From Candidatus Desulfatibia profunda (GTDB lineage: Bacteria; Desulfobacterota; Desulfobacteria; Desulfobacterales; UBA11574), in contig JACNJH010000116.1 of assembly GCA_014382665.1 (NCBI GenBank), positions 1-51,612 of the forward strand: a stretch of DNA of 51,612 bases, given 5' to 3'. This document shows positions 1 to 51,612 of this stretch, in pieces. The notes beneath the pieces were generated by a model. It saw only the letters and a program-made list of their open reading frames with translations, did not search any database and was not told the DNA's origin. Position numbers and translations under genes: made by a program. Every line of letters begins with the position of its first letter. Position 1 is the stretch's first letter.

Positions 1-699
1 GCGGCCATCCACTGGCGCGAAACCACCGGGCTGGGCACCATGATCGAGTTTTCCCAGGTGCAGGCGGCCACCCGCTGCCTGGGTTATACCACACCCATGT
101 ACGGCCGGTTCGGCATTGTGCGCCAGCGCTGGGGCAACTGGGACACGCAGCTAAGTGTGCACGGCATCATTCTGTGCGGAAAATCCGACTTTCCGGATGT
201 TAAAAACCCGCAGGACAAACATGATGCCCGCTACGTCATGGTCTCGGCCTTCCAGGATGCGGATTTCAAAGAGCTGTGCGCCATCACCGGGATGAAAGAT
301 CTTTACAATAAGTACAAGGCGCACAAGGACCGGGTCGAGGCCGAGACTCAAGTGGAAATCTATGCTGCCCTGGAAAGGTGGGCCGAGGATAAGTCCAGGT
401 CGCAAGTGGTAAAGATCTTGCAAGATGCCGGACTGCTGGCTGAACCGGTGATGAACGACAGGGAAGTTTACGAGTGCGATCACTACCGGCAGAGAGGCAC
501 CATCCGGTGGCTGGATGACCCCATCTTCGGTGACGTCCTCACCCAGAGCGGTTACAGCTCGGGATTAATGTCCAAGTCGCCCAGGAGACAGAACTGGATT
601 TGGCGGCCGGTGGGTGCCGATAACGTGAAGATCTACCATGAGCTGCTCGGTTATCCGACTGCCACTATTGAAGAGTGGTACAATAAGAGCTGGATATAA
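1..699 (+). CDS. CaiB/BaiF class III CoA-transferase, C-terminal part (5' end outside window)
   Basis: The frame is open from base 1, so the gene begins upstream of the window; 232 residues are visible. The first visible residues ([20 protein letters not shown]) match the family segment that reads roughly R..TG.GQ.vdvSq.ea, and the end ([15 protein letters not shown]) matches the usual C-terminal 'H....LLGYs' of CaiB/BaiF enzymes such as formyl-CoA transferase and BbsE/BbsF. These enzymes move CoA between carboxylic acids in the cytoplasm. The catalytic Asp of the family should lie upstream and is not visible. A good Shine-Dalgarno (AGGAGG, 701-706) for the next gene follows only 1 nt after the stop, so they are one operon. 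The neighbouring X-succinate-synthase-like small subunit suggests a role in activating a succinate adduct, but that is inference. Confidence 0.85.
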
Positions 700-714
700 A
701 AGGAGGAGAGCGCC

Positions 715-1200
715 GTGTGTGATATTATCTGGTGTAAAAAGGAAATTAATGGCAAAAAGTGTAACACCGTTAATTATCTGGACCCTTACTGTTTCTGGAA
801 CTGGGAGGGAACCGTAAACTGTGCCGAATGCAAAACGGTGTACTACATTCACATGATTCAGGGTTTTATGTACAAGGGCCCTGAGGAGAAACCAGGCGTA
901 AAGCCGGACACCAGCCCGCTGTATGCGGATAAGCCTCTGGAGGGTTACAAGAACTATTTGCCGGGCATCGAAGGCCGAACCAGACCGTATCAATGTCTGC
1001 CCAGGGATATCTACCTGGGCAAAGCCGACATGGTCAAGTTCAGCGCCAGGGGCCGGCCCGTGAGAGGCTGGCGCCCGCAGCCCCCGTCTGCCGGCATCGC
1101 CGGAAGCTTTGGCTTTGAATGGGATATTCAGAAACTGTCCCCCGAAGTATGGGAGGAGTATCAGCAGAAACTGGCGAAAGGCGAAGTAGGCGAATGGTAA
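715..1200 (+). CDS. Cys-rich hypothetical protein (161 aa)
   Basis: The gene starts at GTG, with AGGAGG at 701-706 eight bases upstream. I do not recognise the family. The N-terminal 40 residues hold six cysteines (C2, C7, C16, C26, C36, C39), ending in a CAEC pair typical of a zinc ribbon or small iron-sulfur site. The rest is rich in Pro, Gly and Arg and ends with a charged helix. There is no signal peptide or membrane segment. It is 15 nt downstream of the CoA-transferase and 19 nt upstream of the 77-aa small-subunit-like gene, so it is probably co-transcribed and functionally linked to them. It could be an accessory or extra subunit of the same enzyme. Confidence 0.7.
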   Translation: MCDIIWCKKEINGKKCNTVNYLDPYCFWNWEGTVNCAECKTVYYIHMIQGFMYKGPEEKPGVKPDTSPLYADKPLEGYKNYLPGIEGRTRPYQCLPRDIYLGKADMVKFSARGRPVRGWRPQPPSAGIAGSFGFEWDIQKLSPEVWEEYQQKLAKGEVGEW

Positions 1201-1219
1201 AAAAAGAAAGGAGTGTTAC

Positions 1220-1453
1220 ATGGCAGAGTTAACACCTGAAGAATTTCTGGACACTGTTCTGGTGCCGGAAAAACAAAGTGATCATATATGCTGGCAGTGC
1301 AGGTACTTGAGGCCGGTTCTCAAAGGTTCCAAGTTTCCGCCCGCAGATATCATCGGCTGGTGCATGAAAATCCACTGGCCCGACTACTGGTGCGTTGCGG
1401 ACTTCAACGTGGTCAAGAAGTGTTACGCTCTTGAGCCGAAAAAAAAGAGGTAG
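1220..1453 (+). CDS. Small Cys-rich protein resembling glycyl-radical X-succinate synthase small subunits (BssB/BssC type)
   Basis: 77 residues; ATG at 1220 with an AAAGGAG site at 1207-1213. The pattern CWQCRYLRP...GWC...HWP..WC......KKC has the layout of the beta and gamma subunits of benzylsuccinate synthase: CxxC followed by Pro, then a single Cys, a Trp-rich stretch and a last Cys. In those enzymes the four cysteines hold a [4Fe-4S] cluster in a HiPIP-like fold and the subunit modulates the radical-bearing alpha subunit. No glycyl-radical alpha subunit or activase is visible here; it would have to lie upstream of the window. The call rests on motif spacing only, so a different small iron-sulfur or zinc protein is possible. 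Confidence 0.5.
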   Translation: MAELTPEEFLDTVLVPEKQSDHICWQCRYLRPVLKGSKFPPADIIGWCMKIHWPDYWCVADFNVVKKCYALEPKKKR

Positions 1454-1515
1454 GATAAAGGATCTTTAAGACCTGTTGAGGCAGGTGGAGACTGGAGAAA
1501 GCACAAAAGGATCCG

Positions 1516-1606
1516 AAGCATAAGCCTGTAAAACTTTCCGCCGATGCTTGGCTTGGCGGGAGTAAGCAAAACATCAAGATGTAACCATTGCGACAAGCTT
1601 ATGCTT
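1516..1606 (+). repeat. Inverted repeat with long loop in the 1454-1629 gap
   Basis: AAGCATAAGC (1516-1525) recurs as its exact reverse complement GCTTATGCTT (1597-1606), 71 bases apart. Inside the loop, CCGCC (about 1540) and GGCGG form a second small stem. The structure sits directly before the ribosome-binding site (about 1618-1625) of the next gene, so it could be a leader structure or a regulator site. No poly-T follows, so it is not a classical terminator. Confidence 0.4.
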
Positions 1607-1629
1607 TGGCCTGGAAAAAGGAGGTAAGC

Positions 1630-2052
1630 ATGCCTGAAAAATGTCGCGTGGGTGTCTGCGGGTTCGATCCCATGCTCGTGAAAGGGTATCTGAAGACAGG
1701 AGCCAGAGCATTGTGGTGGCATATATCCGACGAGCTGTACGAGGAGTTTGACATGAAGCCGGGAATAAAGGTTTCTGGTAAGCTATTGAAGGTTTACGCC
1801 GGCAAAACCGGCAAAGAAGCCGCAGTTCCCAATGAGCCCTTCGAATGGGTAGCGTCCAAGGAAACAGGCCTTGTTATTCTGATTCCACCTGAAGTCATCG
1901 CCAAATACAAGCTCACCGAATTTCATTTTATAGAACTGCTTGTTGAAAAGATCGACGGCAAAGACGTCTACCCCGGTAAAGAGAAGATGAGTGAGAAGTT
2001 CTGGCCCGAAGATATGATGAAGCTCGATTACGTTCTGGATTATTCAGAATAG
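1630..2052 (+). CDS. Hypothetical protein (140 aa), possible AbrB/SpoVT-like fold
   Basis: I chose ATG 1630 because AAAGGAGG lies just upstream at 1618-1625; an in-frame ATG at 1588 has no such site. The family is not recognised. A central stretch (WWHISDELYEEFDMKPGIKV and the following beta-rich segment, then LVILIPPEVIAKY) looks like alternating short beta strands and one helix, and the 'grip' to 'p.kv.G.l' rhythm is faintly reminiscent of AbrB-type swapped-hairpin barrels. This is weak. There is no signal peptide or metal motif. It is the last gene of the + strand cluster and is separated from it by 176 bases with an inverted repeat, so it may be translated or regulated separately. Confidence 0.65.
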   Translation: MPEKCRVGVCGFDPMLVKGYLKTGARALWWHISDELYEEFDMKPGIKVSGKLLKVYAGKTGKEAAVPNEPFEWVASKETGLVILIPPEVIAKYKLTEFHFIELLVEKIDGKDVYPGKEKMSEKFWPEDMMKLDYVLDYSE

Positions 2053-2314
2053 TCCCATAACCTGTAAGGGCCGTTTGCGGGTGAGGGGTGCCGGCAGAAT
2101 ATAAATTGAATTCCTCATTAAGGAGTGCGTGTTGACCGTCTCGTAAACAAACTCCCTATGAGTAACATCAAAATATTTACGGCCCCCTCACCCTATTCAA
2201 ACTCTTGTACCCGAAGTGCCCCGATACCATCCTAAAGGTTTGATCAGTACTTCTTGCCCTAATTTCCCTATTAAATCCAAAAACCTGGTCGGAAACCGAA
2301 AAAACGGATAACCA

Positions 2315-2743
2315 TTGAATTCTCAAGGCGAACATACTGTTATTATCTTGCTGGTCGCTTCTAGCGCCATCCGCAATTACATGCTCAGTCTATGCAGGAA
2401 AAATAACTATGATTTCTTTGTAGCAACTGGTCCCGAAGATCTGGTAAGAAAAATTAAAAAGCTGGACAGCACGATTGCCTTTGTGGACTTCGAAGCCGTA
2501 ACCACCTACGGTGCCTGGATCTACTCAAGAATCAATGCAACTGGCGCCGACTGCAATGTCATTTTGCTTAGTGATGAAAATCATAGAAGCCTTATCAAGG
2601 AGGCCATGGAGTTTGGTGTTTACGCCTGTATCCTTGCCCCTTACGAAAAGTGGGAAGTGCTGACCATGGTCAGGAACATTCTATCCAAAAAAAAATGCAG
2701 GGCCGAAAAAAAACATACCAAGGCTAGAATTAAGATGGTTTAA
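2315..2743 (+). CDS. Degenerate response-regulator receiver-like protein
   Basis: 142 residues from a TTG start; the site upstream is weak, so the start is uncertain. The order of strands and helices follows a CheY-type receiver: VIILLVASS (beta 1), AFVDFE (beta 3), NVILLSDE (beta 4), YACILAPYEKW (beta 5). D58 matches the phospho-acceptor Asp, but the acidic pair normally found after beta 1 is A15-S16, and the invariant Lys of the usual 'KP' is replaced by Ala in 'APY'. It is therefore probably not phosphorylated in the normal way and may act as a pseudo-receiver or adaptor. The tail is very Lys-rich. There is no output domain. It converges on the hdrA gene at 2753 with only 9 bases between. 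Confidence 0.6.
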   Translation: MNSQGEHTVIILLVASSAIRNYMLSLCRKNNYDFFVATGPEDLVRKIKKLDSTIAFVDFEAVTTYGAWIYSRINATGADCNVILLSDENHRSLIKEAMEFGVYACILAPYEKWEVLTMVRNILSKKKCRAEKKHTKARIKMV

Positions 2744-2752
2744 ACCAAGCGA

Positions 2753-5700
2753 TTATACGCTCAGCGCGCTCTTGATTTGGGCGTAAATCTGGTTGTTGCT
2801 AAACCCCATCAGCACCGGTGCTTCAGAAGGACAGGCCGCTGCGCATGCGCCGCAACCTTTGCATAATGCCTGGTTGACTTCGGCCACACATTTCTCATCA
2901 TCGAATGTGACGGCACCAAAGGGACAGACATGAATGCAACCCAAACAGCCTGAACAGCGTTCCGGGGCAATGTAAGATACAACACCGCCTATTTTTATCT
3001 TTTCCATGGCCAGCAGCGTTACGACTCTCGCTGCCGCAGCCTGTGCCTGGGTTATGGATTCATCTATCGATTTGGGAGCATGGGCCAGTCCGCAGAGGAA
3101 AACACCATCGGTCGCAAAATCTACCGGCCTCAACTTGACATGCGCTTCGGTAAAAAAGCCGTCTCCGCTCAACGGTACCTTAAAAAACCTGGCTATCGGC
3201 AAACTTTCCGGCGGCACAATGGCAGTTGCAAGCGTAAGCAGATCGACCTCAATCTTAATCGGCCTGCCCAGGATATGGTCGGTCAGCTCAATCTCAAGGG
3301 CGTCATTCGTCGCAGCTGCCAGAGGCTTGTTTTCCGGATCATAACGGAAAAAGAGAATGCCTTCCCGGCGAGCCTGATGGAATAGATCCTCCCGCTCTCC
3401 ATAGGTGCGGATGTCACGATAAAGGACATAGACGGCCATGTCCGGATTGCGCCGTTTGAGTTCTAACGCACTCTCGATGGTGTGAGAGCAACAAACCCTG
3501 CTGCAATATGGACGCTCAGGGTTTCGTGACCCCACACATTGGATAAAAGCGGCCGAGCGGAGGTTTTGCAGCAAAGGATCATCTTTGATAAAACGCGCAT
3601 CCAGTTCCAGATGGGTGAGCACTCTAGAATCTTGGCCATAAAGATACTCGCCGGGTTTATGTTCGCTCGCACCCGTGGCGATGATGGCAATGCCGTGATG
3701 GAGTGAAATCTTTTCACCTTCTCGGGAGGTTAATGCCGATTTGAAATTTCCCACATATCCTTCAACTTCCGAAATCTCCGTAGAAAGATGAAGGTAAATT
3801 CGGGGATGGGCGTCAACGTCATCGATTAAATGTTTAACATATTCCTGGATATCTTCACCTTTCCATGTCTTGTAAAGAAAATTAGCCTGCCCACCCAGTT
3901 GAGCGGTACGCTCGACGATATGGACTTCATAACCCTGGTCTGCAAGGCTTTTGGCCGCAACCATACCGGCAACACCCCCTCCAACGACTAATGTAACCGG
4001 GTGCAGTTCAATTTCGGTTTCAAGAAGCGGCTCCAGAAGTAAGGCTTTGGACACAGCCATACGTAACAGGTCCTTTGACTTTTCCGTGGCCGCTCGGGGA
4101 TCATTACTATGAACCCAGGAAACCTGGTTGCGAATATTGGCCATTTCAAACAAGTACTTGTTTAATCCGACACTTTGTAATGTTTCCTGGAAAAGGAGTT
4201 CATGCGTTTTCGGAGTGCATGATGCGACCACAACCCGGTTGAGGTCCTGTTCCTGAATAACCTGGGCCATCTTTACCTGAGTGTCCTGAGAGCAGGTATA
4301 AAGATTATCCTCTACATACACCACATAAGGAAGCGTTTTGGCATAATCCCGAACTTCGGGAACATTGACCACCCCGCCGATATTATTCCCGCAATGGCAA
4401 ACAAACACACCGATCCTCGGCGGTTCGCCGGCTACGTCGATTTCTGGAACGATTTCGACTTTTTCGGTTTTCGTCCAGCGAACACTGCTCAAAAGAATAC
4501 CGGACGCCGCCGCTGCCGCAGATGCTTCCATAACCGACTGAGGAATGTCTTTAGGGCTTTGAAGGGTGCCGCATACGTAGATCCCCGGCCGGGTTGTTGC
4601 CACAGGCTTAAAGCTGTCTGTTTTGACAAAGTTGTATCGATCCAGCTCAACGCCGAGACGATGGGCAAGTTCTACGGTTTCCCGCCCTACCTGAAAACCT
4701 ACGGACAGCACCACAAGATCGAAGATTTCCGTTTCCATTTTTCCGCTTTCATCCACGTATCTAATTTTCAGATCACCATCACCCGCAGGTTCAACGGTAT
4801 GAACACGGGATCGGATAAATCGAACGCCGTGTTCTTTTTTCGCCTGGACATAATATTCCTCGAATTCCTTCCCATAGGTGCGCATGTCCATGTAAAAGAT
4901 AGCGGTATCCAGATCGCAGTGGGCATGCTCTTTGGCAATAACCGTTTGCTTGATGGCATACATACAGCAAACAGCGGAACAATAAGGATTGCTGCCGTTA
5001 CGATTTTCACGGGACCCCACACATTGTAACCAGGCAATCTTTTTGGGCACTTCCAGATCATAGGGGCGCATCAAATTCCCCATATAGGGCCCACCTGCAC
5101 TCAGGATACGCTCAAATTCCATGCTTGTGATTACATTTGGAGATTCCGTATAGCCGTAGGAGTCTATCCCGGATGGGTCAAAGAGTTCATTGCCCGTAGC
5201 CAGAACGACCGCACCCACCTCTATCTCTGTTCGGCGAGGCTCATCATTGTAACGCACGGCTCCGGCCAAGCAGAGCTTTGCACACAGTCCGCATCCGATG
5301 CAGACATCTCGATCGATGATGTATGCCAGAGGAACAGCCTGAGCATATTTAATATATGTGGCTCCCCTGAGACCGAGAGCGCAGTTAAATTCGTTGATTG
5401 CGGTTACAGGACATTCCAGGCTGCATTGCCCGCAGCCGGTACATTTTAGAAGATCAATGTAACGGGGATAATTTATCAACCTGGCGACAAAATGGCCCGC
5501 CTCACCCTCTAGCGCTTCCACTTCCGTGTTGGTAATGACGTTTATATTGCTGTGCCGGCCGACCTCGACCAGTTTCGGAGAAATCGTTCACATGGCACAC
5601 TCGTTGGTGGGAAAGGTCTTGTCGATCTGCGCCATCATGCCGCCCACAGTCGACGACCGGTCCACCAGATATACATAGTAGCCCGAAGCTGCCAGATCCA

Positions 5701-5779
5701 GCGAAGCCTGCATTCCCGCGATGCCGGCTCCGATAACCATCACGGCACCCACTTTCTCATTTTTTATCGCATCTATCAT
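2753..5779 (-). CDS. hdrA: HdrA-like electron-bifurcating subunit, selenoprotein (Sec64 by TGA readthrough), 1008 aa
   Basis: The gene starts at ATG 5779 with GGAGG just upstream. An in-frame TGA (5588-5590) would stop at residue 64 ([22 protein letters not shown]). This is the position of the conserved Cys in HdrA, and both halves are unmistakably HdrA, so I read it as selenocysteine. Visible parts: FAD-binding GAGIAG (17-22), two [4Fe-4S] motifs (C113/116/119/123 and C160/163/166/170), an SxYCSxVCC segment (~266-272), a second HdrA-like half starting ~455 (IGVFVCHCGNN) with GGGVAG at ~600-605, and two C-terminal [4Fe-4S] motifs (~942-985). It is thus a double HdrA, like BamE of class II benzoyl-CoA reductase and other large Desulfobacterota HdrAs. 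It follows the MvhD-like gene by 16 nt and is last in the operon. HdrB and HdrC are absent, so the electron acceptor is unknown. Confidence 0.92.
5555..5572 (-). promoter_or_regulatory. Putative bacterial SECIS hairpin of hdrA (2753-5779)
   Basis: Fifteen bases after the TGA the message reads CTGGTC-GAGGTC-GGCCGG, a 6-bp stem (with G-U pairs) and a 6-base loop containing GG. It is identical in sequence and offset to the hairpin after the TGA of the other hdrA gene (9985-10002). Bacterial SECIS elements sit within about 40 nt after the UGA and bind SelB through a loop with G's. The same bases encode the conserved LVEVGR, so part of the identity may be protein-driven. Confidence 0.65.
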
Positions 5780-5795
5780 GGCTTTTCCTCCACAC

Positions 5796-6563
5796 CTAAG
5801 CTGCCTCTGTAACTAAAGATGAAAATAAGCTGATATTCCCGTCGTAACCTTTTAGTTTCGCCTTATGGCACCTCTCCAACTCGCCCAGACGAAGCGATAC
5901 CGTATAAACGGGCAGGCCTGTCTTCAGCGCAATTTCTCGCACCGGCTGGGCCCCTTCCCTGAGTACTTCCAGAATTAATGCTCCTTGGTATTCATCTTGC
6001 GCAGTTTTTCTAAGCAAATTCCGGTATTCTTTTTCTTCTATCTTTTCTTTGTAAACATTTCCCTTTTCAATGATCTGGAGTTCCATCCCCATGAGCCAGC
6101 GTAACCGTTGAGAGTTGAGAGCATCCCGGGCGGCTGCAAGGGGAAGTTCGAATTCTCTTGGATCAAACGGACCCAGTTGTCGCGTCTTTTCGGAAAATTC
6201 GTTCACATACGCTGCAAAAAGCTGGCCTTCGGCAGCGCTGACCCATCTGACAGCCATCCGGCCGCGGCCGATACCCGTAAGATCCAGCAGATATTCGACC
6301 ACCTGCATATGTTTGAACAGATGAACATTACCATCCTGGTAATGGCATTCTCCAATATGTCACCCGCATACAAGGACACTGTCAAACCCGCTCTGTAATC
6401 CTTGTATAACGTAAACAGGATCCACCCTTCCGGAACACATGGTGCGGATTACCCTGATGGTCGGCGGGTATTGCAGCCGGGATACACCGGCAAGATCGGC
6501 GCCTGCATAGGCACACCAATTACACAGGAAAGCCAAAATCTTAGGTTCGTATGCCGCATCCAT
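5796..6563 (-). CDS. mvhD: MvhD/FlpD-family electron-transfer subunit, selenoprotein (Sec68), with C-terminal winged-helix-like extension
   Basis: 255 residues from ATG 6563; a TTG at 6569 is closer to the AGGAGG (6575-6580), so the start could be two codons earlier. MvhD subunits carry a [2Fe-2S] cluster and hand electrons to HdrA. The N-terminal half has FLCNWC (C14, C17), ADLAG, YPP..RVIR..CSGR. The TGA at 6360-6362 falls in CG-U-HIGECHY, where the family has GCHPGDCHY, so it encodes Sec at a cluster-ligand Cys. After about residue 190, KTAQDEYQGALILEVLREG and VREIALKTGLPVYTVSLRLGEL look like a winged-helix module, which is not part of the basic family. It lies between two hdrA genes (7 and 16 nt gaps). 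It resembles BamF of benzoyl-CoA reductase complexes as well. Confidence 0.9.
6326..6344 (-). promoter_or_regulatory. Putative SECIS hairpin of the mvhD-like gene
   Basis: Fifteen bases after the TGA, CATTACC-AGGAT-GGTAATG forms a perfect 7-bp stem with a 5-base loop containing GG. The offset equals that in the two hdrA genes and in flxD, whose hairpin is nearly the same sequence. Confidence 0.7.
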
Positions 6564-6570
6564 AATCAAT

Positions 6571-9500
6571 TTATCCTCCTGTCCGCAAAAACGTTTTTAC
6601 CAGCTGTTCCCAGCCTATTTCAGGAAAGCGGCCGAAAAAGTCTGAAATGAACTCGCCGCCGGTGGCTGCCAATTTTTCGTACTCAGGCCCCATAAGCTTC
6701 AAAAGTTCCTGGAATTCCTCTTCCATCCAGCGCAAACTTTTACCCCCTGAAATAAGCGCATTCAAATTCAAAGCATATTGGGGTGTCATCGGCTCCATGA
6801 CAAAAAGCCAGCCCTCTCCGTAAGGATCGTCATGGACAATCTCCGGATTATCCACAACATGGCGGTTTATCAGAAATACCTTTCCCGTCAACGGTGCCAG
6901 AACTCCGGCTTCTCGGCCGTCACGTTGCCACAGCCATTCTGAATGGCCCTGTGCCAAGGTGGTGCCCCTGGCCGGAAGACCAAACGCCTTGGCCGGCCCC
7001 AGCACCTTGGATATAAAGTCATCGACTCCGACTTTGACCCTTCCCCCCCGTTCAAGGTGCACCCAGGTATGGCCCAGATGATAATAATAGTCATCAGCAA
7101 TCCGGAATCCGGAAACGGTAATCTGCTTGGGGACTTCCAGAGGGCCTTGAAAGTGCTTGACTTCGAGAGCACTTGCACCGCCTGCTTGAGTCGCCGCAAA
7201 AATCTGGGAGTCGCGAAAGTGCATCATATCGATGGCCTTTTGCGGGCAGGTTGCAGCACACAGCCCGCATCCTTTGCATGCAGCCGGAATATTCTCTGCC
7301 CGATATCCTTTTCCTTCGTAACTCTCAAGGGTAATGGCGCCAAAAGCACAAACTTCGGTGCAAAGACCACATCCAATGCACCGCTCTGTATCTACCTGAG
7401 ATATAATGGGAGAAATCCGGATGGAATCCTTTGCCAGTATGGTCGTCGCCCTGCTTGCTGCTGCCATGGCCTGCGAGATGCTTTCATCAAGCGCCTTGGG
7501 GTGGTGGGCCAGCCCGCACAGGAAGATTCCATCGGTTGCACATTCCACAGGTCGCAGCTTGGCATGCGCTTCCATGAAAAAGTTCTCCGGATTGAGCGGA
7601 ATTTTATAGAACTCGGCAATCCTATGGGTATCGCCCGGCTCGATCGCCGTTGCCAGGTTTACGAAATCCGCTTTTATCCGTAAATTCTTTTGCAAAATTG
7701 GGTCAAACACCTCCACCTCAAGCCCATGGTCCGCCTCGGTAACTGTCGGCTTATGATCGAGATCGTAACGGATAAAGACAACGCCTTTTCCCCGGGCTTT
7801 TTTATAGAGAACTTCCCTTTCGCCGTATGTCCTGATGTCTCTGTACAGGATGAAGACATCTATGGCAGGGTTGATGTCTTTTATCGTCATCGCCTGTAAT
7901 ACGGATGACGTACAGCAGACTCTGGAACAGTAAGGCCTGTTTTCGTCCCTTGAACCGACACACAGGATAAATACAATGCTTTCGGCGTCTTTTATTTTTT
8001 CAGGATTACGTTCCAAGTCATGCCATCGGGTTACCCTGGGACTTTTAGCGTAAAGGTACTCATCTGTGTCGGCTGCCTTGGCGCCGGTTGCAATAATGGT
8101 AACGCCATGTTCGACGGTCTTTGTCTCTTCTCCTTGGGCGACTTGTGTTTTAAAGTTGCCCACAAATCCGGAAGCGCCGGTAATATCAGCATCGGTCAGC
8201 ACTTCAATATTCGAGTGCTTTTTGACTCTGTCCACCAGATGTGAAAGAAATTTCTGAACATCGAGCCCCTTCCAGGTCCTGGCAATATCCCTTGCCGCTC
8301 CGCCGAGGACAGCGGATTTTTCAACAATGGTTACGGGGAAACCCTGGTCGGCCAAGCTGAGAGCCGCGGTCATGCCGGCCACGCCGCCACCGACAATAAG
8401 CGCAGACTTATGAATATCCACCGAAATATCGGGAATTGGCTCTAGTAAAGCTGTTCTTGCCACGGACATTTTTACGAGGTCTTTGCATTTTTCCGATGCG
8501 TTTTCCCTGTCCCCTGAGTGGACCCATGTGCACTGATTTCTAATATTGGCCATATCAAAGAGGTAAGGATTAAGGCCGGCCTTGCGCAGGGTTTCCTGAA
8601 ACAACGATTCATGTGTCACGGGTGTACATGCGGCCACAACAATCCGGTTTAAGTTCTGTTCCCTGATGACCTCCGCCATTTTATCCTGAGTGTCCTGGCT
8701 GCAGGAAAAGAGATTTTCTTCCACGTATACAACATTGGGCAGATCCTTGGCGAACTCGACGATGGCAGGGACATCGGCGAATCCGCCGATATTGATCCCG
8801 CAATTGCATACAAACACACCGATGCGAGGGGCCTGACTCTTTACATCATTTTCATCAGGGAATTCGGTTTTTTTGACAAGCGAACCTCGGGCGGATGCCA
8901 GGTCAACACCGGCGCTGCAGGCGGCTGCGCTGGCCTCCATGACCGACTCGGGGATGTCCTTAACACCCTGCATCGCACCGGCCACATAGATACCCGGTCT
9001 TGATGTGGTAACCGGCAGCAAGTCGTCGGTCTGAACAAAATCAAACTCGTTAAGCTCCAGGCCCAGCTTCTTGCACAATTCTATCGCGGAATCCGCCGGC
9101 TCCATACCGACAGACAGGACCACCATATCAAAATCCTCGTTTATGATTTCGCCGGATTCGGTCACATAACGAAGATTGAGCGTGCCCGTAGCATCAGCCT
9201 CGGTTATGGTGTGGACCCTGGAGCGAACGAATCTTACACCTTCGGCCTTTGCCCGCTCATAGTATTTTTCAAAATCCTTTCCGTGGGTCCGCATGTCCAT
9301 GAAAAATATGGTGGGCTCAAAATTGCTTCCCAGATGTTCTCTGGTGATCACGGCTTCTTTGATCGCATACATACAGCAGACAGAAGAGCAATATTCATTG
9401 TCACATCGGTTCAAGTCACGGGAACCGATGCACTGAAGCCAGGCGATCTTTGCAGGTTCTTTATTGTCCGACGGTCGCATAACGTGCCCGGCGGAAGGTC

Positions 9501-10197
9501 CTCCTGCAGATAAAATCCTTTCAAACTCTATACTTGTAACGACGTTGGGGAATTTACTGTACTGATAGCTGTCAACGCCTGACGGGTCAAAAGGTTTATA
9601 CCCGGCGGTAACTATCACCGAGCCCACCTGAAGCGTAATCGATTCTTCCTTATCATCAAACTTAATAGCTCCTGAGGGACAGAACTTTTCACAGGCTTTG
9701 CATTTACCCTTTCCTTTCTTAAAATAGATACACCGGTCTGCATCAATGACATATTTTAAAGGTACTGCCTGGGGATAAGGGACATAAATCGCTTTTCTTT
9801 TGGACAGCCCCATGTTGAATTCATCGGCTGTTTTGGCTGGACATTTTTCAGCGCATATCCCGCAGGCAATGCATTTTTCAATGTCCACATAACGAGGGGA
9901 TTTTTTTATTGTGACAAAAAATTCCCCTTTCCTACCCTCAACGGCGGTTATCTCGGAAAGGGTTAAAAGTTCGATATTTGTATGCCGGCCGACCTCGACC
10001 AGTTTGGGTGAAATAATTCACATGGAACAGTCATTGGTTGGGAAGGTCTTGTCCAGCTGAGCCATTACACCACCGATAGCCGGTGATTTTTCCACCAGAT
10101 AGACATAATAGCCTGAATCGGCCAGATCGAGGGAGGCTTGCATTCCGGCAATTCCCCCGCCGACAACCATCACCGACCCAAAGATTCTATTCGTCAT
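6571..10197 (-). CDS. hdrA: HdrA-like selenoprotein (Sec60) fused to a C-terminal glycine-cleavage-H-like domain, 1208 aa
   Basis: Start ATG 10197 ([20 protein letters not shown]) has a GGGGG site upstream; longer starts lack one. The TGA at 10018-10020 falls in [22 protein letters not shown], the conserved HdrA Cys position, and the frame then runs on to 6571. Features: FAD site GGGIAG (~14-19), [4Fe-4S] motif [12 protein letters not shown] (C109-C119), a second, expanded motif [17 protein letters not shown], a second HdrA half with IGVFVCNCG and GGGVAGM, and two [4Fe-4S] motifs ([23 protein letters not shown]). Residues ~1028-1208 form an H-protein-like domain ([22 protein letters not shown]). 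The lysine that carries lipoate in GcvH is glycine here. It is third in the operon, with a 98-nt gap before it and a 7-nt gap after it. I infer a flavin-based electron-transfer complex with the adjacent MvhD. Confidence 0.92.
9985..10002 (-). promoter_or_regulatory. Putative SECIS hairpin of hdrA (6571-10197)
   Basis: Fifteen bases after the TGA (10018-10020), CTGGTC-GAGGTC-GGCCGG repeats the hairpin of the other hdrA gene exactly, including third codon positions, while the 15-base spacers differ at several positions. Confidence 0.65.
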
Positions 10198-10295
10198 AAT
10201 AACCCCCATAAGTTTTCCGGATATACCGGGAATCCGAAGCACAAAATACGAAACCCTATTGAAATTCAAATTGTACGAAACCTCGATATCACACC

Positions 10296-11072
10296 TTATT
10301 TAGTGCGCAGGAAAGTCCTCACCATCCGATCCCAGTCCATTTCAGGGAAATGCCCGTAGATATCGTCGATCAACCCACCGCCTGTGGCCGCCAGCCGTTC
10401 ATACTCGGCCCCCAGGAACTCCAGAAGATTCCGGTTTTCCTTTTCCATCCATTCGAAGCACTCCTTTCCGAAATAAAGCCCTTTTAAATTGAGCTTCAGG
10501 TCGGCAGGATCTATAAGAAATAACCAACCCTCTTCGTAGGGATCTCCTTGTGCGATTTCAGGCTGCTTTCTGACTTTATCATTTACAGCGAACACGGTTC
10601 CGGACACGGGGGATTGCATGGGAGCCTTGTGACCATTGCGGGTCAATACCCACCCGACTTCGCCCTGCTTCAAAAAGGCCCCGACCGGAGGGAGATTTAT
10701 CGTATCCGCCGGTCCGAAAACTTTGGAGATGAAATCGTCGATTCCGATCCTGACGCGCCCATCATGCTCGAGATGAACCCAGGAATGGCCAGAGTGGTAA
10801 TAATAATCAGCAACCTGAAACCCCGATATGTTCATGTACTTTGGCTTTTCAATGGCTTTCAAAAGGAAACCGGCAACATTTCTCCTCAGCTCCTCGTAAG
10901 GGAGGACCGTTCTTCCGTCCCGGAACAGGTTCCGCACATATTCGGAACCGGTTATGGAGACCACTTCTTCGTAATCAAAGGGCAGATCGATGCCAATAAG
11001 CTTTTTTTGATGAAAGCCGTTCTTTTTCCCATCTGCCTTTTTCTTCTTAAATTCAATTACATTGTTTTTCAT
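10296..11072 (-). CDS. Glycine-cleavage-H-like protein without canonical lipoyl lysine (258 aa)
   Basis: ATG 11072 has GAGAGG upstream. The N-terminal ~95 residues (basic, then [10 protein letters not shown]...[11 protein letters not shown]) are shared with the next paralogue upstream. From about residue 96 it is H-protein-like: [60 protein letters not shown]. The same ~180-residue block ends the adjacent HdrA. Aligning SPVSG with GcvH puts Gly at the lipoyl-lysine position, with a Lys two residues later (NGHKAP). Whether that Lys can be modified is unclear. A role as a carrier or docking protein for the HdrA complex is inferred only from operon position. True GcvH is about 130 residues, so this is roughly double length. 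Confidence 0.8.
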
Positions 11073-11098
11073 GGTCGCCTCTCTTTCACCGGAATGCT

Positions 11099-12181
11099 TT
11101 AGTGCTTTTCTGCTGTACGAAATAAAGTCCTTACCAGCCGATCCCAGGCAATCTCGGGAAAATGCCCGAAGATATCGTCAATCGGTTCACCGCCTGTGGC
11201 TGCCAGTCGCTTGTAACTGGGTCCCAGGAGTTCATGGAGATTTTGACTCTCCTTTTCCATCCACTGAAAGCACTCCTTGCCGGAATAGAGCCCTTCCAGA
11301 TCAGGCTTGATGTTTGCAGGGTCCAGCATGAATAACCAGCCATCATGGTATGGATCATCGTGGGCGACTGCAGGCTGCTTTACAACTTTATCATTCACAG
11401 CGCACACGGTTCCGGACACAGGAGATTGCATGGGGGCTTTTTTATCATCACGGGTCAATACACACCCGATTTCGCCTTGTCTCAAAAATGCGCCGACCGG
11501 AGGGAGATTTATGGCATCCGCCGACCCTAAAACCTTGGAGGTAAAATCGTCTACTCCTACTTTGATACGCCCATCATCTTCAATGTGTACCCATGAATGT
11601 CCGAAATGATAATAATAATCCTCAACCATTCGATACCCCGATACATTTGTGTATGCTGTCCTTTCAGAGGTTTCCACCTGGATTTCCTTATCCAGCAGCT
11701 CATGAACAGTACAATGATCGCACTTGTAATTACCGGAACATTCCTCAGGTGATTCTATCCGTCCTGATAAAAAGTGGATGCAGGGTGTTGCAGCGATTTG
11801 ATATCTTTCTTTCACATGTCTCAACCAGTATGCTTGCCTTTCTTTCTGATCTGGAGCGATCTTATCGCCCATAGCAGTCATCATAGCCTGGTCGAACGGA
11901 CAGTTGTAGCAATCATAGTCATAATCACAGAGCCTGAAATTGATGACTCCGGCCCTCATCCAGACACATTTATCTTCGGACAAATAATAACCGGGAATAT
12001 TTCTTTTCAGTTTTTCATAAGGGACAAAAGCAACTCCGTCATGTTGCAGGTTCCGCACATATTCCGGACCGGTTGCCGCAACCACTTCCTCGTAATCAAA
12101 GGGCTGATCTATTCCGATGAGTCTTTTTGAGCCGACATCTTTCTTTTTCTCCTTATTCAATTTAGATGCATTGTTTTTCAT
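11099..12181 (-). CDS. Glycine-cleavage-H-like protein with Cys-rich insertion (360 aa)
   Basis: This is the first gene after the sigma-54 promoter; ATG 12181 has GGAGG upstream. It is a paralogue of the 258-aa neighbour (26 nt downstream), with the same basic N-terminus and the same H-like C-terminal block, but an extra ~100 residues between them. The insert carries about nine cysteines in the arrangement C(VWMRAGVINFRL)C....DC.NCPFD, then PC, EEC and CDHC, which suggests a metal or iron-sulfur site. In the H-like block the lipoyl-lysine position is Asp, followed by two lysines (TRDDKKAP). The HTWVHLE-type and DPY.DGWLF motifs are kept. The function is unknown; the context says redox, together with HdrA and MvhD. 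Confidence 0.8.
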   Translation of the reverse strand: MKNNASKLNKEKKKDVGSKRLIGIDQPFDYEEVVAATGPEYVRNLQHDGVAFVPYEKLKRNIPGYYLSEDKCVWMRAGVINFRLCDYDYDCYNCPFDQAMMTAMGDKIAPDQKERQAYWLRHVKERYQIAATPCIHFLSGRIESPEECSGNYKCDHCTVHELLDKEIQVETSERTAYTNVSGYRMVEDYYYHFGHSWVHIEDDGRIKVGVDDFTSKVLGSADAINLPPVGAFLRQGEIGCVLTRDDKKAPMQSPVSGTVCAVNDKVVKQPAVAHDDPYHDGWLFMLDPANIKPDLEGLYSGKECFQWMEKESQNLHELLGPSYKRLAATGGEPIDDIFGHFPEIAWDRLVRTLFRTAEKH

Positions 12182-12300
12182 GATAAGAGCCTCCTTTCAT
12201 GACGCGGTAATAGTTTTGCGAAGTCGAAATCAGATATTAGTACTTTCCCGAGCAACGATCGGAAAACACACTTATCTTTATGCTTTGCTAAATTTAATTT

Positions 12301-12315
12301 GCAAAGAGGGTGCCA
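12301..12315 (-). promoter_or_regulatory. Sigma-54 (-24/-12) promoter for the H-like/hdrA/mvhD operon
   Basis: The minus strand reads TGGCAC-CCTCT-TTGCA, a full match to TGGCAC-N5-TTGC with the correct GG-N10-GC spacing. Transcription would begin near 12290, about 110 bases before the ATG at 12181. Such promoters need an NtrC-type activator; one is encoded next door at 13099-14448. Confidence 0.8.
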
Positions 12316-12511
12316 GAGATTGATAAAATGTTATTTTAAATATTTACCTATTGAATTTATTCATTTTTTTGGGAATCACAAAAGGGAGGGAGTTAAAGCC
12401 GCTTTTAAGCGTAAAGGGAAAAGTGAAAACTTTGGCTACATCATGGAAAGGCCTGAAAGGATGTTTCATGTAAAAATATATTAAAATCAATTGGATGGGT
12501 ACGTGTTGTTT

Positions 12512-12534
12512 ATGGCTACACCTGTTGTAGCCAT
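12512..12534. promoter_or_regulatory. Palindrome ATGGCTACA-N5-TGTAGCCAT, candidate activator (UAS) site
   Basis: A perfect 9-bp inverted repeat lies about 200 bases upstream of the sigma-54 promoter, a normal distance for an enhancer. The half-site TGGCTACA recurs exactly 80 bp closer to the promoter (12433-12440). Because TTTTTT follows the right arm, it could instead be a terminator for + strand transcription, but no + strand gene precedes it. Confidence 0.45.
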
Positions 12535-12556
12535 TTTTTCAGCTTCCAAACGCTAC

Positions 12557-13102
12557 TCAACGAAGTCTATCCTTAAGATAAATTGAGCAATACTCGCAAA
12601 GCTCAAGCGACATCTCATCTACTTCATCAGTACCTCCTGAGAAGTGCATAAGGCACCTTTTACGTTCGCAATGAAGCAGATCTAAAAGATGGCCCAGCTC
12701 ATGAAGCGCCACTTTTGCCACACGTTCATGAATGAGAGATTTTGGCGGGGTGGAACCGTCGGGGTTCTTCGTCAATCTAAATAATGAAACCAGGCCGCAT
12801 TTTCCTCCCTGTCTGGCTTCACCGAAGACATGGGTAAAAATGGGGATAAAGATATCCTGATTCAAAACAGCGATTACCTTGTCATGATTGCCAAAGTGCA
12901 TGGATTCAAACGCCTCAATGATGATAGCGGCGTTATACTGCAACCTTCTTTCATCAAGAGCATATTCAGGCAAATCAACGGGAGGAAGAATATGAGCCCT
13001 AAGTTTGAAACATCCGGTGATATGGTCTGCTATAACTTGTAAATCGATTTCAGGGACATTTCCCAGCGGTACCACACCAACGGATTTTTTCTTTGAGGTC
13101 AA
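12557..13102 (-). CDS. amzA: Archaemetzincin-family zinc metalloprotease
   Basis: 181 residues, close to the family's usual size. It has the signature H134-ELG-H138-xx-D-xx-H144-C145-x4-C150-x-M152 followed by C169-xx-C172, which is the archaemetzincin layout with three zinc-ligand histidines, a Met-turn and a second four-Cys zinc site. The Gly normally found between the second and third His is Asp141, so the standard HExxHxxGxxH is changed at one position. There is no signal peptide, so it is cytoplasmic. Its ATG overlaps the response-regulator stop (ATGA), which implies translational coupling with the two-component system. The substrate is unknown. Confidence 0.85.
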   Translation of the reverse strand: MTSKKKSVGVVPLGNVPEIDLQVIADHITGCFKLRAHILPPVDLPEYALDERRLQYNAAIIIEAFESMHFGNHDKVIAVLNQDIFIPIFTHVFGEARQGGKCGLVSLFRLTKNPDGSTPPKSLIHERVAKVALHELGHLLDLLHCERKRCLMHFSGGTDEVDEMSLELCEYCSIYLKDRLR

Positions 13103-14448
13103 CCTTCCGGCCTTTCCAAACGATACCGTTTCATCATTTTGTGAAGTGTGACCCGGTTGATTTCTAAAATTTTGGCGGATTGGGTCACATTCCAGTTGTT
13201 CTCTTCAAGAATCTGTTGAATATACGCCTTTTCCATTTCACGTAAAGACAGGTTTTTTGAAAACGGTTTGTCAGGTGGTCGAATGAAAGACAGATCTTCA
13301 GCCTTGAGGGTCCGGGATTTAGAAAGAACCACCGCCCTTTCAATGGCATTTTCCAATTCCCGCACGTTTCCCGGCCAATCATAACGTCTTAACAACTCCA
13401 TTGCATCACGGGTGACATAATCGACATATTTGGTGGTTTCCTGGCAGTACTTTTTGAGAAAGTGCTCCACCAGCAGAGGAATGTCCTCCTTTCTTTTTCT
13501 CAGCGGCGGAATTTCGATCATAATGACATTGATGCGGTAAAAAAAATCCTCTCTAAATCTGCCTTCTGCGATCTCTTTTTCCAAATCCCGCCGGGTGGCC
13601 GAGATGAGCCTGAAATCGATATCAACAGGTTCTCTGCTGCCAATGCTTATTATTTTCTTCTCGTCCAGCACACGCAAAAGATCGACCTGCATTTTGGGGC
13701 TGATTTCTCCGATCTCATCTAAAAAGAGGGTTCCTCCGGAAACAACTTCCAAAAAGCCTTTACGGGCACGAGTCGCACCGGTGAACACCCCTTTTTGATG
13801 GCCAAAAAGTTCACTCTCTAAAAGAGACTCCGGCATCGCTCCGCAGTTGATGGCGATAAAGGGAAGATGGGATCGGCGGCTTTCCGCATGGATGGCTTTA
13901 GCCACCAGTTCTTTGCCGGTACCGGTTTCTCCGACAAGCAAAATAGAAGCATCGCTCTGGGCAACCTCTGGAATTAGACTGAAAACTTTCTCAATTTCCG
14001 GTGAATGTCCGATAATGTTATCGAACCGGGTGATTTTTCCCAAACGTTCTTTCAGATAGTTGTATTGTGATACGAGTCTCTCTTGAACGGATATCCGTTC
14101 CATGACGAGAGAAAGCTGGTCCGGTTTAAAAGGCTTCAGCAAATAATCGGTGGCGCCGATCCGCATGGCTTTCACCGCCGACTCAATGGATCCGTATGCG
14201 GTAATAATGACAACGATGGTATCCGGATATTCCGTTTTCACTTTTTCCAACAGTTCGATGCCGTCCATCCCTGGCATCTTGATATCGACGAAAAGAAGCT
14301 GGAAAGGATATGTTTCCAGCTTCTCCAAAGCCTCAAAGCCCGATGAAGCTGTCTCCACCACATGGCCGTACTTTTTAAACCAGTGGAAAAGGGATTCCCG
14401 GACAATTTCTTCATCATCCACGACCATGATACTCATTTTTTTATCCAT
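13099..14448 (-). CDS. NtrC-family sigma-54-dependent response regulator
   Basis: 449 residues in three domains. The receiver (~1-120) has acidic pair D11-D12, phospho-acceptor D55 (FVDIKMPG) and K105 (YLLKPF). The AAA+ domain has Walker A GETGTGKE (~173-180), the sigma-54 contact loop GVFTGA (220-225, where GAFTGA is usual) and Walker B GTLFLDEI. The C-terminal Fis-type helix-turn-helix is NWNVTQSAKILEINRVTLHK. It should be phosphorylated by the kinase encoded 29 nt upstream. I infer that its target includes the sigma-54 promoter at 12315-12301. Confidence 0.92.
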   Translation of the reverse strand: MDKKMSIMVVDDEEIVRESLFHWFKKYGHVVETASSGFEALEKLETYPFQLLFVDIKMPGMDGIELLEKVKTEYPDTIVVIITAYGSIESAVKAMRIGATDYLLKPFKPDQLSLVMERISVQERLVSQYNYLKERLGKITRFDNIIGHSPEIEKVFSLIPEVAQSDASILLVGETGTGKELVAKAIHAESRRSHLPFIAINCGAMPESLLESELFGHQKGVFTGATRARKGFLEVVSGGTLFLDEIGEISPKMQVDLLRVLDEKKIISIGSREPVDIDFRLISATRRDLEKEIAEGRFREDFFYRINVIMIEIPPLRKRKEDIPLLVEHFLKKYCQETTKYVDYVTRDAMELLRRYDWPGNVRELENAIERAVVLSKSRTLKAEDLSFIRPPDKPFSKNLSLREMEKAYIQQILEENNWNVTQSAKILEINRVTLHKMMKRYRLERPEG

Positions 14449-14477
14449 AGCCTTCCTCCACTGCTTATGAAAAGAAT

Positions 14478-16043
14478 CTATAGGGCTGGAAAAGTTAAAA
14501 TGAATAAACTCTCTTTTCCTACCGTGCTGTTTAGTTTGATGCTGCCTTTATGATTTTTAACAATACCGTAAACGATGGATAATCCAAGCCCTGTGCCCTG
14601 ACCTTCTCCCTTTGTGGAAAAAAAAGGATCAAAAATATGCTCAAGGTTTTCCTTAGAGATTCCATATCCGCTGTCCCGGATCTCTACTCGAATATTTTTT
14701 TTGTCAGTTTCAAGTTTGGAAATTATCCGTAATTTTCCGCCGCCTGGCATGGCTTCAATAGCATTGAAAATCAGATTTAGAAAGCATTGTTGCAACTCGT
14801 GGTCATCGCCATTTATCATTAATAAACCCGGATACAGACGGGTAATCAGATCGACCTTTCGAAGTTTCATTTTATGGCTTGTCAGGGCAATCACAGCCTC
14901 AAGGACTCCGTTAAGATCTATCCCCTTGTATTCCTTGGGACTTTCGCGGGCAAACGAAAGCAGACCGGAAACAATGTTGCCGCAGCGCTCCAATTCTCTG
15001 CACATGAGCGCAAGGTGGCTTTTAAACTGCTTCAAGTCCTCAAGGCTCGGTTCACCTTGGGCCAGAATTTCCTGCATGTAATGGCTGAACGTTAACAACC
15101 CCTGAATGGGATTGTTGATTTCGTGGGCACAACTGGCTGCAAGTTTTCCCAGGGAAATTATGCGATCTTCCTGGACCAGTTTCTGAAGATCGGACTTTAA
15201 TTCACTGACCCGCTTTTCCCAGCGGGTTGAAAATTCCTCGGTGATATCCCGCCATATTTCGATAACCTTAAAAATTTCACCATCTTGATCCTTTAGCGGA
15301 TAGGTGACGATATTGCAGTATGTCGGACCGCCGGCCGAATTACGATGCTCGTGGATGACATGGGAGGAAATCCCGCTTCTCAGAGTCTCCACCATCGGGC
15401 AGTTCATCCCGGGCAGCGAACTCGAACATGGCACTTTGAGATCATGGGATACCTGGTAACAAAATGCACCGATGACTTGCCCCCTGGGTTTTCCTACGGC
15501 CTGTATGTAGGCCTCATTGGCTTCAGCGATCGTGAAATCGGTATTCAACACGGCAATTTTAGCAGTGCTCTGCTGGATGAGAAAATCGGAAGACATTTTT
15601 TCAAGGACCAGTTTCTGTTCCACAGATTTCAGGCGCTTATTGATCTCGAAAAGATTCCTGCATAATCTTCCGATGTTATGTTCCAGCACGCCGACCCTTT
15701 TGGGCCTGAGACGGATGATTTCGAGCAAGACGTCCCGCCTGCCCGTCAACTCGATAATGCTATCCAGATTGTCGATCTTAAAAAGGTTTTGGAAACTATC
15801 GGTGGTGTATATTCCCATTTCCCGGGCCATTACGAGGCCTTCAGCCGCAGGATTGATGTCGCAGACACCCACGATGTTGATGTTCAGATAAGGAAAGGGT
15901 TCATTTTTGAGAAGTTCGAGAAAATATTTGCAGGCCCGGCCGCCGCCCACGATTGCCAGATTAATGGAAAGAACCATGATGTCCTCAAGAAAGGAAGATT
16001 TTTCCGGAACTTTTTCGGCGGATTCATTTTTTTTTATTGTCAT
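14478..16043 (-). CDS. Sensor histidine kinase with N-terminal NAD(P)-binding-like domain and PAS domain
   Basis: I chose ATG 16043 (MTIKKNE) because AGGAAAGG sits just upstream; a TTG at 16073 is an alternative. The domains are: residues ~20-125, a Rossmann-like domain (INLAIVGGGRACKYFLELL, VGVCDINPAAEG, LDSIIELTGR) like that of Gfo/Idh or homoserine dehydrogenases; ~140-160, a coiled segment; ~165-285, a PAS domain with a Cys-rich HDLKVPCSSSLPGMNCPM stretch; then HisKA with phospho-acceptor His in SCAHEINNPIQG; and an ATPase domain with N-box FNAIEAMPGG, DSGYGI and GTGLGLSIV. There are no membrane segments, so it is a soluble sensor. It may sense NAD(P)(H) or redox state (inference). It is first gene of a three-gene unit with the regulator and amzA. 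Confidence 0.88.
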   Translation of the reverse strand: MTIKKNESAEKVPEKSSFLEDIMVLSINLAIVGGGRACKYFLELLKNEPFPYLNINIVGVCDINPAAEGLVMAREMGIYTTDSFQNLFKIDNLDSIIELTGRRDVLLEIIRLRPKRVGVLEHNIGRLCRNLFEINKRLKSVEQKLVLEKMSSDFLIQQSTAKIAVLNTDFTIAEANEAYIQAVGKPRGQVIGAFCYQVSHDLKVPCSSSLPGMNCPMVETLRSGISSHVIHEHRNSAGGPTYCNIVTYPLKDQDGEIFKVIEIWRDITEEFSTRWEKRVSELKSDLQKLVQEDRIISLGKLAASCAHEINNPIQGLLTFSHYMQEILAQGEPSLEDLKQFKSHLALMCRELERCGNIVSGLLSFARESPKEYKGIDLNGVLEAVIALTSHKMKLRKVDLITRLYPGLLMINGDDHELQQCFLNLIFNAIEAMPGGGKLRIISKLETDKKNIRVEIRDSGYGISKENLEHIFDPFFSTKGEGQGTGLGLSIVYGIVKNHKGSIKLNSTVGKESLFILTFPAL

Positions 16044-16329
16044 GATCCTTTCCTGAAAATCCAAAACTCTCAAAGCGTGAAAGAAACTTTTTCGATAAAA
16101 TTCTTCTACAGCTTACTAAGGCGGAGGCTTTCTATCAATAAAAATATGATAAAAGTATTCAAAAATCAAGAATAGATCCGTTAATGACCAGCATCGGTTT
16201 GACCTGTCCCTCACCGGCTCGCCACATCGAGCCACTGCCGCGCCCGCCGGAGTGAGCATCTTCTAAAAGGGTTGCTGATGATATCATTTTAAAGCAAGCT
16301 TGCCCATAAACGCATAAAAATTAATCATG

Positions 16330-16358
16330 TTGACAACCCGGGTTGCCGGAACTAATTT
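16330..16358 (+). promoter_or_regulatory. Possible sigma-70 promoter with palindromic operator before the Orp-type activator
   Basis: TTGACA (16330-16335), 17 bases, then TAATTT (16353-16358, only a 3/6 match to TATAAT). The spacer contains the 12-bp palindrome CAACCCGGGTTG (16334-16345), where a bound protein would block RNA polymerase. The ATG at 16365 lies at the predicted start point. Confidence 0.35.
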
Positions 16359-16364
16359 AAAATC

Positions 16365-17741
16365 ATGAAAAAATCCATCGAAAATCAGACGCGCATAATT
16401 TTAGACAGCATTGCCGACGGCGTTTTTACCGTTGATCTTAACTGGAAGATTACTTCCTTTAATAAAGCTGCCGAAGAGATTACCGGAATCAAAAGAGATC
16501 AGGCCATCGGAAGATATTGCTGGGAAATCTTCAAAGCCAGTATATGTGAACAGCGTTGCGCCTTGCGACAAACGGTCGATTCCGGCCAGCCCATCGTAAA
16601 TCGAGCCATATTTATCGTTACTTCAAAAGGTGATCGTATTCCCGTAAGCATTTCAACCGCTATCTTGAAGGACAATCAGGGAGAAGTCATCGGAGGGGTG
16701 GAGACATTCCGGGATTTAAGCGTTGTGGAAGAATTGCGCAAGGAATTGTCCGGGCAACATACGTTTTTCGACATCATCAGCAAAAACCGGGAAATGCAGC
16801 GTCTCTTTGGAATGCTGGAACTGATATCTGAAAATGACACCACGATCCTTCTTGAAGGCGAAAGCGGTACGGGAAAAGAACTTTTTGCAAAGGCGATCCA
16901 CACGCTCAGTCATAGAAAAAAAGGGCCGATGATCACCGTTAACTGCGGTGCTTTGCCGGATACGCTCCTGGAATCCGAACTTTTCGGATATAAAGCCGGC
17001 GCATTCACAGATGCCAAAAAGGATAAACCAGGACGCCTGGCCCTGGCCGAAAACGGCACTCTTTTTCTGGACGAAATCGGGGATATTTCACCCTTGCTCC
17101 AGATAAGACTTCTGCGAGTGCTCCAGGACAACGTCTATGAACCGCTCGGCAGCACGAAATCCGAAAAGGCCGATGTCCGCTTCGTAGCGGCTACCAATAA
17201 AAACCTGGAAGATCTGGTTAACAAAGGTCTGTTTCGAGAGGATCTCTATTATCGCATCAATATCGTTAAACTTGTACTCCCCCCTTTGCGGGAGCGAAAA
17301 GAAGATGTTCCCCTGCTGGCGGAACACTTTATCCGCAAGTTTAACAACCTGCGAGGCAAGGAAATTAAAGGGCTGTTGCCCGAAGTTATGAATATTCTGA
17401 TGGCCCACGATTTCCCGGGTAATATTCGGGAACTGGAAAATATCATTGAATATGCCTCCGTGGTCTGTAAAAATCATTTGATCGGAATGGATCACCTCCC
17501 TGAGAATCTCCGCCGGAAGTCCGAAAGCAAGCTTCAATTATCATCGGAACCGACCCGGGCCGAAGCGCTCTCTTTCAACGCCCTCGAAAAAGACTTTATC
17601 TATGAGACCTTAAGGAAAAACAACTGGAACCGGGCCGCCGCGGCCGCCCAGATGGGTATTGATCGTTCGACCCTCTGGCGTAAAATCAAGCGACTCAATC
17701 TTGAAATTCCAAAACAGGACGGCCGCTATAGAAAGCTATAA
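16365..17741 (+). CDS. PAS-containing sigma-54-dependent transcriptional activator (Orp cluster regulator type)
   Basis: 458 residues. A PAS domain (~8-120) contains a Cys group (YCWEIFKASICEQRCAL). It is followed by an AAA+ domain with Walker A GESGTGKE (165-172), Walker B GTLFLDEIGD and an Arg finger region, then a Fis-type HTH (NWNRAAAAAQMGIDRSTLWR). The sigma-54 contact loop reads GAFTDA (212-217) rather than GAFTGA. There is no receiver domain, so the PAS domain is the likely sensor. In Desulfovibrio a similar activator controls the orp operons; here it lies beside NifX/Mrp-type genes with a sigma-54 promoter at 20722-20708, which I infer it serves. It converges with the NifU-like gene (17 bases between). 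Confidence 0.9.
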   Translation: MKKSIENQTRIILDSIADGVFTVDLNWKITSFNKAAEEITGIKRDQAIGRYCWEIFKASICEQRCALRQTVDSGQPIVNRAIFIVTSKGDRIPVSISTAILKDNQGEVIGGVETFRDLSVVEELRKELSGQHTFFDIISKNREMQRLFGMLELISENDTTILLEGESGTGKELFAKAIHTLSHRKKGPMITVNCGALPDTLLESELFGYKAGAFTDAKKDKPGRLALAENGTLFLDEIGDISPLLQIRLLRVLQDNVYEPLGSTKSEKADVRFVAATNKNLEDLVNKGLFREDLYYRINIVKLVLPPLRERKEDVPLLAEHFIRKFNNLRGKEIKGLLPEVMNILMAHDFPGNIRELENIIEYASVVCKNHLIGMDHLPENLRRKSESKLQLSSEPTRAEALSFNALEKDFIYETLRKNNWNRAAAAAQMGIDRSTLWRKIKRLNLEIPKQDGRYRKL

Positions 17742-17758
17742 TGCTTACGGCCTGCATT

Positions 17759-18184
17759 TTATTTTTTCTGATATAATTTCTTCCAGGGAAAATGTTGGAG
17801 TTCCCGATAGTTGGACAACGCCAGGTATAATGCACCTACCGCCAATTCAGCACAATGCACTTCCGCCGCTGGTAAGGTTTCCAGATAATCGGTCACATTC
17901 TCTGACGTGATTTCCCAGGCCTCATTAACAGTTTTCCCCTCTGCTAGAAAAGCAACCGTATTGGCGCAGGCATGGGTGTTGAGACAACCATTGGCGTGGT
18001 ATGAAAACCCTTGGATACGTCCGTTTCGAACGGTTATAAATATTTCTACGGTATCACCGCATGCTCCCGTTCTTTTGCCGTATCCATCAGGATTTTCCAG
18101 TATTTTTCGCTTATCCTTGCGAAAAGCCATTTCTAGATAATACAGGGAATGGTCCTGCCAAAAATCAAAATCCCTAGTGTCCAT
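17759..18184 (-). CDS. NifU/IscU-like iron-sulfur scaffold protein
   Basis: The start is taken at ATG 18184 (MDTRDFDFWQ), overlapping the end of the FmdB-like gene by 11 bases; ATG 18226 would overlap more. 141 residues. It contains GKRTGACGDTVEIF, HANGCLNTHACANTVAFLAEGK and VHCAELAVGAL, which match the three-cysteine scaffold layout of NifU N-terminal/IscU proteins, although the spacing is that of the divergent anaerobe type. It probably supplies or holds clusters for the Mrp/NifX proteins encoded upstream in the same operon. The overlap with the preceding gene supports co-translation. Confidence 0.8.
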   Translation of the reverse strand: MDTRDFDFWQDHSLYYLEMAFRKDKRKILENPDGYGKRTGACGDTVEIFITVRNGRIQGFSYHANGCLNTHACANTVAFLAEGKTVNEAWEITSENVTDYLETLPAAEVHCAELAVGALYLALSNYRELQHFPWKKLYQKK

Positions 18185-18431
18185 AATTTTTTCCGCAGCA
18201 ACTGCCGGGTCCGGCGCAATCGGCATGGCTTGGAGATGTCCCGCAGCAGGCCGTGTCGCCGGGACCGGGAAGGCTGCTTTTGCCGGGACCTGATATGGAT
18301 GAATGCGCGGAAAACAGTTTTCTTAGATTGCGGCCCCCGCAGGACCCGCATTGCGGCTGATCGGCTGAACCGATAATGAGGGCTTCACTGGTTTTCCCGC
18401 AATCCAGGCACAAATATTCAAACAACGGCAT
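18174..18431 (-). CDS. FmdB-family zinc-ribbon protein
   Basis: 85 residues. It starts MPLFEYLCLDCG and continues with CGSCGGRNL, the CxxC...CxxC zinc ribbon of FmdB-type putative regulators. The C-terminal half is a Gly/Ser/Cys-rich tail (ACCG, DCAGPGSCCG) whose extra cysteines suggest additional metal binding. An AGGAGGGG site precedes the ATG. It sits between the Mrp-NifX fusion and the NifU-like scaffold, as part of the Orp-like operon. Confidence 0.8.
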   Translation of the reverse strand: MPLFEYLCLDCGKTSEALIIGSADQPQCGSCGGRNLRKLFSAHSSISGPGKSSLPGPGDTACCGTSPSHADCAGPGSCCGKNYGH

Positions 18432-18499
18432 GGTTGTTCCCCTCCTTGCAAGTTGCTGCCAATTATAAAGTTTGGCATATAATTGATTTGTTAAAATTC

Positions 18500-18520
18500 T
18501 TCATGAGATGTCCGGGTTAA
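18500..18520 (+). repeat. Copy of dispersed gene-end motif
   Basis: TTCATGAGATGTCCGGGTTA plus one base overlaps the stop codon of the leftward Mrp-NifX gene. Read along that gene it is TAACCCGGACATCTCATGAA. It belongs to the repeated family described in the findings. Confidence 0.55.
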
Positions 18521-19761
18521 TGACCGCATGTATGCTGGTCGCCACCGGCACAAAGATTGTCACCAATGGCCAGAGCACCGTTCAGATAACTTTTGACAAG
18601 CGTTTCAGGTCCTTCGATAGGGGCACCTGTGACAACTTTTATACCTGCCTGATCAAAAAGTTGAATGGCCCGGTGCCCCATGCCACCAGCGATAACAACG
18701 CTGACGCCCATCTGGTTGAGCCAATTGGGCAGGACTCCGGGTTCGTGCGGAGGCGGCACCAGAATCTCTTTGTTTGTGATCGTATTTTCCTCAACATCAA
18801 TGAGCGCAAACTCCTTACAATGGCCGAAATGCGCGGTTAGCTTACCGTCGGCTAAGGGTATTGCAAATTTCATGGTCTCTTTTCTCCTGTTTTTGCTGGG
18901 TTGATCAACGTGCTTTTTATTTTGCTTTTCAGATATTTTTGTTGCAATATCGGCAAAGGCTTGGGCTACTTCCGAATGAGAATAGGCATTCTGGAAGGAG
19001 GTACCGCTGTCAGCGCATATCACCATATTGGGATCGAACGGAATCCTTCCCAAAAATTTTGTCCCGGTAGCCAGGGCGGTTTTTTCTCCTCCCCCTGATC
19101 CGAACAGGTGAATCGTTTCACCGCAGCCGGGGCAGGTAAATCCACTCATATTCTCGATCAGTCCGAAGATTTTCATTTTCATGGTTTTGCAAAAATTAAT
19201 CGATTTCCTGACATCAGCAAGGGAAATCTCCTGAGGCGTGGTTACGATAATTGCCTTGGCATCAGAAATTGTCTGGGCAATGGTCAGGGGTTCATCACCG
19301 GTACCTGGAGGGGAATCGATAATCAAATAATCGAGTTCCCCCCATTCCACATCCCCGATGAACTGCTTTATTGCTGAATACTTCATCGGGCCACGCCAGA
19401 TAATTGCATCATCCTTATTTGGAATGAATGTTTCTATCGAAACGACTTTTAAATTGTCAGAGTAACTCATCGGCAGCAGCTTCTTGCTCGGATTCACCTC
19501 CAGCATTCCGGTAAGTCCGAGCATTCTGGGCACGTCAGGGCCATGGATATCCACATCCATAAGCCCCACTTTAAAACCCCGGTCAGCAAGTGCTATGGCA
19601 AGATTGACGGACACGCTCGTTTTACCGACACCGCCCTTGCCGCTCATGACAAGGAGCTTATGGGTCATTTTTCGCAGAGATGCATTCACCGCAGCATCCT
19701 GATCGACTTTTTTCTGGTCCTTATTTGCGGAATTACAAGTTTGGGAGTTGCAACTTTCCAT
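18517..19761 (-). CDS. mrp: Mrp/NBP35-type ATPase fused to a NifX-like (dinitrogenase cofactor-binding-type) domain
   Basis: 414 residues. The N-terminal stretch carries Cys (SCNSQTCNS). Residues ~33-275 form the Mrp ATPase with deviant Walker A SGKGGVGKTS, VDIHGPDVPRMLG, IIDSPPGTGDEPL and the FTCPGCG cluster-binding pair. From about 293 a second start-like MKFAIPLADGKLTAHFGHCKEFAL opens a NifX/NafY-like domain ending GDNLCAGGDQHTCGH. Mrp proteins carry and transfer [4Fe-4S] clusters; NifX-like domains bind metal-sulfur cofactors. The fusion corresponds to the Mrp-type Orp protein known in Desulfovibrio (recalled, not searched). It is third gene after the sigma-54 promoter. Confidence 0.9.
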   Translation of the reverse strand: MESCNSQTCNSANKDQKKVDQDAAVNASLRKMTHKLLVMSGKGGVGKTSVSVNLAIALADRGFKVGLMDVDIHGPDVPRMLGLTGMLEVNPSKKLLPMSYSDNLKVVSIETFIPNKDDAIIWRGPMKYSAIKQFIGDVEWGELDYLIIDSPPGTGDEPLTIAQTISDAKAIIVTTPQEISLADVRKSINFCKTMKMKIFGLIENMSGFTCPGCGETIHLFGSGGGEKTALATGTKFLGRIPFDPNMVICADSGTSFQNAYSHSEVAQAFADIATKISEKQNKKHVDQPSKNRRKETMKFAIPLADGKLTAHFGHCKEFALIDVEENTITNKEILVPPPHEPGVLPNWLNQMGVSVVIAGGMGHRAIQLFDQAGIKVVTGAPIEGPETLVKSYLNGALAIGDNLCAGGDQHTCGH

Positions 19762-19828
19762 AAAGCATTTCTCCTGCGTAGTTAATTTAGATTAAGGGTT
19801 TTTATGGTAAAAAGTCTATCCCGAATTT

Positions 19829-19849
19829 TTTCATGAAATATTCGGTCTA
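19829..19849 (+). repeat. Copy of dispersed gene-end motif
   Basis: TTCATGAAATATTCGGTCTA (within 19829-19849) ends at the stop codon of the leftward NifX-like gene, in the same geometry as the copy at 18500. Confidence 0.5.
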
Positions 19850-20209
19850 GATCCAGTGGCCCTCAACATTGGCCTCCCCAGCGGTTTTCAGTTCGCCGTT
19901 ATTAAACTGCTGAACGGCATCAATTACCCGCCCTTTTGCGCCCAGCAGTATCTGAATTCCGGCTTTCTCCAAAACCTTAAAAGCTTTGGGACCACAATGG
20001 CCTGTAATCAAGGTATCGGCCTTGTGTTCGATGATGGTTTGGCCGGCTTGGATTCCGGCTCCCTGGGCAAGATTTAACGATTTTTTATTTTCAACGACCT
20101 CGTATTCCAAGGTGTCCGGATTTACGATTATAAAATATGCAGCTCTGCCAAAACGTGGGTCCATGTCGGACATCAATTCCGCTCCAGTGGATGTTATGGC
20201 GATTTTCAT
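19847..20209 (-). CDS. NifX/Orp-like dinitrogenase cofactor-type protein (120 aa)
   Basis: The whole protein is one NifX/MTH1175-like domain: MKIAITSTGAELMSDMDPRFGRAAYFIIV at the start, GAGIQAGQTIIEHKADTLITGHCGPKAF in the middle, and a short acidic tail. Proteins of this family, including the orange protein Orp of Desulfovibrio, bind molybdenum-, copper- or iron-sulfur cofactors. It is a close paralogue of the + strand gene at 21076. It lies 33 nt after the 20243 gene and 85 nt before the Mrp fusion, all on the minus strand. Confidence 0.88.
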   Translation of the reverse strand: MKIAITSTGAELMSDMDPRFGRAAYFIIVNPDTLEYEVVENKKSLNLAQGAGIQAGQTIIEHKADTLITGHCGPKAFKVLEKAGIQILLGAKGRVIDAVQQFNNGELKTAGEANVEGHWI

Positions 20210-20242
20210 AATTCGAAGTATCCTTCTTTAATATTATATTTT

Positions 20243-20671
20243 TCATTTATCTTTTTGGTTCGTGGTTTCTCCAGTATCCCAAGTGTTTTTTCGATACCGG
20301 CCTAAACCTACCTCTCTTCGAGATCGCCGGCGACGACTGCAGCATCCCGGCATGGAGAGTGCCGGATTCGGCAGGTTTCCGGCGAGATAGGCAGCGATTA
20401 CTTCCTCTATGCCACCGGCAATGAAGGAGAGGGTTTTAATTCCGTTGGAGGTGAGCATATCGGCCAACGGTTGCGAAATAGCGCCGCAAATCAGTTTTTG
20501 TACCCTCAACTCCGCCAGTCTTGTAAGTTTGTGGGCCGAATTATCGCTTGCGAACCTCTCTCCATGCTTGCCGGTGATAATGCCGTTTTCAATGTCTAAA
20601 ACCAAAATATCCCGGGAAACATCAAAAACTGGTGAAATTCTGTCCTTCCAAACCGCGACAGCCACTCGCAT
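20243..20671 (-). CDS. NifX-like protein with Arg-rich C-terminus (142 aa)
   Basis: Start taken at ATG 20671 (MRVAVAVWKDRISPVFDVSR); it lies ~26 bases after the start point predicted by the sigma-54 promoter at 20722-20708, which excludes an upstream TTG/ATG start. The first ~105 residues are a NifX-like domain (FDVSRDILVLDI, LICGAISQPLADML, GIEEVIAAYLAGNL). The tail, after PGCCSRRRRSRRE, is basic with two adjacent cysteines. The GGIEEVI..Y..G form is typical of anaerobe Orp-type partner proteins. It is first gene of the leftward Orp-like operon. Confidence 0.85.
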   Translation of the reverse strand: MRVAVAVWKDRISPVFDVSRDILVLDIENGIITGKHGERFASDNSAHKLTRLAELRVQKLICGAISQPLADMLTSNGIKTLSFIAGGIEEVIAAYLAGNLPNPALSMPGCCSRRRRSRREVGLGRYRKNTWDTGETTNQKDK

Positions 20672-20707
20672 AAAATTAAACCCCCAATTTCTGCAACCCG
20701 ATCCAAT

Positions 20708-20722
20708 GCATTGAACGTGCCA
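20708..20722 (-). promoter_or_regulatory. Sigma-54 promoter for the leftward NifX/Mrp (Orp-like) operon
   Basis: The minus strand reads TGGCAC-GTTCA-ATGC, matching TGGCAC-N5-TTGC at all but one position with correct GG-N10-GC spacing. The predicted start near 20697 gives a 26-nt leader for the gene starting at 20671. Confidence 0.7.
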
Positions 20723-20731
20723 AAAAAACAA

Positions 20732-21075
20732 GGCTGACAGTATTCTAATAAATTGTTAATAATTCAATAGGTTGTTATTTGATACGATCGGGTAGTGGCT
20801 TTATGGAGGATGCAGCAACACCGATCAATATCGCAAATTTGCAATTTATATGGAACATACTGTTGCAATACTGAAATGATGTAGGGCGCACCTACCGTTC
20901 GCCAGCCCCCCAATTTCTGATTTTATGTTTTTAATTCAAGCAGATATATTTAACCCGCAGCAATTTTTGCCGGATGGCATGAATTATGTATAGCAGGGAT
21001 AAAGGATGCATCAATTTCTTTGTGTGAACAATGCTGAGGTAAGTATAGAGTATAAACAGATAAGGGGGTTCAATT
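20732..21075. other. 344-bp divergent regulatory region of the Orp-like cluster
   Basis: No gene is present. It contains the palindrome GCAAATTTGC (20833-20842), two TTGCAA sites 24 bp apart (20839-20844 and 20863-20868) about 120-150 bp from the leftward sigma-54 promoter, where activator sites are expected, and a weak + strand sigma-54-like sequence TGGCAT-GAATT-ATGT (20975-20989) for the gene at 21076. Confidence 0.45.
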
Positions 21076-21534
21076 ATGAAAATAGTGATAAGTTCCAGCG
21101 GGAAAAATCTCGACTCAATGCTTGATCCGCGATTCGGCAGATGTGCCTATTTCTTGCTTGTGGATACAAATGACATGAGCTTTGAAATTTTTGATAATGA
21201 CAATATCGCTTTGGGCGGCGGTGCCGGGATCCAAGCGGCCCAGTTTGTGAATACCAAAGGTCCCGTAGCGGTCATCACGGGCAACTGTGGCCCCAATGCC
21301 TTTCAAACCCTTTCCACCGCCGGAATTGAAGTGTTTTTAGGAAATACCGGGACTGTAAGAAAAGCTCTGGAAGCCTATTTGAACGGGGATCTGACGTCCG
21401 CGGATAACGCCAATGCTCCTGACCACAGTGGTATAGGCACGCGCCGAGGTATGGGCATGGGCCGCGGCATGGGTTTGAGCACCGCTGGGAAAAAAGGTCT
21501 CAAAAGAAACAAACAAACTCGTGGCAAAAGCTAA
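21076..21534 (+). CDS. NifX/Orp-like protein with Gly/Arg/Met-rich tail (152 aa)
   Basis: An AAGGGGG site precedes ATG 21076. Residues 1-112 are a NifX-like domain nearly parallel to the gene at 19847 (SSSGKNLDSMLDPRFGRCAYFLLV, GGGAGIQAAQF, VITGNCGPNAFQTL). The tail contains RRGMGMGRGMGLS and then a lysine-rich end; Met-rich tails of this kind can bind soft metals, but that is inference. It is divergent from the other NifX-like genes across a shared regulatory region and precedes a truncated relative at 21541. Confidence 0.87.
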   Translation: MKIVISSSGKNLDSMLDPRFGRCAYFLLVDTNDMSFEIFDNDNIALGGGAGIQAAQFVNTKGPVAVITGNCGPNAFQTLSTAGIEVFLGNTGTVRKALEAYLNGDLTSADNANAPDHSGIGTRRGMGMGRGMGLSTAGKKGLKRNKQTRGKS

Positions 21535-21540
21535 TCGTTC

Positions 21541-21693
21541 ATGCGGATAGCCGTTTCAGTCTGGGAGGACAAAATTTCACCGCTTCTGGATAAAGATTTA
21601 CCTCAGTTCCTGCCTGGCCAAAGCCAAGCTGGGTTGTCCGTATACCGATGTCGCCGGCACACACGATTATCATTAATCCGTTTTTTTTCATGA
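21541..21693 (+). pseudogene. Truncated NifX-like gene remnant
   Basis: The first 15 residues (MRIAVSVWEDKISPL) closely match the start of the gene at 20671 (MRVAVAVWKDRISPV), then similarity stops and the 50-residue frame ends at 21693. No ribosome-binding site is visible. It looks like the 5' end of a lost NifX-like gene. Confidence 0.5.
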
Positions 21694-21852
21694 ACAACAA
21701 CGAAATATATGCATAATTTCATTTCACTATACCTCTCTCACCTTCCCCCCTCTCTCGCCTCCGGTGGTGAAAAGGATTGATCACCTCCAATCCAATATAC
21801 CTCCGTTCCCGCCGGGGGTCGAGAGTGAGGGTTAAATGATCGGAGCGGGGCG

Positions 21853-21866
21853 GTTTGTTAACAAAC
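21853..21866. promoter_or_regulatory. 14-bp palindrome GTTTGTTAACAAAC
   Basis: This perfect palindrome ends 33 bases before the ATG of the MinD-type ATPase gene at 21900. It is a possible repressor or activator site; no clear promoter was identified. Confidence 0.35.
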
Positions 21867-21899
21867 AATAAATAAGTTATATGAAAAAGGCCTATTATT

Positions 21900-22745
21900 A
21901 TGATGATAAGTATTGCCAGTGGAAAAGGTGGAACCGGCAAAACAACAGTAGCGACCAACCTGGCCTTGTCACTTGATGCTAACGTTCAATTACTGGACTG
22001 TGATGTAGAAGAGCCGAATTGTCATCTATTTATCCATCCAGTTTACGACAGTATTGAAACAGTTAAAACCCCTGTCCCCGAGGTAGACCAAAAGAAGTGC
22101 AACTGTTGCGGAAAATGCGGCGAAATCTGTCAGTTTAAGGCCATTGTTCTCATCGGCGAAATCGTTATGTCCTTTCCTGAACTCTGCCACAGTTGCGGCG
22201 GATGCATGGTGGTTTGCCCGGAAGATGCCATTACCGAAAAAGGGAGAGAACTTGGCGTTATTCACAGGGGTTTTCGCGGAAAATTAGAGCTCATCCATGG
22301 GAAATTAAGAGTCGGCGAAGCCATGTCTCCGCCTTTGATAAGAAAGGTTCGCTCTTTTACCGATCCCGATAAAATTACAATTATTGACGCGCCTCCGGGT
22401 ACATCCTGCCCTGTGATCGCTTCCATGAAGAGTACCGATTTTGTTTTACTGGTCACGGAGCCAACACCGTTCGGCTTGTACGATTTGGAGTTGGCTGTTG
22501 AAGCGGTTAAGATCCTTAAGATCCCGCGAGGATTGGTCATCAACCGCTCGGATATAGGAAATGATAGCGTTAAGTTGTATGCCCAGAAGGAAGAATTGCC
22601 AATTCTTATGGAAATACCTTTTGACAGGCGCATCGCCGAGGCCTATTCAAGGGGTGAAGTTCTTGTGGAAGTTATGCCTGAATGGAAAGAAAAGTTTCTT
22701 GATTTATACCGTGGGATTAAAAAAATATTAAATGGTGGAGCGTAA
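21900..22745 (+). CDS. MinD-superfamily P-loop ATPase with inserted ferredoxin domain (281 aa)
   Basis: Deviant Walker A ASGKGGTGKTT (~6-16) is followed by LLDCDVEEPNCHLF, an inserted two-cluster ferredoxin segment (CNCCGKCGEIC at ~63-73 and CHSCGGCMVVCPEDAI at ~96-111), then IIDAPPGTSCPVIAS and VTEPTPFGLYDLELAV. This is the 'MinD ATPase containing an inserted ferredoxin domain' family found in pairs in anaerobes and in the Desulfovibrio orp cluster. It probably acts in cluster loading or in assembling the NifX-like proteins. Six bases separate it from its paralogue downstream. The ribosome-binding site is weak (AAAAAGG). Confidence 0.9.
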   Translation: MMISIASGKGGTGKTTVATNLALSLDANVQLLDCDVEEPNCHLFIHPVYDSIETVKTPVPEVDQKKCNCCGKCGEICQFKAIVLIGEIVMSFPELCHSCGGCMVVCPEDAITEKGRELGVIHRGFRGKLELIHGKLRVGEAMSPPLIRKVRSFTDPDKITIIDAPPGTSCPVIASMKSTDFVLLVTEPTPFGLYDLELAVEAVKILKIPRGLVINRSDIGNDSVKLYAQKEELPILMEIPFDRRIAEAYSRGEVLVEVMPEWKEKFLDLYRGIKKILNGGA

Positions 22746-22750
22746 TTTCA

Positions 22751-23617
22751 ATGAAAGAATTAATTGTCATCAGCGGCAAAGGAGGGACCGGAAAAACCAG
22801 TTTAGTTGCCGCTTTTGCCTCTTTGGCTGAAAATAAGGTGCTGTGCGACGCCGATGTGGACGCAGCCGACCTTCATCTGATCACCGCTCCCCGGGTGAAA
22901 GAAAGCCATGATTTTCAAAGCGGGCATACTGCGATTATTCATAAAGATAAATGCACGGATTGCGGTCTGTGCCGGGATCTGTGCCGATGGGAAGCCATAA
23001 GCGCTAATTTTGAGATTGATGGTATTACGTGTGAGGGCTGCGGTGTCTGCGTTTATTTCTGCCCTGAAAAGGCTATCGACTTTCCGCTAAACACCTGTGG
23101 GGAATGGTTTATTTCCGAAACCCGTTTCGGCCCCATGGTTCATGCCAGACTCGGCATTGCCGAAGAGAATTCAGGCAAACTAGTTGTCCTGGTGCGGCAG
23201 GAGGCCAAAAAACTTGCTGAAAAAGAAGACCTGGAACTCATTTTAACTGACGGACCGCCGGGGATCGGTTGTCCGGTAATCGCATCCATCGGTGGTGCCA
23301 GTGCCATACTCATTGTGGCCGAACCCACTGTATCCGGCCAACACGATATGGAACGCGTCGCTCAACTGGCCGCCCATTTTAATGTACCGGCCATGGTCTG
23401 CATCAACAAATATGATATTAATTTAGCACTATCCGCAAATATTGAAAATTATGCCAAAGAAAAGCATCTAATCCGGGTGGGCCAAATACCGTTTGATCCG
23501 ATCTTTACCAAAGCCATGATACAGGCCCAGACCTTATTTGAATTTGACGGGAATTCAACCGTTTGCCGGGCCGTCCTAAATGTTTGGGAAAACATTTCAA
23601 AGGAACTTGGACTCTGA
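22751..23617 (+). CDS. MinD-superfamily P-loop ATPase with inserted ferredoxin domain (288 aa), second of pair
   Basis: Walker A SGKGGTGKTS (~8-17), CDADVDAADLHLI, ferredoxin segment CTDCGLCRDLCRWEAI (~72-87) and CEGCGVCVYFCPEKAI (~98-113), TDGPPGIGCPVIAS and VAEPTVSGQHDMERV. In the first cluster motif the usual Pro after the last Cys is Arg. It is a clear paralogue of the preceding gene, and the two proteins likely form a heterodimer, as such pairs are generally encoded together. It is the last + strand gene before the mutY remnant, which converges on it. Confidence 0.9.
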   Translation: MKELIVISGKGGTGKTSLVAAFASLAENKVLCDADVDAADLHLITAPRVKESHDFQSGHTAIIHKDKCTDCGLCRDLCRWEAISANFEIDGITCEGCGVCVYFCPEKAIDFPLNTCGEWFISETRFGPMVHARLGIAEENSGKLVVLVRQEAKKLAEKEDLELILTDGPPGIGCPVIASIGGASAILIVAEPTVSGQHDMERVAQLAAHFNVPAMVCINKYDINLALSANIENYAKEKHLIRVGQIPFDPIFTKAMIQAQTLFEFDGNSTVCRAVLNVWENISKELGL

Positions 23618-23650
23618 ATACCAATGTTTTAAACCAGGTGCTGTAAATTT

Positions 23651-23899
23651 TCACCTGCCTGGCAGAAGCAAGGGGATGAATTTATGGTTGGCTTTGGGAA
23701 ACGGATATTGATCGATCTCATCATGCGTTATCCAGCGATAATCGACCGAGCCGTTTAGTTTGACCTCTCCAGATACATATCGGCAGGAAAATACATCCAG
23801 CAGAATTTTAATCGGGATCGGCGGTCTCGCGCCAGGGCAGCTTGCGGTAATGATTGCGATACCACCCCACGAGTTGCTGTTGAATCTGTCCATCCCAAG
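23651..23899 (-). pseudogene. mutY: mutY (A/G-specific adenine glycosylase) remnant with large internal deletion
   Basis: Near 23899-23820 the minus strand encodes QIQQQLVGWYRNHYRKLPWR followed by ETADP, the start of MutY. Directly after it, in another frame, comes the MutY C-terminal NUDIX-like end: IKILLDVFSCRYVSGEVKL, DYRWIT..EIDQYPFPKANHK, stopping at 23651. The ~250 residues between, including the helix-hairpin-helix, catalytic Asp and iron-sulfur cysteines, are missing, so the gene is dead. No intact mutY is in the window. Confidence 0.75.
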
Positions 23900-23949
23900 T
23901 AACGCAATCTATTGATGGCCTGCAAAAGATCCATCTCAGGATTAATAAT

Positions 23950-24801
23950 TTAAAAAACAATCCCCACATATCCCACAAAACTGTCACCGGGGCTTTTATC
24001 ATAACTGGTGGCGTAAGCAATGCTTTCGGCCTGCCGGGCCCCAAGCTGTTTGGCTGCGGCAATTGCCGTAGCAGCGGCACCGCCACAGCAGGCGTTCTGG
24101 TTTTCGAGTGCTTCTCTGATAACACTGTCGGGGTCCATGGCCAGCATGGCATCGATAACCCGGCGGTCGTTTTCATTGCGCACCCACTCAACCGCCGCCG
24201 GCCCTGTACCTTTAACGACAAAACCATAATTGTAACCGTAATGGGTAAGGTCTGTCGATCCAATCACTTTTACCCGCTGGCCGAGCCGAGTTGCAATATC
24301 CGCCACAGCCTTTCCGATTTCCAGAGATGTTTTTGTCGGCGGCACACCGATGGGAACAAGTTTCGCGTCTTCAAAAAAATATTTAATAAAAGGGAGCTGG
24401 AGTTCGATGGTATTGTCCCGGGTAAATTTTTCAGCAGTCTCGATCTTAAAAGGAAATTGTTTGGCCAGCTCGCCAGCCAGTGTTTTTTCGATTTCAATCG
24501 GGCCGAAAGGGGTTTCCCAGGCGCCTGCGGTCATCAGATAGGATGGTGAACCGGGATGGAGATGCATCCCGAAAACCGCAATAACATCCGGAGCTTTCTC
24601 TTCTTTTAAGCAATGGAATACGTTGCAGGCAATACTGCCTGAAAAGTACCAACCGGCATGGGGAACGATTCCGCCGGTAAAGGTTTTGCCCGAACCGGAC
24701 GGAACCTTGGCCTGTTTAAGAAAACCCTTAATCTCTTGCTTGCATCCGGCAGCGCTGTCCGGATACCAGCTTCCTGCAAAAGTTGCTTCTCTTATTTTCA
24801 T
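23950..24801 (-). CDS. amrB: MEMO1/AmmeMemoRadiSam system protein B family
   Basis: I chose ATG 24801 (MKIREATFAGSWYP) because GGAGG sits just upstream. 283 residues with the family marks GSWYPDSAAGC, GGIVPHAGWYFSGSIACNVF, GMHLHPGSPSY, WETPFGPIEI, NTIELQLPFI, GSTDLTHYGYNYG and the C-terminal CGGAAATAIAAAK. Family members resemble extradiol-type ring-cleavage dioxygenases (LigB fold), and in many anaerobes they are encoded with an AMMECR1 protein and a radical SAM enzyme; neither partner is here. The protein's activity is not established. A 262-bp inverted-repeat element begins 18 bases upstream of its start. Confidence 0.88.
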   Translation of the reverse strand: MKIREATFAGSWYPDSAAGCKQEIKGFLKQAKVPSGSGKTFTGGIVPHAGWYFSGSIACNVFHCLKEEKAPDVIAVFGMHLHPGSPSYLMTAGAWETPFGPIEIEKTLAGELAKQFPFKIETAEKFTRDNTIELQLPFIKYFFEDAKLVPIGVPPTKTSLEIGKAVADIATRLGQRVKVIGSTDLTHYGYNYGFVVKGTGPAAVEWVRNENDRRVIDAMLAMDPDSVIREALENQNACCGGAAATAIAAAKQLGARQAESIAYATSYDKSPGDSFVGYVGIVF

Positions 24802-24818
24802 GGCTGCCACCTCCTTTA

Positions 24819-25080
24819 CCCTAACATTGCATAAACAACATGGCAAAAAGTGATTAACAATTCGATATTCTAACGAAAATCATGTAAACAGGTCCCGTTT
24901 GAATTTCCAGCCGCTGGTGAATTAAAGCTCCCCGCCCTTTAGGGCGGGGCTTTCCGGTAAGGATTTTAATCTTTTTTATATAGCTCCCCTTGACCCCGTC
25001 CTAAAGGAAGGGGGCAAGGGGAGCGCTCCGGTCAAAGGATGGGGGGTCAATTTTGCCATGTTGTTTATGCAACGTCAGGG
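24819..25080. mobile_element. MITE-like element with 30-bp terminal inverted repeats
   Basis: 24819-24848 and the reverse complement of 25051-25080 agree at 28 of 30 positions (core TTGCATAAACAACATGGCAA). The 262-bp interior has no gene but two strong hairpins: CCCCGCCC-TTTA-GGGCGGGG (about 24928-24948), and arms CTCCCCTTG / CAAGGGGAG around 24985-25023. No clear target duplication is visible. Such a structure suggests a non-autonomous transposable element, although a palindrome-rich regulatory spacer is possible. Confidence 0.55.
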
Positions 25081-25210
25081 ATTAATTTTTTTTGCAATGT
25101 TCACAATACAACAACAAGCCGAATACATCAAGCGTATGGATGTAATTATCGCTTGACATAAATGAATACCAACCATAATTTTAGCACATTCAATTACTTG
25201 GGAGTCTGTT

Positions 25211-25636
25211 ATGGCACGCAACAAAATATTTACCATAGATATTGAAGTCCGGTTCCGTGATCTCGATGCCATGGGCCATGTGAACAACGCGGTTTTTTTT
25301 ACGTATTTTGAAGAAGGGCGGAAAAATTTTTCCCACAAGATCTTTAATTTAAAAGAGCCTTCGGAATTTACATTCATCATGGCACATATCAGTTGCGATT
25401 ATCTGAAACCGGTAAAATTGAGCGACCGCCCAAGCCTGCAAATGTGGGTCAAAGACATCGGAAACAAAAGCTTTGATTATGGCTACAAGCTGATTGACCG
25501 CATGGATGAATCGATTGTCTATGCAGCCGGTGAGTCGGTGCAGGTTTGTTATGATTACAAGGCCGAAACATCGATTCCGGTTCCCGAACATATGCGAACC
25601 GGACTATCCGAATATCTTAACCCGGATATTTCATAA
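25211..25636 (+). CDS. Acyl-CoA thioesterase, 4-hydroxybenzoyl-CoA thioesterase (hot-dog) family
   Basis: 141 residues, typical for the family. The N-terminal VRFRDLDAMGHVNNAVFFTYFEEGR is the catalytic Asp/His segment of YbgC/4HBT-type hot-dog thioesterases, which hydrolyse acyl-CoA in the cytoplasm. The remaining strand pattern (SCDYLKPVKLSD, VKDIGNKSFDYGYKL) fits. It stands alone between the inverted-repeat element and tRNA-Val. The last codons and stop (25617-25636) lie inside a copy of the dispersed gene-end motif. The substrate is unknown; aromatic or fatty acyl-CoA is possible. Confidence 0.88.
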   Translation: MARNKIFTIDIEVRFRDLDAMGHVNNAVFFTYFEEGRKNFSHKIFNLKEPSEFTFIMAHISCDYLKPVKLSDRPSLQMWVKDIGNKSFDYGYKLIDRMDESIVYAAGESVQVCYDYKAETSIPVPEHMRTGLSEYLNPDIS

Positions 25637-25639
25637 AAG
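25617..25639 (-). repeat. Copy of dispersed gene-end motif
   Basis: Read on the + strand this is TTAACCCGGATATTTCATAA and the following bases, covering the last five codons and stop of the thioesterase gene. It has the same direction relative to the gene as the copies at 18500, 19829 and 46887. Confidence 0.55.
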
Positions 25640-25756
25640 CAGCCACAGATTCACGCAGATTGACACCGACCATTTTTTCTGCCGACTCCCGCTGGTCAGA
25701 CGGGACAGGTTTGGCGGGGAAAACAAGGCGTTTTTGTTCGGATCAAGGCATTTTTC

Positions 25757-25785
25757 TTGACAGTTTTACAATGAGGTGTTAACAG
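25757..25785 (+). promoter_or_regulatory. Possible sigma-70 promoter of tRNA-Val
   Basis: TTGACA (25757-25762), 17 bases, TAACAG (25780-25785, a weak -10), about 14 bases before the mature tRNA. Confidence 0.4.
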
Positions 25786-25798
25786 GTTTTCAAATTAC

Positions 25799-25873
25799 AG
25801 GCACGTAGCTCAGGGGGAGAGCGCTACCCTGACACGGTAGAAGTCCGCGGTTCAAATCCGCGCGTGCCTACCA
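25799..25873 (+). tRNA. tRNA-Val (anticodon GAC)
   Basis: 75 bases fold as a cloverleaf: acceptor AGGCACG/CGTGCCT, D stem GCTC/GAGC, anticodon stem CTACC/GGTAG with loop CTGACAC (GAC at positions 34-36), T stem CGCGG/CCGCG with loop TTCAAAT, discriminator A and an encoded CCA end. Confidence 0.96.
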
Positions 25874-25881
25874 TGACTGCC

Positions 25882-25920
25882 AAGGGTTTGCAGCGATAAA
25901 ACGCTGTAAGCCCTTTTTTT
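25882..25920 (+). terminator. Rho-independent terminator after tRNA-Val
   Basis: AAGGGTTTGCAGCG pairs with CGCTGTAAGCCCTT across an ATAAAA loop (two G-U/mismatch positions) and is followed by seven T's ending at 25920. Confidence 0.85.
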
Positions 25921-26078
25921 GTGAAAAGCGCAGATCAGGATATGCACATGTTGAAGATCCCCGCTGCCGCGCTGAAGCTAGATTTCCGCTGCACTCCAAC
26001 AAGCATTCAGATTTTTCTTGACCTGACAGGGGTAATAGTATATGTATATTTTTGAATTTATTAGAATTAATAACATTC

Positions 26079-26804
26079 ATGCGCAAAAAAAAACATATTC
26101 TCCAGAGTAAGATCTCCAGGTTCCTGGTCTTTATCGCCGGCGCAATCCTTGCCGCTGTGGCCCTCTCCGTTGTATTGGTCATCTTTTTGCGCTGGATCCC
26201 ACCGCCGACAAGCGCGTTTATGATGAAAAGACATCTTGCCAATCTTTTCCAGAACGAGCAACGCCCCCCCGTTCGCTATCGATGGGTAAATCGGAAATCG
26301 ATTTCGCCTTACATGTTTATTGCGGTAGTTGCTGCTGAAGACCAAAAATTCCCCCACCATTGGGGCTTCGACTTTGAGTCGATCCAGCAGGCGGTGAAGA
26401 AAAACAAGAAGGGTCGCCGCCTCCGGGGAGCGAGCACAATCACCCAACAGGTCGCCAAGAATCTTTTTCTGTGGTCCGATCGCAGTTACGTGCGGAAAGG
26501 GCTTGAGGCATACTTTACGACACTTCTGGAACTGTTGTGGCCGAAAAAGCGCATACTTGAGGTTTATTTGAATGTGGCGGAGTTTGGAGACGGCATCTAT
26601 GGGGTTCATACCGCCGCAAAGACTTTATTAGGAAAGAACCCCTCCCAACTAACGCCCAGCGAGGCGGCCCTTTTGGCGGCCGTGCTTCCGAATCCGAAGC
26701 TGCTGAAAGTGAGGGCTCCGTCGCCGTATGTCTTAGAAAGAGCGCACTGGATCGAGAAGCAAATGGAGCAGTTGGGCGGGTCTGGGTGTCTAGGAAAATT
26801 TTAG
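26079..26804 (+). CDS. mtgA: Monofunctional biosynthetic peptidoglycan transglycosylase
   Basis: ATG 26079 (MRKKKHIL) is preferred; a TTG at 26052 is an alternative and neither has a strong ribosome-binding site. 241 residues: a short basic N-terminus, one membrane anchor (~14-38, FLVFIAGAILAAVALSVVLV), then the GT51 glycosyltransferase domain with EDQKFPHHWGFD (catalytic Glu), RGASTITQQVAKNLFLW, RKGLEAYFTTLLE and KKRILEVYLNVAEFGDGIYG. It polymerises lipid II into glycan strands on the outer face of the inner membrane. It lies alone between the tRNA and the radical SAM genes. Confidence 0.95.
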   Translation: MRKKKHILQSKISRFLVFIAGAILAAVALSVVLVIFLRWIPPPTSAFMMKRHLANLFQNEQRPPVRYRWVNRKSISPYMFIAVVAAEDQKFPHHWGFDFESIQQAVKKNKKGRRLRGASTITQQVAKNLFLWSDRSYVRKGLEAYFTTLLELLWPKKRILEVYLNVAEFGDGIYGVHTAAKTLLGKNPSQLTPSEAALLAAVLPNPKLLKVRAPSPYVLERAHWIEKQMEQLGGSGCLGKF

Positions 26805-26936
26805 CAGCGTATTTTAAAAGCGCAATCCTATCCCTTAATAATATTTCAAATGGCTGGTCTGATTGTTAAAATTCCAAGCGGCGATCACCTGCCATAAACC
26901 ACTCGACAATCCGGGTTTGTGAATTATATTATTCCC

Positions 26937-26991
26937 TAACCCGGAAATTTCATGCAACTGAGGCGTTCATTTGCATGAAATTTCCGGGTTA
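26937..26991. repeat. Perfect 21-bp inverted repeat made of two gene-end motif copies
   Basis: Arms 26937-26957 and 26971-26991 are exact reverse complements (core AACCCGGAAATTTCATGCAA) around a 13-base loop. Each arm is a version of the dispersed motif. It lies 133 bases after mtgA and 71 before the YgiQ gene, and lacks a T-run. Confidence 0.65.
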
Positions 26992-27061
26992 ATGGAGCGA
27001 AAGGTAATTTTTCGTGGTCATCCTGACTGTAATAATCTAACCAACAACTTAGGCTGCCATC

Positions 27062-28816
27062 ATGTTCCTTCCCACCACCCCACAAGAACTCTCCCGGCTC
27101 GGCTGGAAATCTCTGGACGTCATCCTGGTTACCGGCGACGCCTACATCGACTCGCCCCATGTGGGCGTGGCCGTCATCGGCAAGGTGCTGCTCAACGCCG
27201 GTTACCGGGTCGGCATTATTTCCCAGCCGGATATCCACAGCGACCTCGATATTTGTCGCCTGGGAGTGCCGGAACTGTTCTGGGGCGTTACGGCCGGATG
27301 TATGGACTCGATGATCGCCAATTATACGCCGACGCGGAAACGCCGCCGCACGGACGACCTGACCCCCGGAGGGCAAAACACCAAGCGACCGGACATGGCC
27401 GGAATTGTCTATCCAAATTTGATTCGAAAATATTTCAAGAACACCAGGCCGATTGTCCTTGGTGGAATTGAAGCCAGCCTGCGTCGCATCTCTCACTACG
27501 ATTACGGATCCGATTCCGTGCGGCGCTCGATTCTTTTTGACGCCAAGGCCGATATCCTGGTTTACGGGATGGGTGAAGAGACGGTTCTCGATTTGGCTCG
27601 AAAATTATTAGAAAACCGGCCGGTTGCCGACACCCGCGGGATTTGCCATATCGCCTCCGAAAAGCCGAAAGGGTATATCGAACTGCCTTCCCATGAGGAA
27701 GTTGCCCGGGACAAAAACAAATTTGAACAAATGTTCCGGGTCTTTTATGAAAACAGCGATCCCTTTAGCGCCGTAGGGCTTTGCCAAAAGCAGGACACCC
27801 GCTATCTGATTCAGAATCCGCCCCAATTGCCGCCGAGCCCGGCAGCGCTGGACCGGATCTATGAGTTGGATTATGAGCGGGACGTCCATCCCTTCCACAA
27901 GGCCGCGGGCCGGGTTCGGGCCCTGGAAACCATCCGTTTTTCCATTACCACCCACCGGGGCTGCTATGGAGAATGCCGTTTCTGTTCCATTCCGGTTCAC
28001 CAGGGCCGGATCGTGATTTCACGCAGCGAGGCATCGATCCTGAAAGAAGCGGCCCGGATGTCCCGGCATCCCGAATTCAAAGGGATCATCCCGGACGTCG
28101 GCGGTCCCACCGCCAATATGTACGGCATCGAATGCGGCCGCAAGGGCAAACACGGGGCCTGCCGGAATAAAGGCTGCCTGACCCCGGTGATTTGCAACGA
28201 CCTGCCCGTCAGCCATCACCGCCAAATCCATCTTTTGGAAAACCTCCGGCAACTGCCGGGAATCAAAAAGGTTTTCATCGGTTCCGGAATCCGCCACGAC
28301 CTGGTCCTCAAGGATCAAAAATACGGGCAGCGCTACATAGAGGAACTTGTCCGGCACCACGTTTCCGGGCAGCTCAAGGTCGCGCCGGAGCATTCCGAGG
28401 AACATATTCTGCACTTGATGGGAAAGCCGGGCTTTCAGGATCTTTTGGAATTCAAGCGCCGTTTTGACCAATTGAACCAGCAACTTAACAAAAAACAGTA
28501 TCTCACCTATTATTTCATCGCCGCCTATCCCGGCTGTACCCTAAAGGACATGGCGCAATTACGCCGGATCATTCGCCGCCGACTTGGCCTCCGACCCCAG
28601 CAGGTCCAGATTTTTACACCGTCTCCGGCCACGATTGCCACCCTGATGTATTATACCGCAACAGACCCGGACACCGGACGTCCGCTTTTTGTTGAAAAAA
28701 ATATTGGGCGAAAAGAAGCCCAGAAAAAAGTTCTGGTGTCCCACGGCTCCCAGGTTCGCCGGACATCCGCTGAAAGGCCCGGCCGCAAGGTTCGTACCGG
28801 AGAACAAGATTCATGA
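27062..28816 (+). CDS. YgiQ-family radical SAM protein
   Basis: 584 residues, matching the YgiQ family's length. The N-terminal region (LDVILVTGDAYIDSPHVGVAVIGKVLLNAGY, PDIHSDLDICRLG, GVTAGCMDSMIANYTPTRKRR) is family-specific. The radical SAM cluster motif is C301-x3-C305-x2-C308 (GCYGECRFCSIPVHQGR). Further on are VGGPTANMYG, a CRNKGCLTPVIC group, and LKVAPEHSEEHILHLMGKP. The reaction catalysed by this family is not settled. Its stop overlaps the next radical SAM gene (ATGA at 28813-28816), so the two are translationally coupled. Confidence 0.93.
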   Translation: MFLPTTPQELSRLGWKSLDVILVTGDAYIDSPHVGVAVIGKVLLNAGYRVGIISQPDIHSDLDICRLGVPELFWGVTAGCMDSMIANYTPTRKRRRTDDLTPGGQNTKRPDMAGIVYPNLIRKYFKNTRPIVLGGIEASLRRISHYDYGSDSVRRSILFDAKADILVYGMGEETVLDLARKLLENRPVADTRGICHIASEKPKGYIELPSHEEVARDKNKFEQMFRVFYENSDPFSAVGLCQKQDTRYLIQNPPQLPPSPAALDRIYELDYERDVHPFHKAAGRVRALETIRFSITTHRGCYGECRFCSIPVHQGRIVISRSEASILKEAARMSRHPEFKGIIPDVGGPTANMYGIECGRKGKHGACRNKGCLTPVICNDLPVSHHRQIHLLENLRQLPGIKKVFIGSGIRHDLVLKDQKYGQRYIEELVRHHVSGQLKVAPEHSEEHILHLMGKPGFQDLLEFKRRFDQLNQQLNKKQYLTYYFIAAYPGCTLKDMAQLRRIIRRRLGLRPQQVQIFTPSPATIATLMYYTATDPDTGRPLFVEKNIGRKEAQKKVLVSHGSQVRRTSAERPGRKVRTGEQDS

Positions 28817-30759
28817 AAACCGCGCTGATCTATCCACCCTCGGCCAATCCGACGGCCCCCTATCTCTCCGTTCCCGCTCTGACCGGCTACCTGCGATCGA
28901 ACGGCGTGGAAGTCGTCCCCATCGACGCCAACATCGGCGCCTACGACCGGCTTTTGCAGCCTTCCGTTTTAAAAGCCCTGGCCCAGCGGGTGCAAGCGCG
29001 CCTGACAAAGCTCCAGCAAAAACCGCGCCTCAACCATACCGACCAGCTTCTCTTTGGCCGGCTATGGCGGGGACGCGAAGCCGGCCGAACAGCCATCAAA
29101 GAAATCCGGACAGCCCTTGAAATTCTCCGGGACCGGTCCAAAGATCTGTTCTTTGATCCGGCTTGCTATGAATCGGCCCTAATCACCGTCGAAGCGGCCC
29201 TGAGCCTGATCAGCGCGGCTTATGCTCCCCTGAGCATGGATTTCATTTCCTACCGGACGCCCTTTGCCCTTTTGAACGCATCCGAAATACAAAAAGACGC
29301 CCGACCGAACAGAAATCCCTTTCACGACTATTTCTGCGAATTAGGGGAGCGTCTGGCCCGGGAACAGGTCCGGCTGGCAGGGATTTCCATTGCCTTTCCC
29401 GGTCAGATTCAACCGGCCTACGCCCTGGCCTACCTGCTCAAGCGCCGATTGCCCGAGCTGCACTTAACGGTCGGCGGACCGGCCATTACCCAGATCCTGG
29501 TCCGTCTGAACCCTGACGAATTGGCCCGGGGACTGGGACCGTTTGATACGGCGGTGCTGTTTGAAGGCGAACAGGCGCTGCTTAAACTCAGCCGGGCTGT
29601 TGAAAAAGGAGAACGCCCGGCCGGTGTCCACCGGGGTGAAATCTGTCAGGATCTTAAAGCCCTGCCGGCTCCGGATTTCGACGGGCTGCCCCTGGACCGC
29701 TATCTGTCCCCCGGCCTGGTTCTGCCCTATGATCCGACCCGGGGGTGTTACTGGGGCAAATGCGCCTTTTGCCATTACGGGCTGGCTGAAGTCGGAACCG
29801 CCCGCTATCGGGAACGACCGATTGCCCGGATCTGCGAGCACCTGAAACTGTTGACGGAAAAATACGACTGCCGGACATTTCACTTTTCACAGGACACCCT
29901 GGCGCCAAGAACCGCCCAAAAGATGGCCCGCGCGTTTGTTTCCGCAAATCTCTCCATCCAATGGGCTTCGGATATGCGGCCTGAGCCGGCGCTGTCGCCG
30001 GCGTGTTGCCGGGATCTGGCCGACGGGGGCGCCCTGGCCCTGGCCCTGGGCATTGAATCGGGGGCGCCCAGGATTCTCAATCTGATGCAAAAAGGCATCG
30101 ATCCGGCGGATATCCAGGCCGCCCTGTCCCATCTGGCCGAAGCCGGAATCGCCACCGAAGCCATGTGCTTCACCGATTTTCCGGGAGAAACCTATCAGGA
30201 AGCCATGGCCACCATCAGACTCCTGCGGACTTTCCGCAACCGGATTGCCCTGTTTATTTGCGGCGAGTTCAGTTTGACGCCGGGCGCCCGAACGGCCCGA
30301 TATCCAAAGGACTTCGGCTTGGCCGAAGTCTGGCAGGTGTCCAGGGACGAATTTATCAAATCCCCTTTCTTTCGGGAAAAAACCGCTTCCAAAACCCCCC
30401 GGCAACAGGCCAAAATCGATGAGGCCGTCGCGGAACTGTCGGCGTCCTATTGGCTGCACAACTACCCCTGGGCCGGGTCCCTGTCCACCGCTCACACCCT
30501 TTTGTGGTACGCGCGATACGGACCGGCTGTCTTCCGCCACATGGTCGGGGTGCGCAAATCCGGCCGGGGTTCGTCTGCATCCGGCCGCCGGTCTTTTTCC
30601 GGGTATAATCCGGCCGAAATCATCCCTTTGTCGGAAACCCGGGAAATCGACATATGGGAAACCCTGAACTATGAACAGCGCGCGGTCAGTCGCTCGGCTT
30701 ACCATGAACTGGCGGATCAGATTCCGCCCGTCTTTAACCGGCGGGGAAGCCGGCGGTAA
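28813..30759 (+). CDS. B12-binding-domain radical SAM protein (648 aa)
   Basis: The N-terminus (MKTALIYPPSANPTAPYLSVPALTGYL) starts like a B12-binding radical SAM protein, although a clear DxHxxG corrin motif is not visible; ~200-300 continues the Rossmann-like domain (GISIAFPGQIQPAYALAYLLK, VGGPAITQIL). The cluster motif is C312-x4-C317-x2-C320 (RGCYWGKCAFC), one residue longer than the usual CX3CX2C, as in some B12-type relatives. After it come HFSQDTLAP, WASDMRPEP, ALGIESGAPRILNLMQKG and FTDFPGETYQEAMATI. The C-terminal part (~520-648) is of unknown type. The substrate is unknown. It is coupled to the YgiQ gene. Confidence 0.85.
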   Translation: MKTALIYPPSANPTAPYLSVPALTGYLRSNGVEVVPIDANIGAYDRLLQPSVLKALAQRVQARLTKLQQKPRLNHTDQLLFGRLWRGREAGRTAIKEIRTALEILRDRSKDLFFDPACYESALITVEAALSLISAAYAPLSMDFISYRTPFALLNASEIQKDARPNRNPFHDYFCELGERLAREQVRLAGISIAFPGQIQPAYALAYLLKRRLPELHLTVGGPAITQILVRLNPDELARGLGPFDTAVLFEGEQALLKLSRAVEKGERPAGVHRGEICQDLKALPAPDFDGLPLDRYLSPGLVLPYDPTRGCYWGKCAFCHYGLAEVGTARYRERPIARICEHLKLLTEKYDCRTFHFSQDTLAPRTAQKMARAFVSANLSIQWASDMRPEPALSPACCRDLADGGALALALGIESGAPRILNLMQKGIDPADIQAALSHLAEAGIATEAMCFTDFPGETYQEAMATIRLLRTFRNRIALFICGEFSLTPGARTARYPKDFGLAEVWQVSRDEFIKSPFFREKTASKTPRQQAKIDEAVAELSASYWLHNYPWAGSLSTAHTLLWYARYGPAVFRHMVGVRKSGRGSSASGRRSFSGYNPAEIIPLSETREIDIWETLNYEQRAVSRSAYHELADQIPPVFNRRGSRR

Positions 30760-31094
30760 ATGATAGCTCGGAATTTCTACAACCTATTGATATCACTTTG
30801 CTTGTAATCGCAACCGGTTCCCCAGGCCAATTTGGAATAATGGAATGATGGAATCGTGGAATATTGGTTAATAAAAGCGGAATAGATCCTTTTTATGAAT
30901 TGACAGAATACCTTTTACCCATCATTCCAATTTTCCAGCATTCCAATTGGGGCGAAGCCCCTAAGTTCTTCTTCCTGATCTTATATTCCCTCTTGACTTC
31001 CATTGCGGCTTGCCCTATAAACCCTGCCCTGTCGCCAAAATCGCGATACTTGTTTCGATATGATATAAAATCAATAAGATAGAGGTTATGGGAT
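30760..31094. repeat. 335-bp intergenic spacer with TGGAAT-type tandem repeats
   Basis: Four 8-bp units TGGAATNN run at about 30834-30865, and complementary ATTCCA units recur at about 30921-30950, so the two can pair. No gene is supported here. Confidence 0.5.
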
Positions 31095-31469
31095 ATGGAA
31101 CACAATCCGTGTTTGCAATGCGGCGCCTGCTGTGCCCTGTTTCGGGCGTCGTTTTACTGGGCGGAAACCGATGAATTTACCCCTGGCGGGGTTCCCGCGG
31201 AAATGACGTATAAGCTTAACGATTTTCGCGTTGCCATGAAAGGTACCGAACGGCAGCCGCCTCGTTGCGCCGCCCTTATCGGTGAAATCGGCCGGAAAGT
31301 TTGCTGCAATATCTATGACCGGCGCGCTTCAGTCTGCCGGGAATTCGAGCCATCCTGGCAGAACCACCAGTCCAATCCGAGATGCAACCAGGCGCGCCTG
31401 GTATGGGGTTTAAAGCCCCTGTCGCCGGATTCCTGGCATGATACCAGCCGATTCCCCAAGGCTGCCTGA
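31095..31469 (+). CDS. YkgJ-family cysteine-cluster protein
   Basis: 124 residues. The start, NPCLQCGACCALFRASFYWAE, is the CxxCGxCC pattern of the YkgJ/Fe-S oxidoreductase-like family, and the rest has PRCAAL, CCNIYDRRASVCREFEPSW and PRCNQAR, giving about eight cysteines that probably bind zinc or an iron-sulfur cluster. Its role is unknown. It stands alone between repeat-bearing spacers. Confidence 0.8.
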   Translation: MEHNPCLQCGACCALFRASFYWAETDEFTPGGVPAEMTYKLNDFRVAMKGTERQPPRCAALIGEIGRKVCCNIYDRRASVCREFEPSWQNHQSNPRCNQARLVWGLKPLSPDSWHDTSRFPKAA

Positions 31470-31674
31470 TGTTGCCTGGCCGGCCCCTGCCTCCGCAAAC
31501 CCCAACTTTAATCATTCTTTCTTTCAGCAAAAGCCCTTTCCGGCTCAGGATGCCGCTTGCCTGCGCGTATTTTTGCGAAACAAAAATCAGCATTGCTTTT
31601 TAAAACTTTATCATTTAGGATCAGGCATTTAACGTAATCATAGGGACAATCCATAATGCTCCGGGAGATCAGTA

Positions 31675-33516
31675 ATGGCCAGATCCATTCAAAAAAGAAG
31701 AAAAAAAGACACACATGCCGGGAAGCTGCGCATCGCAGATCACTGGAATGCAATCAGCATCATTGCCAGTTCGCAAGCCAATCCACTGAAAGCAGTGGCC
31801 GAATTTGTGGAAAACAGCATTGATGCACGGGCCAGGCAAATCGTGATTACGAGGGGAAAGAAAAAGGGCGAATTCTATCTGAAGGTCAGCGACGATGGTG
31901 AGGGCATACCTAGAGATGAACAGGGGTTGCCTGATTTTCGGCACGTGGCAACGCACATTTGCGATTCCGTCAAGCGACGGTTGAAGATCGAGGGTGCCGA
32001 GGGAATCCAGGGCGAATTCGGCATAGGCCTCCTCAGTTTCTGGACTGTCGGCCAGAACCTGGCTATCACCTGTTGCGGGGCTGATGGAAACACATACGAG
32101 ATGACCATGGCCAAGAATTCACCGGAATTCGCGGTTTTCAAGAGACGTGTGTTGATTCCCTTCAAGGGAACAGACCTGATGGTATATCCCCTTTTGCCGG
32201 GGCTGCGGCCCTTGACGGGTGAGAAGATCCAGCGCTATCTTGCAGCCGAACTCAGGGATCGGATCAAGGAGTCGGATGTAAAAATTAAAGTTGTGGATCG
32301 GACCAGCCGGACAGAGCATGTTGTCGTCCCACGGCAGTTTGCCGGGCGGTTGCTCCATGACCTGAGACCTGCTGAGACCGCACCAGGTGACATCGATCTG
32401 GAACTATACCTCAGCGATCCCGGTTCCGGTAACCAGGTCGGATTGTATCGACGCGGTACGCGGGTCCTGCCGTCGATTATCGAACTCGATCATTTTCAGA
32501 AAGAGCCGTGGACCGCGGGCTACTTGCAGGGCATTCTGGACGCCCCGTTCCTGAATCTTACGCCGGGGACCCGTCAGGGAATCATTCGTGATGATCGCTT
32601 TGACGCTTTTTGCCGGGCAATGGAGCCGGTTGAAAAGCACCTGCAGCAGGTGATCGCGGAGCAGCGCAAGGCGGAAGAGGAACGATCCAGCCGTCAGATT
32701 CTGCGCAAGGTTCAGCGTGCCCTCAAGGAGGCGTTTCTGCGTCTTCCGCAGGAGGAATATGACTGGTTCGACCTTCATGGCGCAAAAGCTCAAAAAAAGA
32801 AAGATCCTCTTTTTTCTTCAGAATCGATCATCGGGGGCGCCCGTGAGGCGGATCGCCGGGAAGGTGAGGCCCACGAGACCGCCACGGAATCAGACGACCG
32901 GGAAGAAGGGCCGACGGAATTCTTTGAGTTTGCCGGACCACTGTTCAGTGTGCTGATCTCCCCGAAGTCGAGTGTGGTCCCGGTTGACAGACGCAAGAAA
33001 TATCGTGCTGTATGCCGGGATCGCTCACGGCGGACCGTTTGTGAAGGTCTGGCATATCGCTGGGAAATAACGGACGGCGACGGCCAACTCCAGGGCGACG
33101 ACGGCGAATCGGTCGTTTTTATTGCGCCTTCAGAGCCATGCCTGACGACATTGAGGGTCATCGTCCGCCAGAAGGAGACCGAATGCATGGATGAGGCCCT
33201 GATAACCATTACCGATTCACTCGTGGATCAAACAGCCGGGACCGGGACGCGCAAAGGGCTGCCGGGGTATACGTATCGTCGGGCTCCGGGGGAGATGTGG
33301 CGTTCAAAGTTCGATGTGGACAAGAACGTCATCGTAATCAACAACGGACACAGAGACTTCGTGTACGCCGGCAAGCAGAAAAGCCGCAAGCTTCGCTATA
33401 TTTGCCGCCTGTTCTGCAAAGAACTGGTTCGTCACAATTTCCCCGGGCTGCAGACAGACGAACTCCTGGAGCGCATGATCGAACTCTCCTTGTACACGGA
33501 AGAGCATCTAAAGTGA
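31675..33516 (+). CDS. GHKL ATPase of MutL/MORC/Hsp90 type with C-terminal beta-sandwich-like region (613 aa)
   Basis: N-terminal Bergerat-fold motifs are clear: FVENSIDARA (~43-52, N box), VSDDGEGIPRDE (~70-81) and GIQGEFGIGLLSFW (~113-126). No HisKA or receiver is present, so it is not a sensor kinase. Residues ~140-340 look like the transducer domain of such ATPases (RRGTRVLPSI, LNLTPGTRQGIIRDD). A Glu/Lys/Gln-rich coiled segment follows (~325-365). Residues ~430-510 (YRAVCRDRSRRTVCEGLAYRW through CLTTLRVIVRQKE) look like an Ig-like beta domain. Bacterial MORC-type ATPases can act in DNA manipulation or defence; nothing here proves either. It begins 205 bases after the YkgJ gene. Confidence 0.8.
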   Translation: MARSIQKRRKKDTHAGKLRIADHWNAISIIASSQANPLKAVAEFVENSIDARARQIVITRGKKKGEFYLKVSDDGEGIPRDEQGLPDFRHVATHICDSVKRRLKIEGAEGIQGEFGIGLLSFWTVGQNLAITCCGADGNTYEMTMAKNSPEFAVFKRRVLIPFKGTDLMVYPLLPGLRPLTGEKIQRYLAAELRDRIKESDVKIKVVDRTSRTEHVVVPRQFAGRLLHDLRPAETAPGDIDLELYLSDPGSGNQVGLYRRGTRVLPSIIELDHFQKEPWTAGYLQGILDAPFLNLTPGTRQGIIRDDRFDAFCRAMEPVEKHLQQVIAEQRKAEEERSSRQILRKVQRALKEAFLRLPQEEYDWFDLHGAKAQKKKDPLFSSESIIGGAREADRREGEAHETATESDDREEGPTEFFEFAGPLFSVLISPKSSVVPVDRRKKYRAVCRDRSRRTVCEGLAYRWEITDGDGQLQGDDGESVVFIAPSEPCLTTLRVIVRQKETECMDEALITITDSLVDQTAGTGTRKGLPGYTYRRAPGEMWRSKFDVDKNVIVINNGHRDFVYAGKQKSRKLRYICRLFCKELVRHNFPGLQTDELLERMIELSLYTEEHLK

Positions 33517-33539
33517 GGCTTTTTCTCCAACGAAGCTTG

Positions 33540-33680
33540 TCCAACGCCTGAGTAATTTGCCTTTGCGGGGTGATGCTGCCCGAGTAGAAGTTCGCAGCGC
33601 TGTTCATTGACCTCCCGGCCCCACTGGGTTCCTCTGTGTTGTTCCACCAGTTTGAACCCGGCCTTCTCGTAAAGGATGTT
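33540..33680 (-). pseudogene. Remnant of a GNAT acetyltransferase C-terminus
   Basis: The minus strand encodes ILYEKAGFKLVEQHRGTQWG then REVNEQRCEL, the typical end of GNAT domains (LYEkaGF.l.ee...WG..v.EQ.f). A stop codon lies just upstream in frame, and the N-terminal acetyl-CoA-binding part is absent. It is squeezed between two intact genes, so it is a fossil fragment. Confidence 0.6.
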
Positions 33681-33697
33681 TAGGATTTACTTAAAAT

Positions 33698-34522
33698 CTA
33701 CTTCCAGGCATCTTCCCACAGCTGACCCTTGTAGATCAGACGGGCGTCACCCTCAAGGCAAACATCGTAAAATCTACCCCCCGCTTCCCGAAAATAGATA
33801 TTCAGATGCTCCCCGCTTTTTGTCAGCACGATTGCCGGGGATTTGATTTGAGAGGCACAGGCCGTGACAATTGCAGCGGCAATCGCCCCGGTGCCGCAGG
33901 CCAGCGTCTCGTCTTCAACCCCGCGTTCATAGGTCCGGATCGCAATGATGCCGTCTTTAAAAAGACATATAAAGTTCACGTTGGTTCCGGCCGGAGCAAA
34001 CGTCCGGTGGAACCGAATTTCCCTGCCGATCGGGACGACCTGGACAGCATCAATATCGTCGACCGCAATCACCACGTGGGGCACGCCGGTATTGACACTG
34101 GAGATCGACATTGAACGGTCTTTGAGTTCAAGGGTGTAATCCATTTTCAGATCGGCCGGGTCCGGCATCGTGATCTTCACCCGGTCGCCAGCAACCTGGG
34201 CACCGACAATGCCGGCTTCGGTTTCAAAGGACATATTCGGCCCTGCAATTTTGTTTAACAATGCAAACCGGGCGACACATCTGGCACCGTTTCCGCACAT
34301 TTCGGCCCGGCTGCCGTCAGAATTAAAAAATCGCCATTTAAAATCGGCACTATCCGTGTTTTCCACCAAGATGAATCCGTCGGCACCGACGGACATTTTG
34401 CGGCGGCATACTTTAGCGACAAATTTTGAAAGGTCCGTTTGTTCGACGACTTTATTGCGGTTGTCAATGATAATGAAGTCATTGCCGCTGCCGCTCATTT
34501 TGAAAAAAGTAATCGGTTCCAT
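33698..34522 (-). CDS. dapF: Diaminopimelate epimerase
   Basis: ATG 34522 (MEPITFFKMSGSGNDFIIID) is preferred over longer starts; GTGGGG lies upstream and the family begins here. 274 residues with both catalytic cysteines visible in MCGNGARCVAR and LACGTGAIAAAIV, plus ETEAGIVGAQV and NTGVPHVVI. It converts LL- to meso-diaminopimelate for lysine and peptidoglycan. It lies 174 bases after lysA in the same direction, with a hairpin-forming repeat in the gap. Confidence 0.96.
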   Translation of the reverse strand: MEPITFFKMSGSGNDFIIIDNRNKVVEQTDLSKFVAKVCRRKMSVGADGFILVENTDSADFKWRFFNSDGSRAEMCGNGARCVARFALLNKIAGPNMSFETEAGIVGAQVAGDRVKITMPDPADLKMDYTLELKDRSMSISSVNTGVPHVVIAVDDIDAVQVVPIGREIRFHRTFAPAGTNVNFICLFKDGIIAIRTYERGVEDETLACGTGAIAAAIVTACASQIKSPAIVLTKSGEHLNIYFREAGGRFYDVCLEGDARLIYKGQLWEDAWK

Positions 34523-34559
34523 AATTCCCCACCCGGATAAACCGAAACCAAAAAGGATT

Positions 34560-34632
34560 GGCCACAAAGGCACAAAGACACAAAGGAAATAATATTTTTT
34601 ACTTTTCTTCGTGCCTTTGTGCCTTCGTGGCC
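34560..34632. repeat. 26-bp imperfect inverted repeat of CACAAAGG type
   Basis: Arms at about 34560-34585 (GGCCACAAAGGCACAAAG...) and 34607-34632 are reverse complements with three mismatches, around a ~21-base A+T-rich loop. It lies in the lysA-dapF gap and would form a hairpin in the message. Confidence 0.6.
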
Positions 34633-34696
34633 GAAAACAAATTTCCTACAAAATGAACAAGTTTCACGATTAAGGGACTAAATCCCTTTCTTGTTC

Positions 34697-35956
34697 TCAA
34701 TCGTTAAGAAACGAGGGCAGCGACTCTCCCGCGACCAGATCTTCGTAGTTCTGGCGGGCCCGAACCACATAAAAGCGGTTACCGCTGACCAGCACTTCAG
34801 GTATGCGGAGCCGGGAACAGTAATTGGACGACATGCTAAAACCATAGGCACCGGCACTCATCACCGCCAAAAGATCTCCTTGTTTGACATCGGAAATCCT
34901 GCGATCGGTTGCCAAAAAATCCCCGCTTTCGCAAATAGGTCCGACGACGTCTGCCTTTATCGGCTCACGGTCGGTTTGAACAACCGGTTGAATGGCATGA
35001 AACGCCTTGTACAGCGACGGCCGCATCAGGTCGTTCATGCCGGCATCCGTAATCACGAACTCCTTGACCTGGGCCGATTTTCGATACAGAACTCTGGTGA
35101 CCAGTATCCCGGCATTGCCGACAATAACCCGGCCGGGTTCCAAGATCAGTTGAAGATGAGTCCCCTTAAGGGAGTCAACGATGACCCGAGCATAATCACG
35201 AGGATGCGGGGGCGCTTCATCATCGTAGGTGATACCCAACCCCCCGCCCATATCCAGGAATCTGATTTCAATACCAAGCGTTTTTAGTTCAGTGATCAGG
35301 TGCTTTAAGCTCTCAAGGGCGTCCTCAAACGGTTTTGCTTCGGTGATCTGTGAACCGATATGACAATCGATGCCGATGACATCGATATTCTCCAGCCTGC
35401 TCGCCAGCTTGTAGCCTTCAATCACTGTCTTGGTGTCGATGCCGAACTTATTCTTCTTTAAACCGGTCGAAATGTACGGATGGGTCCGCGCATCAACGTC
35501 AGGGTTTACCCGGATGGCAACCGGCGCCCGTCTTGCCAGCAGGCCGGCCCTTGTGTCGATGACTGCCAATTCCTCAAGGGACTCCACGTTGAACATCAGA
35601 ATACCGGCTTCCAGGGCGTAGTCGATCTCATCAACGCGCTTTCCGACCCCGGAATAAACAATTCTGTCCGCAGAGAAACCGGCTTTCAGCCCGCGGTACA
35701 GCTCTCCGCCGGAAACGATATCAAGACCGCCCCCCAGATTTGCAAACAGTTTTAAAACCGCCAGATTGGTATTTGCCTTTGCGGAATAACAAACCAGTCT
35801 ATCCACCCCTTCAAAGGCCTCATTAAAAATGAGAAAATGACGCTTCAAGGTTGCATGGCTGTATAAATAAAAGGGAGTCCCGACCTCTCGGGCGATCGCC
35901 TGAATCGGAACGTCTTCACAATACAACTCATGGTCACGATAATGAAAGTGATGCAT
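34697..35956 (-). CDS. lysA: Diaminopimelate decarboxylase
   Basis: 419 residues. PLP lysine K60 in VCYSAKANTN, HIGSQI, the Gly-rich DMGGGLGITY, EPGRVIVG, and the C-terminal CESGDFLA and YGFSMSSNYCSRLRIPEVLV are all in place for the type III-fold decarboxylase that makes lysine from meso-diaminopimelate. It is preceded by the lipoprotein gene with 3 bases between, so it is part of the arg-lys run. Confidence 0.96.
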   Translation of the reverse strand: MHHFHYRDHELYCEDVPIQAIAREVGTPFYLYSHATLKRHFLIFNEAFEGVDRLVCYSAKANTNLAVLKLFANLGGGLDIVSGGELYRGLKAGFSADRIVYSGVGKRVDEIDYALEAGILMFNVESLEELAVIDTRAGLLARRAPVAIRVNPDVDARTHPYISTGLKKNKFGIDTKTVIEGYKLASRLENIDVIGIDCHIGSQITEAKPFEDALESLKHLITELKTLGIEIRFLDMGGGLGITYDDEAPPHPRDYARVIVDSLKGTHLQLILEPGRVIVGNAGILVTRVLYRKSAQVKEFVITDAGMNDLMRPSLYKAFHAIQPVVQTDREPIKADVVGPICESGDFLATDRRISDVKQGDLLAVMSAGAYGFSMSSNYCSRLRIPEVLVSGNRFYVVRARQNYEDLVAGESLPSFLND

Positions 35957-35959
35957 AAA

Positions 35960-36421
35960 TCACCTGTGAATAAAGTCAACCCAATTGGAATCGGTGCCTG
36001 TCACCCCGGTATCATAATACAGAACCACCTTATAAATGTATCGGTAGCCTTTTTCCAAAATCTCATCGTAAGTCATGATGTCTTTTTTCGGCCTTTCCAA
36101 ACCTCTTTTTATTAAAACGGTGGCAACGCGTTTAAAACGTATGGGGCAATCCTTGCACTCAGCTTCTGAAAGCGGTTTTTTTGAGCAATAAACAAAAAAA
36201 CCGACCAGGCCCGCAGGGATTCTTTCCTTGTGCGTTGGAATCGTCCAGGCCAGCTTGAGGGTACTTCCATCCATCTGCCCGCTTAAATCGTTAACCAGCG
36301 GCGGTTTCTCCGAGCGCGGCGCAACCGGCGGCGCCTTCCGGCCACATCCGGACAATACAACTGCAACCATGGCCGCGATTAAAAAATGCAGCAGCAGACC
36401 TTTGCTGATATCTTTAAACAT
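35960..36421 (-). CDS. Predicted lipoprotein (153 aa)
   Basis: A signal sequence (LLLHFLIAAMVAVVLSGC) ends in a lipobox with lipidated Cys26, followed by GRKAPPVAPRSEKPP, a linker typical of LptM/YifL-like lipoproteins that sit downstream of argH or beside lysA in many proteobacteria. The ~95-residue C-terminal part (LKLAWTIPTHKE, GLVGFFVYCSKK, YRYIYKVVLYYDTG) resembles a fibronectin type III-like fold. Its ATG overlaps the end of argH by 8 bases. Function unknown; likely anchored in a membrane facing the periplasm. Confidence 0.82.
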   Translation of the reverse strand: MFKDISKGLLLHFLIAAMVAVVLSGCGRKAPPVAPRSEKPPLVNDLSGQMDGSTLKLAWTIPTHKERIPAGLVGFFVYCSKKPLSEAECKDCPIRFKRVATVLIKRGLERPKKDIMTYDEILEKGYRYIYKVVLYYDTGVTGTDSNWVDFIHR

Positions 36422-37805
36422 TCCAACTCGTTATTAAGTCTTTTTCAGCCGCCTCTATGGCGGCCATTACGTTTTCCTTTGCTGTTCCGCCAAAAGATTT
36501 TCTGCGGTTTAGCATCTGCTCCGTAGTTAAGACATCGTATAAATCCTTTTTAATCAGGGTGGAAAAGGATTTCAGTTCCTTGAGAGTAAGCTCTTGAAGT
36601 TCCTTGCGCTGTTCGATGGCATAGCTTACCGCCTTGCCCACACAGCTATGGGCCTGGCGGAACGGCATTCCTTTGGTTACGAGGTAATCGGCCATGTCGG
36701 TTGCGTTTAAAAATCCCGAAGTTGCCGCCCTGAGCATGACTTCTTTGTTTATTTTCAACTTCGGAAGCATATGGATGTAAATTTCAATACATTCTTTCAG
36801 GATGTCGACGGTGTTGAACAATGCGGCTTTATCTTCCTGCATGTCGCGGTTATAAGAAAGCGGCAGGGCCTTCATGAGCGTCAGCAAGGCCATCAGATCT
36901 CCAAAAACACGGCCGGTTCTTCCACGGACCAGTTCAGGCACATCCGGATTCTTCTTTTGAGGCATGATACTGCTTCCGGTAGCAAAGGAATCCGGAAGCT
37001 CGATAAAACCGAACTCGGCTGACGACCACAGAATAATTTCTTCGGACATTCGGCTTAAATGAATCATGCAAAGGCTTGCCGATGACAGAAATTCGATCAC
37101 AAAATCCCTGTCTGAAACTGCATCCAGACTGTTGGCCGATATTTTGGGGAAATTAAGCAGTTGGGCCGTATGTTCTCTGTCGATGGGATATGTCGTTCCG
37201 GCCAAGGCCGCACTTCCCAGCGGCATCACGTTAATACGCTTCAAGCAATCGTTGAACCGGTCGGCATCTCGCGAAAACATTTCATAATAGGCCATCAGAT
37301 GGTGTGACAGCAGGACCGGTTGAGCTCGCTGCAGATGCGTGTATCCCGGCAAAACAACATCGATATGCATCTTGGCCAGATCTACAACAACCCTGTTCAG
37401 CCGCACCAGCCTCCTGATTGTATTCAAGGTTTCATCCCTTAGGTACATTCTGACATCAAGGACAACTTGGTCGTTACGACTCCTGGCCGTATGAAGTTTC
37501 TGGGCAGCCTTACCCACCTCCTGAACCAGACGGTTTTCAATATGCATATGAATATCTTCAAGGCCGTCGTCAAAAGCGAACTCTCCCCGATCGAGCTCCC
37601 GTTTTATTTTGCCAAGGCCCTGGATCAGCAAGGAGGCCTCCTCTTCCGAAATAATCGAAACTTTTGCAAGCATCCGGCAATGAGCGATACTGCCTTCGAT
37701 ATCGTAAGGGTAGAGCCGTTTATCAACATCAATTGAAGACGTAAAGGCTTCAACAGTTCTATCTGTTTTTTCGGAGAATCGGCCATCCCAGGGTTTTTCA
37801 GGCAT
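36414..37805 (-). CDS. argH: Argininosuccinate lyase
   Basis: ATG 37805 (MPEKPWDGRFSEKTDRTVEA) is preferred because GAGG lies six bases upstream; ATG 37823 overlaps the argG stop. 463 residues with the superfamily signature GSSIMPQKKNPDVPELVRG, plus TARSRNDQV, GYTHLQRAQPV and the SVGKAV-like region near the end. It is the last step of arginine synthesis, splitting argininosuccinate into arginine and fumarate. It follows argG by 10 bases. Confidence 0.97.
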   Translation of the reverse strand: MPEKPWDGRFSEKTDRTVEAFTSSIDVDKRLYPYDIEGSIAHCRMLAKVSIISEEEASLLIQGLGKIKRELDRGEFAFDDGLEDIHMHIENRLVQEVGKAAQKLHTARSRNDQVVLDVRMYLRDETLNTIRRLVRLNRVVVDLAKMHIDVVLPGYTHLQRAQPVLLSHHLMAYYEMFSRDADRFNDCLKRINVMPLGSAALAGTTYPIDREHTAQLLNFPKISANSLDAVSDRDFVIEFLSSASLCMIHLSRMSEEIILWSSAEFGFIELPDSFATGSSIMPQKKNPDVPELVRGRTGRVFGDLMALLTLMKALPLSYNRDMQEDKAALFNTVDILKECIEIYIHMLPKLKINKEVMLRAATSGFLNATDMADYLVTKGMPFRQAHSCVGKAVSYAIEQRKELQELTLKELKSFSTLIKKDLYDVLTTEQMLNRRKSFGGTAKENVMAAIEAAEKDLITSWNV

Positions 37806-37815
37806 ATATAACCTC

Positions 37816-39024
37816 TTATCCATTCTGTTTTAACATCTTCTGAATGCGCAACCTCAAAGCAATCAGGCGGATAAACCCTTCAGCATCTTTTTGGCTGTAA
37901 ACATCGTCATCTTCAAAGGTGGCGAAATCCTCCCGGTACAAGGATTCGTCGGATTTTCGACCGAGAACACGACAGCCGCCCTTGTAAAGTTCAAGTCGTA
38001 CCGTCCCGGAAACATTCTTCTGGCTCTGGTTGATCATATCCTGCAAAAGTTTCATCTCCGGTGAAAACCAGAATCCGTAATACACCAGTTCCGAATATTT
38101 CGGTATCAACGTGTCCCGCAGATGCATGACTTCCCTGTCCATGGTAATCGATTCCACAGCCATATGGGCGAGTCTGAGAATGGTGCCGCCGGGAGTTTCA
38201 TAAACACCGCGGGATTTCATACCGACGAATCGGTTCTCGACAATATCGGCCCTTCCGATTCCGTGGCGGCCGCCCAAACGATTCAACTCCAAAAGAAGGT
38301 CCGCCGGAGACAAACGTTTAGCATTAACGGCCACGGGGTCACCCTGGATGAACGTTATCTCGATAACTTCAGCTTCATCGGGCGCATCCTTGGGAGAAAC
38401 GGTCAGCACATACATGTCCTCGGACGGCTGCTTCCAGGGGTCTTCAAGCACGCCCCCTTCAAAACTGATATGAAGGAGATTTCTGTCGGTACTATAAGGT
38501 TTCTCGTGGGTTGCCGGCACCTTGATCCCGTGTTTTTGGGCATATGCCATCAGTTCGCTGCGGGAGTTCATCTGCCACACACGCCAGGGTGCAATGATCC
38601 TGATGTGGGGATCATGCGCAAAGTAGCTGAGTTCAAACCTCACCTGGTCGTTCCCTTTGCCGGTGGCACCATGGCTGACAGCATCCGCCCCTTCAAGCGC
38701 TGCAATTTCCATCTGGCGTTTGGCGATCAGGGGGCGGGCCAGGGATGTTCCCAAAAGATACTGCCCCTCATAAATGGCATTGGCACGAAACGCCGGAAAA
38801 ACATAATCTTTGACAAAGGTTTCCTTTAAATCATCAATATAAACCTTAACGGCTCCGGTATTTAAGGCATTCTCCCTGATTTGACCCAGTTCTTCCCCCT
38901 GCCCGATGTCGGCTGCAAATGCAATCACATCGCAGTTGTAGGTCTCAATCAGCCATTTCAATATGACAGATGTATCCAGTCCCCCCGAATAGGCCAGAAC
39001 CACCTTGTTTACCTTATCAGACAC
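37816..39024 (-). CDS. argG: Argininosuccinate synthase
   Basis: 402 residues. The N-terminal PP-loop [15 protein letters not shown] (ATP binding), the ADIGQGEEL segment, [14 protein letters not shown] and [21 protein letters not shown] are characteristic. It joins citrulline and aspartate using ATP. It lies between argF (49 bases upstream) and argH. Confidence 0.97.
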
Positions 39025-39073
39025 GGCAAGTCTCCTTGTTCCTTGTTTGATGTTATCCTGTATACGGCCATCA

Positions 39074-39991
39074 TCAGCGGGTCATGAATACTTCCAACAC
39101 GGCCTTGTGCATATGAAGTTTGTTTTCCGACTGGTCCCAAACAATTGAATGCGGGCCTTCCAATACCGCTTCAGTTATCTCTTCACCCCTGTGAGCCGGA
39201 AGGCAATGCATCACAACGACATCTTTTCGGTTTGCTTTCTTCAAAAGATCTTCATTGAGCTGAAAAGGATCAAACACGCGCCTTCTTTTGCTGAGTTCAC
39301 TCTCCTGGCCCATGCTGGCCCAAACATCGGTATAAATGACATCGGCAGATTTAACCGCTTCAACCGGATCCGTGGTGACCGTTAACCGGCCATTGCCGCT
39401 TTCCCGGGCTTTTCTCAGGATCTCGGCATCAGGCGAATATCCTTCAGGGCAGGCTATCATCAGATCCAAACATAGAATGGACGCGGCATTTATCCATGAA
39501 TGGCACACATTGTTGCCGTCCCCGACCCAGGCGATCCTGAGTCCCGCATATCCGCCCTTGCACTCGATTACGGTCATAAGATCACTTAACACCTGGCAGG
39601 GATGATATAGGTCGGTCAGGGCGTTGATAACCGGTATTTCGGTAAATTTTGCATATTCTTTTAAAAGATCCTGGGAATAGGTTCGAATGACCAAACCGTC
39701 CAGGTATCTTGAAAGTACTCTGGCGGTGTCTCTTACAGGTTCGTTGCGGGCAATCTGCGTATCTCTGGCATTGATAAAAATCGGAGCGCCCCCCAGTTGG
39801 ATCATGGCCGCTTCAAAGGATATCCGTGTTCGCGTTGACGGCTTATCAAAAATAAGTCCCAGGATTTTTCCTGCAAGGGTTCTGTCCGCAACCCCTTCTT
39901 TATGTCGCTTTTTCAGTTCGAAGGCCCGCTTAAACAGCAGCTCAAAGTCTTGTTTGTTAAGGTCTAATAGCGTCAATATGTCTTTTTTCAA
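39074..39991 (-). CDS. argF: Ornithine carbamoyltransferase
   Basis: 305 residues. The carbamoyl-phosphate site [12 protein letters not shown], the second motif [16 protein letters not shown], the [10 protein letters not shown] stretch, and the ornithine loop [11 protein letters not shown] are all intact. It makes citrulline from ornithine. The gap of 63 bases before it (downstream of argD) contains short (CACTAAGG) repeats. Confidence 0.97.
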
Positions 39992-40054
39992 AACAGATTC
40001 TCCTTTTTTAGCTACACCACAGCTATTCAGCCACTAAGGCACTAAGGCACCAAG

Positions 40055-41233
40055 TTATAAGATTTCATCCAGGCAGGCCACCAGAGAATCGATCTGTTCT
40101 TTTTCAATGATCAGCGGAGGAATAAAACGCAAGATATTCTCCTGGATGCAGTTAATCAGAAATCCTTTTTGCATGCAGGTGTTGACAACAGGCTCTCCCT
40201 TGTTTTTCAGCTTCATCCCCAGCAGCAAACCAAGCCCGCGGACATCCACGACAGCGTCGTGCCTGCTTTTGAGCCACAAAAGCCGCTCCTTAAAATAGGC
40301 GCCGATCTTGCTGCAACGATCAACGATATTTTCCTCCTCAAGTACCTTGAGAACCTCAAGCGACGCTGCGGTCACAACTGGTGTACCACCGAACGTTGAA
40401 GCATGCGAACCGGCTCCGAACGCATCGGCTACGCTTTCTCTGGCCAGCATGGCACCGATGGGTAATCCATTGGCAAGGGCCTTGGCCAAGGTCATAATAT
40501 CCGGTTCAACGGCAAAATGTTCATACGCAAAGAGCCTGCCGGTGCGCCCGATTCCGGTCTGGATCTCATCAAAGATCAAGAGCGTTCCGGTCCGATCACA
40601 CAACAGCCTGACCGCCTTGAGATATTCGGGATCAGGGCAGCGCACGCCGCCTTCGCCCTGAATCGGCTCAAGGATAACAGCACATGTCTCTGCACCGATT
40701 TGGTTTTTCAGGGCATCAATGTCGTTGAACGGCACAAAATTAAAACCTTCCAGAACAGGTTCGAATCCCTTCTTGATCTTGTCCTGACCGGTAGCGGAAA
40801 GGGTGGCCATGGTACGCCCGTGAAAAGATCTCTCCATGGCGATGATTTTAAAGCGCCTTTTTTCACCCTTTTCCTTGAAGTACTTCCTTGCCAGCTTAAT
40901 GGCGGCCTCATTGGCCTCAGCCCCGCTGTTGCAGAAAAAAACCCGGTCCGCGAAACTGTGCTTCACAAGCCACTCTGCAAGCTCAACCTGCGGCATGGTA
41001 TAGTAGAGGTTCGAAACATGCCAAAGGATATCGGCCTGCTTGACGAGCGCTTTTGAAACCCTCGGGTGGGCATGACCGAGGTTACATACGGCTATCCCGG
41101 CTACAAAATCGGTATAACTTCGGCCCTCGTCATCCCACAGCGTGCATCCCTTGCCCCTGGTGATCACAATGGGAAATCTTTTATAGGTCTTGGCGATGAC
41201 ATTCTCGGCCTGATCGATTATCTTGCTTTTCAT
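40055..41233 (-). CDS. argD: Acetylornithine aminotransferase
   Basis: 392 residues, class III PLP aminotransferase. Visible marks are [48 protein letters not shown], and the PLP lysine in [18 protein letters not shown]. Its ATG overlaps the argB stop (ATGA). In many bacteria this enzyme also serves succinyl-diaminopimelate aminotransfer in lysine synthesis, which would suit the lysA/dapF context. Confidence 0.96.
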
Positions 41234-42108
41234 ATGGTCACTTCCGTTCCGATACCCTTGTCGGTAAAAAGCTCCAACAGCAACGCATGGCGCTTTTTGC
41301 CATTGATAATATGGACCTTTCCAACGCCGTTGTTAAGGGCCTCCAAAGCGCATTCGATTTTTGGAATCATGCCCCCTGAGACAGTTTTGGCTGCGACCAT
41401 CCTGTGAATGTCCTGAGAAATGATGGAAGATATAAGCTTGCCCGAATCATCCAGGACCCCATCCACATCCGTGAGGAAAATAAGACGCCCGGCCGAAAGG
41501 GCCATGGCGATCCTGCCGGCCACAAGATCCGCGTTGATATTGTATGTTTCCCCGTGAGCACCGGGAGCAACCGGTGCGATAATGGGGATAAAGCCCTGTT
41601 GAGTGAGCGTGTTAATGATACTTGGATTGATGTTTTCAACCTGCCCCACCAGCCCCGGGTCGATGATTTCAGGGGGCGTATTGTCATTTTCCTGGTAAAC
41701 GATATGGAGCTTTTTTGCAAGAATCAGCCCTCCGTCCTTGCCGCTCAAACCCACCGCCTTGCCCCCCTGTTGATTAATCTGAGCCACGATCGATTTGTTG
41801 ACCTTGCCGCCAAGGACCATCTCCACTACGTCCATGGTCGGTTCATCCGTAAGACGCATCCCTCTGACAAACTTGGGGTGTATCCCCATACGTTCAAGCA
41901 CGGAATTGATCTGGGGGCCGCCGCCGTGTACAACCACCGGGTTCAGTCCTATGAATTTCATCAAAGTGATGTCACGGGCAAAATCTTCCTTCAACTGTTC
42001 GTCGACCATGGCATGTCCGCCGTACTTGATCACGATAGTCATGCCGTAAAAGCGGCGTATATACGGAAGCGCCTCAATGAGTATGTCAGCTACATTCGAG
42101 TTCATCAA
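41230..42108 (-). CDS. argB: N-acetylglutamate kinase
   Basis: 292 residues of the amino-acid-kinase fold: [43 protein letters not shown] and [12 protein letters not shown]. It phosphorylates N-acetylglutamate, often the arginine-inhibited step. The N-terminal helix with [10 protein letters not shown] is the kind that mediates hexamer formation in arginine-sensitive enzymes (inference). It lies 12 bases after hslU and heads the arg genes of this run. Confidence 0.97.
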
Positions 42109-42120
42109 CAGCTCCAGCGG

Positions 42121-43494
42121 TTACAATATATATCTACTCAGGTCCTCATCGTCCTTGATGTCTTTTAATTTATTGATCACATACTGCCGGTCGATAACGA
42201 TTTTCTTTTGCTGCAGGTCGGGCGCATCAAAAAGAATGTCTTCCAGCAAACACTCCATAAGGGTGTAGAGTCTTCTGGCGCCGATATTTTCAGTCATGTT
42301 ATTAACCTCTTCGGCAATTCTGGCGATATCTTCGACAGCCTCATTTTCAAAGACCACTTCAACGCCTTCGGTCCTTAAGAGGGCCACGTATTGAAGCAGA
42401 AGCGCATTTTTCGGCTCCGTCAGTATTCTGATAAATTCTTTCCAGCCCAGAGAATCAAGCTCCACCCGGATGGGAAATCGACCCTGGAGTTCCGGAATCA
42501 AATCAGATGGTTTTACCGTATGAAATGCACCCGCGGCGATAAAGAGGATATTGTCGGTCTTCACCGGACCATATTTGGTGGTTACCGTGCTCCCCTCAAC
42601 GATCGGAAGCAGATCGCGCTGAACACCTTCCCTGGAAACATCTGGTCCATGGGTGCCGTTTTTGCCGACGATCTTGTCAATCTCATCCAAGAAAATTATT
42701 CCTGACTGCTCCACCTTCTCGATAGCCTGCTTGACCACCTTGTCCATATCCACAAGATTCTGGGCCTCTTCGGCGGCCATCGTCTCCATGGCTTCCGGCA
42801 CTTTAACCTTCCGCCGTTTCGTACTTTTGGGCAAAAGGCCGCCCAGCATATCTTTAAAATTGATCCCCAACTCTTCCATGCCGACGTTGGAAAATATTTC
42901 CACTACCGGCATAGACCGTTCTGATACCTCGAGATCAACATAGCGTTGATCGAGCCTTCCTTGACGAAGCATGTTTCTAAGCTTTTCCCTGGTAGAGGAT
43001 GACTCATCACCGCCGGACGATAAAAGCTCAAACCGCGTTTCGGCTGTATCGTCGGCCTTACGCACCTGAGACGTGTCCGACTTTGGCAGCAAAAGGTCGA
43101 GCATTCTTTCTTCAGCGATCTGCCAGGCATTTTCCTTGACAGCTTCCTGCTCCCTGGCTTTAAGGATATTGACAGTCAGCTCAACCAGATCCCTCACCAT
43201 AGATTCAACGTCTCGCCCGACATAGCCCACCTCGGTGAACTTAGAGGCCTCAACTTTGGTAAACGGAGAATCCGTGAGGCTTGACAGCCGCCGGGCAATC
43301 TCCGTCTTGCCCACCCCTGTGGGGCCGATAAGTATAATATTTTTGGGGACGATTTCATCCCGCAGATCCTCCGGCACCTGCTGCCGGCGCCACCTGTTCC
43401 TCAAGGCAATGGCAACCGACCGCTTGGCTTTGTGCTGGCCGATAATATACTTATCAAGTTCTTCAACAATTTCTTTTGGTTTAAGACTGCTCAT
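42121..43494 (-). CDS. hslU: ATP-dependent protease ATPase subunit HslU
   Basis: ATG 43494 ([20 protein letters not shown]) is the start matching the family; longer starts add an unrelated leader read from repeats. 457 residues with Walker [15 protein letters not shown], Walker [11 protein letters not shown], an inserted I-domain (~105-240), and the C-terminal sensor II region [16 protein letters not shown]. It unfolds substrates and feeds HslV. It follows hslV by ~133 bases, a gap containing tandem repeats. Confidence 0.97.
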
Positions 43495-43572
43495 AATTGA
43501 AATACCTAAAAGCGAGACTCCGTCAAATGGCTTATTGGTTAAATCGTTAAACAATTGTAACCATTCGACCAT

Positions 43573-43625
43573 TCAACTATTTAACTATTTAACTATTTAA
43601 CGATTTAACCAATTAACCAATTCCA
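43573..43625. repeat. Short tandem repeat (ACTATTTAA)n between hslV and hslU
   Basis: Units of 8-9 bp (ACTATTTAA, ACGATTTAA, CCAATTAA) run for about 50 bases with small changes. Similar low-complexity islands lie in other gaps of the window. It is not CRISPR: no spacers are present. Confidence 0.6.
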
Positions 43626-43627
43626 AC

Positions 43628-44158
43628 TTATAATTCCTCTATCGTCAAAACTTGGTTCGTAAATACACACAGGGAACCTGCGATTCTCAGCGCCTCTTCG
43701 GCAATCGCCTTGGCATCGAGTTCAGTATGCCTGATAAGGGCCATCGCTGCTGCCTGGGCACTGGTTCCGCCGGACCCGATGCCGATGACACCCTCTTCGG
43801 GTTCAATCACATCACCGTTTCCAGAGATAAGAAACATATTGTCACCATCGACGGCGATCATGATGGCCTCAAGACGCCTCAAATATCTGTCGGTTCGCCA
43901 GTCTTTGGCCAATTCAACGGCACTGCGGGTCAGATTGCCGTTAAAACGTTCCAGCTTGGACTCCAAACGCTCGGAAAGGTTCAAGGCATCGGCGGTGGCG
44001 CCGGCAAATCCCACGATGATCTTGTTGTTGTAAATCCTTCTGACCTTTTTGGCTTTATGCTTAATGATGGTATTGTTCAGGGTAACCTGGCCGTCACCGG
44101 CCACCACCACCTTGCCTTTATGCCTGACGGCCAGAATCGTTGTTCCGTGAAATTTCAT
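43628..44158 (-). CDS. hslV: ATP-dependent protease subunit HslV
   Basis: 176 residues. The short leader MKFHG precedes [20 protein letters not shown]; the N-terminal Thr6 nucleophile is exposed after removal of the leader, as in other Hsl[30 protein letters not shown] and [17 protein letters not shown] are intact. Twelve subunits form the chamber that HslU feeds. It lies 7 bases after xerC, the common xerC-hslVU order. Confidence 0.97.
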
Positions 44159-44165
44159 CGCTTAT

Positions 44166-45101
44166 TCACTTTCTTGGATGCGCCTTATCATACGCTTCCA
44201 TCAATCTGTCGATACTTACATGGGTATATTTCTGGGTCGTCGAAAGGCTTTTATGTCCCAAAAGCTCCTGAACCACCCTTAAGTCCGCACCGGCGTCCAG
44301 CATATGGGTTGCGAAAGTATGACGCAGCGCGTGCGGCGAAACAGGTGCGAGCAGCCCGCACTCTCTGGCAGTTTTTTCAAGAATGCGGGCAATTGATCGT
44401 GTTGTCAGACGACCGTTGTTTTTATTTAAAAAAAGCGGCGTATTTTTATCAGGCGGTATGCCTGTTTCCTCCTGCAGTTTTTGTCTGTAGGCCCTGATGG
44501 CATCCAGCGCTTTCCTACCGATGGGCACCATGCGCTCCCGATCTCCCTTTCCAAGAACACGAACGACACTTTTGGTAAAATCCAGATCAAACACATTCAT
44601 ACCGGAAAGTTCCGACACACGTATTCCACATGAATAAAGGGTTTCAAAAATGGCTCTATTCCTAAGACCCGCCAGCGTATCGGTCTTGATGGAATCGAGC
44701 AGTCTGAACATATCATCGACAGGAAGATAAGTGGGGATCGTTTTTTCCTGCTTGGGCGTCAGAATCGAATCTACCGGATTTTCCATCATAACCTCATGTT
44801 TGACAAGGTGTCTGAAAAAGCTGCGAATGGCCGATAGCTTTCTGGCGATGGTAACTTTTTTATTCTTTTTGTGCAAGAATCCCAGGTAACCCCTTATGAT
44901 CAAACCGTTGACCTGATCCGCCCTGAAAACGTCTTTATCCTTTGGACTGATCTCCCCTGAGAACCAGCTGTCGAATATAAAAGATACAAACTCATTAAGA
45001 TCATGCAGATAAGCACGGCAGGTATTCTCGGAATACCCCTTTTCAGAGGAAAGGGATTTTACAAAAGATTCGATAAGATTTTTCAAAGAAGCCGAAATCA
45101 T
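44166..45101 (-). CDS. xerC: Tyrosine recombinase XerC
   Basis: 311 residues. A SAM-like N-terminal DNA-binding half (YSENTCRAYLHDLNEFVSF) is followed by the catalytic half with the Arg in SCGIRVSELSG, GKGDRERMVPIG, HALRHTFATHMLDAGADL (His-x-x-Arg), LLGHKSLSTTQKYTHV (nucleophile Tyr). With XerD it resolves chromosome dimers. Position between a HAD gene (4-base overlap) and hslV fits the chromosomal xerC rather than a phage integrase. Confidence 0.93.
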   Translation of the reverse strand: MISASLKNLIESFVKSLSSEKGYSENTCRAYLHDLNEFVSFIFDSWFSGEISPKDKDVFRADQVNGLIIRGYLGFLHKKNKKVTIARKLSAIRSFFRHLVKHEVMMENPVDSILTPKQEKTIPTYLPVDDMFRLLDSIKTDTLAGLRNRAIFETLYSCGIRVSELSGMNVFDLDFTKSVVRVLGKGDRERMVPIGRKALDAIRAYRQKLQEETGIPPDKNTPLFLNKNNGRLTTRSIARILEKTARECGLLAPVSPHALRHTFATHMLDAGADLRVVQELLGHKSLSTTQKYTHVSIDRLMEAYDKAHPRK

Positions 45102-45682
45102 TTAAATTCAATCAAAGATTCTAGCTCTTGCCAGGTACTGACTTCCGTAAACGGGTGAAGTTTCCTGTTCCAGGGCTGCTTGAACAGCACGGGCACCAGG
45201 CCGGCCGCCTGAAGCGGAAAACATGTTTCAAGCCGGTCTTCTACAAAATAGGATATATCTCTGTCTGCCAGCACATCAGCCTTGGCTTCAAATGAGCCTG
45301 TTGCAATAACTTCTATTGATCCGGGATCAAGCGGCAGGACACTTTTAACCCAGTCGTAGATGGGGCCCAAATAGGGTCGGGCCGTTACAAAAAGAATCGG
45401 ACTGTGTTGTCTGCCCAGCCGGGTTAAGACGTCGGGGGCTCCTGTTATGGGCTTTAAAAGCGCGGTATAATCTCCATCCATTATCCTGGATAGTATCGCT
45501 TTTATGACGCCGGCATCAATGTCGATACATTCCTCTAATTGATAGCAGGTGATATCTTCGTATTTGATGCCGTTAACATTATATTCGTCACGGGCTATAT
45601 CCAGGAACAATGTCATGGTATCGGCAAAGACACCATCGATATCAAAGGCCACCGACGCCGGATCGATCTTCATGCTTGTCAT
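45098..45682 (-). CDS. HAD-family hydrolase (5'-nucleotidase-like)
   Basis: 194 residues from ATG 45682; ATG 45673 (MKIDPASVAFDIDGVFAD) is an alternative, as neither has a clear ribosome-binding site and a tandem repeat runs up to them. The first HAD motif is FDIDGVFADT (double Asp), the second FVTARPYLGP, and the third lies in DRDISYFVEDRLE. The short, cap-poor form resembles deoxyribonucleotidase-like HADs of unknown substrate. It overlaps xerC by 4 bases (ATGA). Confidence 0.83.
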   Translation of the reverse strand: MTSMKIDPASVAFDIDGVFADTMTLFLDIARDEYNVNGIKYEDITCYQLEECIDIDAGVIKAILSRIMDGDYTALLKPITGAPDVLTRLGRQHSPILFVTARPYLGPIYDWVKSVLPLDPGSIEVIATGSFEAKADVLADRDISYFVEDRLETCFPLQAAGLVPVLFKQPWNRKLHPFTEVSTWQELESLIEFK

Positions 45683-45720
45683 TGGTCACTTGTCATTTGT
45701 CATTCGTTATTTGTCACTTA
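45675..45720. repeat. TTGTCAC/TTGTCATT tandem repeat
   Basis: About five imperfect copies of a 7-9 base unit (TTGTCATT, TTGGTCAC, TTGTCATT, CATTCGTT, TTGTCAC) fill the gap between the Rho_N-type and HAD genes. Confidence 0.5.
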
Positions 45721-46044
45721 CGCCACCCTTCGAGTTTTTTTCTTGAGCCTGGTAATGCGGCGCCGATAAATTTGCGCCATTTTCATTTCGTTGTTATTCA
45801 AGGCAGCGTCGCATTCAACTCTCAGTTCCTTAACCTTTTTCTTTATTTCCCGAACCGAGGCATCTGTTTTTTTGGGAGATTTATCGACGATCCCTCTGGC
45901 CGCTTTAATGGAACGAATCAACTCCGGCTTGTTCATACCGTGAACACCCGTAATTCCGGGAATCTGTTTGCCAAGCTCCCTTAGTTCCTTGGCTGTCATT
46001 TTTTCCAAGGGTTTTTCTTTCACATCCTTTTTCTCTCCTCCCAT
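45718..46044 (-). CDS. Small basic protein with Rho-N/SAP-like domain (108 aa)
   Basis: MTAKELRELGKQIPGITGVH and GMNKPELIRSIKAAR match the Rho N-terminal/SAP-type helix-extended-loop-helix used by proteins that bind nucleic acids. The C-terminal half is a Lys/Arg/Glu-rich coiled helix (IKKKVKELRVECDAALNN through RRRITRLKKKTRRVA). It is probably a small nucleic-acid-binding protein. It is on the same strand as the HAD-xerC run, separated by the TTGTCATT repeat. Confidence 0.75.
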   Translation of the reverse strand: MGGEKKDVKEKPLEKMTAKELRELGKQIPGITGVHGMNKPELIRSIKAARGIVDKSPKKTDASVREIKKKVKELRVECDAALNNNEMKMAQIYRRRITRLKKKTRRVA

Positions 46045-46358
46045 AACCCACTAATCTCCTTTATTTACCTTTATTTACCTTATTTTAAAAGCACAAGCGG
46101 AGGCTGCCAAGCCCCCGCCAAATCTACAGACTCAACGACCATCCCATTCGATGAGCGGGACGACTTCACTTTCTCCGCTTCCGGCGGAAAAAGACAAAAG
46201 CGCGTCAGTGCCCTTAACGCTGTGTTTGCTCCTAATATATTAGAAATGTTTGTATAAACTATTTTTTTTATAAATGCAATAACTAGATCGGCAGTCGGGA
46301 AGTTTTTTATAAAACCCGCTTTATGGGCGCAAGGGATGATCATCGCTTAAAGCGCGGG
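46045..46358. other. 314-bp intergenic region, possible terminator, no supported gene
   Basis: The left edge holds a CTTTATTTAC tandem repeat (about 46058-46083). Near the right edge the minus strand can form a CCCGC..CTTT/AAAGCGGG stem followed by TTTTAT, a weak candidate terminator for the ferritin-like gene. The small ORF here has no ribosome-binding site or recognisable features. Confidence 0.4.
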
Positions 46359-46832
46359 CTATTTGAGAGCAACCAGTTCCTTGCTAAGTATCCGGATATG
46401 GTACATCTCCTCCTTGATAATACCGTCAATCCTTTGCTTGCCGAGATTGTCCGGCACCGCCTCCTTCATGCCCAGATAGAAAACAATCGAATCTTTCTCG
46501 GCTGCAATGGCGGCCTTTAAAATTTCTCTCATGGATGAAAGATCGATTTCCTTTTCAAAAAAGACCCGAGTATCGGCCAAGGCCTTTAGATATAGCGTTG
46601 ATTCGCCATCAGGATCGAAAACCGTCGGCTGTCTGTCCTTTGCGGTTAATTGCTTCCGCATCTCCTGAAAAGTCTTTTCGTGTCCCTCCTCCATTCCGGC
46701 AAGATCCAGTAAAAGCTTTTTGGATTCCGGATCAGAAACACCTGCGGCTGCGTCTTTATAAAACCTGGCGCCGTTTCTTTCGATTTGTGCGGCCATTGCG
46801 AATATTTCTTCGGCATTGAAATCGTAACTCAT
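46359..46832 (-). CDS. Ferritin-like/rubrerythrin-type diiron protein (157 aa)
   Basis: A four-helix diiron pattern is visible: IERNGARFYKDAA, LLDLAGMEEGHEKTFQEM (E..H), VFFEKEI, IAAEKDSIVFYLGM and IIKEEMYHIRIL (E..H). There is no rubredoxin-type CxxC domain, so it is the short rubrerythrin-like form. Such proteins reduce peroxide or store iron in anaerobes. It follows the flxA-like gene by 76 bases on the same strand and may protect the oxygen-sensitive complex. Confidence 0.85.
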   Translation of the reverse strand: MSYDFNAEEIFAMAAQIERNGARFYKDAAAGVSDPESKKLLLDLAGMEEGHEKTFQEMRKQLTAKDRQPTVFDPDGESTLYLKALADTRVFFEKEIDLSSMREILKAAIAAEKDSIVFYLGMKEAVPDNLGKQRIDGIIKEEMYHIRILSKELVALK

Positions 46833-46886
46833 TGTTCCACCTCATCCTTTTTTTGATATAAATCAAGATAATTAGACCCAAAAGCC

Positions 46887-46911
46887 TTTTTCATAGAAAA
46901 TATCCGGGTTA
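46887..46911 (+). repeat. Copy of dispersed gene-end motif
   Basis: TTTTTCATAGAAAATATCCG then GGTTA; the final TTA is the complement of the flxA-like stop codon. The geometry is the same as at 18500 and 19829, with two inserted bases. Confidence 0.5.
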
Positions 46912-47787
46912 GTATTCTTTCGGTGTGTGACTTAGCTGAGACAAGGTGAAAACCGGGCCGTCTTTGCATACGAATTCCTGTCCGATATTGCACCGCCCGC
47001 ACATGCCGATGCCGCATTTCATGCGGTTCTCAAGAGACATGATGATATGATCATGGCTGTAGCCAAGTTTATCGAGAACCGGCTGGGTAAACTTGATCAT
47101 GATAGGAGGCCCGCAGACAATCGCGTAGGTATCGGCGTCGGCATGCGGGGCTTTTTGTTCCGTAATGGTGGGCACAAAACCGATGTTATATTTCCAGCCC
47201 GGATCATTGGTGGCATCTACCGTAATGTGCATGTGAATATCATCGCGGGCTTCCCATGCAGCCAGTTCATTTCTGTAAAGAAGCATACCGGGAGTCCGGG
47301 CGCCGTAGATCACATGGATGTCTTTAAATTTGGACCGATTGGCAGGATCCAGCATATTTACAATGGATGAACGCAGGGTCGTAAAGGCAAATCCTCCGCC
47401 GATAATGACCACATCCTTTCCTTCCATTTTCTCCCAGGGGTACCAGTTCCCAAGAGGTCCCCGGATTCCCATGATATCGCCGGGTTTCATGGCATGCAGG
47501 GCTGTCGTCACAACTCCGGCCTTGTTGACGGTAAATTTTAGAAACCCTTTTTCCGTGGGGGATGAAGCAATGCCGATGGGTATTTCACCCTTGCCGGTTA
47601 CCGACAGTTCGGCAAACTGTCCGGATTTATAAGCAAATTTTTCTTCATCGCCAGGATTCAGAAAGACCAGCTTAAAGGTTTTCAGATTTTTGTCTTCGGT
47701 TTCAGTGATGATTTCATCGATGCGAACCGGATAAGGCAGATATGGATTTTCCAAGGTCAACCCCCCTTTTAGGACTTCAGCGGGCAA
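46909..47787 (-). CDS. flxA: FlxA-like FAD/NAD(P)-binding oxidoreductase with [2Fe-2S] site
   Basis: 292 residues of the dihydroorotate dehydrogenase electron-transfer/AsrB-type family: FAD domain (KSGQFAELSVTGKGEIPIGI), NAD(P)-binding region (VVIIGGGFAFTTLRSSIV, VIYGARTPGMLLYRNEL), and C-terminal cluster motif CGIGMCGRCNIGQEFVC. In Desulfovibrio, FlxABCD with HdrABC links NADH to ferredoxin and a disulfide through electron bifurcation; FlxA is the NADH-oxidising part. The last gene of this flx run, 62 bases after flxB. The symbol is by similarity and gene order only. Confidence 0.85.
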   Translation of the reverse strand: MPAEVLKGGLTLENPYLPYPVRIDEIITETEDKNLKTFKLVFLNPGDEEKFAYKSGQFAELSVTGKGEIPIGIASSPTEKGFLKFTVNKAGVVTTALHAMKPGDIMGIRGPLGNWYPWEKMEGKDVVIIGGGFAFTTLRSSIVNMLDPANRSKFKDIHVIYGARTPGMLLYRNELAAWEARDDIHMHITVDATNDPGWKYNIGFVPTITEQKAPHADADTYAIVCGPPIMIKFTQPVLDKLGYSHDHIIMSLENRMKCGIGMCGRCNIGQEFVCKDGPVFTLSQLSHTPKEY

Positions 47788-47849
47788 GCCGGAACGGATA
47801 TTTCACGAAGTTGATTCGTCCCTTTTCGATTTTTCGTAAAACTGCCAGG

Positions 47850-48890
47850 TCATGTTTCCGGCTCGTAAGCGTTCATCAACTCGCATACCCTGCGAATATC
47901 GATGTTCACCGGGCATAAGCGAATGCACCGGCCGCACCCGACACACTGTATCCCGGCATCATACTTATCCACAAAATATTTGAGCTTATGCATAAACCGC
48001 TGCCTGACCCTGTGCAGTTTGGCCCCTCTGGGATTATGCCCGGATGCGTGCAGCGTAAAGAGCGGGTACATACAACTGTCCCAGTTCCGCATCCGAACTC
48101 CCGAATTTTTATAAACTTCATCCTGAATATCAAAACACCAGCAGGTGGGGCAAACATAGGTACAGGTACCACAGTTAATACAGGCAAATGAAACGTCTTC
48201 CCAAAACGCGGCGTTATAAAGCTGGGCGGCAAGTTTACGCTTTAACTTATCAGTAGCAACCGAAGTTCTTACTTTTATTTCCGCGGATTTTTTCAGGCTG
48301 TCGATTTGCCCGCCATCGGCTTCGGTTTGCCAGCCGCCGGCGTTTAAAAAGTCCTGTCCCTTTGAAGTGACGGCCTTGGCCAAAAAATGATTCCCGGCAT
48401 CAATCAGGAGCACGTCAAGACCCTTTTCGTAAAAAGGTCCGCAGCCTGCGGTGGTGCAAAAGCAGGTACTGCATGGTTCGCTGCATGCCAGCCCCACAAG
48501 GGTGGTTGCTTCGTAAGAACGTATCCAGTATGGATCTTTATACTCGGGCGTATCAAAGTTTTGCCTGACGAGCTCAAAAGCGGCCGCATCACAGGGTCTA
48601 ATTCCGATAACGGCCCGGGGCCCATAATCCTTGTCGATCTCTTTTAAGATATGGTGATCTTTTTGCTGCTCATCCAACGTGAAATTGAACATCACCTCGG
48701 ACTGGGGATAAATAATCGATTTTGGCGAAAGACGCGTGTTTAAATAATTAAAGTCCGGGAGTTCACCCTCATGGAGTTGCGTAAAAATATGGAACTGGTC
48801 ATTTTTTACCGGGCCGAACAAGCGGTAAGACGCCCGTAACTTGCCCAGACCTTCGGACCAGTTCTGCTTATCGATTTTTAGGACCTTCAT
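47850..48890 (-). CDS. flxB: FlxB-like [4Fe-4S] protein (AsrA type)
   Basis: 346 residues. The N-terminal ~200 residues match the AsrA-type domain (IGIRPCDAAAFELVRQNF, GLACSEPCSTCFCTTAGCG). Two ferredoxin motifs follow: CINCGTCTYVCPTCWCFDI and CVGCGRCIRLCPVNIDI. It passes electrons between the flavoprotein and the other Flx subunits. It is 11 bases after the flxC-like gene. Confidence 0.85.
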   Translation of the reverse strand: MKVLKIDKQNWSEGLGKLRASYRLFGPVKNDQFHIFTQLHEGELPDFNYLNTRLSPKSIIYPQSEVMFNFTLDEQQKDHHILKEIDKDYGPRAVIGIRPCDAAAFELVRQNFDTPEYKDPYWIRSYEATTLVGLACSEPCSTCFCTTAGCGPFYEKGLDVLLIDAGNHFLAKAVTSKGQDFLNAGGWQTEADGGQIDSLKKSAEIKVRTSVATDKLKRKLAAQLYNAAFWEDVSFACINCGTCTYVCPTCWCFDIQDEVYKNSGVRMRNWDSCMYPLFTLHASGHNPRGAKLHRVRQRFMHKLKYFVDKYDAGIQCVGCGRCIRLCPVNIDIRRVCELMNAYEPET

Positions 48891-48901
48891 TGTCTTTGCC
48901 T

Positions 48902-49849
48902 TTACTTAATAAAATCATCCGGGTCGTCCGGTCTGTACGTATCAAGCGGCCGGCGCTGCTCCGCTGAAAGCCCCGCCGTCCACCCAAACTGCTCCAGACA
49001 ATCTTTTTCAAGCTTCTTTGTAAACAGTCGCATGTTGATTCCCACCGGACACGCCCGTTCACAAGACCCGCAGTCCGTACACCTGCCGGCGCAATGAAAT
49101 GCCCGCAAGAAATGAAATGTGCGCGTATCGATCCGGTCCGGGCCTTTCCCGAGCCACTGGGGCCGGGATTCATCCACAAAGCAGGTGGGGCAGTAGCATA
49201 GCGGGCATACGTTTCGGCAGGCATAGCAGCGCATGCAGAGCGACAGAAGATCGTCAAAAAAATTCCATTTTTCTGCAGGCGTCATGGTTTCAATCCGCCT
49301 GACATCCTCGTATCGATCAACCTCTTTTTGCTCTTGGACCGTTGCGGATGCCAGCTCATCATAGATCACAGGGTTGCGATAGATACATAGGACGCAGTTT
49401 TGCTGGAACACATCCTTTTTTTCGAAGATCTTTTCGGCAGCTTCACCCTTTACAATGATCTTGTCTGTATTCTCAACTACTTCCATGACTTCGCCTGCAA
49501 ACAATGAAGCGACCTTGTGACGGTCGATCATTCCTTTGCAGGGCACGCCGATGATATAAAGCTGGTCCCGTTTGATCTTGTTTTCGGTGATATGGACAAC
49601 AATGTTGCGCGCATCGCACCCTTTGGCCACCACACCGATTTTTTCTTTGCGGTTGGTAAGGTAATTCGCCAGGTTAATCCCGCAGTTACCGTCCCATACC
49701 AACCGGTTTACATCCTGGGCACGTTTTATAAAGCAAGGCTCATTCATCATGGGTAGGCTTCCTTTGCGGAAACCGATGACCATATCGACACTGCCTTCTT
49801 TTAAAAGCCGTCCGGATGTTTCCCGTATCTTGTTGATATAACCTAACAT
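48902..49849 (-). CDS. flxC: FlxC-like iron-sulfur protein with FrhB-type region
   Basis: 315 residues. The N-terminal region (VVAKGCDARNIVVHI, IIGVPCKGMIDRH, FQQNCVLCIYRNPVIYDEL) is FrhB/coenzyme-F420-hydrogenase-beta-like. Two ferredoxin motifs follow: CMRCYACRNVCPLCYCPTC and CTDCGSCERACPVGINM. It begins 1 base after the flxD stop, so the two are translated together. The symbol is from similarity and order. Confidence 0.82.
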   Translation of the reverse strand: MLGYINKIRETSGRLLKEGSVDMVIGFRKGSLPMMNEPCFIKRAQDVNRLVWDGNCGINLANYLTNRKEKIGVVAKGCDARNIVVHITENKIKRDQLYIIGVPCKGMIDRHKVASLFAGEVMEVVENTDKIIVKGEAAEKIFEKKDVFQQNCVLCIYRNPVIYDELASATVQEQKEVDRYEDVRRIETMTPAEKWNFFDDLLSLCMRCYACRNVCPLCYCPTCFVDESRPQWLGKGPDRIDTRTFHFLRAFHCAGRCTDCGSCERACPVGINMRLFTKKLEKDCLEQFGWTAGLSAEQRRPLDTYRPDDPDDFIK

Positions 49850-49850
49850 A

Positions 49851-50282
49851 TTAAGCTACCTGCGCCATGGACTTTCTAAAGTTTTGATTTGGACCCAAAG
49901 CCTTTATCCTAGCCGTAACCTCTTTTACCACATCAACAAATTTAGTAGCTTCGGATGAGGATATCCATGAAAAATGGAGACGATCGCGTTCAACGCCCAT
50001 ATAATCCATGAGGTTTTGAAACAGCAAAAATTTGCGGCGGAAATAGTAATTACCTTCCAGGTAATGGCACTCCCCGGGATGTCACCCGGACACCCAGATC
50101 CCATCGGCCCCTTCGCGCAGGGCGGTCAGGGCCATTTTAGGGCTCATCCTTCCGGTGCATGGGATTCTGATGACCCGGATGTTCGGCGGATACTCCAGTC
50201 TGCCGATACCGGCCAGATCTGCAGCGCCATAGCTGCACCAGTTGCATAAAAAGGCTATAATTTTCGGTTCCCAGTCAGGCAT
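49851..50282 (-). CDS. flxD: FlxD/MvhD-like electron-transfer subunit, selenoprotein (Sec67), 143 aa
   Basis: Reading from ATG 50282 (MPDWEPKIIAFLCNWCSYG; C13, C16) the frame meets TGA at 50082-50084 in VSG-U-HPGECHYLEGNYYFRR. The family Cys of GCHPGDCHY lies at that position. It then continues to a TAA at 49851, giving the normal MvhD length. The hairpin after the TGA repeats that of the mvhD gene at 5796-6563. It lacks the winged-helix extension of that paralogue. It heads the flxDCBA run. It would pass electrons to an HdrA, which is not in this run. Confidence 0.9.
50048..50066 (-). promoter_or_regulatory. Putative SECIS hairpin of flxD
   Basis: Fifteen bases after the TGA, CATTACC-TGGAA-GGTAATT forms a 6-bp stem (ATTACC/GGTAAT) with GG in the loop, near-identical to the hairpin at 6326-6344. 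Confidence 0.7.
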
Positions 50283-50301
50283 TTGTCTGTGTTCTCCCCG
50301 G

Positions 50302-50329
50302 TTAGCCCGAATATTTCATGAAAATTTTT
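50302..50329 (+). repeat. Copy of dispersed motif upstream of flxD
   Basis: TTAGCCCGAATATTTCATGA followed by AAATTTTT, matching the motif in the direction opposite to flxD. Here it is not at a gene end. Confidence 0.45.
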
Positions 50330-50363
50330 AAGAAGATTCTATTTCTTACTAATAAAACAGTGT

Positions 50364-50408
50364 ATTATCTAAATGTTTGTCTAAAATGAAAAGGCTAGAC
50401 TTTGTCTA
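50364..50408 (-). promoter_or_regulatory. Possible flx promoter with repeated TTTGTCTA sites
   Basis: On the minus strand TTTTCA (50392-50387), 17 bases, GATAAT (50369-50364) is a plausible promoter for flxD. TTTGTCTA occurs twice on the + strand (50376-50383, within the spacer, and 50401-50408, just upstream), and the second forms the palindrome TAGAC-TTT-GTCTA (50396-50408). Confidence 0.35.
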
Positions 50409-50808
50409 ACGAAATTTAGTTATTATTTCTCAAAAATTTTCACCCCGCGGGCGAGCTTGAGGCGCCCATTTGCTTTGTTACCTGCCCGCCGTACAAGACT
50501 TTGGCAGGCGGGTCAGGGGCTTGCGGTAGAAAACTACAACGGCGCCTCTGAATGCCTTGCAAATGAACGTCTCAATCTCGTGAAAAATCCGGGTTATAGA
50601 TTGCAAAAAGCCGAACACCTTAAAATCAGACATTTTTTTAAGGTCTAATTTATTATGAAGAATCATATCGAATGTCAACCCGGAAATTGAACTGCAACAG
50701 CGAGCGCTAACCTCGTCCCGCCACGGCGGGATTGGAGCGCAGCGGACTTGTGCGCCTCAGGCGTAAATCCCGCTATCACCACCCAGGGATAACATACCTG
50801 TATAATTC
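50409..50808. other. 400-bp intergenic region with several inverted repeats
   Basis: No gene is supported. Inverted repeats: GAGGCGCC (50459-50466) with GGCGCCTC (50541-50548); CCTG-CCCGCC (50481-50490) with GGCGGG-T-CAGG (50507-50517); and GCGCT...CCCGCC-AC-GGCGGG...AGCGC (50704-50740). A motif copy (CTATAACCCGGATTTTTCAC on the minus strand) is at 50576-50598. Perhaps a remnant of mobile or palindromic repeats. Confidence 0.45.
50576..50598 (-). repeat. Copy of dispersed motif
   Basis: The minus strand reads CTATAACCCGGATTTTTCAC then GAG, close to the consensus TAACCCGGATATTTCATGAA. No annotated gene ends here. Confidence 0.4.
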
Positions 50809-50836
50809 TTGACACAGGTGCCACAACGTGTTATCA
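50809..50836 (+). promoter_or_regulatory. Possible sigma-70 promoter for the HTH/two-CW gene
   Basis: TTGACA (50809-50814), 16 or 17 bases, TTATCA (50831-50836) or TATCAG (50832-50837), about 40 bases before the ATG at 50875. Confidence 0.45.
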
Positions 50837-50874
50837 GGCGAAGCACTTACGATAACTTGAAAACAGAGATCTCC

Positions 50875-51267
50875 ATGGACATTGCTGAATTTAAAAGTTG
50901 CCGTAAAAAGCTTAAAAAGACACAGCGGCAGATGGCTCAGTTGCTGGGAACGTCGGTCAAAGCCGTACACAGTTACGAGCAAGGCTGGCGGGCCATCCCG
51001 TCCCATGTGGAGCGTCAGGTGTTTTTTCTGGTTACCAATATGCGCGAGAACAGAAAAAGACGCAAACCCTGCTGGGTTATAAAAAAATGCCCTCCTGAGT
51101 ATAAACAGCGGTGTCCGGCCTGGGAATTTCAGTCGGGCAGCCTCTGCTGGTTTATCAACGGCACGATTTGCGACGGCATTGTTCATAAGGACTGGCCCGA
51201 AAAGATGAAGATTTGCCGGTCCTGCGATGTATTAAAGCCGATGCTCTCGTTTCAGAGCGCTGTTTAA
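50875..51267 (+). CDS. HTH XRE-like regulator with C-terminal two-CW-type cysteine domain (130 aa)
   Basis: ATG 50875 (MDIAEFKSCRKKLKKTQRQM) is preferred over a TTG at 50809 that sits on the -35 box. Residues ~5-50 form an XRE-type helix-turn-helix (KTQRQMAQLLGTSVKAVHSYEQGW). From ~62 on is a Cys/Trp region CWVIKKCPPEYKQRCPAWEF, LCWFINGTICDG, CRSCDVL, matching the two-CW domain common in Desulfobacterota. The fused cysteines suggest a metal- or redox-responsive regulator. It is divergent from the flx run, which it could regulate (inference). Confidence 0.83.
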   Translation: MDIAEFKSCRKKLKKTQRQMAQLLGTSVKAVHSYEQGWRAIPSHVERQVFFLVTNMRENRKRRKPCWVIKKCPPEYKQRCPAWEFQSGSLCWFINGTICDGIVHKDWPEKMKICRSCDVLKPMLSFQSAV

Positions 51268-51482
51268 CCCTTTCCTAAGCTAAGCGTTTCAAATTTTAAA
51301 AGAGGATAAAATATCTTTTGTTTTTAATGTTTGAGTACGCCCCAATTTGTCCCTCCAACCATATTCAAACCGCAGACGCTGAGGCCACAGAGATAATTAT
51401 CATTTTCATCTTCCCTGTCTCGCTAAAAGCGGAGTCAGTATGAACCTTTCTGGTTTTATTTGTTCTTAAAAAAAAAGATGCG

Positions 51483-51511
51483 TTGACATAATAAGAACTA
51501 TTAGGTAATAT
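51483..51511 (+). promoter_or_regulatory. Strong sigma-70 promoter before the last HTH gene
   Basis: TTGACA (51483-51488), 17 bases, TAATAT (51506-51511). Predicted start about 51518, one base before ATG 51519, so the message could be leaderless. Confidence 0.6.
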
Positions 51512-51518
51512 CACGGTT

Positions 51519-51612
51519 ATGAAAACCGACCTGGGGTTCATCGGAAAAAACATCCGTAATCTTAGAAGGCAGCGCAATTGGACCATGGCCGAACTGGCTG
51601 CCAAAATCGGGA
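51519..51612 (+). CDS. HTH XRE-family regulator, N-terminal part (3' end outside window)
   Basis: ATG 51519 opens MKTDLGFIGKNIRNLRRQRN then WTMAELAAKIG, a classical XRE-type helix-turn-helix N-terminus; the frame is open to the window end. It sits directly after the strong promoter, without a Shine-Dalgarno site. Confidence 0.75.
   Translation, partial: MKTDLGFIGKNIRNLRRQRNWTMAELAAKIG

What the first reader, a model, noticed from the sequence alone, without database searches (positions are those of the whole stretch)
24819..25080. 262-bp MITE-like element at the 5' end of the MEMO-family gene
30-bp terminal repeats match at 28 positions, with two GC-rich hairpins inside and no gene. The left end lies 18 bp from the ATG, so the element may carry or replace the promoter.
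Basis: seen in the sequence. Interest (0 to 1): 0.5.

Follow-up and report, generated by a model that had tools for sequence, protein, structure and literature searches.

The report
Mobile DNA scrap with nested insert
Just in front of a bacterial gene sits a short, gene-less jumping element that borrows the end sequences of a known transposon family, and a second small hairpin element has later jumped into it; this is a new example of a well-known kind rather than a new kind of thing.

Summary
In detail: 24819-25080 has 30-bp ends matching at 28 positions (best of 60 shuffles 21). The 262 bp are two elements. Outer: a 153-bp MITE of a family scattered through Desulfobacterales genomes. Of 31 distinct paired copies, 20 have an exact 4-bp target duplication and none one of 2, 3 or 5-9 bp. 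The family's outer 17 bp equal the right end of IS1380-family transposons in other families of the order; each window end matches at 16 of 17. Inner: 109 bp at 24923-25031, the two 'GC-rich hairpins', a separate dispersed REP/PATE-like family, inserted without duplication after TTTGA; sister MITEs have the unbroken target. None of 11 relatives with the same divergent MEMO/thioesterase pair has the MITE there, so it is an insertion of this lineage, not conserved regulation. It lies directly upstream of the MEMO gene's Shine-Dalgarno sequence. No promoter-like site facing MEMO was found inside it; more likely it lengthens the leader with a 30-bp stem. No IS1380 transposase with these ends was found intact in the own genome, and no transposase at all for the inner element. 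New member of a known kind.

The parts
24819..25080 (.). composite: outer MITE with nested hairpin element
24819..24848 (+). left terminal inverted repeat of the MITE; outer 17 bp match the IS1380 right-end type at 16 of 17
25051..25080 (-). right terminal inverted repeat of the MITE; outer 17 bp match the IS1380 right-end type at 16 of 17
24815..24818 (.). left flank TTTA, target-duplication position (3 of 4 match the right flank)
25081..25084 (.). right flank ATTA, target-duplication position
24923..25031 (-). nested 109-bp REP/PATE-like hairpin element (boundary uncertain by 2 nt)
   Evidence: unbroken target in sister MITEs; dispersed copies
24930..24949 (-). terminal hairpin of the nested element; terminator-like towards MEMO
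24983..25024 (-). second hairpin of the nested element
25032..25036 (-). TTTGA on the minus strand, preceding the nested element (target side)
24810..24814 (-). GGAGG Shine-Dalgarno of the MEMO gene, directly beside the element's flank
   Evidence: read; similar motif in relatives
23950..24801 (-). MEMO-family gene
   Evidence: PF01875
25211..25636 (+). divergent 4HBT thioesterase gene on the other side
   Evidence: PF13279; pair kept in 11 relatives

Best explanation
A 153-bp MITE derived from an IS1380-family transposon inserted between the upstream region and the Shine-Dalgarno sequence of the MEMO gene. It was moved in trans by an IS1380-type DDE transposase acting on its CCCTAACGTTGCATAAA-type ends, making a 4-bp AT-rich duplication that has since changed at one base. 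Later a 109-bp hairpin element of a separate REP/PATE-like family inserted into the MITE 3' of TTTGA without a target duplication, as an HUH (Y1) single-strand transposase would do. Shown: the copies, the ends, the duplication in the family, the unbroken target of the inner insertion, the absence of the MITE at this place in relatives. Inferred: which transposase moved each, and that a transcript started upstream now carries a 262-nt leader domain closed by a 30-bp stem four bases before GGAGG, with the inner hairpin as a possible weak terminator.
For: 28 of 30 TIR match against a shuffle best of 21. Own genome: 35 end-motif hits with up to 2 mismatches against 5 for the reversed control; paired copies C95 (258 bp), C153 (259), C132 (290), C101 (90), each with an exact 4-bp duplication. 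Of 31 distinct paired copies held, 20 have exact 4-bp flank identity, none at 2, 3 or 5-9 bp; swapped flanks give 65 of 930. The exact 20-mer of the family end is in 61 stretches of genome contigs, 58 titled Desulfobacter- or Deltaproteobacteria (33 of the 61 come from two MAGs, JAOZPY and JAOZSC). IS1380 transposons: L312 1467 bp, NF033539 228 bits (cut-off 180), right end CCCTAACGTTGCATAAA; L101 1446 bp with the same right end; end motif in 15 of 24 IS1380 loci, 1 of 30 Y1 loci, 0 of 29 MEMO loci. Without the insert the window copy is 153 bp, as L164 (153) and L152 (154), 121 identical columns of 155 and 156. Insert: the target GGTGAATTCAAAGGAT is unbroken in 11 of 13 sister MITEs looked at, 3 exactly and 8 with 1-3 changes; 29 copies with recognisable ends, TTGA before 19 of them. 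MEMO/4HBT intergenic region of 11 relatives has no MITE end. RNA fold -128.5 kcal/mol, z -7.83.
Against: The window's own flanks match at 3 of 4 bases only, and 11 of the 31 copies lack an exact duplication. Each window end matches the IS1380 right end at 16 of 17, and identity to the IS ends stops there; the inner 13 bp of the TIR are MITE-specific. No intact IS1380 transposase with these ends was seen in the own genome (one partial PF13701 copy, L108, not similar to the L312 transposase). In the own family PF13701 matches in 8 of 24 genomes, over the cut-off only in G000 and G019, and the scanned loci lack the end pair; one search added one 57-aa fragment in G008. Assemblies are drafts. L101 and L312, the two IS copies with both ends clear, do not show an exact 4-bp duplication; L101's frame is broken and its 363-aa part scores 142 bits, under the NF033539 cut-off. 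No transposase was found for the inner element. No expression data.
Confidence: 0.87

Rival explanations
1. The whole 262 bp is one MITE with its own internal hairpins.
For: One continuous palindromic block with ends at both sides.
Against: The inner part occurs alone at many other places in the own genome and relatives, and 11 of 13 sister MITEs have the uninterrupted target.
Confidence: 0.03
2. The element is a conserved regulatory region (promoter, riboswitch-like leader) of the MEMO gene.
For: It lies right before the Shine-Dalgarno sequence and folds strongly.
Against: Absent from the intergenic region of 11 relatives with the same gene pair; other copies lie elsewhere; Rfam gives only matches far below gathering scores; no promoter-like site towards MEMO inside.
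Confidence: 0.03
3. The MITE has been co-opted: it now sets MEMO expression, by a leader stem, by partial termination at the inner hairpin, or by a promoter the scan cannot see.
For: Position between upstream region and Shine-Dalgarno; terminator-like hairpin towards MEMO; 30-bp stem ends four bases before GGAGG. MITEs with promoters or regulator sites are described in the review PMC10969869 (passages).
Against: No expression data; promoter and terminator scans are near the shuffle level (2 against 0.8; 1 against 0.4).
Confidence: 0.25
4. The outer element belongs to another transposon family whose ends happen to resemble IS1380 ends.
For: Similarity stops at 17 bp; no autonomous copy with the full 30-bp MITE end was seen.
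Against: 15 of 24 IS1380 loci carry the end motif against 1 of 59 control loci.
Confidence: 0.08

Closest known systems
Type I MITEs (short non-autonomous derivatives of insertion sequences), here of the IS1380 family
   Same: short, no gene, TIRs shared with an IS, 4-bp duplication, multicopy
   Different: the matching IS1380 transposons were found in other families of the order, not in the own genome; the full 30-bp end is MITE-specific
PATEs of the IS200/IS605 family (described in PMC7290912, passages)
   Same: two hairpins, no TIR, no duplication, fixed short sequence on the 5' flank
   Different: no TnpA or TnpB with these ends found; no TnpB (PF07282) hit in the 16 family genomes searched
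REP sequences moved by RAYTs (PMC2817692, abstract and passages)
   Same: dispersed GC-rich palindromes, 45 terminal-motif hits in G008
   Different: no GTAG/GTGG head seen; not flanking any of the 36 Y1 loci examined
TIMEs, 262-bp Tn3-derived MITEs of Pseudomonas (PMC4133298, passages)
   Same: same length (coincidence, since here it is 153 + 109), fold into RNA hairpins
   Different: Tn3-type ends, 5- or 6-bp duplication

Membership tests
IS1380-derived MITE | short, non-coding, with terminal inverted repeats | tested here: met
   153 bp without insert, 30-bp TIRs, no ORF of 80 aa inside
IS1380-derived MITE | several copies in the genome | tested here: met
   four other paired copies plus single ends in the own genome
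IS1380-derived MITE | target duplication of fixed length | tested here: met
   family: 20 of 31 exact 4 bp, 65 of 930 in swapped flanks
IS1380-derived MITE | target duplication at this very copy | tested here: inconclusive
   TTTA/ATTA, 3 of 4
IS1380-derived MITE | ends shared with an autonomous IS1380 element | tested here: met
   family end equals the right ends of L101 and L312 over 17 bp, window ends 16 of 17 each; transposase NF033539 over cut-off for L312
IS1380-derived MITE | matching transposase in the same genome | tested here: not met
   only a partial, dissimilar PF13701 copy in G000; draft genome in 293 contigs, and not required of a MITE that can be stranded
IS1380-derived MITE | mobilised by IS1380 transposase | not testable with these tools
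   needs a transposition assay
IS200/IS605 PATE (inner element) | no terminal inverted repeat and no target duplication | tested here: met
   unbroken targets in sister MITEs and, with one mismatch at the junction, for the copy in an IS1380 gene of G008
IS200/IS605 PATE (inner element) | inserted 3' of a fixed tetra/pentanucleotide | tested here: met
   TTGA before 19 of 29 copies, A at -1 in 29, T at -3 in 28
IS200/IS605 PATE (inner element) | TnpA/TnpB element with the same ends | tested here: not met
   none among the 36 Y1 loci scanned (one search listed many more that were not fetched); three TnpB hits in 25 genomes, none in the own family, their loci without the end pair; not filed as a member
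RAYT-associated REP (inner element) | copies flank a RAYT gene | tested here: not met
   best match E 0.009 (L245) in 36 Y1 loci, five of them from the own genome, whose matches number five

The most novel reading that the evidence does not exclude
A two-step composite (an IS1380-type MITE, then a REP-like element inside it) has become the 5' leader of the MEMO mRNA. It closes a 262-nt RNA domain with a 30-bp stem four bases before the Shine-Dalgarno sequence, so that expression is tuned by read-through of the inner hairpin. The MITE family is an orphan kept without its transposase in this family of Desulfobacterales.
Probability: 0.15. Interest if true: 0.45.

Novelty: new member of a known kind. 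Interest (0 to 1): 0.25.

Why it matters
It gives an IS1380-linked MITE family in Desulfobacterales with its boundaries, its 4-bp target duplication and two size forms, and shows that apparent internal hairpins of a MITE can be a second mobile element. Annotators of these draft genomes can use the ends to mask repeats. The effect on the MEMO gene is a testable but ordinary case of insertion into a 5' leader.

Tried and rejected
Single 262-bp element: rejected by the unbroken targets. Conserved regulatory region: rejected by relatives. Known RNA family: four hits, all far below gathering scores, best E 0.0076. Viral copies: 0 matches of a 19-mer in viral contigs. Inner element as the end of a TnpA/TnpB or RAYT element: no support; three of 30 Y1 loci have the 8-base left motif TTGACCGG but none has the right motif, and L245 has two weak matches to the hairpin, best E 0.009. 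Full-length autonomous copy with 30-bp MITE ends: in the pair scan (pairs 50-4500 bp apart in the loci then held) the only pairs over 302 bp were L039 (1251 bp, poor match, not pursued) and the IS1380 copy L101, which is also L122. Papers: searches listed no title or abstract describing an IS1380-derived MITE in Desulfobacterales. Of the 6 papers I read passages of three. The single papers and most of the 75 (12 listed) were not opened. Subscription journals and ISfinder are not covered.

Full report
OBSERVATION. The terminal repeats are real: 24819-24848 and 25051-25080 match at 28 of 30 positions, against a best of 21 in 60 dinucleotide shuffles. The two GC-rich hairpins are real. The gene beside it is MEMO-family (PF01875), minus strand, ATG 24801-24799; GGAGG lies at 24810-24814, then TTTA, then the element (read).

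TWO ELEMENTS, NOT ONE. A search of the own genome split the query. Its ends match one set of places (C87, C101); its middle, query 107-217, matches a different set (C196, C221, C228, C71, C80 and others). Relatives show the same split: left arms 1-108 alone, or the middle alone. Sister MITEs carry GGTGAATTCAAAGGAT where the window has 109 bp extra. Of 13 sister MITEs looked at, 3 have this target exactly (L152, L181, L034), 8 with 1-3 changes, and 2 (L041, L129) have diverged too far to tell. Without 24923-25031 the window copy is 153 bp; sisters with the long repeat at both ends are 150, 154, 153, 150, 151 and 152 bp (L129, L152, L164, L181, L188, L154). L152 and L164 share 121 of 156 and of 155 alignment columns with it, the other four 100-111 of 156-159.

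OUTER ELEMENT. Two size forms exist: about 258 bp, with one long-repeat end and one different end, and about 150 bp with the long-repeat end at both sides. The 150-bp form looks like the 258-bp form without its right-hand segment (inference). Of 31 distinct paired copies among the loci held, 20 have an exact 4-bp flank duplication and none a duplication of 2, 3 or 5-9 bp; swapped flanks give 65 of 930; the window has 3 of 4. That scan required close end matches; the own-genome copy C153, with an exact TTTA duplication, falls outside it. The exact 20-mer of the family end is in 61 stretches of genome contigs. Fifty-eight carry Desulfobacter- or Deltaproteobacteria titles (one as 'Delta 1' symbiont of Olavius), and 33 of the 61 come from two MAGs. 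The other three are a 'Proteobacteria' MAG (L129), a 'Bacteroidetes' MAG (L152, a full 154-bp element) and a Prevotella MAG (L138, no paired end, probably chance). A 19-mer gave no match in viral contigs.

MOVER OF THE OUTER ELEMENT. I guessed IS1380 from memory of its ends and short AT-rich duplications, then tested it. A PF13701 search of 60 relatives gave L101, whose transposase lies inside 1446 bp with ends CCCTCCAGTTGCATAAA and CCCTAACGTTGCATAAA. Homologues in 21 of 291 order genomes include L312, a 1467-bp element whose protein scores 228 bits to NF033539 (IS1380 family, cut-off 180). The end motif with at most 1 mismatch is in 15 of 24 IS1380 loci (rows from 21 genomes; three genomes give two overlapping loci), 1 of 30 Y1 loci and 0 of 29 MEMO loci. 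Against: the window's two ends match the IS right end at 16 of 17 each and the likeness stops there; L101's frame is broken and scores under the cut-off; L101 and L312 lack an exact 4-bp duplication. In the own family, PF13701 matches in 8 of 24 genomes, two over the cut-off (G000, G019), without the end pair; the L101 protein finds only a 57-aa fragment in G008, and G000's partial copy is not similar to L312. So the mover is inferred from relatives, and the family may now be stranded here, or its transposase lost in assembly gaps.

INNER ELEMENT. It recurs in forms of about 70 and about 110 bp, with a few shorter or longer. Its terminal motif, with up to 1 mismatch, has 18 hits in G000 and 45 in G008, in 9 of 25 genomes in all; reversed control 0. 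Of 29 distinct copies with recognisable ends, TTGA precedes 19, A is at -1 in all, T at -3 in 28; GCTT is followed by CA in 28, the window being the exception with TA. A second empty site is in an IS1380 gene: G008 (L205) has the insert where G059 and G223 read through, with one mismatch at the junction, so the exact cut is uncertain by 2 nt. Missing duplication, fixed 5' flank and hairpins are the IS200/IS605 pattern (PMC7290912, passages), but no Y1 or TnpB gene with these ends turned up, and one search lists many Y1 genes whose flanks were not fetched. So: works like a PATE or REP, not filed as a member.

SITE AND EFFECT. MEMO-like hits are in 56 of 60 relatives, the weaker ones to other members of the family. 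Of the 30 loci fetched, including the window, 12 show the divergent 4HBT gene, that is 11 relatives. None of the 11 has a MITE end in the intergenic region. AAAGGAGGTG stands before the MEMO start in 7 of the 11, GAGGAGGTG in L228, AAGGGAGGCG in two, and L237 differs. Their intergenic lengths run from 178 to 720 bp (L237's is approximate), against 409 in the window, or 147 without the element, both flank copies kept. The promoter scan found one site towards MEMO, at 25172-25145, beyond the element, and one facing the other way inside it; numbers are near shuffle level (2 against 0.8). A terminator-like hairpin of the inner element faces MEMO (1 against 0.4). Folded as RNA, the leader has the 30-bp stem closing four bases before GGAGG (MFE -128.5 kcal/mol, z -7.83); in that fold the first bases of GGAGG pair with the 5' end of the stretch given, which is arbitrary. 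So the likeliest effect is a longer, structured leader; this is inference.

COMPARISON. MITEs that carry promoters or regulator sites are reviewed in PMC10969869 (passages only; the term IS1380 does not occur in it). The listings showed no IS1380-derived MITE described for Desulfobacterales; most of those papers were not opened. This is a new family of a known kind, with a nested insertion of another known kind. Interest is low to moderate.

Noticed in passing
25086-25101: A further 16-nt partial match to the MITE end (88% inverted to 24823-24838) lies just outside the right end; it may be a remnant of another end or chance.
   Followed up: no
L216, L220 and other MEMO/4HBT intergenic regions of relatives: The intergenic region varies from 178 to 720 bp between 11 relatives; L216 and L220 share a repeat-like stretch (by eye), so other repeats seem to have inserted here.
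   Followed up: partly
L218, L219, L221-L224, L231 upstream of MEMO: A conserved block TTGGAC, 16 bases, GGCAAATT stands shortly before the MEMO Shine-Dalgarno in family members; it is not recognisable in the window beyond the MITE.
   Followed up: partly
L205 (G008:C200): A copy of the inner element sits inside a remnant of an IS1380 transposase gene.
   Followed up: yes
L152 (DRPN01000019.1): A contig titled Bacteroidetes carries a full 154-bp copy of this Desulfobacterales MITE; misbinning or transfer.
   Followed up: no
L308, L309: IS200-like Y1 loci have their own hairpins CCACGGGCGTAAGCCCGTGGG, unlike the inner element.
   Followed up: no
25799-25873: A tRNA-Val (gac) gene follows the 4HBT gene.
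   Followed up: yes
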